A stretch of 64,000 bases of DNA, from the NCBI RefSeq assembly GCF_021018745.1, contig NZ_CP063845.1:4464001-4528000 (forward strand). The letters are read 5' to 3'. Below, piece after piece: positions 1 through 64,000 of this stretch; position 1 is the stretch's first letter; every line of letters begins with the position of its first letter. Made by a program: the position numbers and the translations under genes. The stretch comes from Gloeobacter morelensis MG652769. GTDB taxonomy: Bacteria; Cyanobacteriota; Cyanobacteriia; Gloeobacterales; Gloeobacteraceae. Under the pieces are notes generated by a model. That model saw nothing but the letters and a program-made list of their open reading frames with translations, was not told the DNA's origin and made no database searches.

Positions 1-1
1 C

Positions 2-433
2 GCCGATGCGGCAAGCGGGCAGATCGACGCCCTTGCCCTGCAGGCGGTGACCGTGGGCCACATCGCGAGCGAGCACGGCCAGAAGCTCTTTAAAGCCGAC
101 CGCTACAGCGAGTACCTCTACTACTACGGTCTATCGGTGCAGACCGCCGAGGCCCTGGCCGACTGGACCCACGCCCGCATCCGCCGCGAACTGGGCATCG
201 ACGGCCAGGATGCAGCCGAGATGCGCAGGCTCGTTGCCGGGGGCTACCGGGGGGCGCGCTTCAGCTACGGCTACCCGGCCTGCCCCAACCTCGAAGACCA
301 AGCGATCTTGCTCGATCTGGTTGATGCTGCAAAAATCGACCTTGCCATGGACGAGAGCCACCAGCTGTTGCCGGAGCAATCGACCACCGCCATCGTCTGC
401 CATCACCCCGAAGCCCGCTACTTCGCGGTCTAA
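2..433 (+). CDS. metH: Methionine synthase (cobalamin-dependent), C-terminal fragment
   Basis: The 5' end of this gene lies outside the window; 143 codons are visible, open from base 2 to a TAA at 431-433. The residues match the C-terminal activation domain of B12-dependent methionine synthase, which binds S-adenosylmethionine and flavodoxin to rescue inactive cob(II)alamin. The diagnostic stretch is RGARFSYGYPACPNLEDQ, the equivalent of the RxxxGYPACPD AdoMet-binding motif, preceded by an ADWTHARIRRELGI helix. The protein ends shortly after a LLPEQSTTAIVCHHPEA segment typical of the family C-terminus. It is a cytoplasmic enzyme that methylates homocysteine from methyltetrahydrofolate. The match is specific to this domain, so the identity is firm although most of the protein is unseen. 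Confidence 0.93.
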   Translation, partial: ADAASGQIDALALQAVTVGHIASEHGQKLFKADRYSEYLYYYGLSVQTAEALADWTHARIRRELGIDGQDAAEMRRLVAGGYRGARFSYGYPACPNLEDQAILLDLVDAAKIDLAMDESHQLLPEQSTTAIVCHHPEARYFAV

Positions 434-487
434 TAGTTGCAAACTTGCTATTTGCACCCCCTAAGGCAGGAGGATAGTATATAAGCC

Positions 488-559
488 ATGGTGGACGTCA
501 CTCTAAATCTGACTGAGTATGGCGCTCCGCTGCTTCCGGCACCCTGGAGAAAGGGATGA
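488..559 (+). CDS. Candidate 23-residue leader ORF coupled to the DUF2283 gene
   Basis: A short frame opens with ATG at 488, about 17 bases after a strong purine-rich site (GGCAGGAGGAT). It ends in a TGA that overlaps the ATG of the next gene as ATGA (556-559). The peptide begins MVDVTLNLTEYGAP and ends PWRKG. The 4-base overlap is the usual geometry of translational coupling, and the DUF2283 start has a GAAAGGG of its own only inside this frame. I recognise no family. It may be a coupling leader, or the tail of a lost upstream partner gene; the evidence is positional only. Confidence 0.35.
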   Translation: MVDVTLNLTEYGAPLLPAPWRKG

Positions 560-792
560 AGATTACGTACGACGAGAGATATAACATCGCGTATCTACAG
601 ATTCAAGAGACTTCTGCAGCAGCGAGAACTGTAAGTGTCGGCGAGGATATTAATATTGATATTTTGGAGGATGGAAGCGTCGCTGGCATCGAATTTTTAA
701 ATGCCCAAAAGCAACTATTGCTTGCCAGTGGTGAGCCTCTTGTCCTGATAAACAGTACCCTCAACCAAGTGAAAAAAATTAGCTTGATGTAA
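556..792 (+). CDS. DUF2283 family small protein
   Basis: This 78-residue protein opens MKITYDERYNIAYLQI and continues with VSVGEDINIDILEDGSVAGIEF. That is the DUF2283 pattern: a short mostly beta-strand protein with the D..G.(V/I)..IE(F/I)..A core. Function is not established. In cyanobacteria and other bacteria such genes are often found beside DUF4258 genes, and the pairing has been suggested to be toxin-antitoxin-like. Here the DUF4258 gene lies only 13 bp away but on the other strand, so the two are convergent rather than an operon. The base composition is lower in GC than the surrounding core genes, which fits an acquired module. Confidence 0.75.
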   Translation: MKITYDERYNIAYLQIQETSAAARTVSVGEDINIDILEDGSVAGIEFLNAQKQLLLASGEPLVLINSTLNQVKKISLM

Positions 793-805
793 CATCCGTC
801 TTATT

Positions 806-1021
806 TTATTGCACGATTACTGTAACTACAACCCAAGTCTCTACTTCCAACACCGCCCTTACTTCTACTACCTTTCCCGCCCAGGCTCGTCGAAACCGGG
901 TACGCCCCTCTTTGTCGGAGAAAGTTGTATCAGGCTTTCTTATTGTTTCTATTACTTCCTGCTCAGCAGCTCCACGCTGCATCATGCGCTCGCGTGCATG
1001 CAATGTAAATAAAACTTTCAT
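806..1021 (-). CDS. DUF4258 family small protein
   Basis: A 71-residue protein opening KVLFTLHARERMMQRGA, followed by EVIETIRKPDTTFSDKEGRTRFRRAW. The H-AxxRMxxR start and the later basic strand are the hallmarks of DUF4258, a fold related to RelE/BrnT-type small toxins; that relationship is known from the family and not demonstrated here. The ATG (1019-1021) is one base from the stop codon of the 249-residue gene upstream, so the two form a minus-strand operon. It faces the DUF2283 gene with a 13-bp gap between stops. Toxin activity is an inference from family and context. Confidence 0.7.
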   Translation of the reverse strand: MKVLFTLHARERMMQRGAAEQEVIETIRKPDTTFSDKEGRTRFRRAWAGKVVEVRAVLEVETWVVVTVIVQ

Positions 1022-1022
1022 T

Positions 1023-1772
1023 TTAATTATGATCCTGGTTTGAGCATGTGCCAGTTACTGGAAATGAGTCCGTGCTAAGTTCCAGGAAAGCTCGAAGTTT
1101 TTCTATGGCTTTGCGAGTGGGTAGGCTACCTGTGAAGTAAATGTGCGCTTTGCAGTTTTCTTCAACAGGAAACACCAACTCCGAACCAGCTTTGTTGTCC
1201 AACGTACGTTCAGACCGCGCTTGACCTTTTGGATGCTCCTCAACTTGTTCATCCGCTAAATCTGTTGACTCGTCAGTTTCAGCGAAAGTTTCGGACTGGA
1301 CCATGGCTGTTTGCTGTTCAAAAAATTTTAAATTGTCACGGTAAATGTGGATAACATCGTCAACGACCTCAGGCAAAAATTTGTTGTGTACAAGATAAGC
1401 TTTGAGATTATCGTCGCTTGGAAGGGTTTCTCCGTACCGCTGATTAAGGTCTGTGAACAACTTTGGTGAGAATAAGGCGCGCCGAATAGCCGAAAGGCGC
1501 TCAACGTTACCCTTGGGAGTGGCAATTATTGTAATCGCGTCTTCACTTATTTTTAATCCGTCCTCCGTATCTTCAAGCAAACCGTAACTTCTAAGAGTCG
1601 CAATAATTCCCAGTGCAGCGCCGTTAAGACCGCTGTAACCCAAGTGCCGCGCAACAATCTCTCTTGCAGCTCCGTGCCTTCTCTCTTTGTCCCAAACACT
1701 CCTTGTACGTTCGACTGCCTTAGCCAGTGTAAGTCGTGGGTAGTTAGGGCTTCTACTTCTTTTCGCTTCCAT
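1023..1772 (-). CDS. Conserved hypothetical protein, 249 aa, probable winged-helix N-terminus
   Basis: No function is known to me. The N-terminal 110 residues (SRSPNYPRLTLAKAVER, then AREIVARHLGYSGLNGAA and LRSYGLLE) read like a DNA-binding winged helix, with a helix-turn-helix around residues 38-65. A middle helical segment (EVVDDVIHIYRDNLKFFEQ) ends near residue 152. Residues about 155-195 are acidic and probably disordered. The last 45 residues contain a short conserved-looking block (AHIYFTGSLPTRKAIEKLRAFLEL). The gene is first in an operon with the DUF4258 gene, and a tandem 11-bp repeat lies about 36 bp upstream of its start. A regulator of the module is possible but unproven. Confidence 0.6.
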   Translation of the reverse strand: MEAKRSRSPNYPRLTLAKAVERTRSVWDKERRHGAAREIVARHLGYSGLNGAALGIIATLRSYGLLEDTEDGLKISEDAITIIATPKGNVERLSAIRRALFSPKLFTDLNQRYGETLPSDDNLKAYLVHNKFLPEVVDDVIHIYRDNLKFFEQQTAMVQSETFAETDESTDLADEQVEEHPKGQARSERTLDNKAGSELVFPVEENCKAHIYFTGSLPTRKAIEKLRAFLELSTDSFPVTGTCSNQDHN

Positions 1773-1807
1773 TTCGCGGTCTAACGTTCAAGATATATCA
1801 CAACTAT

Positions 1808-1829
1808 ACGATTTCAAGACGATTTCAAG
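1808..1829. repeat. Tandem 11-bp direct repeat upstream of the DUF4258 operon
   Basis: ACGATTTCAAG occurs twice head to tail (1808-1818 and 1819-1829), 36 bp before the start codon of the 249-residue gene. The spacing of one helical turn and the promoter-proximal position fit an operator read by a dimeric or cooperative regulator. The rest of the 1773-2067 gap shows no gene. Confidence 0.5.
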
Positions 1830-2067
1830 CATTCTTCAGTCAAGGCTTTACGCATTTTTAACGTGCAAGCGCGACAAAATTGGCGCTAGCGGCCGGTTTC
1901 ACGGACAAAGTGCGTTAAAAAGCTGAGCAAAAGTTCATGTTTCCGGCCTTTGTGGGCTTTAACTGGAGTTTACTCGCCTACATGCTTTGGGTCGCTTAGA
2001 TCATTATTTGGCCTGAGTAGCCGTGTGCTGGCAGTTAACTACGCCGAGCCCCAGATGTAAGCAGCCG

Positions 2068-3606
2068 TCAACCTGTCTGCATCCGCTCCAGCGACCGAAA
2101 TTGCAGCGCCTCGGCAATGTGCGTGGGAGCGATTGGGTCCGAACCCGCCAAGTCTGCGAGGGTGCGGGCGACTTTGAGCACGCGCTCGGCGGATCGGGCC
2201 GACAGGTGCAATCCCCGGATCGCCCCTTCGAGTAAGCGCCGGGAACTTTCGTCGAGGGCGCAGAAGCGCCGCAGATGGCTTGTCTGCATGTGGGCGTTGC
2301 AGCGCACCCGCGGATAGCCCGCGAAGCGTGTTTTTTGGCGCTCGCGCGCGGCGATCACCCGCTTGCGCACCGCTGCGGAGGATTCGCCTGGGGCGAGGTG
2401 GGCGATTTCTTCGGGTTTGGGGCGGCCCACCAGGATCTGCAAGTCGATGCGATCGAGCAGTGGTCCTGATAGCTTTGCCCAGTAGCGCACCCGCTCGCGC
2501 ACGCTGCAGCGGCAGGAGCGCAGCGTATCGCCAAAGTAGCCGCAGGGACAGGGGTTGGCCGCGAGCACGACAGCGATGCGGGCTGGGAAAGTCAGCGACT
2601 GGCGGGTGCGGGAGATGAGCACCTGACCGTCTTCGAGGGGCTGACGCAGCGATTCGAGCACGGGTCTGGCAAATTCGGTGGCTTCATCCAGAAAGAGCAC
2701 TCCGTTATGAGCAAGGCTCACTTCGCCCGGTTTCGGTATCCCGCCACCTCCTACCAGAGCGGCGGCGGAGATCGAGTGATGTGGCGCTCGGAAGGGGCGA
2801 CCGGTTACCAGGCAATCGCGGCGGCTGAGCAAACCCGCTACCGAGTGGATGCGGGTCGATTCGAGCGCCTCCTCGAAGCCGAGGGCCGGCAAGATTCCCG
2901 GTAGACGGCGCGCGAGCATCGTCTTGCCGGAGCCGGGAGGGCCGAGCAACAACAAATTGTGCCCGCCGCTTGCTGCCACCTCCAGTGCCCGTCGCGCAAG
3001 CGGCTGGCCGCGGACGTCCTGCAAATCGGGCTCGTCCGCAGCAGACGGACGTTCGAGCAGTGAAAGCAAGTCGCCCGCGAGCGGCTCGAACCTGCCTGGC
3101 TCGGCCAAAAACTGCGCCACCTCCTGCAAGTCGCGTAGCGCGTAGACGGCGATCCCGTCCACCAGCGCCGCCTCAGGACCGTTCGCTTCCGGCACGACGA
3201 TCCCGCAAAGCCCCATCTGCCGGGCACCCAGAGCCAGGCACATCGCCCCGGTGACCGGCCGCAGGCTGCCGTCGAGGGACAACTCGCCCACAAACAAAAA
3301 ATCCCCCAGCGCTTCGGCTTGCAGTTGTTCGGAGGCGGCGAGCACGCCCAGGGCGATGGGCAGATCGAAGCTCGGTCCTGCTTTTTTGAGATCGCCGGGG
3401 GCAAGGTTGACAATGATCCGCCGCATGGGAAAGACAAAACCAGCGTTTTGCAGCGCCGCTTTGATCCGCTCGCGCGACTCCTGCACCGCCGCATCGGGCA
3501 GACCCACCAGGGTCGTCTGGGGCAGACCGAAGCCGACATCGACTTCGACAGTCACCCCCAGCGCATCGATGCCCGAGAGGGCGGCACTTCGAACACAGGC
3601 GAGCAT
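2068..3606 (-). CDS. comM: YifB/ComM family Mg-chelatase-like AAA+ ATPase
   Basis: The 512-residue length and architecture match ComM/YifB. An N-terminal Lon-protease-like fold (residues 1-165; GIDALGVTVEVDVGFGLPQ, then GLPDAAVQESRERIKAAL) precedes an AAA+ core. The Walker A motif is GPPGSGKTM at 222-230 and the Walker B is LFLDEATEF near residue 300. The cysteine-rich AANPCPCGYFGD and RCSVRE segments and a C-terminal helical lid (SARSAERVLKVARTLADL) complete the family pattern. ComM is a hexameric helicase that supports branch migration of donor DNA during natural transformation, in the cytoplasm. No other competence gene is beside it. The ATG at 3604-3606 is the conserved family start although its RBS is poor. 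Confidence 0.93.
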   Translation of the reverse strand: MLACVRSAALSGIDALGVTVEVDVGFGLPQTTLVGLPDAAVQESRERIKAALQNAGFVFPMRRIIVNLAPGDLKKAGPSFDLPIALGVLAASEQLQAEALGDFLFVGELSLDGSLRPVTGAMCLALGARQMGLCGIVVPEANGPEAALVDGIAVYALRDLQEVAQFLAEPGRFEPLAGDLLSLLERPSAADEPDLQDVRGQPLARRALEVAASGGHNLLLLGPPGSGKTMLARRLPGILPALGFEEALESTRIHSVAGLLSRRDCLVTGRPFRAPHHSISAAALVGGGGIPKPGEVSLAHNGVLFLDEATEFARPVLESLRQPLEDGQVLISRTRQSLTFPARIAVVLAANPCPCGYFGDTLRSCRCSVRERVRYWAKLSGPLLDRIDLQILVGRPKPEEIAHLAPGESSAAVRKRVIAARERQKTRFAGYPRVRCNAHMQTSHLRRFCALDESSRRLLEGAIRGLHLSARSAERVLKVARTLADLAGSDPIAPTHIAEALQFRSLERMQTG

Positions 3607-3749
3607 GGCGATCTTGTTGCGACATCGCTGAAGGTAGGTGAAACCCTGTCGCCTCCATCAGGAATGAAACGGTACACCCGGCGGAACCCTGACCGGACGT
3701 GCGGCAGCTACGCACCGTCGCTCAGCGTTTCGGTTGCCCGCGTGGGTAC

Positions 3750-4058
3750 TTAACGGGTACCGACACCTGTTTTTGCAGAGCCCAGATGCATAGGAGCGAT
3801 GCCCGCCTGCACCAGCCGCTCCAGGGTCGAGTACTGGGCTTCGATCGCCGCTATCAGCTTCTTGAGCCGGTCGATTTCAGATTCTTTTTCCTGCACGACC
3901 GCGTACAGCCCTTGAATGGCGGCTAGAGCCACCCCCTGGGCATCGGCGGTGTTGATCGTCTTCTCGTCGCTGCCGACTTTGAAGGCGGCATAGAAGTCCT
4001 GGGCGGTGGGACCGATGTGAGGCGTCCATTTCAGTAAACCCGGAAGAGCGTTCCTCCC
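3750..4058 (-). pseudogene. Remnant of a tail-fibre protein: C-terminal S74 intramolecular chaperone domain
   Basis: The frame is open from 4058 to a stop at 3750 but only the region from about 4019 down looks like protein: HIGPTAQDFYAAFKVG, then TINTADAQGVALAAIQGLY and a coiled coil (EKESEIDRLKKLIAAIEAQ). This is the C-terminal half of the peptidase S74 (endosialidase-type) chaperone domain that trims phage tail spikes and some cyanobacterial surface proteins. The catalytic N-terminal half and any fibre are missing, and the frame runs into the end of the neighbouring gene. It is therefore a truncated relic. Only a GTG at 3932 could start translation. Confidence 0.7.
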
Positions 4059-5761
4059 TCATGAGCACCGCCATCCCCGGTAAGACCGAATAGTTCGCTC
4101 TGGATTCCCGCCACTAGTCCGCTGGGGTTGCTGCCGTTGGGTTTGTAGGAAAGCCGGGTTTCGAGGCTGTAAATCAGTTCAAAGTGGTGCACCACTAAAC
4201 AGCCTTCGCCCGGCCGGAAGCGAAAAACGGTTCCACAGCGCCACATTTCAGGCTCGCCGTAAGAAGAAGATGTGCCCCACAAGCCGCCGTCGGTTGCCTG
4301 GGTAAGACTGCCCGCGGGGCTGCCCTCGTCGGGGGTGAAATGGTACAGCACCTCCAGTTGTCCGCTTCGCACATCGCAGCAAAAGAGCGTGCCCCGGTCG
4401 TGTCGGCCGGCCCTACTGGTCGTGCCATAAAGGATCCCGTCGCGGCCACAGCACAAACCGTTCGGGGAGACGCCGTCATCGCCGCTGAAGTGATGCAGGA
4501 CTTCAAGCGGGCCGTTCGGTATCAGGCGAAACAATACTCCGCAGCCACTTGGGTAGCGGGGGCGAGGTTGGGACATCATCTCAATGTGCTGCTGAATTCT
4601 GCGGTGCATCTGCTCTGCATCGAGTCCCATGCCAAATGCAGGAGACACAAAAGCAATTGAACCGCTGTATCCCTGTGGAAGTTGGGGAGCGTCGGACGGG
4701 CCGGGGTCGCCGCCGCCGGAGGTGACGCCGTATAGGGAGCCATCGGTACCAAGCGTTAGTGCCGTCGGCATCTGACCGTCCTCACCGCTGAAGCGGTGGA
4801 CAATTTCAGGCTGACCGGAGCGGACAATGCGAAAAACCGACCCGCCGGAAACTGTAACCGCCGCACCGTTCGCGTAAAACTGGCCGGGCAATACGATGTC
4901 GATGCCGGTGGCAGTCAGGCCGTAGAGTGCGCCATCGGCGGTCTGGACACAGGGGAGGGTTTGTCCGATAACTTCCGAGTGCGCTGTAAGCTCGAACAGT
5001 TCCGAGTACGCGCCCTGCCGATCGATGCGGAAAATGGTTGTCGGTGCCTCCGGGTGGTAGTGCCATCCGCGTTCAGTCGCCACACCAAGCAGAATTGATC
5101 CTCCGGGGCTGACGCCGTGGCCGAAGTGCAGTTCTTTTTCGGGTGCAAAAGTCCTGAGGGGCTGCACCTCGCCGTCAGCAGTGATCTGGTACACTCCGCC
5201 GTGCTCGAAGCTGCCCACCTGGCTCAGGCCGATAATCAGCCTTCCGTCCTCGGTGACCAGCAAACGCCCCCGGTGCGCCCAGGAACTGCCATCGGCGAGC
5301 TGGCGCACCACTCTCAGGCTGGATTGCGGTGCTGCAGACTCGGCGCCGAAAGCAGAAAATTCAGCCCGTACATCGTCGTATTCGACGGTGTGGCGGCCAT
5401 CGGCCGCGTGGAATCGGCCCCGGCAGTCCGCCTCCTCCCCCACGAATTCGCAATGGAACACCAGCAGCGGGAAACACTCGGCCAGCCGGGCGTACACCTC
5501 CACCGGCGCGCTGTAAGGCGTCTCGAACGTAAAGACCGCCCGACCCGGCTCGCGCTCCGACAGACGCGAGTTGAGGGCGCCGCTTTTGCCGATCTGATCA
5601 TTGGCGCCGGGCACAAAGTTCTCAAAATCGAGAGCCTCAGTGTAGTCAACCCAATCGCTGCCGCTGATTGCCTGTCTGACCGTGGGGGCTTGTTCGAGGA
5701 AGCGCACCAACTCGTCTTCAGGACCGCTGACAGTCAACACGTTCGAACACCAGAGGGCCAT
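4031..5761 (-). CDS. Api92-like ferredoxin-fold domain fused to GloVer tandem repeats
   Basis: A 576-residue protein with an unusual architecture. Residues 1 to about 130 start MALWCSNVLTVSGPEDELVR and contain a segment near ECFPLLVFHCEFV and RGRFHAADG. These match the YubB/Api92-like ferredoxin-fold domain (DUF1281) found in phage and plasmid proteins. The rest carries repeats with the TIGR03803 GloVer signature: GxxxRI...G, xxxHxFSGxDGxxPxxL, xxxDGxLYGxTxxGG, seen at least four times to the C-terminal GGTLFRVY. The start was placed at 5761 and not at 5794, because a GTGAGGACAGT site lies just upstream and the MALWCSN start aligns with the family. No signal peptide is visible. The function is unknown. 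Confidence 0.75.
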   Translation of the reverse strand: MALWCSNVLTVSGPEDELVRFLEQAPTVRQAISGSDWVDYTEALDFENFVPGANDQIGKSGALNSRLSEREPGRAVFTFETPYSAPVEVYARLAECFPLLVFHCEFVGEEADCRGRFHAADGRHTVEYDDVRAEFSAFGAESAAPQSSLRVVRQLADGSSWAHRGRLLVTEDGRLIIGLSQVGSFEHGGVYQITADGEVQPLRTFAPEKELHFGHGVSPGGSILLGVATERGWHYHPEAPTTIFRIDRQGAYSELFELTAHSEVIGQTLPCVQTADGALYGLTATGIDIVLPGQFYANGAAVTVSGGSVFRIVRSGQPEIVHRFSGEDGQMPTALTLGTDGSLYGVTSGGGDPGPSDAPQLPQGYSGSIAFVSPAFGMGLDAEQMHRRIQQHIEMMSQPRPRYPSGCGVLFRLIPNGPLEVLHHFSGDDGVSPNGLCCGRDGILYGTTSRAGRHDRGTLFCCDVRSGQLEVLYHFTPDEGSPAGSLTQATDGGLWGTSSSYGEPEMWRCGTVFRFRPGEGCLVVHHFELIYSLETRLSYKPNGSNPSGLVAGIQSELFGLTGDGGAHEGGTLFRVY

Positions 5762-6032
5762 ACTGTCCTCACATTCAGCTTTATGGACAATCATACATGT
5801 TTTGGTGCGCGATTTGTGGGCACGGGTGCGGCAGGGAGACTTGACGCATAGTTAGCCCAGGCTTCGCCCATGGGAAGGGCGGGGCTGAATAAAAGCTACA
5901 AATACTAACCTTAACATCGCTGATTTAATCGCTGCTTTCTATGGCAGAAAATAGTATTTAGCTAGAATATACAGGGATTTCACAACCCAAAGCGATTCGT
6001 CGAATCAATCGCCGTATGGTGAGCGGACAAGC

Positions 6033-7247
6033 ATGAATGATTTTGAGGCCGTCTCCTGGCCTGTCGGGGTGATGGAGCCGCTACTTCCCGGGGAGGGCAG
6101 GGCGAGCGAGGGCCTTGACGACCTTGCCCTGGCGATCGTTGGCGAGGACAGTGCCCTTGAGCAGTCCCTGCCGCCGCATATCAAACGGGCGATGGGAGAA
6201 CTTGTTCGCTCCATGAACTGCTATTACTCCAACCTGATCGAGGGGCACGATACCCACCCGATCGACATCGAACGGGCGTTGAAGCAGGACTACTCCGCCG
6301 AGCCGCGCAAGCGCGAGTTGCAGTTGGAGGCCGCGGCCCACATCGCCGTGCAACAGTTGATCGACGCCGACGCCGGTCCCGCGGGCGCCTCCGTCGTCTC
6401 GGCCGAGTGGCTCGCCTGGGTGCACGAGGAGTTCTGCACCCGCCTGCCGTCACAGTTGCTCACAGTCAAAGACCTGGACACCGGCCGCACCTGCCAGGTC
6501 GAACCGGGGCGGTTCCGCGACGGCTGGGTCAAAGTCGGCGCGCACACGCCCCCGCCCCCCGGCGACCTGCCGAAGTTTCTCGATCGCTTCGCCCAGGTGT
6601 ACGAACCGGCTGGACTCGGCCGTGCCCGGGCGTTTATCGCCGCGGGCGCCGCTCACCACCGGCTGCTGTGGATTCACCCGTTCTTCGACGGCAACGGCCG
6701 CGTGGCGCGGCTCTTTTCCAACGCCTACCTGCGGCGGCTGGGGGTGTGCCGCTCCGGTCTGTGGTCCGTCTCGCGGGGGCTCGCCCGCCGCGTCGAGGAG
6801 TACAAAAAGACGCTTGCGGCCGCGGACGACGAGCGCCGCAACGACTTGGACGGCCGCGGCACCCTCAGTGAGCGAGGCCTTGTGCTCTTCTGCCGTTTTT
6901 TCCTGGATATCTGCCTGGATCAGGTTCGGTTTATGGCCTCGCTGCTGCAGACGGACCGCCTTGCTGAGCGCATCGAGGCCGACATGCGCGAGGAAACTGC
7001 CCTGGGTCGGCTGCCGAAGGGCGCGGACATGCTGATGCGCTTCGCCATCCGCTTCGGGAAGTTCGAGCGGGGGATGGCCGGGCAGTTCACCGGCTACTCC
7101 GACAGCCAGGCGCGGGTGGTGCTCAGGGCACTGATCGAGCGAGGGTACCTGCGTTCGGATTCGCCGAAGGGTGCAGTGCACGTGGGCTTTCCGGCTGAGG
7201 CGGCGGAACACTGGTTCCCGGCGCTCTTCCCAGCCAAACCGACTTGA
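6033..7247 (+). CDS. Fic family protein (AMPylator), class II
   Basis: Fic proteins transfer AMP (or other phosphate-containing groups) from nucleotides to hydroxyls of target proteins. The catalytic loop HPFFDGNGRVAR is intact, with the base His at residue 215. An inhibitory helix motif of the (S/T)xxxE(G/N) type is at residues 66-71 (SNLIEG), N-terminal to the Fic core, which places the protein in class II. Its Glu70 should plug the active site and keep the enzyme silent. The C-terminal 70 residues (FTGYSDSQARVVLRALIERGY) read as a winged helix, a common arrangement in Fic/DOC-like regulators. It is monocistronic and borders a phage-like remnant. The cellular target is unknown. Confidence 0.9.
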   Translation: MNDFEAVSWPVGVMEPLLPGEGRASEGLDDLALAIVGEDSALEQSLPPHIKRAMGELVRSMNCYYSNLIEGHDTHPIDIERALKQDYSAEPRKRELQLEAAAHIAVQQLIDADAGPAGASVVSAEWLAWVHEEFCTRLPSQLLTVKDLDTGRTCQVEPGRFRDGWVKVGAHTPPPPGDLPKFLDRFAQVYEPAGLGRARAFIAAGAAHHRLLWIHPFFDGNGRVARLFSNAYLRRLGVCRSGLWSVSRGLARRVEEYKKTLAAADDERRNDLDGRGTLSERGLVLFCRFFLDICLDQVRFMASLLQTDRLAERIEADMREETALGRLPKGADMLMRFAIRFGKFERGMAGQFTGYSDSQARVVLRALIERGYLRSDSPKGAVHVGFPAEAAEHWFPALFPAKPT

Positions 7248-7291
7248 CTTGAGAGGATAGATCACTCTTGACCATGGGTGGTTGCCGACAG

Positions 7292-7747
7292 TTAACTGGT
7301 GTGATCGAGGATGATTCGCCAGCCCAAAGCCGTCTTTCGCAGCAACAACGTAAAGTAGCCACCGACGTTGCCCCCATCTTTTGGCGCCCGTTCGAGCTTC
7401 CACTGGCCGAGGGCCGAAGCGTACTCCTCGCCCAGGGGCAGAATTTCAAGAGCAAAAAAAGTCAGTTTCCCCATTGCCGCAGGCGTCGGATAGCGCTTGA
7501 GGTAGAGCTCCAACACCTTTTGATAGCCGCGATTGACGTCGGTGCCGACGAAAGTGGTAGTCTCGGCATTCTCGTAACCGGCCATAAAACCCGGAATGTC
7601 GCCGCGATTCCAGGCACTTGCCTGTTGTTCCAGTACTGAACGCACAGCTTGCCCGGTATCGCCCTGCGCCAAAGCGGCACTAACGCTCAGCAAACCGGCT
7701 ACGACAATTGCCGCCACCGTCCAGCGCCACCAGGATTGCCTTTGCAT
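7292..7747 (-). CDS. Exported NTF2-like (SnoaL/DUF4440) protein
   Basis: The first 28 residues (MQRQSWWRWTVAAIVV, then SVSAALAQ) form a cleavable signal peptide. The remaining roughly 120 residues carry the NTF2-like cone fold pattern: VRSVLEQQASAWNRGDIPGFMAGY, a FVGTD turn and a final WRIILDHTS strand. Members of this group bind small hydrophobic molecules or act as periplasmic enzymes; no catalytic residues can be assigned. The start at 7747 was preferred over the longer frame because GGAGTGAAG precedes it and the signal peptide then begins correctly. It lies head-on to the Fic gene and 24 bp downstream of the HAS-barrel gene, probably in the same transcript as the latter. Confidence 0.75.
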   Translation of the reverse strand: MQRQSWWRWTVAAIVVAGLLSVSAALAQGDTGQAVRSVLEQQASAWNRGDIPGFMAGYENAETTTFVGTDVNRGYQKVLELYLKRYPTPAAMGKLTFFALEILPLGEEYASALGQWKLERAPKDGGNVGGYFTLLLRKTALGWRIILDHTS

Positions 7748-7771
7748 CGATACTTCACTCCAAGCGAACAA

Positions 7772-8395
7772 TCACGGGCGCATCCGCCGCAGCACAGCTC
7801 CCAGGCGATCGTAGTCGTCTTTGAGCAGCTGGCTGATTTCGCGCCCCGCTTCCACCAGCCAGGGGCGGCTGTGGCTGTGGGCGGCGTGGCAGTGGCGGAC
7901 GGTGGCGGCGAGCAGTTCGTCCACCGGGGCGCCTGAGACCGTGAGCACCGTGCGCAGAAAATCGAGCCGGGTGCTGAAAAAAGCCACCTCCACCGAGGAA
8001 CAACGCAGCACCGCCTGGTGGACGAAGGGCGGGCGGGCGGGCAGGTGCTGCACCAGGCGCCGGTCCTCTTTGAAGCCGACGATGGCCGCTTTGAATTCGG
8101 TCTTGAGCATGTCGAAAATTTGCGGCTGCTCGCAGCGCAACTGCTGCATCGACAGCCCCATCGCCCGCGCCCGGTGCACCGAGTCGATCGGGCTGGTGGT
8201 GGCGTAGTAGACCACCGCGTAGACGTCGATATTCGCCTCCTCATCCACCGCCTTGACCAGCGAACCAAAAGGCGGCGCCACCGGAAAATCGAGCGAATCT
8301 TTGTCCAGGCACTGGGCGAGAAATTCGGTGGTGGCCGTCTCGATCACCTCGGCCACATGATCCGGATGCAGGTTGATGAGCGGCAGGCGCACCAT
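7772..8395 (-). CDS. HAS-barrel domain protein conserved in cyanobacteria
   Basis: A 207-residue soluble protein. The N-terminal 100 residues (HPDHVAEVIETATTEFLAQC, FPVAPPFGSLVKA, AVVYYATTSPIDSVHRARAMG) correspond to the HAS barrel, a small beta barrel related to the N-terminal domain of HerA and F1-ATPase subunits. The C-terminal half is helical and holds several His residues (VRHCHAAHSHSRPW). Cyanobacteria carry this gene as a stand-alone unit of unknown function. It is 42 bp downstream of gltA on the same strand, so co-transcription is likely. The ATG at 8393-8395 aligns with the usual MRLPL-type start. Confidence 0.75.
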   Translation of the reverse strand: MVRLPLINLHPDHVAEVIETATTEFLAQCLDKDSLDFPVAPPFGSLVKAVDEEANIDVYAVVYYATTSPIDSVHRARAMGLSMQQLRCEQPQIFDMLKTEFKAAIVGFKEDRRLVQHLPARPPFVHQAVLRCSSVEVAFFSTRLDFLRTVLTVSGAPVDELLAATVRHCHAAHSHSRPWLVEAGREISQLLKDDYDRLGAVLRRMRP

Positions 8396-8437
8396 CGGGG
8401 CCTTCCCCTTGATGTGGTGTTCCCCCCCACTGTACCG

Positions 8438-9580
8438 CTAGGCGTAGGAACGCAGCGACAGAGGCGTGAATTCGACATTGTGGGAGCCGGTGTAGACCTG
8501 GGTGGGACGGAAGATGCGGTTGTCGGCCAATTGCTCGTGCCAGTGGGCGAGCCACCCCGCCACCCGCGAGATGGCGAACACCGGGGTGAACATGTCGGCG
8601 GGAATGCCCAGCTTTTCGTAAACCAGGCCCGAGTAGAAGTCGACGTTGGGGTAGATGCCCTTTTCGCCAAGCAACTCGTCGCAGACGCGCTCGACTTCGA
8701 CGGCGATGTCGTAGAGGCGGCTGTGGCCGAAGCGGTCGAACAACTCCTGGGCCAGATTCTGCAAGATCGTGGCGCGCGGGTCTTTGACTTTGTAGACCCG
8801 GTGGCCGACACCCATGATCTTTTCTTTGCGGGCGAGGCGCTCCTCGAGGTAGGGGCGGACGCGCTCGATGGTGCCGATTGCTTTGAGCATGCGGATCACT
8901 TCCTCGTTGGCGCCGCCGTGGAGGGGACCTGAGAGGGTCCCCGCTGCCGAGGTGATCACGGTGTAGGGGTCGGCCAGGGTGGAGGCGGTGACCAGGGCTG
9001 AAAAAGTCGAGGCGTTGACGGTGTGCTCGGCGTGCAGCATCAGGCAGACATCAAAAATGCGCGCCGCCCGTGGATCGGGTTCGTTGCCCGTGAGCATGTA
9101 GAGAAAATTGGCGGCGTGGCTTAGATCGTCGCGCGGTGGGATGGGATCGTTGCCCAGGCGCATCTGATGAAACGTCGCCACCATCGTCGGCATCTTTGCA
9201 AGTAGCCGAATCGTCGAATCGTAGGCGTATTTTTCTTTGCTCTCGTTTTGCAGCGGATAGAAAAGCCCCAAAGCCGCGATGCACGACTGGAGGGCCACCA
9301 TCGGCCGGCCGCTCTCGGGGAAGCTTTTGATCATGTCGCGGATGCGGTATTTGACCCGCCGGTGGCCGAGGATCTCGACTTCGAAGGAGAGCAGTTCGTC
9401 CTTGGTGGGCAGGTGGTCAAAAATCAATAAAAAGGCGGTCTCTAAAAACGTGCTCGACTCGGCAAGCTGATCGATCGGGATGCCGCGGTACTCCAAAACG
9501 CCGGCTTTGCCGTCCACGAAACTGATATTCGAACGGGTTGCAGGGACGCCTTCCAGACCAGGGACATACTCGCCGCTCAT
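8438..9580 (-). CDS. gltA: Citrate synthase
   Basis: This enzyme condenses oxaloacetate and acetyl-CoA to citrate at the entry of the oxidative TCA branch. The 380-residue protein carries the family active-site segments: HAEHTVNAST, SGPLHGGANEEV with the catalytic His, and GVGHRVYKVKDPRA. The start was set at 9580 (MSGEYVPGLEGVP), where GGAAAGG is found upstream; the longer frame extending into trpS is an artefact. Length agrees with type I bacterial citrate synthases of about 380 residues. It lies downstream of trpS (55 bp) and upstream of the HAS-barrel gene, all on the minus strand. Confidence 0.96.
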   Translation of the reverse strand: MSGEYVPGLEGVPATRSNISFVDGKAGVLEYRGIPIDQLAESSTFLETAFLLIFDHLPTKDELLSFEVEILGHRRVKYRIRDMIKSFPESGRPMVALQSCIAALGLFYPLQNESKEKYAYDSTIRLLAKMPTMVATFHQMRLGNDPIPPRDDLSHAANFLYMLTGNEPDPRAARIFDVCLMLHAEHTVNASTFSALVTASTLADPYTVITSAAGTLSGPLHGGANEEVIRMLKAIGTIERVRPYLEERLARKEKIMGVGHRVYKVKDPRATILQNLAQELFDRFGHSRLYDIAVEVERVCDELLGEKGIYPNVDFYSGLVYEKLGIPADMFTPVFAISRVAGWLAHWHEQLADNRIFRPTQVYTGSHNVEFTPLSLRSYA

Positions 9581-9635
9581 AACTACCCGTCCTTTCCAAA
9601 GCGTGTGTGTAAAATTCGCGAACGGCGCTTCCGGT

Positions 9636-10646
9636 TTAAAAAGGCGGCAGCAGCCCCATACGATCGCGGATGCGCTCCAGGGTGAGCCCGGCCACCTTCG
9701 AGGCGCGCAGGGCACCTTCGCGCAGGATGCCCTCAAGATAACCGCTCTCGCCCGCAATCGCGTCATAGCGCTCACGGATGGGACGTAAATATTCAATGAC
9801 CAGATCGGCGAGTATCGGCTTAAAACGCCCAAAACCGGCGTCGGCAAAGCGCGCTTCGACCGCCTCGGGACTCTCGCCCGAGAGCAGTTGGTAGATGGTG
9901 AGTAGGTTGGTGCACTCGGGCCTGGCCGGGTCAAACTGGAGTCCCATCACCGCGTCGCTTTTGGCGCGCTTGATCTTGTCGCGCAGCTTCTCGGGCGCAT
10001 CGAGCAGGTTGAGGCGCGAAAGGTCCGACGGGTCGGACTTGGACATTTTGGAGCTGCCATCCTGCAGACTCATCACCCGCGCCCCTTCTTTGCGGATGAG
10101 CATCTCCGGCACCCTGAGGCTCTCGCCGTAGCGGTCGTTGAAGCGGCGGGCGATGTCGCGGGTGAGTTCCAGATGCTGGCGCTGGTCCTCGCCCACCGGC
10201 ACCAGGTGGGGTTCGTAGAGCAGAATGTCCGCCGCCTGCAGCACCGGGTAGTCGAATAGCCCGATACCCACCTCCTCGCCCAGCTTGATCGCTTTTTCTT
10301 TGAACTGGATCATCCGCTCCAGCCAGTTGATGGGCGTCAGGCAGTTGAACAGCCAGGTTAGTTCGGTGTGGGCGCTCACGTGGGATTGTACGAACACCGT
10401 CGAGCGCTCCGGGTCGATGCCGCAGGCGAGATAAAGCGCTGCTGTGCGGCGGGTGGCCGCCCGCAATTCGGCCGCCTCCTGCGGAACGGTGAGGGCGTGC
10501 AGATCGACCACGCAGAAGTAACTGTCGTACTGCCGCTGTTCGCTCACCCAGTTGCGCACCGCCCCCAGGTAGTTGCCCAGGTGCAACTGGCCGGTGGGTT
10601 GGGCTCCTGAGAGGATGCGCTTGGGGGCAGTCGAGTCGTCGGGCAT
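9636..10646 (-). CDS. trpS: Tryptophanyl-tRNA synthetase
   Basis: A class I aminoacyl-tRNA synthetase that charges tRNATrp. The HIGH-type motif is HLGN at residues 22-25 within GQLHLGNYLGA, and the KMSKS loop is intact (SSKMSKSDPSD, near residue 200). QPTG ahead of the HIGH motif and the DLHALTVPQ segment are typical of bacterial TrpRS. The 336-residue length matches the family. The ATG at 10644-10646 begins MPDDSTAPKRIL; the first residues are poorly conserved, so a slightly later start cannot be excluded. It is divergent from the UbiD-family gene across a 115-bp gap. Confidence 0.96.
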   Translation of the reverse strand: MPDDSTAPKRILSGAQPTGQLHLGNYLGAVRNWVSEQRQYDSYFCVVDLHALTVPQEAAELRAATRRTAALYLACGIDPERSTVFVQSHVSAHTELTWLFNCLTPINWLERMIQFKEKAIKLGEEVGIGLFDYPVLQAADILLYEPHLVPVGEDQRQHLELTRDIARRFNDRYGESLRVPEMLIRKEGARVMSLQDGSSKMSKSDPSDLSRLNLLDAPEKLRDKIKRAKSDAVMGLQFDPARPECTNLLTIYQLLSGESPEAVEARFADAGFGRFKPILADLVIEYLRPIRERYDAIAGESGYLEGILREGALRASKVAGLTLERIRDRMGLLPPF

Positions 10647-10761
10647 GGCGGCGGCGGTGGCGAAACGGGCTTTTTGATTTTACTGCCCCGGCGGCGGGCG
10701 TCCCTGCGGTTGCCAGGGCTTGCGCCCGGCCCCTACCATCGAAGCAGCGGTACGGGGGCTT

Positions 10762-12273
10762 ATGGGGCGGGATCTGCGCACGTTTTTGCAACTACTCGAA
10801 TCGCGCGGCCAACTGCGGCGGATTAGCGCTCCGGTGGATCGGGATCTGGAGGTGGCCGAGATCGCGAACCGCCTGCTCGCCGCGGGCGGTCCGGCGCTGC
10901 TGTTTGAAAATGTCAAAGGTTCACCCTTTGCGGTGGCGGTCAACCTGCTGGGCACCGTGGAGCGGGTGGTCTGGGCGATGGGTCTTGAAGAGCAACAGCA
11001 ACTCGAAGCCCTGGGCGAAAAGCTCGGCAAGCTCCAAAAACCCCGCCCGCCGCGCAGCCTCCAGGACGCCCTCGAATTTGCGCCGCTGCTTTTTGATGTG
11101 GTCAAAGCCCGCCCCGGGCGGGTGCTCTTTGCCCCGGAATGCCAGCAGGTCGTCCTCGAAGGCAAGGCCGTCGATCTCGACCGCATTCCGATGATCCGCC
11201 CCTACGCCGGGGACGCGGGGCGCATCCTCACCTTCGGCCTGGTGATCACCCACGATCCGGAGGACGGTACCCCCAACGTCGGCATCTACCGCCTGCAGCA
11301 GCAAAGCCGCGACACGATGACCGTTCACTGGCTTTCGGTGCGCGGGGGGGCTCGCCACCTGCGCAAGGCCGCCGAGCGCGGCCAGAAATTGCCCGTGGCG
11401 ATCGCCGTCGGGGTCGATCCGCTCCTGGTGATGGCCGCCGCCACGCCCATCCCGGTCGAACTGTCCGAGTGGGTCTTCGCGGGCCTCTACGCGGGCGAAG
11501 GGGTGCAACTGGCCCAGTGCCGCACCTCGGACTTGCTCGTGCCCGCCCACAGCGAATTTGTCCTCGAAGGGACGATTACCCCCGGCGAGGTGCTCCCGGA
11601 CGGCCCCTTCGGCGATCACATGGGCTATTACGGCGGCGTCGAAGATTCGCCCCTGGTGCGCATCCACACCGTCACCCACCGCCACGACCCCATCTACCAC
11701 ACCACCTTCTCCGGCCGCCCTCCCAAGGAGGAGGCGATGATCGCCATCGCCCTCAACCGCATCTACACGCCCCTGCTGCGCGCCCAGGTGCCGGAGGTGC
11801 GCGACTTTTTTCTGCCTATGGACGCGCTCAGTTACAAACTGGCGGTGCTCTCGATCAAAAAAGCTTACCCGGGCCAGGCGCGGCGGGCGGCGATGGCCTT
11901 CTGGACGGCCCTCGCCCAGTTCACCTACACCAAGTTCGTGATCGTCGTCGACGAGGACATCGACATTCGCGATCCCTCCCAGGTGGTCTGGGCCATCGCC
12001 TCCAAGGTCGACCCCGAGCGCGACCTGTTTGTGATCCCCCGCACGCCCTTCGATACGCTCGATTTTGCCTGCGAGCGCATTGGCCTCGGAGCGCGCCTCG
12101 GCATCGACGCCACCACCAAGATTCCTCCTGAGACCGACCACGCCTGGGGCGAACCCCTGCGCGCCGACGCGGCCACCGCCGAGCAAGTGAGCAAACGCTG
12201 GGCCGAGTACGGTCTGGGCGACATTCCCCTGGGCGGCGTCGACCCGCGCGCCTGGGGCTACAGCGGAAAGTAA
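10762..12273 (+). CDS. UbiD family prFMN-dependent decarboxylase
   Basis: UbiD enzymes use prenylated FMN to decarboxylate aromatic or unsaturated acids. In cyanobacteria a UbiD homologue is thought to act on the 4-hydroxy-3-solanesylbenzoate intermediate of plastoquinone synthesis. The 503-residue protein opens MGRDLRTFLQLLESRGQLRR and contains the family blocks DGTPNVGIYRLQ, CRTSDLLVPAHSEFVLEG, PFGDHMGYYG and VVDEDIDIRDPSQVVWA. The invariant E-x-P-D-like segment TPGEVLPDGPFGDH holds the metal and prFMN ligands. The start at 10762 was chosen for the GGGGG site just upstream; an upstream TTG would add 14 non-conserved residues. The acyltransferase gene follows at 4 bp, so the two are probably co-translated. 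Confidence 0.9.
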   Translation: MGRDLRTFLQLLESRGQLRRISAPVDRDLEVAEIANRLLAAGGPALLFENVKGSPFAVAVNLLGTVERVVWAMGLEEQQQLEALGEKLGKLQKPRPPRSLQDALEFAPLLFDVVKARPGRVLFAPECQQVVLEGKAVDLDRIPMIRPYAGDAGRILTFGLVITHDPEDGTPNVGIYRLQQQSRDTMTVHWLSVRGGARHLRKAAERGQKLPVAIAVGVDPLLVMAAATPIPVELSEWVFAGLYAGEGVQLAQCRTSDLLVPAHSEFVLEGTITPGEVLPDGPFGDHMGYYGGVEDSPLVRIHTVTHRHDPIYHTTFSGRPPKEEAMIAIALNRIYTPLLRAQVPEVRDFFLPMDALSYKLAVLSIKKAYPGQARRAAMAFWTALAQFTYTKFVIVVDEDIDIRDPSQVVWAIASKVDPERDLFVIPRTPFDTLDFACERIGLGARLGIDATTKIPPETDHAWGEPLRADAATAEQVSKRWAEYGLGDIPLGGVDPRAWGYSGK

Positions 12274-12277
12274 ACCC

Positions 12278-12928
12278 GTGCAACAGACCCTGCGCCCCGA
12301 GCAAACCCTGCTGCCCTATCACCTGCTGAAGTGGCTGGTGGTCAGCCCCCTGCTGCACACCGCCCTGCGCATGCGCATCACCGGCGCCGAACACGTCCCG
12401 CCCAGCGGGCCGGTCATCCTCGCCTCCAGCCACGCCAGCCACCTTGATCCTGTGATCCTTGCCAACTGCGCCCGGCGGCCGGTGGCCTTCATGGCCAAAG
12501 AAGAACTCTTTCGCGTGCCCGTGCTCAAATCGCTCATCCGCGTCTACGGCGCCTTCCCGGTTCGGCGCGGCACCGGCGATCGCGGCGCCATCCGTACCGC
12601 CCTCGAAGCGCTCGAAGCCGGTTGGGCAGTAGGCATCTTCGTGGGCGGCACCCGCACCGCCGATAGCCGCGTTGCCACCCCCCAGCTGGGAGCCGCGATG
12701 ATCGCCGCCAAGGCCCAGGTGCCGATCGTCCCCGTCGCCGTCGGCGGCACCGGCCGCATCCTCCCCAAAGGCAGCGTCCTGCCCCGCCTGCACAGCGTCG
12801 CAGTCGCCTTCGGACCACCCCTCGACCCGCCCGCCGACACCCGCCGCGCCGCGCTCGAAGCGGTGACGGCGCTCTGCACAGAACAAATACACCATTTGCT
12901 CGAAGCCGGAGCCGCCACCGACAGCTGA
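12278..12928 (+). CDS. PlsC-like 1-acyl-glycerol-3-phosphate acyltransferase family protein
   Basis: A 216-residue membrane-associated acyltransferase. The catalytic HX4D is at residues 52-57 (SHASHLDP), and a basic block (AKEELFRVPVLKSL, then YGAFPVRRGTGDRGA) matches motif II. Motif III, normally FPEGTR, reads FVGGTR here, so the conserved Glu that helps bind glycerol-3-phosphate is a Gly. The Arg is kept. The substrate may therefore differ from lysophosphatidate. A GTG at 12278 is the only sensible start and sits 4 bp after the UbiD stop. The ending PPADTRRAALEAVTALC is typical. The family is clear; the substrate is not. Confidence 0.82.
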   Translation: MQQTLRPEQTLLPYHLLKWLVVSPLLHTALRMRITGAEHVPPSGPVILASSHASHLDPVILANCARRPVAFMAKEELFRVPVLKSLIRVYGAFPVRRGTGDRGAIRTALEALEAGWAVGIFVGGTRTADSRVATPQLGAAMIAAKAQVPIVPVAVGGTGRILPKGSVLPRLHSVAVAFGPPLDPPADTRRAALEAVTALCTEQIHHLLEAGAATDS

Positions 12929-12952
12929 AGGCGACCCACTGCCCGGGACACG

Positions 12953-12977
12953 CGCGGGGATCAAGATGATCCCCGCG
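12953..12977. terminator. Hairpin after the acyltransferase gene
   Basis: CGCGGGGATCA and TGATCCCCGCG form an 11-bp perfect stem with a 3-base AGA loop, 24 bp after the acyltransferase stop. There is no T-tract after it, so it may be a stabilising or weak terminator hairpin separating this operon from the sigma factor promoter. Confidence 0.55.
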
Positions 12978-13047
12978 ACAGATGGATCTCAGCCCCGCTC
13001 GCCCTACAGTGATAAATAATTCAAAGCCGCAACACTTTTCTTTTTTG

Positions 13048-13076
13048 TTGACTCATTGGTTAAATTTTGTTAAATA
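13048..13076 (+). promoter_or_regulatory. Sigma70-type promoter of the sigma factor operon
   Basis: TTGACT (13048-13053) and TAAATA (13071-13076) are separated by exactly 17 bp inside an A/T-rich stretch. The site lies 60 bp upstream of the sigma factor start at 13136. It is one of the best housekeeping promoter matches in the window. Confidence 0.7.
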
Positions 13077-13135
13077 AATTAGAGACCTTGAAGCGGATTT
13101 AAGCGGTCTTGCCTTCGGAGTATATGGAGAAAGAC

Positions 13136-14041
13136 ATGTCATCTTTGGTCAAAATTCAGCTTTCCGATCCCCAGCAGCGGCGCGGTCGGGCCAGCCAGGC
13201 CTCTCTCGAAGATTCCGTCGGCCAGTTTTTGCGCGAAATGTCCCGCTATCCGCTGCTCACTTCCGAGCAGGAGGTCGAGCTGGCCCAGATAATCGCCACC
13301 GGGGGATCGGAGGCGGAAGCGGCCAAGCGCCGCCTGGTGCGGGCGAACCTGCGGCTGGTCGTCTCGATCGCCAAAAAGTATCTCAACCGCGGCGTGCCGT
13401 TTCTGGATCTGATTCAAGAAGGGGCCATCGGCCTGATGCGGGCGGCGGAGAAATTTGACTTCGAGCGGGGCTTCAAGTTCTCGACCTACGCCTACTGGTG
13501 GATCCGCCAGGGCATTACCCGCGCCATCGCCTCACAGTCGCGCACGGTGCGCCTGCCGGTGCACATGGTGGAGAAGCTCAACCAGGTCAAGCGCGTTCGC
13601 CGTCAACTCACCCAGGAACTGGCCCGCAAACCTACCAAGACCGAGATGGCTGAGGCCCTCGAACTTGACATCGACAAGCTCGATGAGATTCTCGATGCCG
13701 GTCGGCGCACCCTGTCGCTGCACGTCAAAGTCGGCAAAGAAGAAGACACCGAACTGCTGCAGCTCATCGAGGATAGTGACACGATTTCCCCCTCGGAAGT
13801 GCTCGATCACAATTTGCTTGTCGAGCAGATAGAGGCGCTGTTGCACCTGTTAACTCCCCGCGAGCGCGACATTATCGAGTTGCGCTTCGGACTGGCCGAC
13901 GGCAACAGCTACACCCTGGCCGACATCGGCGAGATGTACAACCTCTCGCGCGAGCGGGTGCGCCAGATCCAGGCCAAGGCGATGCGCAAGCTGCGCCATC
14001 CCCGTCGCCAGGTGCTCCTGCGCGATTGGGCTGAGGAGTGA
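13136..14041 (+). CDS. RNA polymerase sigma factor, group 2 (SigB/C/D-like)
   Basis: A 301-residue sigma70-family factor without region 1.1. Region 1.2 begins near residue 23 ([21 protein letters not shown]). Region 2 is textbook: [34 protein letters not shown] and [16 protein letters not shown]. Region 3 follows with [15 protein letters not shown]. Region 4 holds [15 protein letters not shown] and the helix-turn-helix [19 protein letters not shown]. The length and lack of region 1.1 make it a non-essential group 2 sigma, of the kind cyanobacteria use for stress and nutrient or circadian responses. The start at 13136 has GGAGA six bases upstream. It heads an operon with the HEAT-repeat gene. 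Confidence 0.93.
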
Positions 14042-14054
14042 AATTTAAAAGCGG

Positions 14055-14089
14055 CACCCTCCACCCTGCTGTATTGCAGGTGGAGGGTG
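14055..14089 (+). promoter_or_regulatory. Intercistronic hairpin that buries the HEAT-gene Shine-Dalgarno site
   Basis: CACCCTCCACC (14055-14065) pairs perfectly with GGTGGAGGGTG (14079-14089), and an inner TGC/GCA pair can extend the stem. The 3' arm contains the GGAGGG that serves as ribosome binding site for the ATG at 14095. No T-tract follows, so a translational switch or an mRNA stabiliser fits better than a terminator. Confidence 0.7.
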
Positions 14090-14094
14090 TCAAA

Positions 14095-14760
14095 ATGGGC
14101 GTTATGGATGAGCTGATCGAGGCAGAACCTTACACGCTCGAGGTTCTTGAGCTGCCTCCGGATGTCGAGCAACTGCTGCAGGATCTGCGCAGCGCGGATG
14201 TCAATCGGCGCATGCTTGCTGCGCGCGCTTTTTCAGAGATTCAAGATGCGCGCGCGGTGCCTGCCCTCATCGAGATGCTGGACGACGATTGTCCGCTGGT
14301 GCGGGTGAGCGCCGCCTACGCCGTCGGACGCAATCCGTGCTCTGAGGCGGTCGAGCCGCTCATCGCCGTGTTGGACCGCGATTGGAACGGATATGTCCGC
14401 AAGGGTCTGGTCTGGGCTCTGGGCAATTGCTGCGACGCGCGCGCCTTCGACTCGCTTGTTGAGGCTCTGATGACCGATATTCCGGCGGTCCGGTTGTGGG
14501 CAGCCAGTGCCCTCGGTCAGCTGGGGGACTTGCGCGCCCTGGGTCCGCTCAGCGCTGCCCTGGCCAAGGACCCGTTTGCGGTAGTGCGCAGCAACTGCGC
14601 CTGGGCTCTGGGCAGGCTCGGCGACGTTCGAGCGGTGCCGAGCCTGCAGAGGGCACTCGGCGACATAGATTTGAGTGTACAGCTTGATGCCCGCGAAGCT
14701 CTGGAGACTCTTGGATACCACCATGAAGCAGACAGCGCCGACCTCTTTGAAATCTCCTGA
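14095..14760 (+). CDS. HEAT-repeat protein (PBS-lyase HEAT-like)
   Basis: A 221-residue protein built almost wholly of about five HEAT-like repeats. Each is about 31 residues with the pattern xxxRxxAAxALGxLGDxRAVPxLxxAL, for example LWAASALGQLGDLRALGPL and VRSNCAWALGRLGDVRAVPSL. The same repeats occur in phycobilin lyases (CpcE/F type) and in HEAT adaptor proteins; no lyase partner lies nearby, so a scaffolding role is as likely. The start at 14095 (MGVMDELIEAEPYTLEVLEL) was chosen over a GTG overlapping the sigma stop, because the hairpin with the GGAGGG lies between them. It is co-directional with and 53 bp from the sigma factor gene. Confidence 0.8.
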   Translation: MGVMDELIEAEPYTLEVLELPPDVEQLLQDLRSADVNRRMLAARAFSEIQDARAVPALIEMLDDDCPLVRVSAAYAVGRNPCSEAVEPLIAVLDRDWNGYVRKGLVWALGNCCDARAFDSLVEALMTDIPAVRLWAASALGQLGDLRALGPLSAALAKDPFAVVRSNCAWALGRLGDVRAVPSLQRALGDIDLSVQLDAREALETLGYHHEADSADLFEIS

Positions 14761-14926
14761 AGCCGATCCGCTGTTGGCTCTTACCCTGGGTGCTATGGCG
14801 CTGGCGCTGGAGGCCACTTTGCGCCTGGCAGGCGCCGCCCAAAGGCGGCTTCTTGAAGCGAGTACTGAGAGCAAGCAGTACCTGGGCCCACGCTTGCTTC
14901 CAGAAGTAGAAGATAGATCAAACTGA
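14723..14926 (+). CDS. Small hypothetical protein overlapping the HEAT gene 3' end
   Basis: A 67-residue frame starts with ATG at 14723, inside the last 38 bases of the HEAT gene in a different frame. The middle (DPLLALTLGAMALALEATLRLAGAAQRRLLE) is an Ala/Leu-rich amphipathic helix, and the tail is YLGPRLLPEVEDRSN. The overlap and shared direction suggest translational coupling. I recognise no family, and codon usage alone cannot prove that it is translated. Confidence 0.45.
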   Translation: MKQTAPTSLKSPEADPLLALTLGAMALALEATLRLAGAAQRRLLEASTESKQYLGPRLLPEVEDRSN

Positions 14927-14939
14927 CTGACCAACCCGG

Positions 14940-15695
14940 TTAGCGGCGGGCGCGAGGCCGCAGAAACAGCGCCACCGCCGCGAGAATCACCACCGCCGCC
15001 GCTCCGAAGCCAAGTAGTGAGGCGAGGTTGGCGTTCGCTTCGAGCGCCGCTGTTGCAACGCGCGCCTCGTCGATGGCGAGCGCATCGCCGGAGCCCAGGT
15101 TGACGCGCAGTACTGCGCCGAGATTGATCACTGCGCCGTCGAGTTCGGTGGCTTCGCCGGTCGAATCGAAGTTCGACTCCTCGCCCTCCGATTGGACCGG
15201 CGCAAGACGAATCTGCCCGGCGGCTTTGTCGCCGGCAGTGGCGTTCAGCCGATTTTCGGGCACTTCGAGGGCGAGGCGCGCGTCCTCGACATCGGTGATC
15301 TGCCCCTGGTAGCGCAACGTAGTGCGCGTGCGCGGGCCGATAGCCTCGAAGGTCGAACTGGCAAAAGCCACGGTAATTTCGCCCGGTTCACCGGCATTGG
15401 CCAGGGCCGGTAGTGGCCCTTCCCCGCCCGGCACGCCGCTCAGGGTGAGGCTGTGCTCTTTAGCCGGGGTGCTTTGCTCGACAAGCAGCAACCGCACCTC
15501 CACCTCACCCACCTCGCCCTCGTAGCGGATAGTGCCGGTTTGTTGCTCCCGGTCGAACTTGCCGCCGTCTTTGATTTCAAGCGTCTGTCCGGCGGCGGCC
15601 ACCCGCAGGGTCAGGGCCGTTGCCGGGTTGCACCCAACCAACAGCCCCACAAGCGGCAGTGCGAATACCAGCGGATACCGACAGGATCGAAGCAT
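14940..15695 (-). CDS. Hypothetical lipoprotein with C-terminal membrane anchor
   Basis: A 251-residue envelope protein. The signal peptide ends in a lipobox-like LLVGC at residues 18-22, so lipid attachment at Cys22 is likely. The body is beta-rich (TGTIRYEGEVGEVEVRLLLVE, TVAFASSTFEAIGPRTRTT) with no recognised domain. The C-terminus is a predicted transmembrane helix (SLLGFGAAAVVILAAVALF) followed by RPRARR. A lipoprotein with a second C-terminal anchor is unusual; the N-terminus may instead be an uncleaved helix. It ends 13 bp from the small ORF on the other strand, so the two are convergent. Function unknown. Confidence 0.65.
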   Translation of the reverse strand: MLRSCRYPLVFALPLVGLLVGCNPATALTLRVAAAGQTLEIKDGGKFDREQQTGTIRYEGEVGEVEVRLLLVEQSTPAKEHSLTLSGVPGGEGPLPALANAGEPGEITVAFASSTFEAIGPRTRTTLRYQGQITDVEDARLALEVPENRLNATAGDKAAGQIRLAPVQSEGEESNFDSTGEATELDGAVINLGAVLRVNLGSGDALAIDEARVATAALEANANLASLLGFGAAAVVILAAVALFLRPRARR

Positions 15696-15781
15696 TTTGT
15701 CAGGATAGCGGATCTGAGTGGAACCGACGCGGCGTGCATCGGTATGTTACATCTGGTTCGGAACATTTTCGGAGTCGCCTT

Positions 15782-17515
15782 TTGAACCGCCGAACGCTGC
15801 CGTTGCTGGCTGCCTTTGTCATCGGATCGGCCGCGCCCGCGGTCGCTCGCGACGGTGTGGTGAGCACCGCCCATCCTCTGGCCACCGAGGCGGGCGTCGA
15901 GATGCTGCGCAAAGGCGGCAACGCCATCGACGCCGCCATCGCCGCGAGCCTCGCCCTGGGTGTGGTCGAGCCGCAGTCCTCGGGAATCGGCGGGGGCGGC
16001 TTCGCGCTGGTGTGGCTTGGGCGGACCGCCGAGGCGCGCGTTCTCGATTTTCGCGAAGCGGCCCCGGGCCAAGCCGCCGCCGCGATGTATCTCGACCGGG
16101 CGGGCAAGGTGATCCCCCGGCTGTCGCTCGACGGTTACCGGGCGGCGGGGGTGCCCGGCCAGGCGGCAGGGCTGGTGAAATTGCAGCAAGCCTACGCGGC
16201 CTTGCCGTTGGTAACCCTGGCTGAACCGGCCATCCGCCTGGCCAGGGAAGGTTTTTTACTCAGCGATCTTGTGCGCGGCCGGATCGAGGCTGCGGCCGCG
16301 CGGCTGGGGCGCGACCCGGAGGCAAGTCGCATCTTTCTAGTGGAGGGTAAAGCCCCCCCGGCGGGTTATCGTCTGCAGCAGCCGGATCTAGCCCGCACCC
16401 TCCAGCTATGGGTCACCAGCGGCGGAGACAGTTTTTATCGGGGCGAGACGGCGGCGGCGATGGCGGCGGCGATGGCCGAGCGCGGCGGGCTGATCTCGCG
16501 CGCCGATCTCGAAAACTACAGCCCCATCTGGCGCACGCCCCTGGTGGGCAGTTACCGGGGGGTACCGGTGGTGACGATGCCGCCACCGGGCAGCGGCGGA
16601 GTGCTCCTGGAGATGCTCAATACCCTCGAAAACTTTAATCTGGCTGCCCAGACGCCGCTCCTGCGCACCCACCTCACCGCCCAGGCGATGAGCCGCGCCT
16701 ACGCCGACCGCTCGCGCTTCTACGGCGACCCGGCCTTCGTGCCGGTGCCTCTCGCCGCGCTGGTGGCCAAAAGCTACGGGGCAGCCCAGAAAAAAACGAT
16801 CTCCCTCGAACGGGCCACCCCTTCAACCCAGATCGTGCCGGGCAGCTTGCTCAACCCCGCCCTCCTGGCCGGATTCCAGAGTTGGGAAGGCCCGCGGCCG
16901 GTCGAAAACACCAGCCACCTGAGCACCATGGACGCCGACGGCAACACCGTAGCCCTCACCCAGACCATCAACGGCGGCTTCGGCGCGGCGGTGGTCGCCC
17001 CCAAAACGGGCATCCTGCTCAACAACGAGATGGACGATTTCGCCGTCGCCCCCGGCGTGCCCAACCTGTTCGGCCTGGTGGGCAGCAAGGCCAATGCCAT
17101 CGCCCCCGGCAAGCGGCCGCTCTCCTCGATGACCCCGACGATCCTGCTTAAAAATGGGCGACCCTGGATCGCTCTGGGTAGTCCCGGCGGGGCGTTTATC
17201 ACCAACGCCGTGCTGCAGACGATTCTAGGCGTGCTCGATTACAAATTGCCCCTGCCGGAGGCAGTGAACGCTCCGCGCATCCATCACCAATGGCAGCCCG
17301 ACCGATTGTTTGTCGAAAAAGCTTATCCTGTGGCCGAGGCAGCGCTCTCCGCCCTGGGTTATGAGCTGCGCGCTATCGAGGCGATGGGCAACGTCCAGGC
17401 GGTTCAGTACGAAGGCCGGTTCGTGGGGGCAAGCGACGGGCGCCGCGAGGGTACCAGCGCCGTCTGGCAGGCGCCCCCTAGGGCTGCTTCTCCGGCTGCT
17501 TCGCCGCGTCGTTGA
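15782..17515 (+). CDS. ggt: Gamma-glutamyltranspeptidase
   Basis: An exported autoprocessing Ntn-hydrolase that cleaves gamma-glutamyl bonds such as in glutathione. The 577-residue protein starts at a TTG (15782) with GGAG eight bases upstream. It has a signal peptide (NRRTLPLLAAFVIG, cut near AVARDG). The large-subunit hallmarks are TAHPLATEAGVEMLRKGGNA and SSGIGGGGFALVW. Autocleavage should occur before the Thr in ENTSHLSTMDADGNT, which becomes the nucleophile of the small subunit. PLSSMTPTILL and GSPGGAFI form the oxyanion region. The longer frame upstream of 15782 lacks a signal peptide at its own N-terminus. Its last 38 bases overlap the end of tatA on the other strand. Confidence 0.93.
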   Translation: MNRRTLPLLAAFVIGSAAPAVARDGVVSTAHPLATEAGVEMLRKGGNAIDAAIAASLALGVVEPQSSGIGGGGFALVWLGRTAEARVLDFREAAPGQAAAAMYLDRAGKVIPRLSLDGYRAAGVPGQAAGLVKLQQAYAALPLVTLAEPAIRLAREGFLLSDLVRGRIEAAAARLGRDPEASRIFLVEGKAPPAGYRLQQPDLARTLQLWVTSGGDSFYRGETAAAMAAAMAERGGLISRADLENYSPIWRTPLVGSYRGVPVVTMPPPGSGGVLLEMLNTLENFNLAAQTPLLRTHLTAQAMSRAYADRSRFYGDPAFVPVPLAALVAKSYGAAQKKTISLERATPSTQIVPGSLLNPALLAGFQSWEGPRPVENTSHLSTMDADGNTVALTQTINGGFGAAVVAPKTGILLNNEMDDFAVAPGVPNLFGLVGSKANAIAPGKRPLSSMTPTILLKNGRPWIALGSPGGAFITNAVLQTILGVLDYKLPLPEAVNAPRIHHQWQPDRLFVEKAYPVAEAALSALGYELRAIEAMGNVQAVQYEGRFVGASDGRREGTSAVWQAPPRAASPAASPRR

Positions 17516-17762
17516 TCTCAACAGGCGGCGGCTGCACCGACTCAACGACGTCGTAGGACCGGTTGGGAGTGGTCTGCGTCGCCGGGGGCTCGGCAAATTC
17601 GCGCTTGACCTCGCGCTCGAAGTCGCGCGAAACGTCCTTGAGCCCGCGCATCACTTTGCCGACGTTCTGCGCCAATTCCGGCAGCTTCTTAGGTCCAAAA
17701 ACCAGCAGGGCGACCGTCCCGATCACCAACAGCTCCAGCGGACCGACACCGAACAGTTCCAT
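17478..17762 (-). CDS. tatA: Twin-arginine translocase subunit TatA/Hcf106-type
   Basis: TatA-family proteins form the Tat pore or receptor in the cytoplasmic membrane, which is also the photosynthetic membrane if the organism lacks thylakoids. The 94-residue protein has the short N-terminal membrane helix (ELLVIGTVALLVFGPKKLPE) with the conserved FGPKKLPEL hinge. An amphipathic helix (LAQNVGKVMRGLKDVSRDFE) and a Pro-rich charged tail follow. It lies directly downstream of psbH on the same strand, an arrangement I recall from other cyanobacteria. Two alternative hairpins sit in the 76-bp gap between them. Its stop overlaps the 3' end of ggt by 38 bases. Confidence 0.9.
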   Translation of the reverse strand: MELFGVGPLELLVIGTVALLVFGPKKLPELAQNVGKVMRGLKDVSRDFEREVKREFAEPPATQTTPNRSYDVVESVQPPPVEINDAAKQPEKQP

Positions 17763-17792
17763 CGAAGTGACCTTCTCGCTTCGTCAAGTATA

Positions 17793-17824
17793 GGGCAGGC
17801 CCCTGCCCATCCAGGGACAGGGGC
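17793..17824 (-). terminator. Alternative overlapping hairpins between psbH and tatA
   Basis: Two stems share bases. GGGCAGG (17793-17799) pairs with CCTGCCC (17802-17808), and GCCCCTG (17799-17805) pairs with CAGGGGC (17818-17824). They cannot form together. They end psbH or attenuate read-through into tatA; there is no T-run after either on the minus strand. Confidence 0.45.
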
Positions 17825-17838
17825 GATGCTCCAAAAGA

Positions 17839-18075
17839 TTAGCGCGACTGTGGGTAATAACCGTAACCCTGAGCGGCCGGGCTTTGCGGCACACCCTCGT
17901 TGACGCCTTCAAGAAGCAAGGAGTTGTTGGCAATCTGCAGGATGATGATGAGAAAGACGCCAAAAAGGGCAATCAAAGCTCCCATGATCGGGGTGGTCCC
18001 CCAACCGGGGCTGGCCTTGCCAATCTCGGAGTTAAGCGGCTTCAATCGGTCTCCTAACCAGGTCCTACGGGCCAT
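17839..18075 (-). CDS. psbH: Photosystem II protein PsbH
   Basis: A 78-residue single-pass subunit of the PSII core that lies near CP47 and supports the QB site and CP47 assembly. The sequence shows the family pattern: a short N-terminal stretch ([17 protein letters not shown]), the invariant [10 protein letters not shown] before the membrane helix ([20 protein letters not shown]), and a lumenal tail. As in other cyanobacteria, the extended phosphorylated N-terminus of plant PsbH is absent. The ATG at 18073-18075 has AGGTG upstream, and a perfect TATAAT -10 box lies at 18106-18111. psbN is divergent 160 bp away. Confidence 0.97.
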
Positions 18076-18105
18076 CAGTGCACCTGTCGCAATGAATGTT
18101 TCTAA

Positions 18106-18111
18106 ATTATA
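18106..18111 (-). promoter_or_regulatory. psbH promoter, -10 box
   Basis: On the minus strand TATAAT lies 30 bp upstream of the psbH ATG. The -35 region is weak (best candidates TTGGGT at 14 bp or AAGTTG at 17 bp), so activator dependence is possible. Confidence 0.45.
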
Positions 18112-18235
18112 CGTATTTTATCGAGACCCAACTTAAACGGGAACTTTTTTATCGAAGCGATCGTAGGAGCCTTCGGTTGCACGCGGTCGGCAAACCTGAC
18201 ACACTGGAGGGGTAAGTTCACATTTCGAAACAGCC

Positions 18236-18367
18236 ATGACCGTAGCGCAGGTTTTCGTCGTCGGCATTCTGGTGTCCCTGGTACTGGTCACGGCCTTCGC
18301 CGTGTACACGGCCTTCGGTCCGCCCTCCAAGAAACTGGCCGATCCTTTTGAGATGCACGAGGATTAA
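18236..18367 (+). CDS. psbN: PsbN, PSII assembly/repair factor
   Basis: A 43-residue peptide: [20 protein letters not shown] begins it, followed by [23 protein letters not shown]. The membrane helix and the conserved [20 protein letters not shown] tail define PsbN. It is not a stable PSII subunit; work on plants shows it is needed for repair from photoinhibition and early PSII assembly. The gene is on the strand opposite its psb neighbours, as it is in plastids. A GGAGGGG lies about 24 bases before the ATG, which is far for a ribosome site. The 3' end faces psbT across a shared bidirectional hairpin. Confidence 0.95.
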
Positions 18368-18421
18368 TCGCTTTTAGGTGCCGGGTTCGAGAAGATTGGC
18401 GCGCATTACCGCACCGAGCCA

Positions 18422-18446
18422 AAAGGCCACCCAATGGGTGGCCTTT
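18422..18446. terminator. Bidirectional terminator between psbN and psbT
   Basis: AAAGGCCACCC (18422-18432) and GGGTGGCCTTT (18436-18446) form an 11-bp perfect stem with an AAT loop. A's at the left end and T's at the right end serve both directions. It ends psbN from the left and psbT from the right. Confidence 0.8.
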
Positions 18447-18476
18447 CGCGCGTTCGTCTGATTGCTGGAAACCTGG

Positions 18477-18581
18477 TTATTTACTCCTCTTCTCCGGAAA
18501 GAAGACGGCAAAGAAGATGGCCAGGATGATGAGGGCCAGAATCAGGACGTAGGTGATGGTGGTGATACCGCTCGAACCCAT
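18477..18581 (-). CDS. psbT: Photosystem II protein PsbT
   Basis: A 34-residue peptide begins MGSSGITTITYVLILALIIL and ends FFAVFFPEKRSK. It has one membrane helix followed by the F-F-x-x-F-x-(P/E)-x basic end that marks PsbT, a small PSII subunit at the dimer interface that helps reassembly after photodamage. It lies directly downstream of psbB on the same strand, the conserved position of psbT in cyanobacteria and plastids. AGAGGAG lies before the ATG. The N-terminus is 3-4 residues longer than typical (MESVAY), so the sequence is divergent, and position supports the call as much as similarity does. Confidence 0.8.
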   Translation of the reverse strand: MGSSGITTITYVLILALIILAIFFAVFFPEKRSK

Positions 18582-18632
18582 ATCGAGAGTGCTCCTCTGA
18601 AAGTAAGCATGGCAAGTGCAACAACGACGGCC

Positions 18633-18648
18633 GGGGGGGCGCCCCCCC
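18633..18648. repeat. G7-CG-C7 palindrome between psbB and psbT
   Basis: GGGGGGGCGCCCCCCC is a perfect 16-bp palindrome, placed 13 bp after the psbB stop and 51 bp before psbT. In mRNA it should give a very stable stem that could stop RNA polymerase or protect the psbB 3' end. Confidence 0.75.
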
Positions 18649-18661
18649 CGTTCATCCTAAG

Positions 18662-20272
18662 CTAGGCCGCCTCGGTCTCATCTCTGCGGGTGGTCGGGTC
18701 GCCCAGCTTCTTGAATACGCCGTATTCGAATTCTTCTTCCTGGCGGGTCGGGTCGACGCCGGTAAACACATCCAAGAAGAGCGTGCGTGCCCCGTGCCAG
18801 ATGTGCCCGAAGAAGAACAACAGCGCGAAGATACCGTGGGCCAGAACGAACCAGCCGCGGGTGCTGGTGCGGAAGACACCGTCGGCATCCTTGGTGTCGA
18901 ACTCGATGAGTTCACCGAGCTGGGAGCGCTTGGCGTAGCTCTTGACCTGGGCCGGATCCTCGAAGCTCTGGCCGTTGAGCTTGCCGCCCACGAAGGAAAC
19001 CGTCACGCCGGTCTGCTCGAAGCTCAGTTGCGATTCGGAGCGCTGGAACGGAATGTCGGCGCGGGGGATGTTGTCTTTGTCGACGAGGACAACCGGCTGG
19101 GTCTCATAGAGGGTGTTCAGGTGAACGACGCGCAGTTCGCGACCTTCCTTGTCCTTGAAGTTGGGCTGACCGAGCCATCCGGTTGCCACACCATCGCCAT
19201 TGTTCATCGGGCCGCCGCGGAACAGACCGCCCTTGGCGGGGCTGTTGCCGACGTAGTCGTAGAACCGCAGGCGCAACGGCACGGCGTTCTCGGCCTCGCC
19301 GCGGCTCATGCCCTTGGCCATGTTGGCGGTCACCAGCTCGTTAATTTTCTTGTCGTAGACCTGGGCATCCCAGAAGTAGCGCACCGGCCCGAACAGCTCC
19401 ACCGGGTTGGTGGCGGTGCCGTACCAGAAGGTACCGGCCACCACGAAGGCGGCAAAGAAGACCGCCGCCAAGGCGCTTGCTAGAACCGTCTCGATGTTGC
19501 CCATGCGCAAGGCGCGGTAGAGCCGCTCCGGTGGACGCACCGCGATGTGAAATATACCGCCCAGGATGCCGACGATGCCGGCGGCGACGTGGTGGGCGGC
19601 GATCCCCGCCGGGTTGTAAGGGTTAAATCCATCCGCACCCCAGGCAAATCCGGTCGGCACTACGACCCCCAGGGCTTCTGGATTCATGCCTTGCAGCAAA
19701 TTGCCGTACTTACCCAGATCGACGTAGATCGGGTCGGCTGAGACCCACATGCCGATGGTTTGCATGTGCACAGCACCGAAACCGAAGCACGCAAGCCCCG
19801 AAAGGAGCAGGTGGATGCCGAAGATCTTGGGCAAATCCAGGCCCAATTCGCCGTTGCGGGGGTTGCGAAACAGTTCGAGATCCCAGTTGACCCAGTGCCA
19901 GCAGGCCGCGAGGAACAACAGACCCGAGAGTACAATGTGGGCCGCGGCGACCCCTTCGAAGGACCAGAAGCCGACGTTGGCGACGTTTGGGTCAATGCGG
20001 TTGCCCAGACCGTCGGCTGTAAAAGGACCGAAGACCGACCAGCCGGACCAGGAGTTGATCACGCCGAGGCGGGCCATAAACGGAATGACGTACATTCCCT
20101 GCCGCCACATCGGGTCGAGAACGGGATCTTCAGGGTTGAAGACAGACGCTTCGAAAAACGCCATCGAGCCCGCCCAACCGGCCACCAGTGCTGTGTGCAT
20201 CAGGTGTACCGCAATCAACCGTCCTGGATCTGAGGTGACAACGGTGTGCACCCGATACCAAGGTAGTCCCAT
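18662..20272 (-). CDS. psbB: Photosystem II CP47 core antenna protein
   Basis: PsbB binds about 16 chlorophylls as the inner antenna of PSII and is essential for its core. The 536-residue sequence opens [20 protein letters not shown] and holds six membrane helices with the chlorophyll-ligand His residues ([50 protein letters not shown]). The large lumenal loop E runs from about residue 265 to 440. The usual length is about 508 residues; the surplus is in loop E and a longer C-terminus ([21 protein letters not shown]). AAGGAGG precedes the ATG. psbT follows 80 bp downstream, and a ferredoxin gene is divergent 249 bp upstream. Confidence 0.99.
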
Positions 20273-20521
20273 CGATCTAGTCCTCCTTAAACTACTCCAG
20301 AAGCAACCAGGATCCTGCTGTCCAAAGCGCCTATACTGCTTTTACCAACGCGGTCCGCTTTTGTGGTTGCCCCAGCTATTGGAAAACAGTATAAAGAAGT
20401 GTAACCAATGCTCAGCAAGAGTGCAACTCTTTTTTGCGGCCCTTTACCGCTCCGTAACACAGCCGGGGATCAAGGGGAGTTGCCGTTTCCCGTCAGCTGA
20501 GACTCCGAAGGCAAGGGGAAG

Positions 20522-20818
20522 ATGGCCACGATCCATTTCGAAGCCGAGGGCACGACCGCCTATGTGATGGACGGTACGATCCTGCGCGATGTGATGCTCG
20601 AAAAACGCATCGATCTTTACAAGGGTATGGCCAAGGTGCTCAACTGCGGTGGGGTGGGCCAATGCGGCACCTGCATCGTCGATATTCTCTCGGGCACGGA
20701 ACACTGTTCGCAGCGCACACCGGTTGAGGATCAGAAGCTGCGCAAGAAGCCTCTCTCCTACCGCCTGGCCTGCCAGACGCTAATCAGTGGTGAGGTACGG
20801 GTGCGTTCAAAGCCCTGA
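20522..20818 (+). CDS. Plant-type [2Fe-2S] ferredoxin
   Basis: A 98-residue electron carrier. The cluster ligands are Cys42, Cys48, Cys51 (NCGGVGQCGTC) and Cys84 (RLACQT). The first spacing, CX5CX2C, is that of the plant-type/adrenodoxin superfamily. An extra Cys62 is present. It is basic toward the C-terminus (KLRKKP, EVRVRSKP), unlike the acidic photosynthetic PetF, so it is a specialised ferredoxin. I recall similar genes beside psbB in other cyanobacteria, but its partner is unknown. GGGGA lies before the ATG, and the probable psbM gene follows after 68 bp, suggesting an operon. Confidence 0.88.
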   Translation: MATIHFEAEGTTAYVMDGTILRDVMLEKRIDLYKGMAKVLNCGGVGQCGTCIVDILSGTEHCSQRTPVEDQKLRKKPLSYRLACQTLISGEVRVRSKP

Positions 20819-20886
20819 TCGTCGCCGCTGGCGCTCCCTGGTGATATCCTGTGTGGAGGACGCGCGCCTGAGGCGATAGAGATTCG

Positions 20887-20976
20887 ATGAACATTGCACT
20901 GCTTGCGATTGCTTTGCTGGTCCTGGTCTGCTGCGGCTTTCTGGTGATTGTCTGGGTCCAGTCCGAGAACAAGTAA
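20887..20976 (+). CDS. psbM: Probable photosystem II protein PsbM
   Basis: A 29-residue peptide, MNIALLAIALLVLVCCGFLV then IVWVQSENK. It aligns with PsbM along its length: the LxxxLLVLVxxxFLxIxxVQS stretch matches the membrane helix and the conserved (Y/W)(I/V)Q(T/S) end of PsbM. PsbM sits at the PSII dimer interface. It is shorter than usual (33-36 residues) and the family Pro is replaced by Cys. The position beside the psbB-linked ferredoxin supports the call. The identification rests on 20-odd residues, so another small PSII or cytochrome b6f subunit is possible. Confidence 0.6.
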   Translation: MNIALLAIALLVLVCCGFLVIVWVQSENK

Positions 20977-20977
20977 G

Positions 20978-20993
20978 CCGGCGCCGGTTTTTT
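20978..20993 (+). terminator. Terminator after the probable psbM
   Basis: CCGGCGCCGG is followed at once by six T's, right after the TAA stop. The self-complementary stem is short, so this is a weak but positionally convincing terminator. The remaining 20994-21338 stretch shows no gene or clear signal. Confidence 0.5.
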
Positions 20994-21338
20994 CCAGGTT
21001 TTGCTGATTTGCTGGGGCAGCTGTCTGCGATGTTGCGGACAGACTGGTCTGGTTTCGGTTTCTCGGCGCCGCGGTGTGCTTGTTGCGACTGTGGTCTACT
21101 GGTTGAGAATTTGTAGTGCGATTCTAGGTTTCGTTGGGCATTCGGAAGTCCAAATGGCTCAGTATGCCTGGAATTTACAATAGTTCACAGCGCTTGTCAG
21201 CTTGCGAACGCATAAACATTCCGGGTTGGCCCTACAACGATGTGGCAACCCATTATCTCCCCTATTTGCGGTAGTTTTGCCGTGGGGTTCATCCGATGGG
21301 CAACCGCGCTACCTCCCTACACCAGAAGGGTTAGGCCC

Positions 21339-23618
21339 ATGCACACAAATTTTTTGCCAGGGAACCACGCTTCGTGCGGCTTTGCGCTCCTGCAGCCAAG
21401 TCGCTTGCTTCCGCTAATGATCCTGCTGACGGTCGCACTCGTCGGCACCCTCTGCCGACCGGCTTTGGCCAGAACGACTGAACAAGTCCTTGCGCCCCAT
21501 CAGCCGGCAAACTTGCCATACTCGCTGGGCAAGCAGCAGACGCCGATGGCCGCCGTATCGGCTCTGCTCGGCGCTCCGGATGGATTCAAGCGGACCGCTG
21601 CAAGCGGTGTCAGGCTTGCCCAGGCTGCACCCGCCAACGACAACTTCGTCGATGCCGAGACGCTCAGCGGCCCCTCGGCCTCGGTGACAGGAACCAACGT
21701 CGGAGCCACCAAAGAACCGGGTGAACCGGATCACGGAGGCGATATCGGTGGCGCTTCGGTCTGGTACACCTGGACGGCACCGACGTCGGGATCGGTGTTT
21801 TTGGATGCATGTCCCAGTTTCTTCAGCAATGTGCTGGCGGTGTACACGGGCGATTCGGTCTCCGCCCTCACACCGGTTACCCAATTTGGTTTCTGCCAAC
21901 AAACGCTTCCGGTCCTAGCCGGTACGACTTACCAGATCGCCATCGACGGCTTGAACTTTGGCTTCGGGCCGTCCACAGGCACCATCAATTTGAACCTGAC
22001 GCTCTTCGAACCGCCCGCCAACGACAACTTCGCCGATCGTGAGACGATCAGCGGTACTGCGGCGACGGTGACGGGCACGAATGTCGCAGCCACCAAGGAA
22101 CCGGGCGAACCCGACCACGGCAGCAATGTTGGCGGTGCCTCGGTCTGGTACACCTGGACGGCACCATTTACGGGTACAGCGACTTTGAACGCCTGCAGCA
22201 GCTTTTTTTCCTTGCTACTGGGAGTCTACACCGGCGACACCGTTTCCGCACTCACGCCAGTCGCCTCCATCGATTCTTGCCAGTTGAATTTCAGTGCCAT
22301 AGCCGGTACGACTTACCAGATCGCCATCGACGGCTTGAACTTCGGCTCCGGGCCGTTCACGGGCACCATCAACTTGAGCTTGTCGCTCTCCGAGCCTCCC
22401 GCCAACGACAACTTCGCCGATCGCGAAGTGATCAGCGGCAAATCGGTGACGGTGTCGGGCAGCAACATCGGTGCCACCCGAGAGGTTGGCGAACCGGTTG
22501 ATCCTTTCGGTAGCGTCGGTGCGTCGGTGTGGTATTCCTGGACAGCGCCTACCTCCGGCACGGTCACCCTGACCACCGTCACCAGTTCCTTCAGCCCACT
22601 GTTGTCCGTCTTTACGGGCGATGCGGTCTCCAGCCTGACACCGGTGGCCTCTTCGAGCTTCTCGCTGACTTTCGAGGCCGTGGCCGGTACGACTTATCAA
22701 ATTTCTGTGGACGGATTTTCCGACACCGGCACATTTACGTTGTCGTTGTCACTGGCTCCACCCAATGACGATTTTGCCGATGCAACGGTCATCCCGAGCA
22801 AGCGCCAACCCCTGCTGTACGTGCAGCGGGCCGGCAACGAAGGAGCGACCAAGGAATTCGATGAACCCGAACATGCCGCCAATCCCGGCGGCAAATCGCT
22901 CTGGTGGACCTGGACAGCCGCTACCACCGGTCCGGTCAGCGTTTCCACCAAAGGCAGCAACTTCAACACGTTGCTGGCGGTTTACCAGGGTGACTCGCTT
23001 GCCTCGCTCATCCTGGTGGCCGCCAATGACGACCTGCCCACCCGTCCCCAGAGCGGCGTGACGTTCACCGCCGTAGCCGGCAATACCTACAAAATCGCGG
23101 TGGATGGCTCCAGCGTCGATTTTGGGACTGCAGCTTCGGGCAGAGTGCTCTTCTCGCTGACCAGCCAGATCCAGTCGCTTGCCACAAGCGACATGAACGG
23201 CGACGGCAAGGCCGACAGGTTGGTAAGAAACCACCAGAGCGGCACCAACACTCTGCAGTTGATGGACGGCGACCGCGTGGCGCGCACAGTGGCCCTGCCC
23301 GCCCTGGGTGAGGGGTTCTGGCTGGCTGGTGCTGCTGGAGACCTTAACGGCGACGGACACCGCGATATCTTCTGGCGCAACCACGCCACGGGCGAAAACA
23401 GTGTCTGGCTGATGAAAGGCACCCGACGCCTCTCCACCCTGGCTTTGCCCCCGCTCGGGGATTTGCAATGGCAGATGGCCGGCACCGGCGATTTCAACGG
23501 TGACCGCAAGCCGGACATCGTCTGGCGTCATCCCGACGCAGCTAAGGGCTTTGTCTGGCTGATGGACGGCACCAAGGTGCTAAAAGCCCTCCCCACCCAT
23601 CTGTTCACGCGCAAATAG
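21339..23618 (+). CDS. Exported repeat protein: four beta-sandwich repeats plus FG-GAP/VCBS repeats
   Basis: A 759-residue secreted or surface protein. After a long signal sequence (SRLLPLMILLTVALVGTLC, ending ALAR) come four repeats of roughly 120 residues. Each starts PANDNFAD/PPNDDFAD and contains GATKEPGEPDH, SVWYTWTAP and AGTTYQIAIDG. These resemble bacterial pre-peptidase C-terminal beta-sandwich domains. The last 150 residues carry three VCBS/FG-GAP repeats with Ca-binding loops (DMNGDGKAD, DLNGDGHRD, DFNGDRKPD). No catalytic domain is present, so adhesion or a cell-surface role is likely. The start at 21339 has AAGGG upstream; a GTG/ATG at 21240 would add 33 residues. Repeats one to three are nearly identical in DNA over short blocks. 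Confidence 0.8.
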   Translation: MHTNFLPGNHASCGFALLQPSRLLPLMILLTVALVGTLCRPALARTTEQVLAPHQPANLPYSLGKQQTPMAAVSALLGAPDGFKRTAASGVRLAQAAPANDNFVDAETLSGPSASVTGTNVGATKEPGEPDHGGDIGGASVWYTWTAPTSGSVFLDACPSFFSNVLAVYTGDSVSALTPVTQFGFCQQTLPVLAGTTYQIAIDGLNFGFGPSTGTINLNLTLFEPPANDNFADRETISGTAATVTGTNVAATKEPGEPDHGSNVGGASVWYTWTAPFTGTATLNACSSFFSLLLGVYTGDTVSALTPVASIDSCQLNFSAIAGTTYQIAIDGLNFGSGPFTGTINLSLSLSEPPANDNFADREVISGKSVTVSGSNIGATREVGEPVDPFGSVGASVWYSWTAPTSGTVTLTTVTSSFSPLLSVFTGDAVSSLTPVASSSFSLTFEAVAGTTYQISVDGFSDTGTFTLSLSLAPPNDDFADATVIPSKRQPLLYVQRAGNEGATKEFDEPEHAANPGGKSLWWTWTAATTGPVSVSTKGSNFNTLLAVYQGDSLASLILVAANDDLPTRPQSGVTFTAVAGNTYKIAVDGSSVDFGTAASGRVLFSLTSQIQSLATSDMNGDGKADRLVRNHQSGTNTLQLMDGDRVARTVALPALGEGFWLAGAAGDLNGDGHRDIFWRNHATGENSVWLMKGTRRLSTLALPPLGDLQWQMAGTGDFNGDRKPDIVWRHPDAAKGFVWLMDGTKVLKALPTHLFTRK

Positions 23619-23647
23619 CGAAGAGCTGTCTTCGCCGACCGGTCAAA

Positions 23648-23683
23648 CCCCCGCAGCCTCGCCTGCGGGGGTTTCTATTTTCA
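23648..23683 (+). terminator. Rho-independent terminator of the repeat-protein gene
   Basis: CCCCCGCAG (23648-23656) pairs with CTGCGGGGG (23663-23671) around a 6-base loop, followed by TTTCTATTTT. It lies 29 bp after the stop codon, a classic intrinsic terminator. Confidence 0.85.
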
Positions 23684-23819
23684 CAGCCTAGGGGGACGAA
23701 ACGATATCTACTTTGGGGCTCGGATGTTTCTGCCTCCAGGCGGAATCGGCTTCGACGACAAAGGCTGCACTATTAGACCGAGTACCGTTTGCCGCAGTGA
23801 CATTTTAAGGAGTCTCCAG

Positions 23820-24089
23820 ATGCGCAAGTTTGTCGCTCTTCTTGCCGGTGTCGCTCTCATCGGCAGCTTCGCCCCGCAGGCGATGGCCCAGACTGGTTCG
23901 ATGGAAAAGACCGAGAGCAAAACCGGAGCCCAGACCAAGACGACAACCAAAGAAGACAGCAACAGCATGGGTGAGATGCGCGAGCGCCAGGTCGAATCCG
24001 ACAAGCGTGCCAAGACCCAGCGCTCCGAAGCGGGCAAAGAGACCAGAGAAAAGACCAGCGAAGTGAACAAGGAAGTAGAAAAGCCTTAG
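23820..24089 (+). CDS. Small exported hydrophilic protein, hypothetical
   Basis: An 89-residue protein with a clear signal peptide (MRKFVALLAGVALIGSFAPQ, cut after AMA-Q). The mature part is extremely polar and almost free of hydrophobics: repeats of K/E/T such as TESKTGAQTKTTTKEDSN and EAGKETREKTSEVNKEVEK. It should be disordered or form a charged coil in the periplasm. GGAG sits seven bases before the ATG. No family is recognised. It ends 15 bp from the convergent coaX stop. Confidence 0.65.
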   Translation: MRKFVALLAGVALIGSFAPQAMAQTGSMEKTESKTGAQTKTTTKEDSNSMGEMRERQVESDKRAKTQRSEAGKETREKTSEVNKEVEKP

Positions 24090-24104
24090 CGGCTTTGTCG
24101 CCAT

Positions 24105-24815
24105 CTAATCGGCACCCCGGGCGGCCACGCAGATCCCCCGCAAGGTGAGATGGGTGTCCTGTACATCGAACAGATCCGGTAGCCACCGGTGGACGCGCTC
24201 GCTGTCGCCGCCGGTGGCTACGCTTATGCCGCCCGGATACTGCCGCTTCCAAGATTCGAGAAACTGCGCAAGACCAGCGAGGGTCACCCGCACCACACCG
24301 CTTTGAACTGCCGCTTCGGTAGTGCGGGCCAGTAAGGGCGGCCAAAGTTCGGGCAAGTCCACCACCGGTAAGGCAGCGGTGAAATGTTCCAGGGCACGCA
24401 GCTGCGTGCCCAGCCCCGGCAGGATGGCCCCGCCGCAAAAGCGGCCGAACTTATCAACCGCACTCAGGGTGATGGCGGTTCCGAAGTCAGCCACCAGGAC
24501 CGGGCAACCGTAAGCGTCGGCGGCAGCGATTAAATTCAGTGCCCGGTCGATTCCGAGGGTGGGGTACGTACCGGATAGGGGCACATCCGCAAGGTTCAGG
24601 ATACGGACATGGGGCAAGGTGCGCCAGCGCTCCAGGTGAGCGGGCGTTACCGAGGCGACTACAATTTGCTCAGCCGCATCTGGAGCCTGTGCCTCCCAGT
24701 GAGCGAGCGGAAAATCCCGCGTCTGCACCAGCTTTGTTCCGGTGAACCAGCCCCAGTGCTGGCGGCTGTTGCCGATGTTGACGGCAAGCCACACAGGAGG
24801 CGTCCTATTCGCCAA
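24105..24815 (-). CDS. coaX: Type III pantothenate kinase
   Basis: CoaX phosphorylates pantothenate in the first step of coenzyme A synthesis. The 236-residue protein has the ASKHA ATPase fold motifs: an N-terminal phosphate loop (LAVNIGNSRQHWGWF), the GIDRALNLIAA and VLVADFGTAITL blocks, and GGAILPGLGTQLRAL. The usual DIGN motif reads NIGN, so the first Asp is replaced by Asn; that Asp normally contacts the metal or phosphate. A TTG (24813-24815) is the start and overlaps the end of the YacP-like gene by 11 bases, so the two are coupled. Confidence 0.9.
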   Translation of the reverse strand: MANRTPPVWLAVNIGNSRQHWGWFTGTKLVQTRDFPLAHWEAQAPDAAEQIVVASVTPAHLERWRTLPHVRILNLADVPLSGTYPTLGIDRALNLIAAADAYGCPVLVADFGTAITLSAVDKFGRFCGGAILPGLGTQLRALEHFTAALPVVDLPELWPPLLARTTEAAVQSGVVRVTLAGLAQFLESWKRQYPGGISVATGGDSERVHRWLPDLFDVQDTHLTLRGICVAARGAD

Positions 24816-25368
24816 AGCGCCAACGGGCGAGTTTGTCGCGCACCGTCGGATCGAGTCGGTCGGCCAGTTTATTTCCTGGCCGGGCTTTGCGGTTGCGCAG
24901 GTCTTCGCGCATCTGGCGGCGGGCGGCTTCTACTTCTTTGAGTAACTGCTCGGAGGAGAGCCAACTGGCCCCCTGGGCGAGTACCAGCACCTGCTGCGCC
25001 CGGTCGGAGGTAGCCACCCTCACCCGGCGGCGCCGGTTCTCGCGCAACAACTGGTAGCTGTACTTCTCGATAAAACTGTCGGCGGTCTGTTCATAGTCCG
25101 TAAAGCACACTTCAAGGTGCGGGGTCTCGCTCGTACGCACCAACGGCGAGGTGACCAGTTGGGCGTCGAAGACCAGCACCGCGCGGTAACCGCGAAAGCT
25201 GGCGTAGCCTGCCAGTTGCTCGACAAGCTCGCTTCTGGCCGCCTCCAGACTCTGACGGTCGCGCAGCCGAATAAGCCTGGGCCAGGCCCCGACGACGTTG
25301 TAGCCATCCACCAGTAAGATTGTTTCCACTGCCGCTTCGGAAACGGGCCTTTGTATCAATCTTGTCAC
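24805..25368 (-). CDS. YacP/Rae1-like NYN-domain RNase
   Basis: A 187-residue protein with a PIN-like NYN nuclease fold: LLVDGYNVVGAWP holds the first acidic residue, VLVFDAQ the second, TDYEQTADSFIEKY the third and VATSDRAQQ the fourth. That set of Asp residues is the metal site of the family. Bacillus YacP (Rae1) is a ribosome-associated endoribonuclease; a similar role here is inference. The basic helical tail (RRQMREDLRNRKARPGNK) may bind RNA. A GTG starts it, and its 3' end overlaps coaX by 11 bases. tsaE starts 8 bp away on the other strand. Confidence 0.8.
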   Translation of the reverse strand: MTRLIQRPVSEAAVETILLVDGYNVVGAWPRLIRLRDRQSLEAARSELVEQLAGYASFRGYRAVLVFDAQLVTSPLVRTSETPHLEVCFTDYEQTADSFIEKYSYQLLRENRRRRVRVATSDRAQQVLVLAQGASWLSSEQLLKEVEAARRQMREDLRNRKARPGNKLADRLDPTVRDKLARWRFGE

Positions 25369-25376
25369 AGTTGACC

Positions 25377-25835
25377 ATGAAAATCCTATTGCCCGACCCC
25401 GAGGCGACGCGGATGCTGGGGGCGCGGTTGGCCGCGTGCTGGCAGCCGGGCGTGGTGCTGCTGTTCGACGGCGATCTCGGTGCGGGCAAGACGACCTGCA
25501 TTCAAGGATTGGCCACAGCGCTCGGTATCGAGGAACTGGTCACCTCCCCCACCTTCGCCCTCATCGAGGTGTACCCGCAGGCGGCTCGCTCCCTCGTCCA
25601 TGTCGATCTCTACCGGCTGTCTCCCGAGGAGGTGCCTGCCCTCGGCCTGGAGGAAATGTGGGACGCCCAGACGATAGTCGCGATAGAGTGGGCCGAGCGG
25701 CTGCCGTTTATGCCTGGGGAATATCTGCGCATATTTCTCGATTGGCACGAGCCGCGCAGTGCTCTGCTGAACGCCCACGGCCCCTCTGCTGCAAGTCTTT
25801 TAGGGTGTTTGAGCAAGCACTACCGGCGGCCCTGA
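25377..25835 (+). CDS. tsaE: tRNA threonylcarbamoyladenosine synthesis ATPase TsaE
   Basis: TsaE is the ATPase that, with TsaB and TsaD, makes the t6A37 modification of tRNAs reading ANN codons. The 152-residue protein starts at 25377 (MKILLPDPEATRMLG). It has the Walker A DGDLGAGKTT, then TSPTFALIEVYP and the VHVDLYRL that carries the second acidic residue, and a conserved IEWAERLP near residue 105. The longer frame to 25320 adds 19 residues with no family match. It is divergent from the YacP-like gene with an 8-bp gap, so their promoters must overlap the other's coding start. Confidence 0.92.
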   Translation: MKILLPDPEATRMLGARLAACWQPGVVLLFDGDLGAGKTTCIQGLATALGIEELVTSPTFALIEVYPQAARSLVHVDLYRLSPEEVPALGLEEMWDAQTIVAIEWAERLPFMPGEYLRIFLDWHEPRSALLNAHGPSAASLLGCLSKHYRRP

Positions 25836-25918
25836 GCCGGTATGGGCACATGCCTTAACGGGGCCTTAATGCCATAGCGTTAGCGTTGCTCTGTCCTTCC
25901 TGCCCTGGAGCGTGTTTG

Positions 25919-27562
25919 ATGTTCAACCGCCGCACGGTAATTAAAGGCGCCCTGGTCGCCCCGGCGCTATGGCTGTCTGTTAATTCGAAGCACCGGGCCG
26001 CCGCCCAGGGTACCGACGACTATGGCGTCGCCTCGGGCGATCCGCGCTCCGATGGGGTGGTGCTCTGGACGCGGGTACCGGAGGCGTTTCAGAACGGCGG
26101 ACCGCTGACGGTCCATTTCGAAGTCTCCCTGACGGAAGACTTTGCCTCCGTGGTTGTCCAGGGCAGCGTCACCACGGATGCCAGCCGCGACTTCACCGTC
26201 AAGATGCGCACCGGCGGCCTGGAGCCTTTTACGCGCTACTACTACCGGTTCACCACCGATACGGGCTACACCAGCGTTACCGGCCGCACCAGGACCGCCC
26301 CCGACCCTGACAGCAGCGTCGAACAACTGACTTTTGCCTACGTCTCCTGCCAGGATTACACCCAGGGCTTCTACACGGTCTATGCCGCCATCTGCCAGGA
26401 CGACGACGCCGACTACTGCATTCACCTGGGCGACAACATTTACGAGACGGGTGCGGCGGGCTTCCAGAACGGCCAGGTGCGCGAGGATACGATTGGCGGC
26501 GGTGAGGCGAAGACCCTCGAAGAGTACCGCGCCAAGTACAAGCTCTACTTGAGCGATCCTGACTTTCGCGAGGTGCGCCGTCTGTTCTGCTGGATCCACC
26601 TGTGGGACGACCACGAGGTGTTCAACAATTACGCCGGGCGCGACTTGGTGAGCGAGGAGCAAAAGGCGCGCCAACTCGCGGGCTATACGGCCTTTCTGGA
26701 GTACCTGCCCGTCGAACCGGTCACTCCCCTGACGGTCGTCGACGACAAGGCGGTGGTGCGGCTCTACCGCAAGCTTTCGTTTGGCGCTCTTGCGGATTTG
26801 TTCGTACTCGACTTGCGCCAGTTTCGCGACGGTGTGGTCTGTGCCAGCGACTTTTTGAGCCCCGGTTGCCCCGAACTCGAAGATCCTTCGCGCACGATGC
26901 TGGGCTATCAGCAGCGCAGTTGGCTCAAGAAAAATTTGCTCGGTTCACAGGCGCGCTGGAAGGTGCTGCTCAATGAAATGATGCTGGTGCGCTTCGTGGC
27001 TTTTGACATCGGTGCGGACGGCCGGCCCACGGGTAAAGCGCCGCGCTTTTTCAGCCGTCCGCGCCGCGTGGAGGGCGATGTCGTCTCCGAGGCCAATGGG
27101 CTGACGCTCTACATCAACCTGGATGCCTGGGACGGCTATCCTGCCGAGCGCACCGAGCTGCTTTCGTTTATTGCCGACAAGCAAATCCGCAACGTCGTGG
27201 TCTGGACCGGCGATATCCACAACTGCTATGCAGGCGTCCTCAAGCCCGATTTCACCGATCCGGCAAGCCCGCCGGTGGCGGTGGAGGTGGTGGGTGGGTC
27301 GGTCAGTTCGGCGGGTGTCTTCGAGCTGTTGGGCAGCCTTTTTGACCCGACGGCGCTGGCGGCTCCGCTGCTGCAGCAATCCAATCCGTATATTGAATAC
27401 GTCGATCTCAAGTACCACGTCTACACCAAGGCAGTGTTGACGCGCGAATCGATGCAGGTGAGCTACCGGGCGGTCGAGACGATCACCGAGACGGTCTCGG
27501 CAAGTTTTACCCTGCAGTCGTTCACGATCCCCGACGGCGAATCACAACTGTTGCCCAGTTGA
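25919..27562 (+). CDS. PhoD-like alkaline phosphatase/phosphodiesterase, Tat-exported
   Basis: A 547-residue metal-dependent phosphatase for periplasmic phosphate scavenging. The N-terminus has a Tat signal (MFNRRTVIKGALVAPALW) with the twin Arg. An N-terminal fibronectin-like domain (YGVASGDPRSDGVVLWTR to about residue 120) precedes the PhoD core. Core metal and active-site segments are VSCQDYTQGFYTVY, IHLGDNIYETG, WDDHEVFNNY and WTGDIHNCY. GDxxYE and DDHExxNN are diagnostic of PhoD. The family needs Ca and Fe. The start at 25919 has GGAG upstream. No Pho box was recognised in the 83-bp gap after tsaE. Confidence 0.9.
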   Translation: MFNRRTVIKGALVAPALWLSVNSKHRAAAQGTDDYGVASGDPRSDGVVLWTRVPEAFQNGGPLTVHFEVSLTEDFASVVVQGSVTTDASRDFTVKMRTGGLEPFTRYYYRFTTDTGYTSVTGRTRTAPDPDSSVEQLTFAYVSCQDYTQGFYTVYAAICQDDDADYCIHLGDNIYETGAAGFQNGQVREDTIGGGEAKTLEEYRAKYKLYLSDPDFREVRRLFCWIHLWDDHEVFNNYAGRDLVSEEQKARQLAGYTAFLEYLPVEPVTPLTVVDDKAVVRLYRKLSFGALADLFVLDLRQFRDGVVCASDFLSPGCPELEDPSRTMLGYQQRSWLKKNLLGSQARWKVLLNEMMLVRFVAFDIGADGRPTGKAPRFFSRPRRVEGDVVSEANGLTLYINLDAWDGYPAERTELLSFIADKQIRNVVVWTGDIHNCYAGVLKPDFTDPASPPVAVEVVGGSVSSAGVFELLGSLFDPTALAAPLLQQSNPYIEYVDLKYHVYTKAVLTRESMQVSYRAVETITETVSASFTLQSFTIPDGESQLLPS

Positions 27563-27628
27563 AACAGTGAATATCAGCGGCCCGAAGTGGATAATTGATC
27601 ACAACGCCCCAAGCGTGGAGAGCCGCCG

Positions 27629-28396
27629 ATGATTCAGACCGCCGCGTCCGAGCCTTCCGGCAAAACGATGACTTTCGAAGAGTACGTGCTTTACCAGGGA
27701 GAACCGGGTATCCGCTACGAACTTTTTCGGGGGCATTTGGAGCCGATGACGACACCGACCGGACTGCACACCAGCATCTGCGAATTTATTGCAAGTCGTC
27801 TCCAGCGACACTGTGCCGCCCAACGACTGCCGCTGGTAGCCAAAAGCACCGTTGGGGTGCGCACCGAAGAAGATACTTCGCGGATCCCCGATGTGGTGGT
27901 CTGTAGCCGCGAGCTGTGGGAGCGGCTTTGCGCCCGCCCGGGAGCCGGTATTCTTGACACCGGCGAAACGCCGCTATTGGTCGTCGAGGTGGTGAGCGAA
28001 GACTGGCGGCGCGACTACGTCCGCAAGCGGGCGGAGTACGCCATGGTAGACATTTCCGAGTACTGGATTGTCGATCCGGTCCGGCAGCGGGTGTGGGTTT
28101 TGAGCGATCCGCAAAGTGAAAACAGCTACGAGCGGGTGGAGTTCCAAAGCGGCGACCAATTGGTGTCTGTGCAGTTTCCCCAACTGGAACTGACGGTAGA
28201 TACCCTCCTGTCTCCGCCTCTTGTCGAGGATGTGATCCGCGAGGAGCAGACGCAACTGCAGCAAGCCAGGCAGGAGACCGAGCAAGCCAGGCAAGAAGCT
28301 GCTCAAGCGAAGCAGCAGGCCGAGCGCGAGCGGCAGCGCTCAGAACGGCTGGCCGCGTATTTGCGGGAGCGGGGTATCGATCCGGAAGCGCTGTAG
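27629..28396 (+). CDS. Uma2 family (DUF820) putative nuclease with C-terminal coiled coil
   Basis: The 255-residue protein has the Uma2 domain, a PD-(D/E)XK-like fold abundant in cyanobacteria. The pattern includes MTFEEYVLYQGEPGIRYELF, then SRIPDVVV, the acidic PLLVVEVVSEDWRRDYVRKR (E-x-V-S..., K core) and EYWIVDPVRQRVWV. The ExV..K arrangement is the presumed active site. The last 60 residues (EEQTQLQQARQETEQARQE onward) are a Gln/Arg/Ala coiled coil, probably for oligomerisation. It follows the phosphatase by 67 bp on the same strand. Function is unknown across this family. Confidence 0.85.
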   Translation: MIQTAASEPSGKTMTFEEYVLYQGEPGIRYELFRGHLEPMTTPTGLHTSICEFIASRLQRHCAAQRLPLVAKSTVGVRTEEDTSRIPDVVVCSRELWERLCARPGAGILDTGETPLLVVEVVSEDWRRDYVRKRAEYAMVDISEYWIVDPVRQRVWVLSDPQSENSYERVEFQSGDQLVSVQFPQLELTVDTLLSPPLVEDVIREEQTQLQQARQETEQARQEAAQAKQQAERERQRSERLAAYLRERGIDPEAL

Positions 28397-28529
28397 GGCA
28401 TCGCCTGCTTGTTTGGCTGCGGTAAGGCGCCTCAGTTATGGCGGCTGTTGGTTTTGCACAACGATCTGTGGGTGCGAGAGGCGGAACCCCCTTCGCGCTT
28501 CCCCTCTCGCGCTCTCCAACCTCCCCGCG

Positions 28530-28563
28530 TCCGGGGGCTGCCAGCCCCCCGACACCCCCCGGA
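28530..28563. repeat. Nested inverted repeat, 28.4-28.7 kb gap
   Basis: TCCGGGGG (28530-28537) pairs with CCCCCGGA (28556-28563), and inside it GGGGGCT pairs with AGCCCCC across a 3-base GCC loop. The two stems compete. They sit within a C-rich 330-bp gap (28397-28724) that contains no convincing gene. The block could be a dispersed palindromic element of this genome or a terminator for the Uma2 gene. Confidence 0.45.
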
Positions 28564-28724
28564 CTGAGCGGCACGGTGGGAACGAGAATTGGTGGGTGGG
28601 ATGGGTTTACTCCTATAGGGCCTGCACGATGCGTGTCGACTGCGGCATAGTTCTGCGTGTGCGCTGCGCCGAGAAGTAGGGCTGGAAACCTAGACAGGCA
28701 GCGGTTTTTACCCTGACACCTGCT

Positions 28725-30458
28725 CTAGTATTTGCGCGTCTGGGGGGTGAAGCGCTCGGGATCGACCGCCTGCAGGCTGAGATCTACCGGCCGGTAGTCG
28801 ATGCGCAGGGCGTCCCCTTCGCGGTAGGCAAGGGTGTGTTTGAGGTACTCGGCGTCGTTGCGCTCGGGGTAGTCGCTGCGGGAGTGGGCACCGCGCGATT
28901 CGCGCCGCTCCAGGGCACTTGCCACGATGATCTCGCCCACGGTGATCAGGCTGCGCAACTCAAAAGCCTCGGTGATCTCGGTGTTGTAAAGTTTGCCTTT
29001 GTCGTCCAGGCGAATGTCGCTGTAGCGGGCTTTGAGCTGTTGAATCTTCTCCAGACCGGTCTTGAGGATCTGCTCGTCACGGAAGATCGAGCAGTGATCG
29101 GTGAGGGTGTCCTGGAACTCGCGGCGCAGCGCGTCGATACGCAGGCTGCCCGGCTGGTCGAGCAGATTCTGGATGCCTTGCTCCGCCACCCGGCGGTGAC
29201 GCGCTTCGTCCACATCGGGAAAGCGGCGATCCTGCACGTAGCGGGCCAGGGACGCCCCCGCCCGCGCCCCGTAGACCACACACTCCAGCAGCGAATTGCT
29301 CCCCAGGCGGTTGGCGCCGTGCACCGAGACGCAGGAGCACTCCCCGGCGGCAAAGAACCCTTCCATCACCTGGCCGTGGGCGGCGAGTGCCTGGCAATCG
29401 ACGGTGGTGGGAATGCCACCCATCGAGTAGTGCACGGTCGGGCGCACGGGCATCGGCTCGTAGATCACGTCGATGCCCAGGTGGCGCAGGGCTTCGTCGT
29501 GGGCAAAAGGCACCCGCTCCAAGATCTTTTCTTTGCCCATGTGCCTCAGATCGAGGTGGACGTAGCGTCCGCCGCCGACGCCGCGCCCTTCGCGAATTTC
29601 GGTGGCGATGGCGCGGCTGGTGATGTCGCGGGGGGCAAGTTCCATGCGGCTCGGGGCGTAGTTGGCCATGAAGCGCTCACCAGAGTCATTGATCAGGTAA
29701 GCACCCTCGCCGCGCACCGCCTCGGAGATGAGCACTCCCACCGGGTAGAGACCCGTGGGGTGAAACTGCACAAATTCCATGTCTTGCAGCGGCAGACCGG
29801 CCATCGCCGCAAGGCAAAGCCCGTCGCCGGTGGAGGCGTAGTCGTTGGAGGTGGTGTTGAAGACGCGGCCGTAGCCGCCGGTGGCGAACAAAATCGCCTT
29901 GGCGCGCACGACTTCGATGCGGCCGGTGGGAATGTGGAACATCACCAACCCGCGCGCCTCGCCCTCTTCGACAATCAGTTCCAGAACGTACCACTCCTCG
30001 AAGATCGGCACTTGGTACTGGAACAACCGGCTCACCAGTTCGTGCAAGATGGCGTGCCCGGTCTTGTCGGCGGCGTAGCAGGTGCGCTGGTGGGTGTGCC
30101 CGCCAAAGGGCCGCTGGGCAATGCGCCCGTCCGGTAGCCGCGAGAAGAGTACCCCCATGTGCTCGAGATCGATAATCACCTGGGGTGCCTGCTGGGTGAG
30201 CACGGCCACGGCGTCCTGGTCCGCCAGATAATCGGCTCCCTTGACGGTGTCGAAGGCGTGGGTGAGCCAGTTGTCCTTCGGATCGACGTTTTGCAGGGCA
30301 GCGGCGATCCCCCCCTGGGCGGCCACCGAATGGCTTCTGATCGGGTGCACCTTCGAGACGAGGGCCACTCTCAGGCGGTTATCGGTGCGGGCAATCTCGA
30401 CAGCAGCGCGGGAACCGGCCAGCCCGCCGCCAACGATCACAATGTCATACTCCAGCAT
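28725..30458 (-). CDS. sdhA: Succinate dehydrogenase/fumarate reductase flavoprotein subunit
   Basis: The FAD-containing subunit oxidises succinate to fumarate at the membrane. The 577-residue sequence starts MLEYDIVIVGGGLAGSRAA with the FAD Rossmann fold GxGxxG. HSVAAQGGIAAAL, FGGHTHQRTCYAADKTGH, PTGLYPVG, LDLRHMG and the CVSVHGANRLGSNSL block follow. The FAD-anchoring His lies in the HSVAAQ segment. L-aspartate oxidase (NadB) shares the fold, but the 577-residue length and the SYSDIRLDDKG...EL...ITVGEIIVASAL C-terminus favour SdhA. No sdhB or sdhC lies next to it, so the complex is split, as is common in cyanobacteria. Confidence 0.88.
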   Translation of the reverse strand: MLEYDIVIVGGGLAGSRAAVEIARTDNRLRVALVSKVHPIRSHSVAAQGGIAAALQNVDPKDNWLTHAFDTVKGADYLADQDAVAVLTQQAPQVIIDLEHMGVLFSRLPDGRIAQRPFGGHTHQRTCYAADKTGHAILHELVSRLFQYQVPIFEEWYVLELIVEEGEARGLVMFHIPTGRIEVVRAKAILFATGGYGRVFNTTSNDYASTGDGLCLAAMAGLPLQDMEFVQFHPTGLYPVGVLISEAVRGEGAYLINDSGERFMANYAPSRMELAPRDITSRAIATEIREGRGVGGGRYVHLDLRHMGKEKILERVPFAHDEALRHLGIDVIYEPMPVRPTVHYSMGGIPTTVDCQALAAHGQVMEGFFAAGECSCVSVHGANRLGSNSLLECVVYGARAGASLARYVQDRRFPDVDEARHRRVAEQGIQNLLDQPGSLRIDALRREFQDTLTDHCSIFRDEQILKTGLEKIQQLKARYSDIRLDDKGKLYNTEITEAFELRSLITVGEIIVASALERRESRGAHSRSDYPERNDAEYLKHTLAYREGDALRIDYRPVDLSLQAVDPERFTPQTRKY

Positions 30459-30468
30459 GGCGCACCCA

Positions 30469-30483
30469 GGTGTTCAGAACACC
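30469..30483. promoter_or_regulatory. GGTGTTC-A-GAACACC palindrome upstream of sdhA
   Basis: A 15-bp perfect palindrome lies 10 bp before the sdhA start codon on the minus strand. It could be an operator or a 5'-UTR hairpin that overlaps the ribosome site. No regulator can be named. Confidence 0.35.
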
Positions 30484-30673
30484 ATGATAAAGGGCTCGTT
30501 CGGTTGCCTGACCCATCGCACGGCCATGGGCAGGTAAATGAGAGAGTGCGCTTGTGGGAGCGCCACCGCGTCTTTTCTCTGAAGTGCATATAACCAGCAG
30601 GCGAATTATTGCTTCGTCAGCGGGGCCGCTGCAGAGCCGAACTCTCAAGGCCGAACACGACTGGACCGGCTCT

Positions 30674-31333
30674 CTAGCTCAACCAGCGGTCGAGGTGCCC
30701 GGCCAGTGCTTCGACCGTCTCGACCCAGTGGTCCGGCCGGGCAGCGGCCAACTCCTCGCGCCCGTGGGTACCCCAGGTGACCGCACAGCAGGCCACCCCG
30801 GCGGCACGGGCCATTTCGATATCGAGGGTGGTGTCACCCACCATCAGCGCTTCGCCCACCCCGAAGCCGGTGAGGGCAAGGGCGAGCTTGAGCGATTCGG
30901 GGTCGGGTTTGCCCCGACTCACCTCGTCCGGAGAGACGATCGCTTCAAAAAGGTCCGACCAGCCCGCCTGCCCAAGCACCTCCCGGATCGAGCGGCCGCG
31001 CTTGCCTGAGCAGATGGCCAGCCTTACTCCACGGCGGTGCAAGTCGCGCACCAGGGCGTCGGTGCCGGCGAAGGGGCGGCTCATGGGCAGCATGATTTCG
31101 CGGTAAACCTCACGGTAGTACTCCACCACCCGGGGCGCTTCCGCGAGCCGCTGCGCGGGCAAAATCGCGGGCATCTGCTCGCGCAGGGGCATGCCGATGA
31201 GCTTGCGCCAGCGCTCGACGGTGCCCACAGGCAGGGCCAGGGCCAGGGCCGTGCGCTCCATAGCGAGCACAATCCCCCCTTCCGAATCGATGAGCGTACC
31301 GTCGAGATCGAAGACCACCAACCGTCCGGACAT
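30674..31333 (-). CDS. HAD family hydrolase, phosphoglycolate-phosphatase-like
   Basis: A 219-residue HAD phosphatase. Motif I is VVFDLDGTLIDSEGG near residue 8, with nucleophile Asp and acid Asp. Motif II is ICSGKRG, motif III a Lys in SRGKPDPESL, and motif IV MVGDTTLDIEMARAAG. The cap is helical (type C1), the arrangement of phosphoglycolate phosphatases and pyrophosphatases. Phosphoglycolate, the oxygenase by-product of RuBisCO, is a natural substrate in cyanobacteria but is not proven here. It is divergent from the phosphotransacetylase-like gene by 92 bp. Confidence 0.85.
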   Translation of the reverse strand: MSGRLVVFDLDGTLIDSEGGIVLAMERTALALALPVGTVERWRKLIGMPLREQMPAILPAQRLAEAPRVVEYYREVYREIMLPMSRPFAGTDALVRDLHRRGVRLAICSGKRGRSIREVLGQAGWSDLFEAIVSPDEVSRGKPDPESLKLALALTGFGVGEALMVGDTTLDIEMARAAGVACCAVTWGTHGREELAAARPDHWVETVEALAGHLDRWLS

Positions 31334-31425
31334 CCGGCGCTCCTGCGAAGACCAGACCAGATTTATAGCCTTTGTGGGCGCTTCTCACCTAGACTCTTTT
31401 CCAACACATCTTGCCATCGGTTCCC

Positions 31426-32478
31426 ATGAATCTGCTGATCGGTTCGACCACCCCCTGCAGCGGCAAGTCCGCCATCGCCCTCGGCCTCGGCCTGCGTCTG
31501 CGCGCAGCGGGCCGACAGGTGGTCTACGCCAAGCCCCTGGGCACCATCGCCGTGGAGGCGGCCGGGCAGTGGCGCGACGCCGACTGCGTGCTGATGAACG
31601 AGTATCTGGGCGCTTCGATGCCACCGCCTGCGCCCTTGGTCTTTTTGGACCGCGCCAGCGTCCGCCGCCGCCTGAGCGGTGAGGATACGGTCGACTACCG
31701 CGAGCGGCTGCGCGATTTTGCCCCCGAGGAGCCGGGACTGGTGCGCCTTATCGAAGGGGCCGGCACCCCCCAGGAGGGGGCCGTTTTCGGTCTGACGCTG
31801 CAGGTGCTCGCCGAGCAGTTGCCCGCCCGCGTGCTGTTGGTCTGCCGCTATGAAGAAGATCTCGTCATCGATCAGTTGCTCATCTTGCGCTCGCAGTTGG
31901 GCAATCGATTGGCAGGGGTCATCCTCAACGATGTACCCGCCGATCAGCAGGAGGATGTGGGCGGCGTACTGGTGCCGTTTCTGGAGCGCCAGCGCATCGG
32001 CATCTTCGGCATCCTGCCCGCCGATACCACTCTCAAAAGCGTCAGCGTCGGCGAACTGGTAGGTACTCTGGGCGCGGAGGTGCTCTGCTGCCGCGAGCGA
32101 CTCGATCAGATGGTCGAATCGGTGCACATCGGGGCGATGAGCGGCAGCGCCGCCCTCAAATATTTTCGCAACGCCACCAACAAAGCTGTGATTACCGGCG
32201 GAGATCGCACCGACATCCAGCTTGCGGCCCTGGAGACTTCGACCACCTGCCTGGTGCTGACCGGCTATCTCGCTCCCTCCCAGATGGTCCTGGCGCGCGC
32301 TGAAGAACTGCAGGTGCCGGTTCTCACCGTCGGCCACGACACCCTCGCCACCACCGAGCTCGTCGATTGCCTCTTCGGCCAGGCGCGCTTTCGCGAAGCG
32401 GCCAAAGTCGATCGCATTCAGCAGCTACTCGAACGCCATTTTGATTTCGAGCGCTTTGAGCATGCATTGGGGCTCTAG
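31426..32478 (+). CDS. BioD/DRTGG-domain protein related to phosphotransacetylase N-terminus
   Basis: A 350-residue protein with a P-loop dethiobiotin-synthetase-like N-terminal domain (MNLLIGSTTPCSGKSAIALG, Walker A-like SGKS) and a C-terminal DRTGG-like domain (VHIGAMSGSAALKYFRNATN, ITGGDRTDIQLAAL). This is the pair found in the N-terminal region of long Pta enzymes, without the catalytic acetyltransferase domain. Cyanobacteria have such stand-alone proteins; a regulatory role is inferred. The start at 31426 was chosen over an upstream TTG. It ends 41 bp from glnB on the opposite strand. Confidence 0.8.
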   Translation: MNLLIGSTTPCSGKSAIALGLGLRLRAAGRQVVYAKPLGTIAVEAAGQWRDADCVLMNEYLGASMPPPAPLVFLDRASVRRRLSGEDTVDYRERLRDFAPEEPGLVRLIEGAGTPQEGAVFGLTLQVLAEQLPARVLLVCRYEEDLVIDQLLILRSQLGNRLAGVILNDVPADQQEDVGGVLVPFLERQRIGIFGILPADTTLKSVSVGELVGTLGAEVLCCRERLDQMVESVHIGAMSGSAALKYFRNATNKAVITGGDRTDIQLAALETSTTCLVLTGYLAPSQMVLARAEELQVPVLTVGHDTLATTELVDCLFGQARFREAAKVDRIQQLLERHFDFERFEHALGL

Positions 32479-32484
32479 GCATCA

Positions 32485-32509
32485 GGTGTCAGAGAAGCCG
32501 ACTGACACC
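32485..32509. terminator. Bidirectional hairpin between the DRTGG gene and glnB
   Basis: GGTGTCAG (32485-32492) pairs with CTGACACC (32502-32509) around a 9-base loop in the 40-bp gap between two convergent genes. There is no T-tract, so efficiency is uncertain. Confidence 0.5.
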
Positions 32510-32518
32510 CGACGGGCA

Positions 32519-32893
<375 letters not shown>

Positions 32894-32918
32894 CTAGCAC
32901 CCGATGCCAGCCGGTGGT

Positions 32919-32932
32919 GTTGGTGAGACTAC
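32919..32932 (-). promoter_or_regulatory. Possible degenerate NtcA site upstream of glnB
   Basis: On the minus strand GTA-N8-AAC occurs 62 bp upstream of the glnB start; the NtcA consensus is GTA-N8-TAC. One base of the second half-site differs and no clear -10 box is 22 bp downstream. It is a weak candidate that is worth testing because glnB is NtcA-controlled in other cyanobacteria. Confidence 0.25.
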
Positions 32933-33091
32933 CATTTTTCGGCTCCCAGGGGGAGCCTATCCGGGCTCGGCCACCGATAGCGATTGCTCCCCGACAAGGG
33001 TAAAGTTGCACACCATATCTAGTTCTTGTGGTAATCTCGGTGCAGGTTTGCGCCATTTCAAACCCCTTAGCGCATTTTGTGTGGAGGCTTT

Positions 33092-33904
33092 ATGCGTCGG
33101 GCTATCGCCGCTATTTTCAGTGCGAGCTGTCTGCTGGCCCCGATGACGGTTGCCGCCAGGGAGTTCAATTTCTCTAAACCCGCCCCCAACCCGCCCTCGC
33201 TCAGCTCACCCGGGCCGACGCGCATCATCCCGCCGCCGCCCCAGGTGTCGCCGCGCACTCCCGCAGCACCTGCAGCCGCAACACCGGGGACAGCCTCACC
33301 GACGGCCTCCCCCGCAGCAGTGCCCAAATTTGAGGTGATCACCAGCCAGTACGACCTGCCCCAGGGCACCCAGTTCAACGCCTCGGCGGTACGCGAACTG
33401 GTCTACAATCCATCGGACACCCTGGCGATGACGCTACAGGTGTCCGACGATGTGCGCGACGGCTCCGGGGACGTCGTGATCCCCAAGGGCAGTACCGTCT
33501 GGGGATCGTTCAGACCCGTGGCGGCCAAGGAGCCCGAAGATCCGGCCACCGCGAGCCGTGAACCGCGCGACAACTCCAGTTGGCCGGAAGGCTCGCGCTT
33601 CGTGGCCGAACGGGTAGCCATTGGAGACCGGATCTACAACTTCAAAGCCCAGACTGAGGCCTTACCCACCCAGACCGACCCGAGGCGCAACGTCGGGGCG
33701 GAGGCGGGCAGCGGAGCCCTCATCGGTGCGGCCGGAGGCGCCATCGTCTCGCTATTTACCGGTGGCCTGGGACTGATCCCGATCCTGGCGGGGGGGGGGC
33801 TGGGGGCTGGCGTAGGGGCCGCGGTCGCCAGCACCCCGGTGGTGTTCATCAAAGGCGATCAGCCGCTGCAATTGACCCTGCTTGAGCCACTGCGGGTGCG
33901 CTGA
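33092..33904 (+). CDS. Exported hypothetical protein with Pro-rich linker and glycine-rich membrane segment
   Basis: A 270-residue envelope protein. The signal peptide (RRAIAAIFSASCLLAP, ending VAAR) is followed by a Pro/Ala-rich stretch (residues about 30-80). The core segment FNASAVRELVYNPSDTLAM and VVIPKGSTVWGSF resemble the beta-barrel of VirB10/TrbI-like or related cyanobacterial surface proteins. A glycine-zipper stretch (GALIGAAGGAIVSLF, LGAGVGAAV) near the C-terminus could insert in a membrane. I cannot name the family. GGAGG precedes the ATG (33092) by seven bases, so expression looks efficient. Confidence 0.6.
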   Translation: MRRAIAAIFSASCLLAPMTVAAREFNFSKPAPNPPSLSSPGPTRIIPPPPQVSPRTPAAPAAATPGTASPTASPAAVPKFEVITSQYDLPQGTQFNASAVRELVYNPSDTLAMTLQVSDDVRDGSGDVVIPKGSTVWGSFRPVAAKEPEDPATASREPRDNSSWPEGSRFVAERVAIGDRIYNFKAQTEALPTQTDPRRNVGAEAGSGALIGAAGGAIVSLFTGGLGLIPILAGGGLGAGVGAAVASTPVVFIKGDQPLQLTLLEPLRVR

Positions 33905-33906
33905 AT

Positions 33907-34485
33907 TTATGCGCCGTAACCCGCGTCCTTGAGGGGCAATAGTTCTTGCATCGAGGCCACCAGCCGCAAATGCAGCCGGGCAATCAAACCGTGGACAATC
34001 CGAAAATGCCAGCGGGCGCGCACGCGAAAGGCTGGACAGCACGCCTGGCCGCTGAGGGTGACGATATCCTCCTCAACCGCGACGGCCTCGGGTTCGATGG
34101 ACATTCCCCGCGCCTTGCAGGCAATATAATCGACGATTGCTTCGCGGCCCTTCACTTGCACATTGATGGGCGCCACAAGGACGGCCTGTGGATGGAATAA
34201 CTTGCCCAGATTCGTCAGATCGCATCGATTGAACGCATCGATATAGCTTTCAATCGGCGCTGGTAGCGTCAAAGAGTCAGGTTGCCGGTCAACCGATTCC
34301 GTTGTCTGCAAAGGAGCCTCCTGCTTTTGAGCCGGGGAGGGGTGTTTGTCCCCCGGCAACGGTTTTTTTTGTGGGGTCTTAGCGACCTGTGGCCTGGACG
34401 GTGTCACCCAGAGAAGGTAATCTGCCGCCCGAAATCGGGGACTGTATCGCTTGGGCCTGCTCGCCCCGCAGCGCCTCGGTGGCAA
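33907..34485 (-). CDS. OCP C-terminal-domain homologue (CTDH-like carotenoid-binding protein) with extended N-terminus
   Basis: Residues about 75-185 match the C-terminal NTF2-like domain of the orange carotenoid protein: PIESYIDAFNRCDL, then KGREAIVDYIACKARGM, ARWHFRIV and LRLVASMQELLPL. The OCP counterparts of these are LQYMDNLN, the AWRFLL Trp and LLASPKELLNL. The two carotenoid-ring ligands Tyr201 and Trp288 of OCP correspond to Tyr81 and Trp159 here. CTDHs bind and hand over carotenoids, for example to HCPs. No OCP N-terminal domain is present. The first 70 residues are Pro/basic rich and their DNA overlaps a transposase relic in another frame and a plus-strand terminator, so the real start may be a TTG at 34272, giving a 121-residue protein. 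Confidence 0.7.
   Translation of the reverse strand: MPPRRCGASRPKRYSPRFRAADYLLWVTPSRPQVAKTPQKKPLPGDKHPSPAQKQEAPLQTTESVDRQPDSLTLPAPIESYIDAFNRCDLTNLGKLFHPQAVLVAPINVQVKGREAIVDYIACKARGMSIEPEAVAVEEDIVTLSGQACCPAFRVRARWHFRIVHGLIARLHLRLVASMQELLPLKDAGYGA
34331..34370 (+). terminator. Plus-strand intrinsic terminator antisense to the CTDH-like gene
   Basis: GCCGGGG (34331-34337) pairs with CCCCGGC (34351-34357), followed by AACGG and eight T's. It acts on plus-strand transcripts, yet the nearest plus-strand gene ends 430 bp earlier, at 33904. It falls within the 5' part of the minus-strand CTDH-like frame. Confidence 0.55.
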
Positions 34486-34531
34486 CTTTGGCTTCAGAGT
34501 CTGTGCTGTACCTTTTGCGGGTTTGTTTCAT
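34379..34531 (-). pseudogene. IS3-family transposase OrfA remnant
   Basis: A 50-codon frame begins MKQTRKRYSTDSEAKVATEA and continues LRGEQAQAIQ. It closely matches the N-terminus of IS3/IS911-type OrfA (MKxTRKRYSxDFKAKVAxEALRGEQT). After about 28 residues the match ends (SPISGGRLPS and on), and the frame stops. The HTH body and OrfB are absent. It is an inactive end fragment of an insertion. It overlaps the CTDH-like frame out of register and probably supplied its 5' DNA. Confidence 0.75.
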
Positions 34532-34623
34532 GTCCTGCTCCTGGTGATTACCAGTTTAGAGGGCAGGGGCACAGCTTATCGAGTTGTCCAACAAGCCGGG
34601 TCCGCCGCACTGCGTGCCCATCT

Positions 34624-36948
34624 TTAGAACGCAGCTTTCAAACCCAGCCGAAAGTTGATGGGCGGCGCGCCGTTGCCGTAGTTGCGCTCGTAGCGGGTGT
34701 TGGTGAGGTTGTCGAGATAGCCCAGCACCGAGAGATTTTCGGTAAGCGGCACCCGGAAGGAAAAATCGAGGGTGGTGTAACCGGGCAGGAGCGCTCCCGG
34801 CGGTAGGGCGAAGGCATTGGCGATGGGGAGTCCCGCCGGGCTATTGAGTTCGGCGAAGCCCGGGCCGATGTGGAGCGGATCGCTGGAGCGCAGGCCCTGG
34901 AAATTCACAAACAGCGCCCCGCGAAAACCGCCGGGGCTGTCGTAGGAAAAACCGGCCCGGCCGCTGTGAAAAGGCACCAACGGGTACTGGGTCTGGGTGT
35001 AGGCGGGTTTAAAAGCTTGCTCCACCCGCGAATCGGTGTAGGTCTCGGTGGCAAACAGCGTCCAGTACGGGGCAAACTGCCAGCTTGCCGCCAACTCGAA
35101 GCCGCTGGAGCGCACCCTCGGGAAGTTGACCCGCACGCGCTCGTTCAGTTCGTAGCCAAACTTGTCGATGAGTAGCTGGTCTTCGGGCGAATTCTCTTCG
35201 ATCAGGTTGTAGCCCTGGAGGTTGTCGATGTCGTTGAGAAAGTAGCTGAAGCGAATCAGGCTGGAAGGGCTGGGCTGCCAGTCAATGCCCGCATCGAAAG
35301 TTGAACCGCTCTCAGCCAAGAGATCCGGGTTGCCCAGGATCTCGCCGCGGCCGAACAGGTCGTTAAAGTTGGGGGTCTTGTAGACGCGGCTGAAGGTGCT
35401 GCGCAGGGCTAGTTGGGGGATCACCTGCCAGCGCACTCCGACGCTCGGGGTGAGCGCACCGTTAAAGTCGCGGTTGAACTCGCGGCTGGTGGCGCGGGTG
35501 CCGAAGATGCCGCGCAACCCGAGGGTGACCGTCACGTCGTCGGCGGGTTTGTAGCTTGCCAGGGCAAACAGCGACGGCTGCGAGATGGCCGCCTCGTAAA
35601 TGAGCGGGTTTTCACTGCCGAAGGAGTTGCCGCCCTCGCGCAAAAAGTCGAAGCCGTAGCTCACATTGAGGGCCGGGGCCACCTGCCAGGTATGCAGCAC
35701 GCGGGTGCCGAAGATGCCGATGTCGTTGGTGGCAAATTCGGTCTCGCCCTCTTCGACTTCCTGTTCGGTGGTGCGGCCCCGGTCGTAGGAGAGGCGCACC
35801 TGCAAATTCGAGTCGTCCGCCTCCCCCAGGCGGGTATTGGAGGTGACGGCAAACCCGTAGTAGTCGATCAATATGCGCGGAAAGAGCGCCCCGTTGAGGC
35901 CCAGTTCGTCGGCGGAAAGGTTGACGACATTCCCCTCCTCGTCCCTGGCCGGAATCGACGTGCGCGGATCGCGAATAGCGAACAGCGAAATGCCCCGGCT
36001 GCCCTGGCGGTAGTAACTGGTGAAATTGAGCGTCGTGCGCGGCGTGATGTCCCAATCGAGGTCGAAGCCGTAGTTGGTGCTGGTAAACGCCCCGTTGATG
36101 CGCTTGTCTTCGAAGACCGGCACCGGCCCGCCCGGCCGCTCCACCCGGTAGAAAAAGTCGTTGTTGGTGTTGAAGTAGGTGGCGTAGAGGTTGAAGCGCA
36201 CACTCTCACCCAAAGGCCCGCCCACATAGGCGCGGTAGTCGCTGTAGCCGTAGCTGCCGTAGGTCGCCTCGACATTGCCCTCGAAAACCTTGGGGGGGCG
36301 CTTGGTGATCACGTTGATCACCCCGCCCACCGCCGTCGAACCGTAGAGGGTGGTCGCCCCGCCGGTGAGCACTTCGATGCGATCGATCCCCGCCACCGGC
36401 AGTTCGTTGAGGTCGACGTGCTCCTGGTTAAGGTTGTTGATCGAGCGGCCGTCGATGAGTAAGGCGGTGCTGGTGGTGGGCAGCCCGCGAATGAAGTAGG
36501 TGCTGTGCACATCCGCCCCCGCCCCGAACAGATTGCTTACCACCCCGGGCACACCCCGCAGAGCGTCGCCTACCGTGCGTGCCCCTTTTTGCTCGATTTC
36601 TTTTTGGTCGATGACGTAGACGCTCCCGGGAATCTCGCGCACCTTCTGGCGGCGAAAGCTGCCAGTCACCGTCACATCGTCCAGTTCAAAGGTTTCAGAG
36701 GCGACCGCCGGTGGCGGGGCAGCAGGCTCAACGGCGGGAACGACCGGTTCCGAAGCAGGGGTCGCGGCCGGGCTAGGTTCCTGGACCAGCAAATCCGCCG
36801 CCCGGCCGTCGCCCATACCGGCCAGATCGCGCACCGTCGGCACTGCAACGGCCTCTTGAACAACCGCAAGCGTTCCGGCTAACCCCCAACCGAGGGCCAG
36901 AAGCAGGCGGTCGGCCCAACGTTCCCCACAAAAATTCCGTACAGCCAT
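34624..36948 (-). CDS. TonB-dependent outer membrane receptor, probably for a siderophore
   Basis: A 774-residue outer-membrane transporter. The signal peptide is followed by a linker and the plug domain: VTVTGSFRRQKVREIPGSVY, GDALRGVPGVVSNLFGAG, the IRGLPTTSTALLIDGRS block and RIEVLTGGATTLYGSTAVGG with INVITKRPP. A beta barrel with many aromatic strands follows, ending in NFRLGLKAAF with terminal Phe. A Fur-like operator lies just upstream, so iron repression and ferric-siderophore uptake fit; the siderophore is unknown. No partner ABC transporter is adjacent. The start at 36948 is the first one that gives a signal peptide. Confidence 0.93.
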   Translation of the reverse strand: MAVRNFCGERWADRLLLALGWGLAGTLAVVQEAVAVPTVRDLAGMGDGRAADLLVQEPSPAATPASEPVVPAVEPAAPPPAVASETFELDDVTVTGSFRRQKVREIPGSVYVIDQKEIEQKGARTVGDALRGVPGVVSNLFGAGADVHSTYFIRGLPTTSTALLIDGRSINNLNQEHVDLNELPVAGIDRIEVLTGGATTLYGSTAVGGVINVITKRPPKVFEGNVEATYGSYGYSDYRAYVGGPLGESVRFNLYATYFNTNNDFFYRVERPGGPVPVFEDKRINGAFTSTNYGFDLDWDITPRTTLNFTSYYRQGSRGISLFAIRDPRTSIPARDEEGNVVNLSADELGLNGALFPRILIDYYGFAVTSNTRLGEADDSNLQVRLSYDRGRTTEQEVEEGETEFATNDIGIFGTRVLHTWQVAPALNVSYGFDFLREGGNSFGSENPLIYEAAISQPSLFALASYKPADDVTVTLGLRGIFGTRATSREFNRDFNGALTPSVGVRWQVIPQLALRSTFSRVYKTPNFNDLFGRGEILGNPDLLAESGSTFDAGIDWQPSPSSLIRFSYFLNDIDNLQGYNLIEENSPEDQLLIDKFGYELNERVRVNFPRVRSSGFELAASWQFAPYWTLFATETYTDSRVEQAFKPAYTQTQYPLVPFHSGRAGFSYDSPGGFRGALFVNFQGLRSSDPLHIGPGFAELNSPAGLPIANAFALPPGALLPGYTTLDFSFRVPLTENLSVLGYLDNLTNTRYERNYGNGAPPINFRLGLKAAF

Positions 36949-36994
36949 TGCCGCTCACGCCTCGCTCAACCATCCTGGCGATGATAGCAGGAGC

Positions 36995-37020
36995 GATTAT
37001 CATTATCAATTGATTCTCAT
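36995..37020. promoter_or_regulatory. Fur-box-like operator of the TonB receptor gene
   Basis: GATTATCATTATCAATTGAT (36995-37014) followed by TCTCAT is built from overlapping GATAAT-type hexamers and closely matches a Fur box. It lies 47 bp upstream of the receptor start and touches the last codons of the upstream gene. It implies Fur-dependent repression. Confidence 0.7.
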
Positions 37021-38705
37021 TGCTTCTCGAATGCCTGATTGCCCTGTTGGAGGTGGTTTTGCAACCAGGCAAGCGCCCCTTCGCGATCGACGAATTTGCC
37101 GTCGAGTTGGGCGATGGTGGCAGCATCGAGAATCCGGCGAAAGTCGGGACCGGGCTTGAGGCCCAGGGTTTTGAGATCGGCGCCGCCCACCAGGGGTGGT
37201 TCCCGGCGGCGCCGCTGGTAGCCGGCAATCGCCTCGCGACTGGCGTCATCCTCGCTGAGGCTGGCCAGCAGCAAACATTCCTCCGGGCTGAGGGCTGCCA
37301 GATGCTGGTGGAGACCGGCTGCGGACCAGTCGGTTTGCCTGACCAAAGCGGGCATGGCTGTGCGCACTTTGCGCTGTCGGACGCGCGCCTGGCCGTCGAG
37401 GGGCAGGCTCTCGGCCGCCTCCGGCCCTACCGCCAGCAATAGCCGGTCGAGGCGCAACTGGGGGAGGGTTGCCCGCAGCGGCGCAAACGTCCGATACGCC
37501 CCCGCCAACCACACCATTCCCGCCGCCAACGCCTCCGTCAGCCGCAAATCCGGGTGTACGCAGCGCAGCGCCCCGAGCCGGTCCAGCATTTGCAGTCCCT
37601 CCAGCCAGAAAGGGGCCGCAAGCAAGTAGCCGAGCTCGGTCTTCAGGCGCTCCCCACCGTAAAGATCGTGCAAGCCGCCCGAGACGCTGCGCACGATAAA
37701 CGCTTCGGTCTGGGGGGCGATCGCAAAGCTGAGCCGTAGCGCAAAGCGCACCGCCCGAAATATCCGGGTCGGATCTTCGATGAAACTGTTGGGGTGCAGC
37801 ACCCGCACAATGCACTCGCGCAGATCGACGAAACCGCCGAAAAAGTCCATCAGCTGCCAGGCGCGCGGGCCGTTCAGGCAGACGGCCATCGCATTGATCG
37901 TAAAATCGCGCCGGTATAGATCGAGGCGGATCGAAGCGCTCTCGACTTCGGGGTTGGCCCCCGGTCTGGGATAGAACTCGGTCCTGGCGGTGGCCAGATC
38001 CAGCACGAAACCGTCGGGCCAGGTCAGTGCAGCGGTCTGATACTTCTCGAAGCACTCCAGGCGCAAGGTTTTGTCGCCCTCGGCGATGGTGCGCGCCAGA
38101 GTCGGGGCGGCCCCAGCTTCCCCGGCGCGGCCTTCGACTACGACATCGAGATCTGCGCTGACTTCTCCCAGCAACAAGTCGCGCACCGCCCCGCCCACCA
38201 GATAAGCCACTTGAGCGAGCGTCTCGGCGGCGGCGGCCACCCGCGCGAGGCGCTCGACCGCCACGGCGCCGAGTTTTTCTGCAAGGCGCTCCTGCAAAGG
38301 CAGAAACAGCGGCAGCCCGCCGGTGCGCTGCTGGTGGTGCTGCCGCAGCAGGTCGGTGCGGGTGATGATGCCTACCAGTTGCCCTGCCTCCAGCACCGGC
38401 ACCCGGCCGATGTCGTAGGTGACCATCAGCGCTTCGATTGCATCGAGCGGAGCGTCTGAAGGCACCGTGAGCACCGTTGCGGTCATGAACCGCTCCACCG
38501 GATCCTCGGCGAATCCGTGATAGAGAGCAATATCAAGATCGCGACGCGAGATAATCCCCACCAGACTGCCCTGGGCGTCCACCACCGGCATTGCCCCATG
38601 CCCGTAGCGGGTCAGGCGCTGCCGGGCCGCCATCAGGGAGATTTCCGGGCGCAGCGTGCGCACAGGCGCAGACATCACATCGCGGGCCAGCACCACCGCG
38701 CTCAC
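37017..38705 (-). CDS. CBS-pair/tRNA nucleotidyltransferase (poly(A) polymerase family) fusion
   Basis: A 562-residue protein. Two CBS domains fill residues about 8-125 ([46 protein letters not shown]). The class II nucleotidyltransferase head follows near residue 168: [15 protein letters not shown] and [10 protein letters not shown] with catalytic Asp residues. Then comes the [11 protein letters not shown]...[10 protein letters not shown] block, and the RNA-binding neck and body ([14 protein letters not shown]). Such CBS-linked enzymes add CCA or only the last A to tRNA 3' ends; adenylate binding to the CBS pair may regulate it. The usual N-terminal DHH domain is missing. The GTG start overlaps the CDF stop as GTGA. 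Confidence 0.88.
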
Positions 38706-39649
38706 CGCCGTTTTTCTTCCGGGGAATTGCCCGAACGGGGAATGCGGTCAAGTTCGGCGTCCGCCCACGAGAGCGGGTCCTCGAGCGGTTCGAGGTGGGT
38801 AGTGACGTAACTCTGGGGCAAGGCCGCCTCGATGGTGCGCTCGATTTGCTCGCACAGATCGTGGCCGCGCTGGACGGTCCAGGCGCCCGGCACCAGGATG
38901 TGCAGCGAAATGAACCGGCGCGAAGCGGCCTGGCGGGTGCGCAGGGCATGAAACTGCAGGCCGCCCTCGGCATAACCGGCCAGAATCCGCTCGATGCTGC
39001 AGGTGTCTTCGTCGCTGAGGGCGCTGTCCATCAGTCCGTCCGCCGACTCGCGCAGCAACCGCAGGGCTGCCCAGACGATATTGACAGCCACCGCCAGGGC
39101 GATCAGCGGGTCGAGCACCAACCAACCGGTCAGCTGCACCAGCACCAGCCCGGCCACCACCCCGGCGGAAGTCCACACATCGGTGAGCAGATGCTGGGCG
39201 TCGGCCTGCAGGGCAAGCGAGCGCAGTCGTTTGCCCGCGGCCATCAGCACGGCCGCCACACCGCCATTCAAGGCAGTAGCGACCAGCGAAAGTCCCATGC
39301 CCAGGCCCAACTGCTCCAAAGGTTGCGGAGCAAACAGCCGCCCCACGGCACTCACGGCGATCCCCACCGCCGCAACCAAAATCAATGCCCCCTCCAGGCC
39401 GCTGGAGAAGTATTCCGCTTTTGAATGGCCAAACGGGTGGGTCTGATCGGGAGCGCGCGCCGCCACCGTCAGCGCCCAGAAGGTGACCAGGGCGGTCACC
39501 AGGTTGATCCCCGATTCGGCGGCGTCCGACAGGAGCCCGATCGAACCGGTCAGGGCGTAGGCGCCGAATTTGAGGGCAATCGTGCCCACCGCCGCCGCGA
39601 TCGAAAGCAGCGCGTAGGGTCGCGTGGCGTGCGCGGATGGAACGTTCAT
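38702..39649 (-). CDS. Cation diffusion facilitator (CDF) family metal transporter
   Basis: A 315-residue proton-coupled exporter of Zn, Mn, Fe or Co. The transmembrane half has the metal-site Asp residues in [15 protein letters not shown] and [13 protein letters not shown], and the [12 protein letters not shown] stretch after helix II. The C-terminal cytosolic ferredoxin-like domain ([19 protein letters not shown]) may bind metal in the dimer. Metal specificity cannot be read. The ATG at 39649 was preferred over a GTG four codons earlier. Its stop overlaps the CBS-CCA start, so translational coupling is likely. Confidence 0.9.
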
Positions 39650-39687
39650 GGTTGCCACCACAGTAGCAGGCCGCCGGAGCGCTCCTC

Positions 39688-40098
39688 TTAGGGGACCACC
39701 AGCACCGGACAGGGAGAAAGATGGATCACCCGGCTGCTGGTGCTGTGGTGCTTGCCTTCTTCGGTGAGCCCCAGGCCGCGGCTGCCCATGACGATGAGGG
39801 CAGCGCCCACTTCATCGGCCACATCGCAGATGACAAAGGCGGCTTTGCCCGCCTCGATGCGCGCGTCAGTCGGATAGCCTTCGCCCTGCAGCCGGTCGCG
39901 CACAGTCTGGGCAAGGGCCTGGGCCTTGGTGCGCACTTCGGCCAGGTGCACTTCGCGCTCGGGCATCTCCTCAGGTAAATCGACCACCGACAGCAACAGC
40001 AGTTTGCTGCTGTACTGACGGGCGAGGCTCAAAGCCACCTGCAGCGCCCTTTCGCTTTCCGGCGAACTGTCCAGGGGCAACAGAATCAGTTCAAACAT
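39688..40098 (-). CDS. Universal stress protein (UspA family)
   Basis: A 136-residue Rossmann-like protein. It has the family N-terminus [20 protein letters not shown] and the ATP-binding signature GSRGLG...[17 protein letters not shown] (GxxGxG-9x-GS/TV type). ATP binding is therefore likely and function is a stress signalling or regulatory one. The start at 40098 (MFELILLPL) lies six bases after a GGAGG, whereas the ATG four codons earlier would coincide with that site. It is 38 bp downstream of the CDF gene in the opposite order on the same strand. Confidence 0.88.
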
Positions 40099-40119
40099 CG
40101 CCATCCTCCGTTCCACCCA

Positions 40120-41226
40120 TCAGCTTAGACGAGCGGCGCGCGGCCGGGCGCTCTCGCGCAGCACCCGCGCCAACTGCTCGGGCTCGACGGCAAACGGCAA
40201 GTAATGGATGTCGGATTGCGGCTGGCAGCACAGCCGGGCAACCGCCAGCAACTGCTCGTCGTCCAGCGGAGCGAACTGCAGATCCTCAAGGCTTAAAGGC
40301 AGCCCCACCCGGCGGTAGAACTGTTCAAGCTGCTCGCGGGCGATGCTTGCAAGGCGCTGGCGGCCGACGGTTTCTTCGAGCCTGAGTTGGACCAAGATGC
40401 CCAGGGCGACTTTTTCGCCGTGCAACGAGCGGCGGGTGGCACTCAGGCTGGTGAGACCGTTGTGGACGGCGTGGGCGGCGACGGTGCGGCAGCGCGCCCC
40501 CCCGAGGCCCCCCACCATTCCCGCCAGGCAAATGCTCGCATCGACCATCTGCTCCCAGGCCCGGCCACCCGGTTCGCGAATGGCCGCTTCTCCCAATTGC
40601 AAAATCAAGTCGCGCAGCACCCGGGCCTGCTGCACGGCGCTGATCACCAGCACATCGTCCGAGTCGCCAGAGCTGATGGACGCTTCGTACCACTTGGCGA
40701 GGGCGTCGCCCATGCCGCTCACCAGCGTGCGCACCGGGGCGGTGGCGATCAAGTCGTAATCGACGATGAGGCCCTCGGGGGCGTGGTCGAGTTCGACGCC
40801 GTAGAGCCACTGGCCCGCTTCAGAGTAAATATTCGACAAAGCGGCCCAGGCCGCACAGGTGGCCGCCGAGGTGGGCACCGTCATCACCGGCAGGCCGCAG
40901 CGCGCCGCAACCAGTTTGGCCATGTCGAGAGCCTTGCCGCCCCCGACGCCAATCACCACGTCGTGCCCGCACGCCTCGTCCACCAGTCGCCCCAGGTTGT
41001 TCTCGGTGCAGTCGATACCATAATTGGCAAAGGTTGCTTCAAGCTTCGCCCCTTGCAAAAGCTTTTCCAGCATCGGTCGCCAGCGCGCCAGGGTATTTTG
41101 GCCACCGATAACCAGCGGGCGGTTTCCAAGCCGCCGGGTCCATTCACCCAAGATTTCGACGGTGCCGCGCCCGCGCCGTACTTGCTGCGGGGCTGCCAGA
41201 GTTTGCAGCGCTATAGTCTCGTTCAA
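40120..41226 (-). CDS. Iron-containing alcohol/glycerol dehydrogenase family protein
   Basis: A 368-residue NAD(P)-dependent dehydrogenase of the GldA/glycerol-1-phosphate dehydrogenase group. The NAD loop is DVVIGVGGGKALDMAK. The metal and active-site region is MTVPTSAATCAAWAALSNIY, ATAPVRTLVSGMGDALAKWYE and AAHAVHNGLTSL. The metal-ligating Asp and His residues are in place. Substrate cannot be assigned: glycerol, polyols and short alcohols are options. A TTG at 41224-41226 is the start with GAGCGAG upstream. It is divergent from aspA across a 121-bp gap. Confidence 0.85.
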   Translation of the reverse strand: MNETIALQTLAAPQQVRRGRGTVEILGEWTRRLGNRPLVIGGQNTLARWRPMLEKLLQGAKLEATFANYGIDCTENNLGRLVDEACGHDVVIGVGGGKALDMAKLVAARCGLPVMTVPTSAATCAAWAALSNIYSEAGQWLYGVELDHAPEGLIVDYDLIATAPVRTLVSGMGDALAKWYEASISSGDSDDVLVISAVQQARVLRDLILQLGEAAIREPGGRAWEQMVDASICLAGMVGGLGGARCRTVAAHAVHNGLTSLSATRRSLHGEKVALGILVQLRLEETVGRQRLASIAREQLEQFYRRVGLPLSLEDLQFAPLDDEQLLAVARLCCQPQSDIHYLPFAVEPEQLARVLRESARPRAARLS

Positions 41227-41347
41227 CGCTCGGCTCGCTCAAAGGTCCATCTTTCATTAGTAACTTTTTTATGCCCATCCGCAAAGACGGGTCGGACAGG
41301 TTCCGATTCGTGGCACGATCGGCAAGTCTTCCTGCCCACTGACCGCC

Positions 41348-42754
41348 ATGCACCCAAGAACCGAGCGCGACTCGATGGGCGAGCGCACCCTGGACGCCGG
41401 GGCCTACTACGGCATCCAGACGCTGCGCGCCGTCGAGAATTTCCCGATTAGCGGCATCGGCCCGCTGCCCGACTTTGTGCGCGCCTGCACCCTCATCAAA
41501 CGGGCCGCCGCCCGGGTGAACGCCGATCTCGCATGCATCCCCAAAGATGTGGCCCAGGCAATCATCGGCGCCTCGGACGAGGTGCTGGCGGGCCGGTGGA
41601 GCGAACAGTTCGTCGTCGATATTTTCCAGGCGGGCGCCGGCACCTCCCACCACATGAACATCAACGAGGTGCTCGCCAACCGCGCCCTCGAGATCCTGGG
41701 TCACGCGCGGGGCGACTACAAGCGGGTCAACCCCAACGATCACGTCAACTACGGCCAATCGACCAACGACGTGATCCCCACCGCCATCCGTCTGGGAGCG
41801 CTCTTTGCCAGTGCACCGCTTCTAGAAGCGCTAAGCGCCCTGCAACAAAGTTTCGAGGCCAAGGGCAACGAATTTTTGCCGATCGTCAAATCCGGGCGCA
41901 CCCACCTGCAGGACGCGGTGCCGGTGCGGCTCGGGGACGAATTTCTGGCCTACGCCCAGATCGTAGGCGAGCACCACGGCCGCATCGAGAGAGCCTGCCG
42001 TGAGCTATTGGTACTGGGCCTGGGGGGCAGTGCCGCCGGCACCGGCCTCAACACCCATCCCCAGTATCGGGTGCGGGTGGTGGACGAACTTGCCCGATTG
42101 ACAGGCCTGCCCCTCATCCCCGCTCCCCGACCGATGGCGGCGATGCAGAGCATGGCGCCGTTTGTCGCCGTCTCCGGCAGCCTGCGCAATCTGGCCCAGG
42201 ATCTGGTCAAGATCGCGGGCGATCTGCGCCTGATGGATTCCGGCCCCAAAACGGGCCTGCGCGAGATCGAACTGCCGCCGGTGCAGCCGGGTTCGTCGAT
42301 CATGCCCGGCAAGTACAACCCCGTGCTGTGCGAGATGCTCACGATGGTCGCCTTTCAGGTGATGGGCTACGACCAGGCGATTGCCCTGGCTTCCCAGGCG
42401 GGCCAACTGGAATTGAACGTGATGATGCCGCTCATCGCCTACGACTTGCTCCACAGCTTCACGATCCTCACCAACGCCCTGACGGTTTTTCGAGCGCGCT
42501 GCATCGAGGGTATCCAGGCCCAACCCGAGCGCTGCCTGGCCTACGCCGAGGGCTCGATCGCCCTGGTGACTGCCCTCAACCCCCACATCGGCTATCTCAA
42601 CGCCGCCGCCGTCGCCAAAGCATCCCTGCAGACGGGCCGCTCTTTGCGCGAGATTGTGCTCGAGCGGGGTCTGCTCACCGAGGTGCAACTGGCCGAAATC
42701 CTCGATCTTGAAGCGATGAGCCGGTTGCCGGAAACCCAGCCGAAGGCAGAGTAA
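41348..42754 (+). CDS. aspA: Aspartate ammonia-lyase (aspartase/fumarase superfamily)
   Basis: A 468-residue enzyme that splits aspartate to fumarate and ammonia. RTERDSMGERTLDAGAYYGI and QTLRAVENFPISG match aspartase starts. The signature GSSIMPGKYNPV is the flexible catalytic loop with the catalytic Ser. NPNDHVNYGQSTNDVIPTAI and GRTHLQDAVPV form the rest of the active site. Fumarase class II is close in sequence, but the N-terminal (GIQTLRA) and NINEVLANRALEILG blocks favour aspartase. The ATG at 41348 lies in the conserved position. It is divergent from the dehydrogenase gene. Confidence 0.78.
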   Translation: MHPRTERDSMGERTLDAGAYYGIQTLRAVENFPISGIGPLPDFVRACTLIKRAAARVNADLACIPKDVAQAIIGASDEVLAGRWSEQFVVDIFQAGAGTSHHMNINEVLANRALEILGHARGDYKRVNPNDHVNYGQSTNDVIPTAIRLGALFASAPLLEALSALQQSFEAKGNEFLPIVKSGRTHLQDAVPVRLGDEFLAYAQIVGEHHGRIERACRELLVLGLGGSAAGTGLNTHPQYRVRVVDELARLTGLPLIPAPRPMAAMQSMAPFVAVSGSLRNLAQDLVKIAGDLRLMDSGPKTGLREIELPPVQPGSSIMPGKYNPVLCEMLTMVAFQVMGYDQAIALASQAGQLELNVMMPLIAYDLLHSFTILTNALTVFRARCIEGIQAQPERCLAYAEGSIALVTALNPHIGYLNAAAVAKASLQTGRSLREIVLERGLLTEVQLAEILDLEAMSRLPETQPKAE

Positions 42755-42914
42755 TAGTATCCACCATCGCTTCTGGCTCCAAGGCGTGTTTTGGGAACTT
42801 GCTTTTTTCCACGAACGCAATAGAAAATGGCCGACGTGATCAGCGGATTGTCTGAAAAACAGCCGCCCTCGCCTCGACAAGCACAAACATTCGCATATAC
42901 CAAGAGGAAAATAC

Positions 42915-44918
42915 GTGCTCATCCACCGCGCTCTGACCGCAGCCATTGCTGCAGTAGCTATGGCGTTGTTCTTCTGCAGCAGCGGCAGCGATGCTCGGAT
43001 GAACGACAGGACAGTCAAGATTGACTCTGGCTTTATTCAGGGGAAGCTATCGGGCGAGGTTCTCTCCTTCAAAGGGATTCCGTATGCTGCGCCGCCCATT
43101 GGCGATCTGCGCTGGCGACCGCCGCAGCCTGTTAAATCCTGGAAAGGGGTGCGCAGAGCCACTACCTACGGCAACGACTGCGTCCAGTTCCCACTTCCGG
43201 GCGATGCTGGCGCGAGCGGCTCGACGCGCGGCGAGGACTGCCTGGTGCTCAACGTCTGGCGCCCGGCCACAATCAAACCGGGCAAGAAGCCGCCGGTGAT
43301 GGTCTGGATCCACGGCGGCGGCTTTTTAAACGGCGCGGCGTCGGTGCCTTTTTTTGACGGCAGCCGGTTTGCGCGCGAGGGCATAGTGCTGGTAGGCATC
43401 AACTACCGGCTTGGGCGGCTGGGGTTTTTCGCCCATCCGGCCTTGAGCGCCGAAAACGCCCGGCCGCTTGCCAACTACGCCCTGCTCGACCAGCTTGCCG
43501 CCCTGCGCTGGGTGCAGCGCAATATCGGCGCCTTCGGCGGCGATCCAAACCAGGTGAGCGTTGTCGGCGAATCGGCCGGCGGTATCTCGGTGATCCACCT
43601 GCTCACCTGGCCCGCGGCGCGCGGCCTGTTCCACCGCGCGGCGGTGATGTCGGGCGGCGGCCGCAGCTACATCGTCCAGCACCGCCGGCTCCAGGAGCCG
43701 ACGGGAACGCTACCCTCCGCAGAAGATAGCGGCGTGGCCTTCGGGCAAAGCGTCGGCATCACCGACACCGGCAAGGCGGGGCTCAAGGCGCTGCGCGCCC
43801 TACCGGCCACCAAGATCAACGGCGAAATGAGCATGGCCGCCCTGCTTACCAAGCCAGCGGGCTATGTTGGCGGCCCCGTGGACGAAGGCGACGTCGTGAC
43901 TGCGCAGCCTCAGCAAAACATCCTGCGCGGCAACGTCGTGCGGGTACCGCTGATAGTCGGCACCGTGGGCGACGACCTTCCCGGGGACTATCCGCCGGAC
44001 AGGACACGACCGCTGGATTTTTTCGGGGCCGACGGCGAAGCGGCGCGCCGGCTCTACGACCCGCAAGGCAAGCTGTCGGCGGATAGACTCGCGTCTTTGG
44101 TTGCGGTCGATATGACCATGCACGAGCCTGCGCGCTTCGTGGCCCGGCAGCTGACGGCCGGGGGAGCGCCGGTATGGCTGTATCGCTTCGATTACGTCGC
44201 CGACGCGCTGCGGCCGAAGGTGGCCAGTGCCGCGCACGCCGGGGAGCTGAGCTTTCTGTTCGATCAGATGCGGGCGCGCTACGGCAAGAGCGTGACCGCC
44301 AGAGACCAGGCCGTGGCGAAGACCTTCCACCGCTATTTCGTCAATTTCGTCAAAAGCGGCGATCCGAACGGTCCTGGCCTGCCGGAGTGGCCGAAGTTCG
44401 ATGCTTCCAGATTCGATTTGATGCTCTTTCAAAACGACGGCAAAGCAAAGATGCAACCCGACCCGTGGCGGGAGCGCCTCGCCCTGGTTGAGCGGCAGCA
44501 GGATGCCCGGGCAGGCGCGTCCCTGGAGGCAGCACCCCCAGATCGCTCCCTCGCGGGCACTGCCTGGCAACTGGTCAAGTTTCAAAGCGGCGACGGCACC
44601 ACCTTGATCCCGGAGGACAAAGCCAAATACACCCTCGCCTTCAGCGGCGACGGCCGGGTGGCGGTGCGCCTCGACTGCAACCGCGGCGTCGGAACCTGGC
44701 GGTCCTCGGGTCCGAACCTTCTCCAGTTCGGTCCACTCGCCCTGACGCGGGCGCTCTGCCCGCCACCTTCGATGGGCGAGCGGATCGCCAGAGACTGGCT
44801 GTATATCCGCACGTACCTCCTCAAGGATGGACGGCTGTTCGCATCGCTGATGGCGGACGGGGGCATCTACGAGTTCGAGCCTTTGGCTGCAGCAAGTTCA
44901 AAGTCTTCGAGATCGTAA
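42915..44918 (+). CDS. Type B carboxylesterase fused to a C-terminal META domain, exported
   Basis: A 667-residue exported protein. The signal peptide (GTG start, LIHRALTAAIAAVAMALFF, SSGSDAR) is followed by a carboxylesterase type B domain: GIPYAAPPIGDLRWRPPQP, the GGGF oxyanion motif in MVWIHGGGFLNGA, and nucleophile Ser in VVGESAGGISV. Triad Asp/Glu and His follow toward residue 430. Residues about 545-660 (GTAWQLVKFQSGDGT, VRLDCNRGVGTWRSSG) are a META/HslJ domain, which I do not recall fused to esterases. GAGG precedes the start codon. Substrate is unknown. Confidence 0.85.
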   Translation: MLIHRALTAAIAAVAMALFFCSSGSDARMNDRTVKIDSGFIQGKLSGEVLSFKGIPYAAPPIGDLRWRPPQPVKSWKGVRRATTYGNDCVQFPLPGDAGASGSTRGEDCLVLNVWRPATIKPGKKPPVMVWIHGGGFLNGAASVPFFDGSRFAREGIVLVGINYRLGRLGFFAHPALSAENARPLANYALLDQLAALRWVQRNIGAFGGDPNQVSVVGESAGGISVIHLLTWPAARGLFHRAAVMSGGGRSYIVQHRRLQEPTGTLPSAEDSGVAFGQSVGITDTGKAGLKALRALPATKINGEMSMAALLTKPAGYVGGPVDEGDVVTAQPQQNILRGNVVRVPLIVGTVGDDLPGDYPPDRTRPLDFFGADGEAARRLYDPQGKLSADRLASLVAVDMTMHEPARFVARQLTAGGAPVWLYRFDYVADALRPKVASAAHAGELSFLFDQMRARYGKSVTARDQAVAKTFHRYFVNFVKSGDPNGPGLPEWPKFDASRFDLMLFQNDGKAKMQPDPWRERLALVERQQDARAGASLEAAPPDRSLAGTAWQLVKFQSGDGTTLIPEDKAKYTLAFSGDGRVAVRLDCNRGVGTWRSSGPNLLQFGPLALTRALCPPPSMGERIARDWLYIRTYLLKDGRLFASLMADGGIYEFEPLAAASSKSSRS

Positions 44919-44954
44919 GCGATCACGCCGCTGCAGGACGGCTGGAAGCTTTGG

Positions 44955-45374
44955 CTACGCCTGCAACCTGATGCGCTGCAACGCCTCGGAGGCGGCAACC
45001 GCCTTGTTGATTTCGAGGTTGAGCATGACGACGTGGACGACGGCTCGGGCGCACAGTTCACCTTTGGCGTTTGTGAGGGTCTGATCGAAGATGAGCCGCG
45101 CCAGTTTCAATTCCGCCAACCGGGTCCGCACGGTGACCGTAGCCGGGTCGCGACCCCGGATAAAGGCCCGCAGATAGTCGAGTTCGAGGCGCACCACCGC
45201 TGGGGCAAAAGTGGACTGAAACAAATCAAGCTGGTTGCGCTCTGCCCAGTCCATCCGCCCCACCTCTAAAAATTCAACATAAACGGCGTTGTTGAGGTAA
45301 GCCGCGTAGTCGTAATCATTGGGCCGAATCGGTAGAACAATTTTGCTCTCGGCGTAGGCACTGGCGTCGGACAC
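44955..45374 (-). CDS. Acyl-CoA thioesterase, 4HBT hotdog fold
   Basis: A 139-residue hotdog-fold thioesterase. The early part (VLPIRPNDYDYAAYLNNAVYVEFLE) has the 4HBT catalytic Asp-like pattern D-x-D/x-xxHxNN with NN before YVEFLE. Residues QTLTNAKGELCARA form the central helix and strand. It could hydrolyse acyl-CoAs or aryl-CoAs such as 1,4-dihydroxy-2-naphthoyl-CoA. The GTG start has GGAGGAG before it, a very strong site. It is divergent from the Ntn-hydrolase gene. Confidence 0.78.
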   Translation of the reverse strand: MSDASAYAESKIVLPIRPNDYDYAAYLNNAVYVEFLEVGRMDWAERNQLDLFQSTFAPAVVRLELDYLRAFIRGRDPATVTVRTRLAELKLARLIFDQTLTNAKGELCARAVVHVVMLNLEINKAVAASEALQRIRLQA

Positions 45375-45413
45375 GCGACACTCCTCCAGACGGTATAAAG
45401 CCGGTCGGCAGGT

Positions 45414-45445
45414 CTAATTTTGCACGGTGGGTGCTAATTTTGCAC
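45414..45445. repeat. 12-bp direct repeats immediately before the Ntn-hydrolase gene
   Basis: CTAATTTTGCAC occurs at 45414-45425 and again at 45434-45445, a 20-bp period. The second copy ends 1 bp before the ATG at 45447, where a ribosome site would be expected and is not found. The first copy lies between the promoters of the two divergent genes. Confidence 0.6.
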
Positions 45446-45446
45446 C

Positions 45447-46223
45447 ATGACCATCATCGTGGCCCTTAAAGTATCCTCCGGTGTCGTACTCGCAGCCGAT
45501 TCACGCCTGACTATTCAGGAGAACGGCCAGTTGGTGTTCTTGTCCGACAGCAACCTCAAACTGTTCGGCGTCCAGGGTCACGCCCTCGGCATCCTCACCT
45601 GCGGCAGCAGCTTTCTGGAGGGACGGGCAGTAGCAAGCTGGCTGGAGGACTTTGCTGCGCGGGTAGCCCCGACCCTTGCGGACATGCCGACCGTAATCAC
45701 TGCCCTCACCGAGAACCTACCGCCACCCGACCAGGGCTCGATCACCTATTTGCTCGCCGGATTTGCCCGTCGCAGTGGCAGGCGCCAGGCAACCCTTGGC
45801 GATCCACTCCGGGCGCCGGATACCCCTGCTGCCAGGGGCGCCGACGCCCAGATTTTCAAGGTCAACCACTTCAGTTCCGGCGAGACGCAGCGCTTCGACC
45901 TGAGCAGCTCGGCCATTTTCTGGGATGGCGAGTTCGAGGCGCTCACGCGGCTGGTGCTCGGGTTTGCCCCTGCCTACGCCGGGCTGGTGACCGAGAGCCT
46001 CATCGACGGCCAAGGCCAAGCCCGGGTGCCTTACTATGCCTTCAGCCTGCAGGAAGGCGTCGAGTATGTCGAGTTTCTAGCCACCACCCAAGTGCACTTT
46101 CAGCGCTTCGCAAGCGGTCTCCAGACTTGCGGCGGACCTATCGACATCGCTGTCATTACCCCAGAAAGCGGGTTTCAGTGGGTGCGCCGAAAAGACATCC
46201 CCCCCTACAACTATTTGGGCTAG
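45447..46223 (+). CDS. Ntn-hydrolase fold protein with proteasome beta-like N-terminus
   Basis: A 258-residue protein. The N-terminus after the initiator Met, TIIVALKVSSGVVLAADSR, fits the proteasome beta-subunit start TTTVALKxxDGVVLAADxR. Met removal should expose Thr1 with no propeptide. Asp17 (mature) is present in AADSR, and a Lys lies at mature position 37 (NLKLF) where Lys33 is expected. ALGILTCGSSFLEG resembles the substrate-contact GSG. The C-terminal part (SLQEGVEYVEFLATTQV) is longer than a proteasome subunit. A threonine protease or amidase is plausible. It is not the Anbu type. No proteasome partner lies nearby. Confidence 0.65.
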   Translation: MTIIVALKVSSGVVLAADSRLTIQENGQLVFLSDSNLKLFGVQGHALGILTCGSSFLEGRAVASWLEDFAARVAPTLADMPTVITALTENLPPPDQGSITYLLAGFARRSGRRQATLGDPLRAPDTPAARGADAQIFKVNHFSSGETQRFDLSSSAIFWDGEFEALTRLVLGFAPAYAGLVTESLIDGQGQARVPYYAFSLQEGVEYVEFLATTQVHFQRFASGLQTCGGPIDIAVITPESGFQWVRRKDIPPYNYLG

Positions 46224-46278
46224 CATTTCGGTAATTCTTCCGGTTCTGACCAGCGGAAGGGCGACAAAGGGGCGCAGT

Positions 46279-47157
46279 ATGTTCTTGGTCACAGGAGCCA
46301 CGGGCGATCTCGGTCGGCGAATTGTCCGGTCTTTGCGCGGGCGCGGCCAACCGGTCAGGGCCTTCGTGCGCCTGGAAGCCCGCTACGCCGACCTCGAACA
46401 GATGGGTGCCGAAATTTTCATCGGCGATCTGCGCCGCCGCGATCTGATCGAGCGGGCCGTCCGCGGCGCGCGCTACGTCATCAGCGCCCACGGCACCCGC
46501 CCCGGCCAGAGCGTCGCCGAGGTCGAATACCAGGCCAACATCGACCTCATCGAAGCAGCCCAGGTACAAGGAGTCGAACGCTTCGTCTACATTTCGGTCC
46601 TCGGGGCCGATCGCCACTACGACGACGCCCCTGTCTTTAAGGCCAAGCGCGAAGTCGAGAAATACTTGACCCGCACCCAGATCCCGTACACCGTTTTGCG
46701 ACCGGCGGGTTTTGCCTCCAACTTGCTCACACTGGCGCGCAATTTTGAGCGAACCGGATTCTATTTTTTGATTGGTCGGCGCGAAAACCGCACATCGCTG
46801 GTCAGTACCGACGATCTAAGCGAGATCGCCATCCAGGCAGCAAGCCTGCCGGAAGCCCGCAATCGCACTTTCGCCATCGGCGGCCCCGAATCGCTGCGCC
46901 GCGACGAGATCCCCAAAATCTTCGAAAAGCTCTTCAACCGCGCCGGTCAGATTCTGCAACTTCCTATCGAAGCCTTCGATGCAGCCCGCACGTTGATCGG
47001 CCTGGTCAATCCGGTCATCAGCCGAGATCTCGGCACATTGCGGGTGTTACTGGCCAACGAGTACACCTGCGATCCCCACGAAGTCCAGCAGGTTTTCCAG
47101 ATCGAACTTGAGTCTTTACACCACTTTTTGCGCCGCAACCTGCTGTACTCCGCCTAA
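46279..47157 (+). CDS. Atypical short-chain dehydrogenase (NmrA-like)
   Basis: A 292-residue NAD(P)-binding Rossmann protein. MFLVTGATGDLGRRIVRSLR has the nucleotide-binding TGxxGxxG. IFIGDLRRRDLIERAVRGAR and ISAHGTRP follow, and PVFKAKREVEKYL replaces the catalytic YxxxK of classical SDRs. It belongs to the NmrA/Ycf39-like group, which in cyanobacteria includes a PSII-assembly factor. Whether this one is Ycf39 cannot be decided from the sequence alone. The alkyltransferase-like gene begins directly after its stop codon. Confidence 0.8.
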   Translation: MFLVTGATGDLGRRIVRSLRGRGQPVRAFVRLEARYADLEQMGAEIFIGDLRRRDLIERAVRGARYVISAHGTRPGQSVAEVEYQANIDLIEAAQVQGVERFVYISVLGADRHYDDAPVFKAKREVEKYLTRTQIPYTVLRPAGFASNLLTLARNFERTGFYFLIGRRENRTSLVSTDDLSEIAIQAASLPEARNRTFAIGGPESLRRDEIPKIFEKLFNRAGQILQLPIEAFDAARTLIGLVNPVISRDLGTLRVLLANEYTCDPHEVQQVFQIELESLHHFLRRNLLYSA

Positions 47158-47544
47158 ATGGCCAACTCACCCGTCTACGAACGCATCTACGCCGTAGTTC
47201 GCCGTATCCCCGTAGGCAAAGTGGCCACCTACGGCCAGGTGGCGCTTTTGGCAGGCTTGCCCGGTCGGGCCAGGCAGGTGGGTTATGCCCTGTTTCGGGT
47301 CGCCCCGCACGCAGATATCCCCTGGCAGCGCGTGATCAATGCAAAAGGCGCAATTTCCGCATCTCCCCACCGCCTCGGTAACGACGATTACCAGCAGGTC
47401 TTGCTGAAGGCGGAGGGGGTTACTTTTGATCGCTCCGGGCGGATTGATCTGGAGAAGTTTGGCTGGCAGCCGGGTGCTTGCGCTCAGCCACCCGCAGAAT
47501 TTGAGCAGCCAGCATCGCCGCCCCAAAACCGTTGTCAATGTTGA
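47158..47544 (+). CDS. Alkyltransferase-like protein (ATL), O6-alkylguanine recognition
   Basis: The 128-residue protein has the MGMT DNA-binding fold (YERIYAVVRRIPVGKVATYG, then QVALLAGLPGRARQVGYALF). The methyl-accepting Cys of the PCHRV motif is replaced: IPWQRVINAKGAIS has Trp there. That makes it an ATL, which flips O6-alkylguanine and recruits nucleotide excision repair and does not remove the alkyl group. The Arg finger (ARQVGYAL) is kept. Its ATG follows the SDR stop codon directly. Its last 125 bases overlap the 3' end of larB on the other strand. Confidence 0.88.
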   Translation: MANSPVYERIYAVVRRIPVGKVATYGQVALLAGLPGRARQVGYALFRVAPHADIPWQRVINAKGAISASPHRLGNDDYQQVLLKAEGVTFDRSGRIDLEKFGWQPGACAQPPAEFEQPASPPQNRCQC

Positions 47545-48238
47545 CCACCCCGATACCGGGAGCACAACTATTGAGCATCGCCAACAAAGCTGCCAGCCCC
47601 CCGAAGTGGGCACCGTAACCAACGCTGGTTGGAACAGCAATCACCGGAACTCGCGCCAGTCCGCCGACCACGCTGGCAAGCGCCCCTTCCATCCCCGCGA
47701 CCACAACAAGCACATCCGCCTGCTCTAGAGCCGGCAGGTTGCTCAGCAGCCGGTGAATACCCGCCACCCCTACATCCCAAAGCCGCAGCACTTCAGCGCC
47801 GCACAGCTCGGCTGTCACCGCCGCCTCATCCGCCACGGGTAAATCGGCAGTACCGGCACTCACTACCCCCACGCACCCGGCTATCCGATTGGGCGTCAAC
47901 CGAGGGTTGAATAGCGCACAAATGCGCGCTTGGGAGTAGTACCGGGCCTCGGGCAGACGCTCGCGCACCTGCTCAAAAGTCGCCGGGTCGATCCGCGTCG
48001 CCATCGCCACCGAGTTGTATTCCGACAGACGCACAAGGATAGCGGCAATTTGCTCACAAGTCTTGCCCGGTCCCCAGACCACCTCTGGAAAACCCGTGCG
48101 CAGGGCACGGTGGTGGTCGAGCTTTGCAAAATCGAGGGACTCTAGTTGAAATGTACGCAGTTTCCCTAAAGCCTCAGTCACTTGCAGATTTCCGTCTGCC
48201 ACGCTTTGCAATAGTTGTTTGAGCAGTTCGGCGTTCAT
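47420..48238 (-). CDS. larB: Nickel-pincer cofactor biosynthesis protein LarB
   Basis: LarB carboxylates and hydrolyses nicotinic acid adenine dinucleotide, the first step of the nickel-pincer nucleotide cofactor of lactate racemase. The 272-residue PurE-like enzyme shows the family segments: LDHHRALRTGFPEVVWGPGKT, GVVSAGTADLPVADEAAVTA, YDVGVAGIHR-like WDVGVAGIHRLL, VAGMEGALASVVGG and VPTSVGYGAHFGGLAALLAM. It ends with a poorly conserved tail. LarC and LarE are not adjacent. The ATG at 48236-48238 starts 17 bp after the rRNA operon's terminator. The last 125 bases overlap the ATL gene in a convergent arrangement. Confidence 0.92.
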   Translation of the reverse strand: MNAELLKQLLQSVADGNLQVTEALGKLRTFQLESLDFAKLDHHRALRTGFPEVVWGPGKTCEQIAAILVRLSEYNSVAMATRIDPATFEQVRERLPEARYYSQARICALFNPRLTPNRIAGCVGVVSAGTADLPVADEAAVTAELCGAEVLRLWDVGVAGIHRLLSNLPALEQADVLVVVAGMEGALASVVGGLARVPVIAVPTSVGYGAHFGGLAALLAMLNSCAPGIGVVNIDNGFGAAMLAAQILRVAERKHPAASQTSPDQSARSDQK

Positions 48239-48254
48239 AATTTCAACCCAAAGC

Positions 48255-48284
48255 AGAAGCCCCAGTCCAGAGACTGGGGCTTCT
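48255..48284. terminator. Terminator at the end of the rRNA operon
   Basis: AGAAGCCCCAGTC (48255-48267) and GACTGGGGCTTCT (48272-48284) form a 13-bp perfect stem with a 4-base loop, 12 bp after the 5S 3' end and 17 bp before larB. A T-run is on the plus side (TTTTATT), so it works well for plus-strand transcripts and is a strong stem in the rRNA direction. Confidence 0.75.
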
Positions 48285-48295
48285 TTTATTATTTC

Positions 48296-48410
48296 CCTGG
48301 CACCGGGCTATTTTCCCAGGAAGCTGCCCTCCAAGTATCTTCGCTGCTGCAGCGTTTAACGTCCGAGTTCGGGATGGATCGGCGTGGTTCCACTGCGCCT
48401 AAGCACCAGG
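48296..48410 (-). rRNA. rrf: 5S ribosomal RNA
   Basis: The minus strand starts CCTGGTGCTTAGGCGCAG and ends GTGCCAGG; the termini pair in helix I. The central block ATCCCGAACTCGGACGTTAAAC is the conserved loop with the CCGAACTCGG core. About 115 nt. It is the last gene of the rRNA operon, 77 bp after 23S. Confidence 0.9.
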
Positions 48411-48439
48411 AAAACTTAACAGCGTTGCACCAAAGCAAC

Positions 48440-48460
48440 ACCTTGAAAACTGCACAGTGA
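48440..48460 (-). ncRNA. 23S precursor processing stem, 3' arm
   Basis: ACCTTGAAAACTGCA (48440-48454), with AGTGACGTA after one mismatch, is complementary to TACGTCACTATGCAGTTTTC (51330-51349) before 23S. In the transcript these flank the 23S rRNA and should form the RNase III-type stem. Confidence 0.7.
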
Positions 48461-48487
48461 CGTAGGCCAACAAATAGCACCAACAGG

Positions 48488-51271
<2,784 letters not shown>

Positions 51272-51329
51272 TACACTTGGCCAATTACATCACATTCGTA
51301 ATCGACCCATTGGTGGTCTACTTGTTGTT

Positions 51330-51354
51330 ACGTCACTATGCAGTTTTCAAGGTG
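51330..51354 (-). ncRNA. 23S precursor processing stem, 5' arm
   Basis: TACGTCACTATGCAGTTTTC (plus-strand reading from 51330) is the complement of the 48440-48460 region, with one mismatch. It lies 59 bp before the 23S 5' end and completes the processing stem. Confidence 0.7.
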
Positions 51355-51424
51355 CTGTTTTCTTTCAGGGTCTTACCATAGCACGCGGCTATCTTAAGAC
51401 ACCAGATTTAGACATTGGCTCGGG

Positions 51425-51500
51425 TGGTGGAGGCAAGCGGGTTCGAACCGCTGACCTCCTGCGTGCAAAGCAGGCGCTCTACCAGCTGAGCTATGCCCCC
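51425..51500 (-). tRNA. trnA: tRNA-Ala(TGC) in the rRNA spacer
   Basis: The minus strand reads GGGGGCATAGCTCAGCTGG at the 5' end. The anticodon TGC is in the CTTTGCACG loop, TTCGAAC in the T loop, and the acceptor ends TGCCTCC-A. The 3' CCA appears to be encoded (51425-51427). It lies between 16S and 23S, as is standard in bacteria. Confidence 0.97.
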
Positions 51501-51512
51501 AGAAATTGGATG

Positions 51513-51586
<74 letters not shown>

Positions 51587-51626
51587 AAAATCCGCAGCCA
51601 AACGGCTGCTAAAACCCGAACCAGTG

Positions 51627-51642
51627 AATAGTTTGAAAGCCA
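51627..51642 (-). ncRNA. 16S precursor processing stem, 3' arm
   Basis: GAATAGTTTGAAAGCC on the plus strand (51627-51642) is the exact reverse complement of 53302-53317. In the minus-strand transcript these are the 3' and 5' flanks of 16S and pair in a 16-bp stem, extended inward by GU pairs and CTCGT/ACGAG. Confidence 0.75.
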
Positions 51643-51724
51643 CAAACTCGTCGACCTAGGATACCGGACAACCTCGACCACACACACATCCGTAGTGTGG
51701 TTCAGGAGGTGCCGGGGGTCTCCC

Positions 51725-53212
<1,488 letters not shown>

Positions 53213-53229
53213 GGTTTGTTTGAGTTGGC

Positions 53230-53248
53230 TCCGGAGCATTGCTCCGGA
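53230..53248 (-). ncRNA. Hairpin 18 bp before 16S
   Basis: TCCGGAGCA and TGCTCCGGA are complementary with a 1-base gap, forming a strong hairpin in the leader, 18 bp upstream of the 16S 5' end. It may be part of the maturation leader structure. Confidence 0.4.
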
Positions 53249-53301
53249 AAAATGGTCCGTTCCGAAGAACTGACCGAGTTGTTCTACGAGCTTGCTTGCT
53301 T

Positions 53302-53317
53302 GGCTTTCAAACTATTC
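53302..53317 (-). ncRNA. 16S precursor processing stem, 5' arm
   Basis: Partner of 51627-51642. It lies 90 bp before the 16S start in the operon leader. Confidence 0.75.
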
Positions 53318-53373
53318 AGCTTTCAAGGTTCGGCGTCTTGCGGCTCGCTTGGGAGCGCGTTTCGACAATCACG

Positions 53374-53403
53374 ACTATACCCAGGTTTATCCCGGGACGT
53401 CAA
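53374..53403 (-). promoter_or_regulatory. rRNA operon promoter
   Basis: TTGACG (53398-53403 as read on the minus strand) and TATAGT (53374-53379) are 18 bp apart, 162 bp before the 16S gene. It lies 20 bp downstream of the thrC stop, so the operon has its own promoter and is not read through from thrC. Confidence 0.75.
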
Positions 53404-53422
53404 CCCTTCTGGCAAAGTTTTT

Positions 53423-54511
53423 CTAGAACCCCATTGCCTTTGCTACCGCCGAAGCAGTGGGATCCGCTCCAGGAGCTATTTCCACGGCTGAGACAGCTAT
53501 AGCCCGGTCGGGATCTTTGAGGCCATTGCCGGTGAGTACGCAGACCACCTGCCCACCGGTAGGCGCTTCATGGCCGTACTTGAGCAGTCCGGCCACCGCG
53601 GCGGCACTGGCAGGTTCGCAGAAGATCCCCTCCTCGCAGGCGAGTATCCGGTACGCTTCGAGAATCTCCGGATCGCTCACCGCCCGGATGGCCCCTTCGC
53701 TCGCGCGTACCGCGGCAAGGGCGCGCGCGCCACTTGCCGGGTTGCCGATGCGGATGGCGGTGGCCACCGTCTCGGGATGGGCCACCGGTTCGACTTTGCC
53801 CCCCACCAGCGCCGCTGCACCGTTCGCCTCAAAACCCTGCAAAATCGGGCGCCCGGCAATCCGGCCGCGCTGGGCGTACTCGCAAAAACCCATCCAGTAG
53901 GCCGTAATATTGCCGGCGTTGCCGACTGGAATGCAAAGCCAGTCGGGGGCAGTGCCGAGTTGATCGCACACTTCGAAAGCAGCCGTTTTTTGGCCCTGCA
54001 ACCGAAACGGGTTGACCGAATTAACCAGGGTGATGGGGTAGTGTTCGGCCAGCGTGCGCACAATCGCCAACGCTTGGTCAAAGTTGCCGCGAATGGCAAT
54101 GACTTCGGCACCGTAAACCAGTGCTTGGGCGAGCTTACCCAGGGCGACGTAGCCTTCGGGAATAAGCACGTAGGCGCGCAGGCCCGCCCGGGCCGCGTAG
54201 GCGGCAGCGGCGGCGGAAGTATTGCCGGTACTCGCGCAGAGTACTGCCTGCGCCCCAGCTTCTTTGGCCTTGGACACAGCCATCGTCATCCCGCGGTCTT
54301 TGAAGCTGCCGGTCGGGTTGAGGCCGTCGAATTTTGCCCAGACTCGCAAGCTGCGGCCAAGCCGACGGGCGATCGATTCGAGGGGAATCAAAGGCGTGTT
54401 GCCCTCCCGGAGCGTCACCACCGGCGTGCGCTCGTCCACGGGCAGATATTCGCGGTAGTGCTCGATGAGTCCGGGCCAGTTTGCCCCGCTGCGCGGGAGG
54501 ATAGCAGTCAT
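53423..54511 (-). CDS. thrC: Threonine synthase
   Basis: A PLP enzyme that converts O-phosphohomoserine to threonine. The 362-residue protein shows [16 protein letters not shown] and the PLP Lys in [34 protein letters not shown] forms the phosphate-binding loop, and [26 protein letters not shown] and [14 protein letters not shown] follow. The short N-terminus, without the long E. coli-type extension, agrees with the group found in cyanobacteria and Bacillus. It is followed 20 bp later by the rRNA promoter. The ATG at 54509-54511 is the conserved start. Confidence 0.96.
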
Positions 54512-54542
54512 AGCATTTCAGCGAAAGACGCCCTTATTGTGC

Positions 54543-55508
54543 CTAATTTCGATGGGCCTGGGCCAATGAATCGCCGGAGGCTCCCAGAGCACTGCGGGCG
54601 TTGCGGCGCAGACCGCCTGCCCTGACGCGCCGGATGGCGCTCCCTGCGCTCCAGCGCTCGAATTCGGCGTCGCTCAGGTTGGCGAGTTGATCGAGAGTGA
54701 TGTCATTCCAGGGATCGCGCGGTGCAAAGTCAGCCACCTCGCTGTATCGGCCCCACCGCTCAGCCCGCAGGTTGAACGGACAGCAGGTCTGGCACAGGTC
54801 GCAACCCACCACCCAGCCGTGTTGACGCTCGGCGATCGCTGCCGGTAACTCCGAAGTGCGATTCTCGATAGTGTGATAGGCCAGGCACTTGCGGGCGTCG
54901 ACCACAGCAGGTTCAACCAGGGCCGCAGTCGGGCAGGCCGAAAGACAGCGCGTACAAGTACCACAGTAATTGGGGTGGGGATTGTCGGCTTCGAGGTCGA
55001 GGGTGGAGAGGATCTCGCCCAGAAAAACCCAGGAGCCGTATTCGGGCGTGATCAAACAGGCGTTCTTGCCGATCCAGCCGATCCCGGCCGCCTCGGCCCA
55101 GGCTTTCTCCTGGATGGGACCGGTGTCGACGTAAGCGATGGCCCGGCAGCCGGGATCGCTCACTTCAATCCAGCGGGCAAGGGCCTTGAGCGGCTTGCTA
55201 AGCACCTTGTGGTAGTCGCGCCCGAGAGCGTAGCGCGAGATACGTGCCTGGCCGGGCGCGGGCGAACCCTGGGGGGTGTTGTAGTTGAGGGCCACGCAGA
55301 TGACCGAGCGTACCCCGGGTAGAACTTGCCGGATGTCCCGGCGGCGCGGGTCGTGCATCCAGCCCATCTCGCCGGCGTATCCGGCGGCAAGCCACCTGAT
55401 AAGCCGCGCCGACCCTTCGCCGTCGAGCGCATCGGCACGAGCAATTCCAACTTTGTGGAAGCCGAGATCCAGGGCTCTCGATTTGATTTGCGCCGCCGTC
55501 GGTGCCAT
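54543..55508 (-). CDS. queG: Epoxyqueuosine reductase
   Basis: QueG uses cobalamin and two [4Fe-4S] clusters to reduce epoxyqueuosine to queuosine in tRNA. The 321-residue protein has the N-terminal cobalamin-binding domain (LGFHKVGIARADALD, GEMGWMHDPRRRDIRQVLPG). Cluster Cys sets are CGTCTRCLSACPT with KCLAYHTIE, and GCDLCQTCCPFN. It lacks the C-terminal HEAT-repeat extension of some homologues. It ends 31 bp from thrC on the same strand, and dut is divergent 38 bp away. Confidence 0.95.
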   Translation of the reverse strand: MAPTAAQIKSRALDLGFHKVGIARADALDGEGSARLIRWLAAGYAGEMGWMHDPRRRDIRQVLPGVRSVICVALNYNTPQGSPAPGQARISRYALGRDYHKVLSKPLKALARWIEVSDPGCRAIAYVDTGPIQEKAWAEAAGIGWIGKNACLITPEYGSWVFLGEILSTLDLEADNPHPNYCGTCTRCLSACPTAALVEPAVVDARKCLAYHTIENRTSELPAAIAERQHGWVVGCDLCQTCCPFNLRAERWGRYSEVADFAPRDPWNDITLDQLANLSDAEFERWSAGSAIRRVRAGGLRRNARSALGASGDSLAQAHRN

Positions 55509-55546
55509 TGTGTGGGAGATCCGTTTGCTAGTACTTCATATTGTCG

Positions 55547-55990
55547 ATGGACTCGGTTCGTGTCGCCATCCAGCGCCTCGCTCATTGCTTTGCGTTTCCT
55601 ACCTACGCCCATCCCGGCGACGCCGGGCTCGACCTGTTCGCCGCCCATGCAGTCCCCTTGAGTATCACTCCCGGCCGCTTCGCGCGCGTGCCCACGGGGA
55701 TCGCCCTTGGTCTACCTGTGGGGTACATGGCCTTTGTCCAACCGCGCTCGGGCCTCGCTGCACGCCACGGCATCAGCGTGCTCAATAGCCCAGGCCTTAT
55801 CGACTGCGGCTACCGCGGCGAGATTCAGGTACTGCTCATCAACCACAGCGAGGTTCCTGTCGTCGTCTCGCGCGGGGATCGTATCGCCCAACTGGTCGTG
55901 CTGCCGGTGCCGCAGGTGCAGTTTTTCGAGGTTGGCGCCCTCGAAAGCTCCGAACGGCAAACCGGGGGCTTTGGCAGCAGCGGCTACTGA
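55547..55990 (+). CDS. dut: dUTP pyrophosphatase
   Basis: Dut hydrolyses dUTP to keep uracil out of DNA. The 147-residue trimeric enzyme has the five motifs in order: HPGDAGLDLFA, PRSGLAARHG, NSPGLIDCGYRGEI, RGDRIAQLVV and the C-terminal P-loop-like RQTGGFGSSGY. The ATG at 55547 is 6 bp after a TTG and lacks a strong ribosome site, so translation may be weak. It is divergent from queG by a 38-bp gap and ends at the hairpin at 55992-56014. Confidence 0.95.
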   Translation: MDSVRVAIQRLAHCFAFPTYAHPGDAGLDLFAAHAVPLSITPGRFARVPTGIALGLPVGYMAFVQPRSGLAARHGISVLNSPGLIDCGYRGEIQVLLINHSEVPVVVSRGDRIAQLVVLPVPQVQFFEVGALESSERQTGGFGSSGY

Positions 55991-55991
55991 G

Positions 55992-56014
55992 AGGCCGCCC
56001 CAATAGGACGGCCT
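55992..56014 (+). terminator. Hairpin after dut
   Basis: AGGCCG (55992-55997) pairs with CGGCCT (56009-56014) over an 11-base loop, followed by TTGCG. It starts one base after the dut stop codon and resembles a short terminator. Confidence 0.5.
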
Positions 56015-56134
56015 TTGCGATGGTTGTAGAACGTTAAATATTGTGTGATTTCGAAACAGATGTAAACCGATATTTCCTTTAGGTATTACACCTTAACGTA
56101 TAATCACGATTCCTGCAGAAAGGGGAGGCCGGAA

Positions 56135-56356
56135 ATGGTAGTGTCCCTGGTTAGAAACTCGAGCATTCGATTGGGCAGACACGTACAATGTCCGCGCTGC
56201 GGCTCGCTCGGTTGGTGGATGTTCGCAGGCGACATTTTGCGGGGTGAGTGTACTGCCTGTGCCCGGCGCGTGTACGGCTCCAGCCGGGTGCGCGGGCGGC
56301 TGTGGGAAATTTATGTTCCGGAGGAAGATTATTTTTTGTGCGTGCGCGGTTGCTGA
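56135..56356 (+). CDS. Small zinc-ribbon protein, hypothetical
   Basis: A 73-residue protein with two CXXC knuckles, CPRCG (residues 19-23) and CTACA (residues 39-43), separated by 16 residues. A zinc ribbon is the natural reading. The rest (GSSRVRGRLWEIYVPEEDYF) is basic then acidic, and a third Cys pair is at the end (CVRGC). GGGGAGG precedes the ATG, so it is well placed for translation. It is 126 bp before mreB on the same strand. Function unknown; nucleic-acid binding is possible. Confidence 0.6.
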   Translation: MVVSLVRNSSIRLGRHVQCPRCGSLGWWMFAGDILRGECTACARRVYGSSRVRGRLWEIYVPEEDYFLCVRGC

Positions 56357-56482
56357 TCTAGAACGTTGCGGCGAAGCCTGCTATTCTCGTTGTGCCCGCG
56401 GGGCCTGACTGGTGGAAATTTTTGAGCTGTTTCCACCGATTGGTGCCGTCTACACAGGCGAACAGCAGAGGTGCAGGGGTTT

Positions 56483-57514
56483 ATGGGAATTTTCAACCGC
56501 ATTCGGCGCGACATCGGCATCGACCTGGGGACAGCGAATACGTGCGTCTACATCGCCGGCCAGGGAGTGGTGCTCTCGGAACCCTCGGTGGTCGCCTTCG
56601 ACCGCGACAGCAAAAAGCTGCTCGCGGTCGGTGAGGAAGCGCGGCAGATGCTCGGGCGCACCCCCGGCAACATCACTGCCTCCAGACCTTTGCGCGATGG
56701 GGTGATTGCCGATTTTGACGCCACCGAGCTGATGCTGCAGCACTTTATTCGCAAAGTCGTAGGCAAGTCGCTGCTCGCCCCGCGCATGGTGATCGGCATC
56801 CCGAGCGGTGTGACCGGGGTCGAGCGCCGGGCGGTCATGGAGGCGGCCGTGCAGGCCGGAGCCAAAGAAGTCTTTTTAGTCGAGGAACCCATCGCCGCCG
56901 CCATTGGGGCGGGGCTACCGATCTCAGAGCCGGTGGGCAGCATGATCGTCGATATTGGCGGCGGCACCACCGAGGTGGCGATTATCTCGCTGCAGGGCAG
57001 CGTCATCTCCGAATCGGTGCGCGTGGCGGGCGATGAGATGAACGAGGCGATCGCCACCTACCTGAAAAAGCTCCACAACCTGGTGATCGGCGAGCGCACC
57101 GCCGAGATGATCAAGATACAAATCGGTTCGGCCTTCCCCTACAAGGGCGATGACGAGCAGAAGCTGGAGGTGCGCGGGCTGCATATGCTCTCGGGTCTGC
57201 CGCGCACGATTTCGATTCACGCCACCGAGGTGCGCGAGAGCATGAGCGAACCGCTCTCCGCCATCGTCGAGGCCGTCAAGCGCACCCTGGAGCAGGCGCC
57301 GCCGGAACTGGCCGCCGACATTTATGACCGGGGGATTGTGCTGGCTGGAGGCGGCGCGTTGCTCAAGGGCCTCGACGGTCTGATCAGCCATGAGACCGGG
57401 ATCGCCGTGCACGTCGCCGAGGAACCGCTCAACTGCGTGGTGCTGGGAACCGGCAAGATTCTGGAGACAAATACCCTCAACCGCGTCTTCAGCGGCACCT
57501 TCTCGGGCAGCTAG
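56483..57514 (+). CDS. mreB: Rod shape-determining protein MreB
   Basis: The bacterial actin homologue that guides cell-wall synthesis. The 343-residue protein starts MGIFNRIRRDIGIDLGTANT with phosphate loop 1 DLGTANT. IGIPSGVTGVERRAV, VEEPIAAAIGAGLPI, IVDIGGGTTEVAII and the GIVLAGGGALLKGLDGL block make the ATP site. It begins with a membrane-binding amphipathic stretch (GIFNRIRR). AGGGG lies upstream of the ATG. The usual mreC and mreD do not follow; a UbiB-family gene converges 7 bp downstream. Confidence 0.95.
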   Translation: MGIFNRIRRDIGIDLGTANTCVYIAGQGVVLSEPSVVAFDRDSKKLLAVGEEARQMLGRTPGNITASRPLRDGVIADFDATELMLQHFIRKVVGKSLLAPRMVIGIPSGVTGVERRAVMEAAVQAGAKEVFLVEEPIAAAIGAGLPISEPVGSMIVDIGGGTTEVAIISLQGSVISESVRVAGDEMNEAIATYLKKLHNLVIGERTAEMIKIQIGSAFPYKGDDEQKLEVRGLHMLSGLPRTISIHATEVRESMSEPLSAIVEAVKRTLEQAPPELAADIYDRGIVLAGGGALLKGLDGLISHETGIAVHVAEEPLNCVVLGTGKILETNTLNRVFSGTFSGS

Positions 57515-57521
57515 CGCGCTT

Positions 57522-59159
57522 CTACGCTCGGCGTCCGAAGACCAACCCAAAGCCCAATAAGCCGCCCAGCACCAGCAGGATGCTGCCGAGCCAGACTGCA
57601 TGACCAGTGGTATCTAGAGTGAAGGCAAGCGTTCCCGACAGCACCAGGGAGGCGGAGAGCAGCCCCATCGAAATCCGCCTGCCGGTCTCCTGGAGACTCG
57701 ATTGCACGGGTTCCCAGCCACTCAGCTGCACGCGCAGCTGGATAGTTTCTCCGGTCAAGCCCTGCAGCAGCAAATCGAAGCGGCGCGGGAACTTCAGCAG
57801 CAGTTCGCGCAAATCGAGGGCGGAGCGCAGCGCCTCCTGCAGCGGTGCGGTGCCGAACAGCCGGCGGCGAAACAGCTCGGTAATCAAAGGCTTGACGGTC
57901 TCGACCATGTTGAAATCGGGATCGAGGGAGCGGGCCACCCCTTCGAGGTTGGCCAGGGCCTTGACGTAAAGCCCGATATTGCCCGGCAGGCGAATGCCGT
58001 TTTCGCGCAGTACCCGCAGCATGTCGTAGAGCAGGGCGCCAAAGTTGATCTCCGCCAGCGAACGGTTGTAGTACTGGCGCAGCAGGCGGTCGAATTCGCC
58101 CTGGAGCCGGGCGAAATTGACGTTGTCGACCGCCTGGCCCAGGTCCAGGGTGAGCTGCGCGAAGCGCTGGGGGTCTTCCTGAACGATGGCGAGCAATTGC
58201 TCGGTAAGCAGCTGCTGGGTACGCGGATCGAGGGTGCCGACCATACCGCAGTCCAGCAAGGCGAGGCGCAGGGGCGCTCCCTCCGGCGGCTGCAGGCGAA
58301 AGAGGTTGCCGGGGTGCGGATCGGCGTGAAAAAAGCCGTCGACATAAATTTGCTGAAAAAAAGTCCGCACCGTCAGATCCGCCAGTTCCGGGGCTTTTTC
58401 GGGTAGAGGCAGTCCCAGGATGGGCTTGCCTTCTATCCACTCGAGGACCAGCACCCGCTGGGTGGTGTGCTCCCAGTAGACGCTGGGCACCACCACCCGG
58501 TTGGAATCGAACCAGGGGCTACCCTTCAGGCTCGCGCGCAGCGAATCGGTGTTTTTGCCCTCGCGGGTAAAGTCGAGTTCTCCAAGAAGACTAGCGGCGA
58601 ATTCTTCGGCGAGGGCCTTCGCGTCGTAGTACTTGCCCCAGCTCGACTGGGAGGAGAACCAATCGGCCAGTCCTTTGAGTATGCGGATGTCGCTCTCGAC
58701 GGTGCGTTCGATGCCAGGGCGCTGAACTTTGACTGCCACCACGTCGCCGCTCATCAGACGTGCCCGGTAGGTCACAGCGAGAGAACCGGCGGCCACCGGT
58801 ACCGGATTGAACTCCCGAAACACGCTCTCCATCGGGGCGATTAACTCGGAGCGCAATACCTGCTGTACCGCCTCCCAGGGTGCAGGGGGCACATCCGCCT
58901 GCAGCTCGGACAGCTCTTTGATGTACTCGGGCGGCAGCAGGTCGGGTCGGGTACTGAGCAGTTGGCCCAGCTTGATGAAGGTCGGCCCGAGGTCGATCAG
59001 GATCTCTTTGAGAACTTTGGGAAGGGGTAAGCGGGGTTCTTCGCCGGAACCGTCTTCTTTGTTTTGCAGGGCATTGGTCATGTAGCCCCAGCCATAGCGG
59101 GAAAAAATGCCCAAAATCTCGCGCTGGCGTGTCCAATCGGGTGCAAAGTTGGCAAGCAT
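57522..59159 (-). CDS. UbiB/ABC1 family atypical kinase
   Basis: A 545-residue ABC1 (AarF) kinase-like protein, associated with isoprenoid-quinone and lipid metabolism in bacteria and plastids. The KxGQ signature is FIKLGQLLSTRPDLLP, then the ATP site AAGSLAVTYRARL (A-rich loop replaced), VVAVKVQRPGIER with the catalytic Lys and the DFTREGKNTDSLR helix. DGFFHADPHPGNLF is the catalytic loop, LLDCGMVG the DFG equivalent. The C-terminus has two membrane helices (MGLLSASLVLSGTLAF, AVWLGSILLVLGGLLG). The start at 59159 (MLANFAPDW) was chosen over a TTG 6 bases upstream. A 12-bp hairpin upstream separates it from the next gene. Confidence 0.9.
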   Translation of the reverse strand: MLANFAPDWTRQREILGIFSRYGWGYMTNALQNKEDGSGEEPRLPLPKVLKEILIDLGPTFIKLGQLLSTRPDLLPPEYIKELSELQADVPPAPWEAVQQVLRSELIAPMESVFREFNPVPVAAGSLAVTYRARLMSGDVVAVKVQRPGIERTVESDIRILKGLADWFSSQSSWGKYYDAKALAEEFAASLLGELDFTREGKNTDSLRASLKGSPWFDSNRVVVPSVYWEHTTQRVLVLEWIEGKPILGLPLPEKAPELADLTVRTFFQQIYVDGFFHADPHPGNLFRLQPPEGAPLRLALLDCGMVGTLDPRTQQLLTEQLLAIVQEDPQRFAQLTLDLGQAVDNVNFARLQGEFDRLLRQYYNRSLAEINFGALLYDMLRVLRENGIRLPGNIGLYVKALANLEGVARSLDPDFNMVETVKPLITELFRRRLFGTAPLQEALRSALDLRELLLKFPRRFDLLLQGLTGETIQLRVQLSGWEPVQSSLQETGRRISMGLLSASLVLSGTLAFTLDTTGHAVWLGSILLVLGGLLGFGLVFGRRA

Positions 59160-59254
59160 GGGCAAATAGCTTTGGGTGGGGACGCCTTCTATTGTCGATC
59201 GGGGATCGCCAGGGTGAGTCCGCCTTTGAGCAGGTATATTGCCTTCCTAGCAAC

Positions 59255-59280
59255 AAAGGGCGTCTGTGCAGACGCCCTTT
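59255..59280. terminator. Hairpin upstream of the UbiB-family gene
   Basis: AAAGGGCGTCTG (59255-59266) and CAGACGCCCTTT (59269-59280) form a 12-bp stem with a TG loop. It follows the 95-residue gene's stop at 59306 in the minus direction and acts as its terminator. Confidence 0.75.
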
Positions 59281-59305
59281 GAGGATGATCGAGTTTTTAT
59301 CGGGC

Positions 59306-59593
59306 CTACCACCAGAGGCGGTTGCCATTCTCGTCGCAGCGGGCCGCCCGGATCAGGTTGCTAATCTTGCCCGCGTCATGCACATGGTGCAGAGCTATCT
59401 TGCGGCCATCGGGAAGCGTCCAGTGAAAGTACTTGGGATGCACTTCTTTGTACACTACCTTTTGATCAACGTTGCCGGTCTTTTCAAGCAGCGTCTGATC
59501 GTCGTGGTTGAAGTTTGCGTAGCTCTCGTTCGGATCGCTCACTCCATCCCTACGCGACTGACCGAGAGGACCAAAACGTTCCGACTTAACCAT
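59306..59593 (-). CDS. Hypothetical protein, 95 aa
   Basis: A small acidic-basic protein with no recognised family. The reading from ATG 59593 (MVKSERFGPLGQSRRDGVSD, PNESYANFNHDDQTLLEKTG, KVVYKEVHPKYFHWTLPDGR) is well placed behind a GAGG site. The end (RAARCDENGNRLWW) has an aromatic tail. A longer frame would start at 59671 with a hydrophobic N-terminus (VLASLIAEVF), but the site before it is weak. Cyanobacteria-restricted is plausible. It lies 32 bp from the S9 gene's hairpin and ends in the terminator at 59255-59280. Confidence 0.55.
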   Translation of the reverse strand: MVKSERFGPLGQSRRDGVSDPNESYANFNHDDQTLLEKTGNVDQKVVYKEVHPKYFHWTLPDGRKIALHHVHDAGKISNLIRAARCDENGNRLWW

Positions 59594-59760
59594 GGGAAAA
59601 ACCTCAGCTATTAAAGAAGCAAGAACAGCAGCAAAATAACTGTGTTCGATAACTTGATCATAGACCGACAAACGCTGAGCGCTCTCCCTCCGGCGGCCGA
59701 ATCGGGATCGACAGCAGGGTATAGTTTTGTGACTTTCCAGGTATAGAGAAAAGCCAGTTC

Positions 59761-59778
59761 AGCCTCCCGAAAGAGGCT
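59761..59778 (-). terminator. Short hairpin downstream of the S9 peptidase
   Basis: AGCCTC (59761-59766) pairs with GAGGCT (59773-59778) around a 6-base loop, 13 bp after the S9 peptidase stop on the minus strand. GGCTTTTCTC follows. A weak terminator. Confidence 0.4.
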
Positions 59779-59790
59779 CCAGACAGGCGT

Positions 59791-61707
59791 TTAGTCTCGA
59801 AGATTGTCGATGGGTACCGGTTCAATGATATCTGCCGGTGCAAATCCGAAGATGCGGGCAAAAAAGTAGAACTCCGCTTCCAGAGCCCGCTTGATGTTCT
59901 CGGCACGGCGAAAACCGTGCTGTTCGCCCTCGAAGGCGAGATAAGCGACCGGCAAACCCTTGATGCGCAGAGCTTCGACCATCGCTTCGGCCTGGTTCGG
60001 CGGTACGACCCTGTCTTCGAGTCCCTGCAGAAATATGACTGGGCAGGCAAGCTGGTCCAGGGAGTGAATCGGGGAACGGGCGATATAGAGAGCCTGGCAT
60101 TCGGGATAGGGACCGATCAGTCCGTCAAAGTAGCGCGCCTCGAATTTGTGGGTGTCGCGGGCCAGGGATTTCAGGTCGCTGACGCCGTAGTAGCTTGCTC
60201 CCGCCTTGAAGACATCCCGAAAGGCGAGGGCACACAGGGTGGTGTAGCCCCCGGCCGAGCTCCCATCGATGGCCAGCCGCCCGCCGTCGACATCGCCCCG
60301 AGCCACCAAAAACAAAGCCCCCTGCACACAGTCGTCCACATCGGCAATCCCCCAGCGGCCCTTCAGTTGCTCGCGGTAGGCGCGGCCATAGCCAGTGCTG
60401 CCCCGGTAGTTGACATCGAGCACCGCAAAACCTCGGCTGGTCCAGTACTGAATTTTCAGATTCAAAGCGCTGGAGGTGGCGGCAGTGGGACCGCCGTGGC
60501 TTTTGACCAGCAAAGGCGGCTTTTCCCCCGGCAGACCGATAAAATCCTGGTTGCAGGGAGGGTAGTAGTAGCCGTAGGCTATCTGGCTGTCGGTCGTCGT
60601 GAAAGTGAGTGATTCGGGCCGGCAAAGATAACCCGCATCCACCGGCAAATGGCTCGAAGTGCGCAGCACCCTGTGTACCCCGCTTTCGAGATCAAGCCTG
60701 ATAACCGCTGCAGGCTCCGTGGGTGAAGCAGCGACCAGGACGGCGCCGCCAGGCACGATCGCCGGTCCGGACAATTCGGTGTAGGGTAGCTCGATTGTTC
60801 GAAAGGCGCCGCTGTGTTTATCGAGCACCCCCAGCCGGGTCAGGCCCTTTTCTCTGTAAGTACAGAGAATCCGTCCCTCCGAGATAAAAGCGTAGGTAGA
60901 CACGCCGAAAACCCACTGGGGTAAGCCGAACTCCGCCTCCCGCGCGTAGAGCGCCTGAACCTCATTGCCCTCCCAGGCATAAAGATTCCACCAACCGCTG
61001 CGGTCGGAGATAAAGTGCAGCGTCCCATCTGGAGACCACTCGGGTTGGAAGATCGATTCTTGCGCACCTCCGGCGACAAGCACCGGCTGACCCACGCTGC
61101 CGTCTGCAAGAACATCGGCAACCCACAGTTCCGTACCATCCCAGGGCATGTTCGGATGATTCCAGCTCAGCCAGGCAAGGCGGTTGCCGTCTGAGCTGAA
61201 ACGAGGCGAGGCGTAGAAATCGGCACCGCTCACCAGTACGGTTGCAGTGTCCAGTTCGATGCGGATCAAAGCATTGATGACCTCGTCTTCTCGGTGTTCT
61301 TCGCGCACACAAATCAAATAGCGTTGATGAGGATCGATAGCCAGGTCGGCATAGGAGGAGCCGGAGACCATCGCGACGCTTTGTTCTGCCTGCTCAAGCC
61401 GGTAGAGAACTTGATCTGGAAAGTTTACAAAATAGACAACTCCGTCTTTGACCGCGTAGGCTCCGCCGCCATACTCGTGCACGCGGCTGCGGACGTTCGA
61501 CCCGGAGGGAGAGACGTCCTCGATGGCTCCACCGGCACCCATGCAAACCAGCACGGTGCGTCCTCCCTCGGTGGGCCGCGATTCGAGCCAGTAGACGTCG
61601 CTACCATCGGCCCTGACCATGCCCAGGCCGATGGTGCCCGAAACGATCAGATCCGCGGTGATGGGTGACTTCCAGGAACCGTAGGGGGCGCGTTGCACGT
61701 TATCCAT
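59791..61707 (-). CDS. S9 family prolyl oligopeptidase-like serine peptidase
   Basis: A 638-residue acylaminoacyl-peptidase/dipeptidyl-peptidase-type hydrolase. Residues 1 to about 390 are a beta-propeller (SDVYWLESRPTEGGRTVLV, FLARQ-free blades). The C-terminal alpha/beta-hydrolase has the nucleophile Ser in IDGSSAGGYTTL near residue 482, Asp in LQGLEDRVVPP and His in GEQHGFRRAEN. It acts on short peptides in the cytoplasm. A later start (MDNVQRAPYGSW at 61707) was chosen; the extra 30 residues of the longer frame lie over the murJ end. murJ is just upstream on the same strand, with a 23-bp gap. Confidence 0.9.
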   Translation of the reverse strand: MDNVQRAPYGSWKSPITADLIVSGTIGLGMVRADGSDVYWLESRPTEGGRTVLVCMGAGGAIEDVSPSGSNVRSRVHEYGGGAYAVKDGVVYFVNFPDQVLYRLEQAEQSVAMVSGSSYADLAIDPHQRYLICVREEHREDEVINALIRIELDTATVLVSGADFYASPRFSSDGNRLAWLSWNHPNMPWDGTELWVADVLADGSVGQPVLVAGGAQESIFQPEWSPDGTLHFISDRSGWWNLYAWEGNEVQALYAREAEFGLPQWVFGVSTYAFISEGRILCTYREKGLTRLGVLDKHSGAFRTIELPYTELSGPAIVPGGAVLVAASPTEPAAVIRLDLESGVHRVLRTSSHLPVDAGYLCRPESLTFTTTDSQIAYGYYYPPCNQDFIGLPGEKPPLLVKSHGGPTAATSSALNLKIQYWTSRGFAVLDVNYRGSTGYGRAYREQLKGRWGIADVDDCVQGALFLVARGDVDGGRLAIDGSSAGGYTTLCALAFRDVFKAGASYYGVSDLKSLARDTHKFEARYFDGLIGPYPECQALYIARSPIHSLDQLACPVIFLQGLEDRVVPPNQAEAMVEALRIKGLPVAYLAFEGEQHGFRRAENIKRALEAEFYFFARIFGFAPADIIEPVPIDNLRD

Positions 61708-61730
61708 CGGGGTGTGCCTCGTGGGTAAAT

Positions 61731-63299
61731 TTAGGAGCGGCGGCGAAGTCGGCGGGTCAAAGGTCCAAGCAGCGTCATCACCTCCGGGATGCGCCACAGC
61801 CGCAGCCAGAGGACCTGGATGAGCACTCCGGCTGCTCCGGCGAGTGTGAGGCGGATCAGTTGTTCAACTAGCCCTTCGGTCGTCCATAGTCCTGCGAGCG
61901 CTGCGTTCACTCCCCAGGCGGCGGCCCCGGCAAGGAGCGCTCCGGCCAGCAGGTTGGCGGCCGTCCAGCCTAATCCCTCCCAACCGAGTCCGCCCATCTG
62001 GGTGCGCAGGGCAAAGACGAGCAGAATGCAGGCGAAGGCACTTACAAAGCTGGTCGAAAGGGCCAGCCCCAAAGCCCCCAGAGTAGCGCTGAGTAGCCAG
62101 GCGGCGAGCAGATTGACGACGATGCCGACGGCACTGATGCGCAAGGGCACGCGCGCTTCACCCAGGGCGTAGAAGACGCGGATGAGCAGGTCGCGCACCA
62201 GATAAAAAGCCATGCCCACCGCCTGGCCGGCAAAAACTGTCGCCACCAGCAGGGTCGCCCGATTGTCGAATTGACCGCGCTCATAGATGACGCTCACCAG
62301 CGGCCCGGCGAGCACCGCCGCGAGGGTGCTCATCGGCAGCACGACGATGAGTACCGACACCACCGCCTGGCGCACCCGCAAGCGCAACTCGGGCCGGTCC
62401 GCCTCGGCGCTCAGCCGCGCAAACAGCGGCAGCGTCGGCACTAACAAGATATTGGAGAAGATGCCCAGGGGCGTCTGCACCAGCAAATTGGCGTAGTTGA
62501 GGGCGCTTGGCACCCCCACCGGCAACTGGGAGGCGAAGAACAAATTGGTGTAGACATTCAGGTTCGACAGCAGCGAACTGCCGGTCGCCGGACCCATAAT
62601 GTCGATCACCTCGCGCACCTCGGGGCGGTTCCAGCCAAAGCGCGGGCGCAGGCCCCCCAGGCCCAGCCGCCACTGCAGGGGGATCTGCACCAGCCATTGC
62701 AAAATCGCCCCCGCCAGACTCCCCCAGGCGAGTACCTCCGGGCCGAGCCCAAACACCCAGTAGCCCACCCCAATCGCCGCGATCACCGTACCGCTGGAGA
62801 GAATCGGGCTCAAGGACGGAAAGGCGAAGCGGCCCGCCGCCGTGAGCACCCCGAAACCCAGTCCAATAAGCCCCGCAAACAGCGCCATCGGTGCCATGAT
62901 CCGCAGTTGCTCGACGGCCATCTGCTTGAGCGGTTCCGCTGCACCCGCCGCCACCAGGCCGATAAACCAGGGCGCTCCCAGCCACAGCAGCGCCGTGGCC
63001 CCACCCAGGGCAATGGCCACCAGCGTCTGCACATTCTCAATCAGCGGCCCCACCTTCGAGCGGTCCTGCTTCGAGACGACGCTCAGCACGGCGCTGTAGA
63101 ACGGCCCGTTGACGCCCCCGAGCAAGGTGAGCAGGAACCCCGGCAGCTTGTAGGCGTAGTTGTAGGCGTCCACTCCGGCGGACACCCCGAAGCTTGCGGC
63201 GATAAATTGCTCACGAAACAGGGCGATGAACTTGCTGAGAACCGTTGCCGCGCCGACGAGCCCCGCCACCCCCAGCAACGATCGTCGAGTCGTACCCAC
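61731..63299 (-). CDS. murJ: Lipid II flippase MurJ (MviN)
   Basis: MurJ moves the peptidoglycan precursor lipid II across the cytoplasmic membrane. The 522-residue protein has 14 predicted helices and the MOP-superfamily blocks: GATVLSKFIALFREQFIAAS, FGVSAGVDAYNYAYKLPGFL, QTPLGIFSNILLVPTLPLFA and VISVIYERGQF-like VSVIYERGQFDNRATLL. A GTG (63297-63299) is the start. The final RRLRRRS tail is basic. Gene order with the S9 peptidase has no obvious functional link. Confidence 0.93.
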   Translation of the reverse strand: MGTTRRSLLGVAGLVGAATVLSKFIALFREQFIAASFGVSAGVDAYNYAYKLPGFLLTLLGGVNGPFYSAVLSVVSKQDRSKVGPLIENVQTLVAIALGGATALLWLGAPWFIGLVAAGAAEPLKQMAVEQLRIMAPMALFAGLIGLGFGVLTAAGRFAFPSLSPILSSGTVIAAIGVGYWVFGLGPEVLAWGSLAGAILQWLVQIPLQWRLGLGGLRPRFGWNRPEVREVIDIMGPATGSSLLSNLNVYTNLFFASQLPVGVPSALNYANLLVQTPLGIFSNILLVPTLPLFARLSAEADRPELRLRVRQAVVSVLIVVLPMSTLAAVLAGPLVSVIYERGQFDNRATLLVATVFAGQAVGMAFYLVRDLLIRVFYALGEARVPLRISAVGIVVNLLAAWLLSATLGALGLALSTSFVSAFACILLVFALRTQMGGLGWEGLGWTAANLLAGALLAGAAAWGVNAALAGLWTTEGLVEQLIRLTLAGAAGVLIQVLWLRLWRIPEVMTLLGPLTRRLRRRS

Positions 63300-63387
63300 C
63301 GCGCCCCAAATCGCAACCAGCCAATTTTACGGTCTGCCGTGCCGGGGCAAGCGCTGCTAGCCTGAAAGAAAACCAGGCCGTAACGCA

Positions 63388-64000
63388 ATGTCTCTCGAAG
63401 GGTATTTTCCAAGTGATCGTGAGCTCCTGAGCGTCCGGGGCAAGGACGCCGCCGACTACCTGCAGCGGGTGCTCACCTGCAACCTTAAGACCCTGCAGCC
63501 GGGAAAATTCATCCCCGGGGCACTACTGACCGGACAGGGCAAACTGGTCGCCTTTTTTGATCTGTACCAGCAAGCGGACGGCGGTTACACCCTTGCGGTG
63601 CCGTCGGGCTGCGCCGAGACGCTCGCGGCGCGCCTGGAGCGCTATGTCTTCAGCGAGGATGTCGTCGTAGAGCCGCGCGAAGCGATCGTCCTCGAGTTGC
63701 TCGCCTCGGGACCACCGTTCGAGCCGATCCCTGAACCCGGCCGATACTGTGACTTTGCACTGGACGGGCTGCCCGCCCGCCTGAGCGCCCTGGCGCCGGG
63801 TTACTACCGGCTGGAACTCGTGCGGATGCCCTCCGAGTTTGCGCCGGCCCCCCTGGAGGCGGAGCGCTTCGAGGCCTGGCGCATCGAGCAGGGCCTTCCT
63901 GCCTGGGACAAAGAACTCAACGACAACCTGATCCCGCTCAATCTCGGCATCGACGGCGCCATCTCCCACGACAAAGGCTGCTACACAGGCCAGGAAGTGA
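63388..64000 (+). CDS. YgfZ/GcvT-like folate-binding protein, 5' part (continues past the window)
   Basis: The frame starts with ATG at 63388 (MSLEGYFPSDRELLSVRGKD) and is open to the window end, 204 codons. The signature KGCYTGQE near the end, plus DAADYLQRVLTCNLKTLQPG, identifies the YgfZ/IbaG-related GcvT-like family, which helps maintain iron-sulphur clusters with tetrahydrofolate. The KGCYxGQE Cys is the functional residue. No glycine-cleavage context is visible. It diverges from murJ with an 88-bp gap. Confidence 0.88.
   Translation, partial: MSLEGYFPSDRELLSVRGKDAADYLQRVLTCNLKTLQPGKFIPGALLTGQGKLVAFFDLYQQADGGYTLAVPSGCAETLAARLERYVFSEDVVVEPREAIVLELLASGPPFEPIPEPGRYCDFALDGLPARLSALAPGYYRLELVRMPSEFAPAPLEAERFEAWRIEQGLPAWDKELNDNLIPLNLGIDGAISHDKGCYTGQEV

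Follow-up and report, generated by a model that had tools for sequence, protein, structure and literature searches.

Gloeobacter probably retains an ancestral cyanobacterial union of the psbB–psbT and psbN–psbH gene blocks

Introduction

How did the genome of Gloeobacter, an early-branching cyanobacterium, come to carry the gene order of the plastid psbB cluster? The window analysed here, a stretch of 64,000 nucleotides from Gloeobacter morelensis MG652769 (contig NZ_CP063845.1, positions 4,464,001 to 4,528,000), contains psbB, psbT and psbH in that order on one strand, with psbN as the sole gene between them on the opposite strand. According to the accessible part of PMC3555233, the psbB/T/N/H cluster occurs in Porphyra, Guillardia, several green algae and land plants, and psbH lies away from psbB/T/N in the Cyanophora plastid. 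An earlier note on this DNA had proposed that an ancestral union was either kept in this lineage or formed anew. The answer bears on the origin of plastids, whose branching point among cyanobacteria differs between conflicting sequence trees, as stated in the available portion of PMC6640209.

Results

Gene content of the locus

The locus comprises the following features, with the best Pfam or NCBIfam matches of each gene.

17478–17762, minus strand: tatA, TatA/E-type twin-arginine translocase subunit, last gene of the right block (PF02416, 57 bits, 1.4e-15; NF011429 above cut-off)
17839–18075, minus strand: psbH (PF00737, 101 bits, 2.5e-29; NF002728 above cut-off)
18236–18367, plus strand: psbN (PF02468, 79 bits, 2e-22; NF009650 above cut-off)
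18422–18446: palindromic hairpin in the psbT/psbN gap, with 11-bp perfect arms and a 3-nt loop
18477–18581, minus strand: psbT, 34 aa (PF01405, 23.4 bits against a cut-off of 22.4, 5.3e-05)
18662–20272, minus strand: psbB (CP47), 536 aa (TIGR03039, 951 bits, 1.2e-286)
20522–20818, plus strand: 2Fe-2S ferredoxin, divergent to psbB (PF00111, 38 bits, 1.4e-09)
20887–20976, plus strand: psbM, 29 aa (PF05151, 25.8 bits against a cut-off of 24, 9.3e-06)

All seven genes are thus present where the earlier note had read them, with psbM–ferredoxin divergent to psbB–psbT, psbT and psbN convergent, and psbN divergent to psbH–tatA. A convergent gamma-glutamyltransferase gene follows tatA in Gloeobacter. 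This psbB gives the one strong match in its genome, the runner-up reaching 40 bits at 27% identity. The ferredoxin has the cysteine pattern CX5CX2CXnC, which is present in all 77 homologues matched by the family model in the scanned loci. The two shortest proteins are weak by score and fall below the NCBIfam thresholds (PsbT, 17.1 bits against 55; PsbM, 24.9 bits against 35.05); both calls are supported by a position shared with relatives, since, with purpose-built family models, 36 of 40 family representatives have PsbT after psbB and 20 of 40 have PsbM on the far side of the ferredoxin. The seven-gene order is identical in three further Gloeobacter genomes (L146, L147 and L148) and is therefore not an accident of assembly. 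Gloeobacter violaceus and G. kilaueensis both have all seven genes; the two share little synteny overall, as reported in the accessible part of PMC3806779.

Two ordinary halves and a rare junction

Both halves of the locus are ordinary in cyanobacteria, and the unusual part is the psbT/psbN junction only. On the left, 21 of 40 family representatives have a divergent ferredoxin gene beside psbB, as do 48 of the 76 named loci with more than 1,500 bases upstream, so that the ferredoxin and psbM, read in the earlier note as extending the cluster, are common companions of psbB. On the right, 39 of 40 family representatives have psbN and psbH diverging, and 32 have tatA beyond psbH. Elsewhere psbT commonly has a different neighbour: nrdR adjoins it or stands one open reading frame further on in 25 of 44 psbB regions, representing 24 families. 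The identities of NrdR and RpsA were confirmed with NCBIfam on one representative each.

Of 154 genera outside Gloeobacterales, 149 yielded positions for both psbB and psbH. The main copies lie apart in 146 of these, in agreement with the expectation that most cyanobacteria keep psbB–psbT and psbN–psbH at separate loci, and the plastid-type junction occurs in three (G074, G126 and G020). The full order is therefore rare among cyanobacteria, which excludes the possibility that it is simply common and leaves the proposal of a retained rare arrangement standing. Nor is the union limited to Gloeobacter, as these three genera and an additional, frameshifted case (G262) demonstrate. The outside cases comprise a Gloeomargaritales genus, a solitary order that branches deeply, and a pair that is sister to all other members of the Thermosynechococcus family. 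Within Gloeobacterales, the junction is present in seven of nine genomes, and the other family (G083 and G094) is split. In these seven genomes and in G074, G126 and G020, the PsbT and PsbN model matches have the same orientation and are separated by 77–128 bp.

Among seven other Gloeomargaritales genomes, six are split and one yields no psbN match. Two contigs end within the region: in G104, psbN follows psbT and no psbH is found within the 1,026 bp left, and in G047 the contig stops 140 bp beyond psbN. The assemblies of G074, G126 and G262 are fragmented drafts, and that of G020 comprises about 40 contigs, so that a binning or assembly fault is possible in any single genome; in G020, the junction and rpoB lie on the same 1.03-Mb contig.

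Position of the union on species trees

The species tree was built from RNA-polymerase proteins of 46 taxa with IQ-TREE, 14 taxa (G055, G090, G262, G304, G065, G313, G276, G163, G022, G021, G326, G299, G007 and G101) having been removed from an initial 60 to reduce long branches and thin the crown. In the 46-taxon tree, the psbT–nrdR genomes fall in the crown clade (19 genomes, 98%), and the union holders lie outside it. G074 groups with Gloeomargaritales (100%), and its PsbB is nearest to that of Gloeomargaritales strain VI4D9; its family includes G063. Gloeomargaritales are described in the literature as the sister group of plastids. G126 is sister to the remaining members of its own family (100%), and G020 branches deeply with weak support (63 and 57%, and 0 in FastTree).

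Since psbT–nrdR is the commonest arrangement, the split state might itself be taken as ancestral. We rejected this reading because, of the 22 nrdR families (out of 24) present in the 60-taxon tree, 21 fall within one clade (0.937), together with eight genomes in other states. The exception, f4 (two genomes), which we take to be Prochlorococcus/Synechococcus-like, appears in the deep part of that tree, drawn there by its long branch; it was omitted from the 46-taxon tree and from the FastTree parsimony count. Prochlorococcus is placed in the crown by PMC6640209. The gene that newly adjoins psbT varies among the lineages outside the crown, as expected if the breaks were separate events.

Parsimony favours retention, with a margin of just one or two steps at equal costs. 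A union at the root requires 14 steps against 15 otherwise on the IQ-TREE topology, and with the FastTree topology the counts are 15 and 17. Where the psbT neighbour was unread, in G049 and in several f28 and f25 members, the state was coded as 'not union, otherwise unknown'. The root-union solution involves zero gains and nine losses, and its advantage widens as gains are made costlier. On a published backbone, the root union stays favoured with G020 tried at seven places, and of the combinations tried, only the joint omission of G020, G074, G126 and plastids produces a tie.

The narrow equal-cost margin, together with the rare and scattered occurrence of the union, gives some room to independent re-formation in Gloeobacterales, in G020, in Gloeomargaritales (with plastids) and in the G126 lineage, whether from an advantage of adjacency or from a recurrent rearrangement; copies of psbB and psbH also adjoin in far-red-type clusters. 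However, re-formation would need about four or more gains with identical adjacency and orientation and similar gaps, each with an a priori chance of perhaps one in several thousand per rearrangement, and in the RNA-polymerase trees no case found falls within the crown clade. The far-red-type copies retrieved have neither psbT nor psbN between psbB and psbH. We consider re-formation unlikely. The pattern of occurrence of the full order favours retention, so that of the two possibilities raised at the outset the first is preferred, in a form that is not Gloeobacter's alone.

Gene trees and possible transfer

In the PsbB tree, G074 falls with Gloeomargaritales (0.995) and G126 joins three of the four further members of its family that the tree contains (0.97). 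G020 groups with two crown families, f6 and f15 (0.90), away from its RNA-polymerase position. The gene trees of psbN–psbH–tatA also conflict with the species tree: in a short PsbN–PsbH–TatA tree with mostly weak support (49 tips, 167 columns), neither G074 nor G126 joins its own family, the former pairing with f23 and the latter with f19, each at 0.91. These pairings lower the odds of retention slightly. These discordant placements would fit horizontal transfer of the cluster, or of its psbN–psbH–tatA half, between lineages. Against transfer, the PsbB proteins of G074 and G126 remain with their own lineages, no outside union holder groups with Gloeobacter, and the right-block pairings come from 167 columns. 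Moreover, the f6, f15 and f23 representatives are of the psbT–nrdR type and thus no evident donors of a union. The f19 representative's contig ends short of the psbT neighbour. Transfer is accordingly regarded as very improbable. Gloeobacter as a source of the other unions is seen in neither gene tree, though both partly conflict with the species tree.

A two-way hairpin between psbT and psbN

The palindrome in the psbT/psbN gap carries a short T-run behind the stem on each strand, of four T in the psbT direction and three in the psbN direction. Such an arm occurred in none of 300 dinucleotide shuffles, and the folding energy has a z value of –2.3, or –2.9 for a slightly different stretch of the same junction. 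A two-way hairpin is found at this junction in nine of the ten genomes folded; G074 shows no clear hairpin in the gap (z –1.7). Because the perfect-arm measure is blind to longer loops and mismatches, as in G126 and G020, z values were used for those genomes. A promoter and terminator consensus scan gave matches no more numerous than in shuffles, and it missed the junction hairpin, whose T-runs are short.

This layout suggests separate transcription units for psbB–psbT and for psbN, which would both end at the shared hairpin, and transcription of ferredoxin–psbM may start in the gap between it and psbB. A promoter for psbH–tatA would lie in the psbN/psbH gap. In most family representatives the psbN/psbH–tatA block is free-standing, so that psbH should have its own promoter there. 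An inner antenna protein, small photosystem II or assembly proteins and a Tat component are thus grouped, but probably not on a single mRNA.

The contrary possibility is that psbB–psbT–psbH(–tatA) forms one operon, like that of land-plant plastids, and that psbN is an antisense gene within it. The four genes are closely ordered on the same strand, and their plastid counterpart is a processed pentacistronic unit, as described in the accessible part of PMC3555233. The plastid palindrome at psbT/psbN is called weak and is read through, according to the available part of PMC3038987, so that the hairpin alone does not decide the matter. Nevertheless, the recurrence of the hairpin across the folded genomes and the independence of the right block in most families speak against a single operon, which we regard as doubtful. 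The earlier comparison with the plastid psbB operon therefore holds for order and orientation, whereas the word operon is questionable where a two-way hairpin parts psbT from psbN.

Discussion

Our analysis supports, with a probability of roughly 0.73, the reading that this locus retains an ancestral cyanobacterial union of psbM–ferredoxin/psbB–psbT and psbN/psbH–tatA. The common ancestor of living oxygenic cyanobacteria probably already had this union. Most of the Gloeobacterales examined, at least three further deep lineages and plastids would then have retained it. Several breaks would have occurred at the psbT/psbN boundary, and within one crown clade psbT would have come to precede nrdR. 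The breaks thus appear to recur at one point, the convergent junction of two blocks that each tend to stay whole. Retention also suggests that plastids inherited the layout of their psbB cluster rather than building it after endosymbiosis, and that most other cyanobacteria lost it.

We lean slightly towards psbT–nrdR as a single derived gene-order change that marks crown cyanobacteria, with plastids, which have psbT/psbN, outside that crown. If true, it would argue, as a rare genomic change and independently of sequence trees, against a recent plastid origin near the nitrogen-fixing crown, and a Gloeomargaritales genus with the retained arrangement would stand beside plastids. One probable ancestral state (psbT/psbN) and one shared derived state (psbT–nrdR) would together add separate evidence on plastid placement. 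Among the literature matches listed, which were seen in part, none reports the union order in Gloeobacter, Gloeomargaritales or other cyanobacteria; subscription papers on plastid gene clusters lay outside this scope and may note the Gloeobacter order. The words psbB, psbN and psbH are absent from the main texts of PMC13326532, PMC3806779 and PMC11304991.

Comparison with known arrangements

Each half of the window has a counterpart among cyanobacterial loci. The psbM–ferredoxin/psbB–psbT(–nrdR–rpsA) locus has the left four genes in the same order, and differs in that nrdR lies near psbT where Gloeobacter has psbN. The psbN/psbH–tatA(–pth) locus has the right three genes in the same order; it is separate from psbB, and pth follows tatA in place of the gamma-glutamyltransferase gene of Gloeobacter. 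A further likeness is seen in far-red-light psbB–psbH pairs, presumably of the FaRLiP type, in which a psbH copy directly follows psbB on the same strand. By comparison, these are paralogous copies that lie, as read by eye, beside psbD/psbA- and psbC-like genes, and the four loci retrieved contain neither psbT nor psbN between the pair.

The closest counterpart is the plastid psbB cluster, which shares the four genes, their order and their orientations, including the reversed psbN between psbT and psbH, as described in the accessible part of PMC3555233, and a palindrome in the psbT/psbN gap, which the available part of PMC3038987 calls widespread in plastids. The Gloeobacter cluster differs in the divergent ferredoxin and psbM genes ahead of psbB and in its probably separate transcription units, and where petB and petD follow psbH in the land-plant operon, Gloeobacter has tatA. 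Parsimony on gene order leans slightly towards a possible common descent of the two clusters, by one to two steps at equal costs.

The psbB–psbH locus in the window

All seven genes of the cluster, in the order that the earlier note had assigned to them, were borne out by profile matches and gene calls in the window. Read along psbB, the order is psbM and a ferredoxin gene (reversed), psbB, psbT, psbN (reversed), psbH and tatA. There is no doubt about the identities of psbB, psbH, psbN and tatA; the scores of psbT and psbM lie barely above the Pfam cut-offs and below the NCBIfam cut-offs, and both genes stand where their homologues do. The genome (G000; 5.10 Mb in 3 contigs, the window being G000:C1:4464001-4528000) belongs to the same genus as genomes G013 and G033. 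Further features of the window are:

20522-20818, reversed relative to psbB: psbB-adjacent ferredoxin, cysteine pattern CX5CX2CXnC (in 77/77 homologues examined)
15620-17515, plus strand: gamma-glutamyltransferase, convergent on tatA and overlapping its 3' end by 38 bases
21240-23618, plus strand: 792-aa ORF just past psbM; repeated stretches at the N-terminus, matches to PPC and FG-GAP
48295-53212, minus strand: complete rRNA operon (16S-tRNA-Ile-tRNA-Ala-23S-5S)

The plant-type ferredoxin cysteine pattern is CX4CX2C, unlike that of this protein. Four Gloeobacteraceae loci (L146, L147, L148 and L150) have an ORF of one cluster beyond tatA, placed and oriented like the gamma-glutamyltransferase of the window.

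Two common blocks joined at a rare junction

Among 80 named psbB loci, 76 extend more than 1,500 bases upstream, where a divergent ferredoxin is found in 48 and psbM in 45. In 40 unnamed representatives spanning 37 families outside Gloeobacterales, the psbB regions contain ferredoxin (21/40), psbM (20/40) and psbT (36/40), and the psbH regions of the same genomes contain psbN divergent to psbH (39/40) with tatA next in 32, and psbB in none of the 40. Because of these frequencies, the left block (psbM-ferredoxin/psbB-psbT) and the right block (psbN/psbH-tatA) are each regarded as normal; available text of PMC4823308 likewise states that psbN adjoins psbH in most cyanobacteria. The unusual feature is the contact of both blocks, with psbT against psbN.

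We compared one genome per genus from 154 genera outside Gloeobacterales (psbB threshold, E up to 1e-100); psbB was found in 151 and psbH in 152, and 149 had both genes. The main psbB and psbH lie on the same strand and less than 600 bases apart in three of the 149 (G074, G126 and G020), each with psbT and psbN in between. They are 12 kb apart in G155, and more than 12 kb apart or on different contigs in the other genera, as read by eye from the coordinates. A whole-family search (29 genomes, 11 genera) gave a fourth case, G262, which is weak evidence because its psbB, psbN and psbH are frameshifted. In this 74% complete genome (L197, L340) rpoB is broken too, and the damage may be assembly error or real decay. 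In 77 named loci the contig runs on for 400 bases or more beyond psbT (beyond psbB if no PsbT was found), and psbN follows within 400 bases in one of them (L033); L034, on a shorter contig, has psbN after psbT too. Judged by length, these two are contigs of the Gloeobacterales genomes G104 and G047. The arrangement is real and rare. As a separate observation, the single-contig genomes G353 and G383 (2.8-3.0 Mb, 99% complete) give no psbH match, and may, as a guess, be non-photosynthetic endosymbionts.

A different pairing, of psbB with a divergent psbH copy, occurs in 10 of the 154 genomes (G113, G140, G148, G160, G185, G188, G189, G199, G303 and G312). The psbB concerned is a second full-length copy in nine; in G140, where the other psbB match is partial and scores below cut-off, it is the sole full-length copy. 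In the four such clusters fetched (L157-L160), psbB comes directly before psbH with no PsbT or PsbN match in between, and psbD/psbA- and psbC-like genes lie upstream, which gives them the look of far-red-light clusters. Such pairs may derive from the ancestral union or may have been joined separately.

Distribution of the union

Gloeobacterales are represented by nine genomes from six genera; seven of these genomes, belonging to four genera, have psbN after psbT, and in five of the seven psbH is visible beyond psbN. The contig of G047 ends before any psbH, and in G104 (L149, after 4818) psbH is not in the final 1,026 bp past psbN, where another reversed ORF lies; G104 may resemble the Cyanophora plastid state (psbB/T/N, psbH elsewhere) or contain an assembly fault. 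The seven-gene order stands on a single contig in four Gloeobacter genomes and, outside the order, in G020, and is interrupted in G072 by a contig end within psbB. In G083, psbB and psbN are 91 kb apart on one chromosome, and in G094 they are on separate contigs.

Of the holders elsewhere, G074 belongs to Gloeomargaritales: its PsbB has VI4D9, a named member, as closest match (88%), and G035 of the same family is colinear with VI4D9 (psbB 95% at the protein level). Seven other Gloeomargaritales genomes have psbN-psbH-tatA away from psbB (6/7) or no psbN match (1/7). The family model found no PsbT after psbB in Gloeomargaritales loci L073 and L161, where it is lost, moved or too divergent. G126 and G262 are sister to the rest of their own family, in which one genome has a PsbB that groups with the PsbB of a Thermosynechococcus-named locus. 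G020 is the lone genome of its order in the sample, with junction and rpoB on one 1.03-Mb contig.

Gene trees, species tree and polarity

Gene trees of both blocks bear on transfer of the union between lineages. In the PsbB tree (54 sequences; one representative without a full PsbB omitted), G074 groups with Gloeomargaritales (0.995) and G126 with three of its four other family members in the tree (0.97; the exception, G221, falls elsewhere), and G020 groups with two families of the clade holding the psbT-nrdR genomes (0.90), contrary to the RNA-polymerase tree. In the PsbN-PsbH-TatA tree (49 tips, 167 columns), G074 groups with family f23 and G126 with f19 (each 0.91), and G020 with f8 and f34 (0.69), again contrary to the RNA-polymerase tree. 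Gloeobacter groups with none of the three in either tree. With so few columns, we tentatively read the right-block conflict as noise more than transfer.

The main other state is psbT followed by nrdR, which adjoins psbT in 22 of 44 psbB regions and lies one ORF further in 3 more (24 families in total; NrdR and RpsA were confirmed by NCBIfam in one representative each). In deep lineages with separate blocks, the psbT neighbour is not nrdR and varies from lineage to lineage. In a tree of RpoB, RpoC1 and RpoC2 (60 genomes, 2,925 columns; Gloeobacterales by RpoB alone), every union holder falls outside the psbT-nrdR clade of 29 genomes (0.937; 21 psbT-nrdR and eight other states), and two f4 genomes, psbT-nrdR as well, are placed elsewhere on a long branch. 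A 46-taxon IQ-TREE analysis, omitting these two, G262 and eleven others, recovers this clade at 98% (19 genomes, 15 psbT-nrdR), places G074 with Gloeomargaritales (100%) and G126 as sister to its family (100%), and gives just 63 and 57% to the position of G020, which falls between Pseudanabaena-type genomes and all others. On rpoB itself, neither rpoC1 nor rpoC2 was found behind it in the seven Gloeobacterales regions fetched (L307, L310, L316, L319, L320, L323 and L335; two end at contig ends), and rpoC1 was found beside it in 50 of 53 genomes outside the order.

The most parsimonious history of the psbT neighbour, coded as a multistate character, starts from the union at the root and involves 0 gains and nine losses. 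This history takes 14 steps versus 15 without the union at the root, and 15 versus 17 on the other tree, a small margin at equal costs. A backbone after PMC6640209 gave the same answer for all seven positions of G020, and among the combinations tried a tie arose only when G020, G074, G126 and plastids were jointly omitted. The stronger argument is that an exact adjacency should be far likelier to be broken than made by chance. The ancestral arrangement was probably the union of both blocks.

A hairpin at the junction

The psbT|psbN gap contains a palindrome bounded by A's at one end and by T's at the other. In the window, the hairpin has 11-bp perfect arms, found in 0 of 300 shuffles, with T-runs of just 4 and 3 bases; in six relatives the perfect arms at the junction measure 13-19 bp. 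The hairpins of G126 and G020 are imperfect (folding-energy z against shuffles, -3.0 and -3.3), and folding of the G074 junction gave none that stands out (z -1.7). Read by eye, the arms covary between genomes, e.g. GGCCACCC/GGGTGGCC versus AGCCACCC/GGGTGGCT. Such a hairpin could end transcription from either side. From the observed gene order, orientation and hairpin, psbB-psbT and psbN would be separate units, both terminating at the hairpin; psbH-tatA would start in the psbN/psbH gap, because the right block is free-standing in most family representatives; and psbB and ferredoxin-psbM would use a common divergent promoter region. A consensus promoter scan had no power at the cluster.

Comparison with the plastid psbB cluster

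A literature search found, among the matches listed and in the text available from them, no published statement of the four-gene order in any cyanobacterium. The plastid psbB cluster, whose evolution is reviewed in PMC3555233, has the same four-gene core as the window. According to available parts of that review, the five-gene land-plant transcript is a later fusion with petB/petD, and psbH lies apart in the Cyanophora plastid. A palindrome is described at the same place in the plastid psbT|psbN gap (PMC3038987, available part), and it has position and kind in common with that of Gloeobacter. PMC6640209 and, with modest support, PMC10631705 make plastids the sister group of Gloeomargarita. The interest of the arrangement is its bearing on plastid origins, with no new biochemistry.
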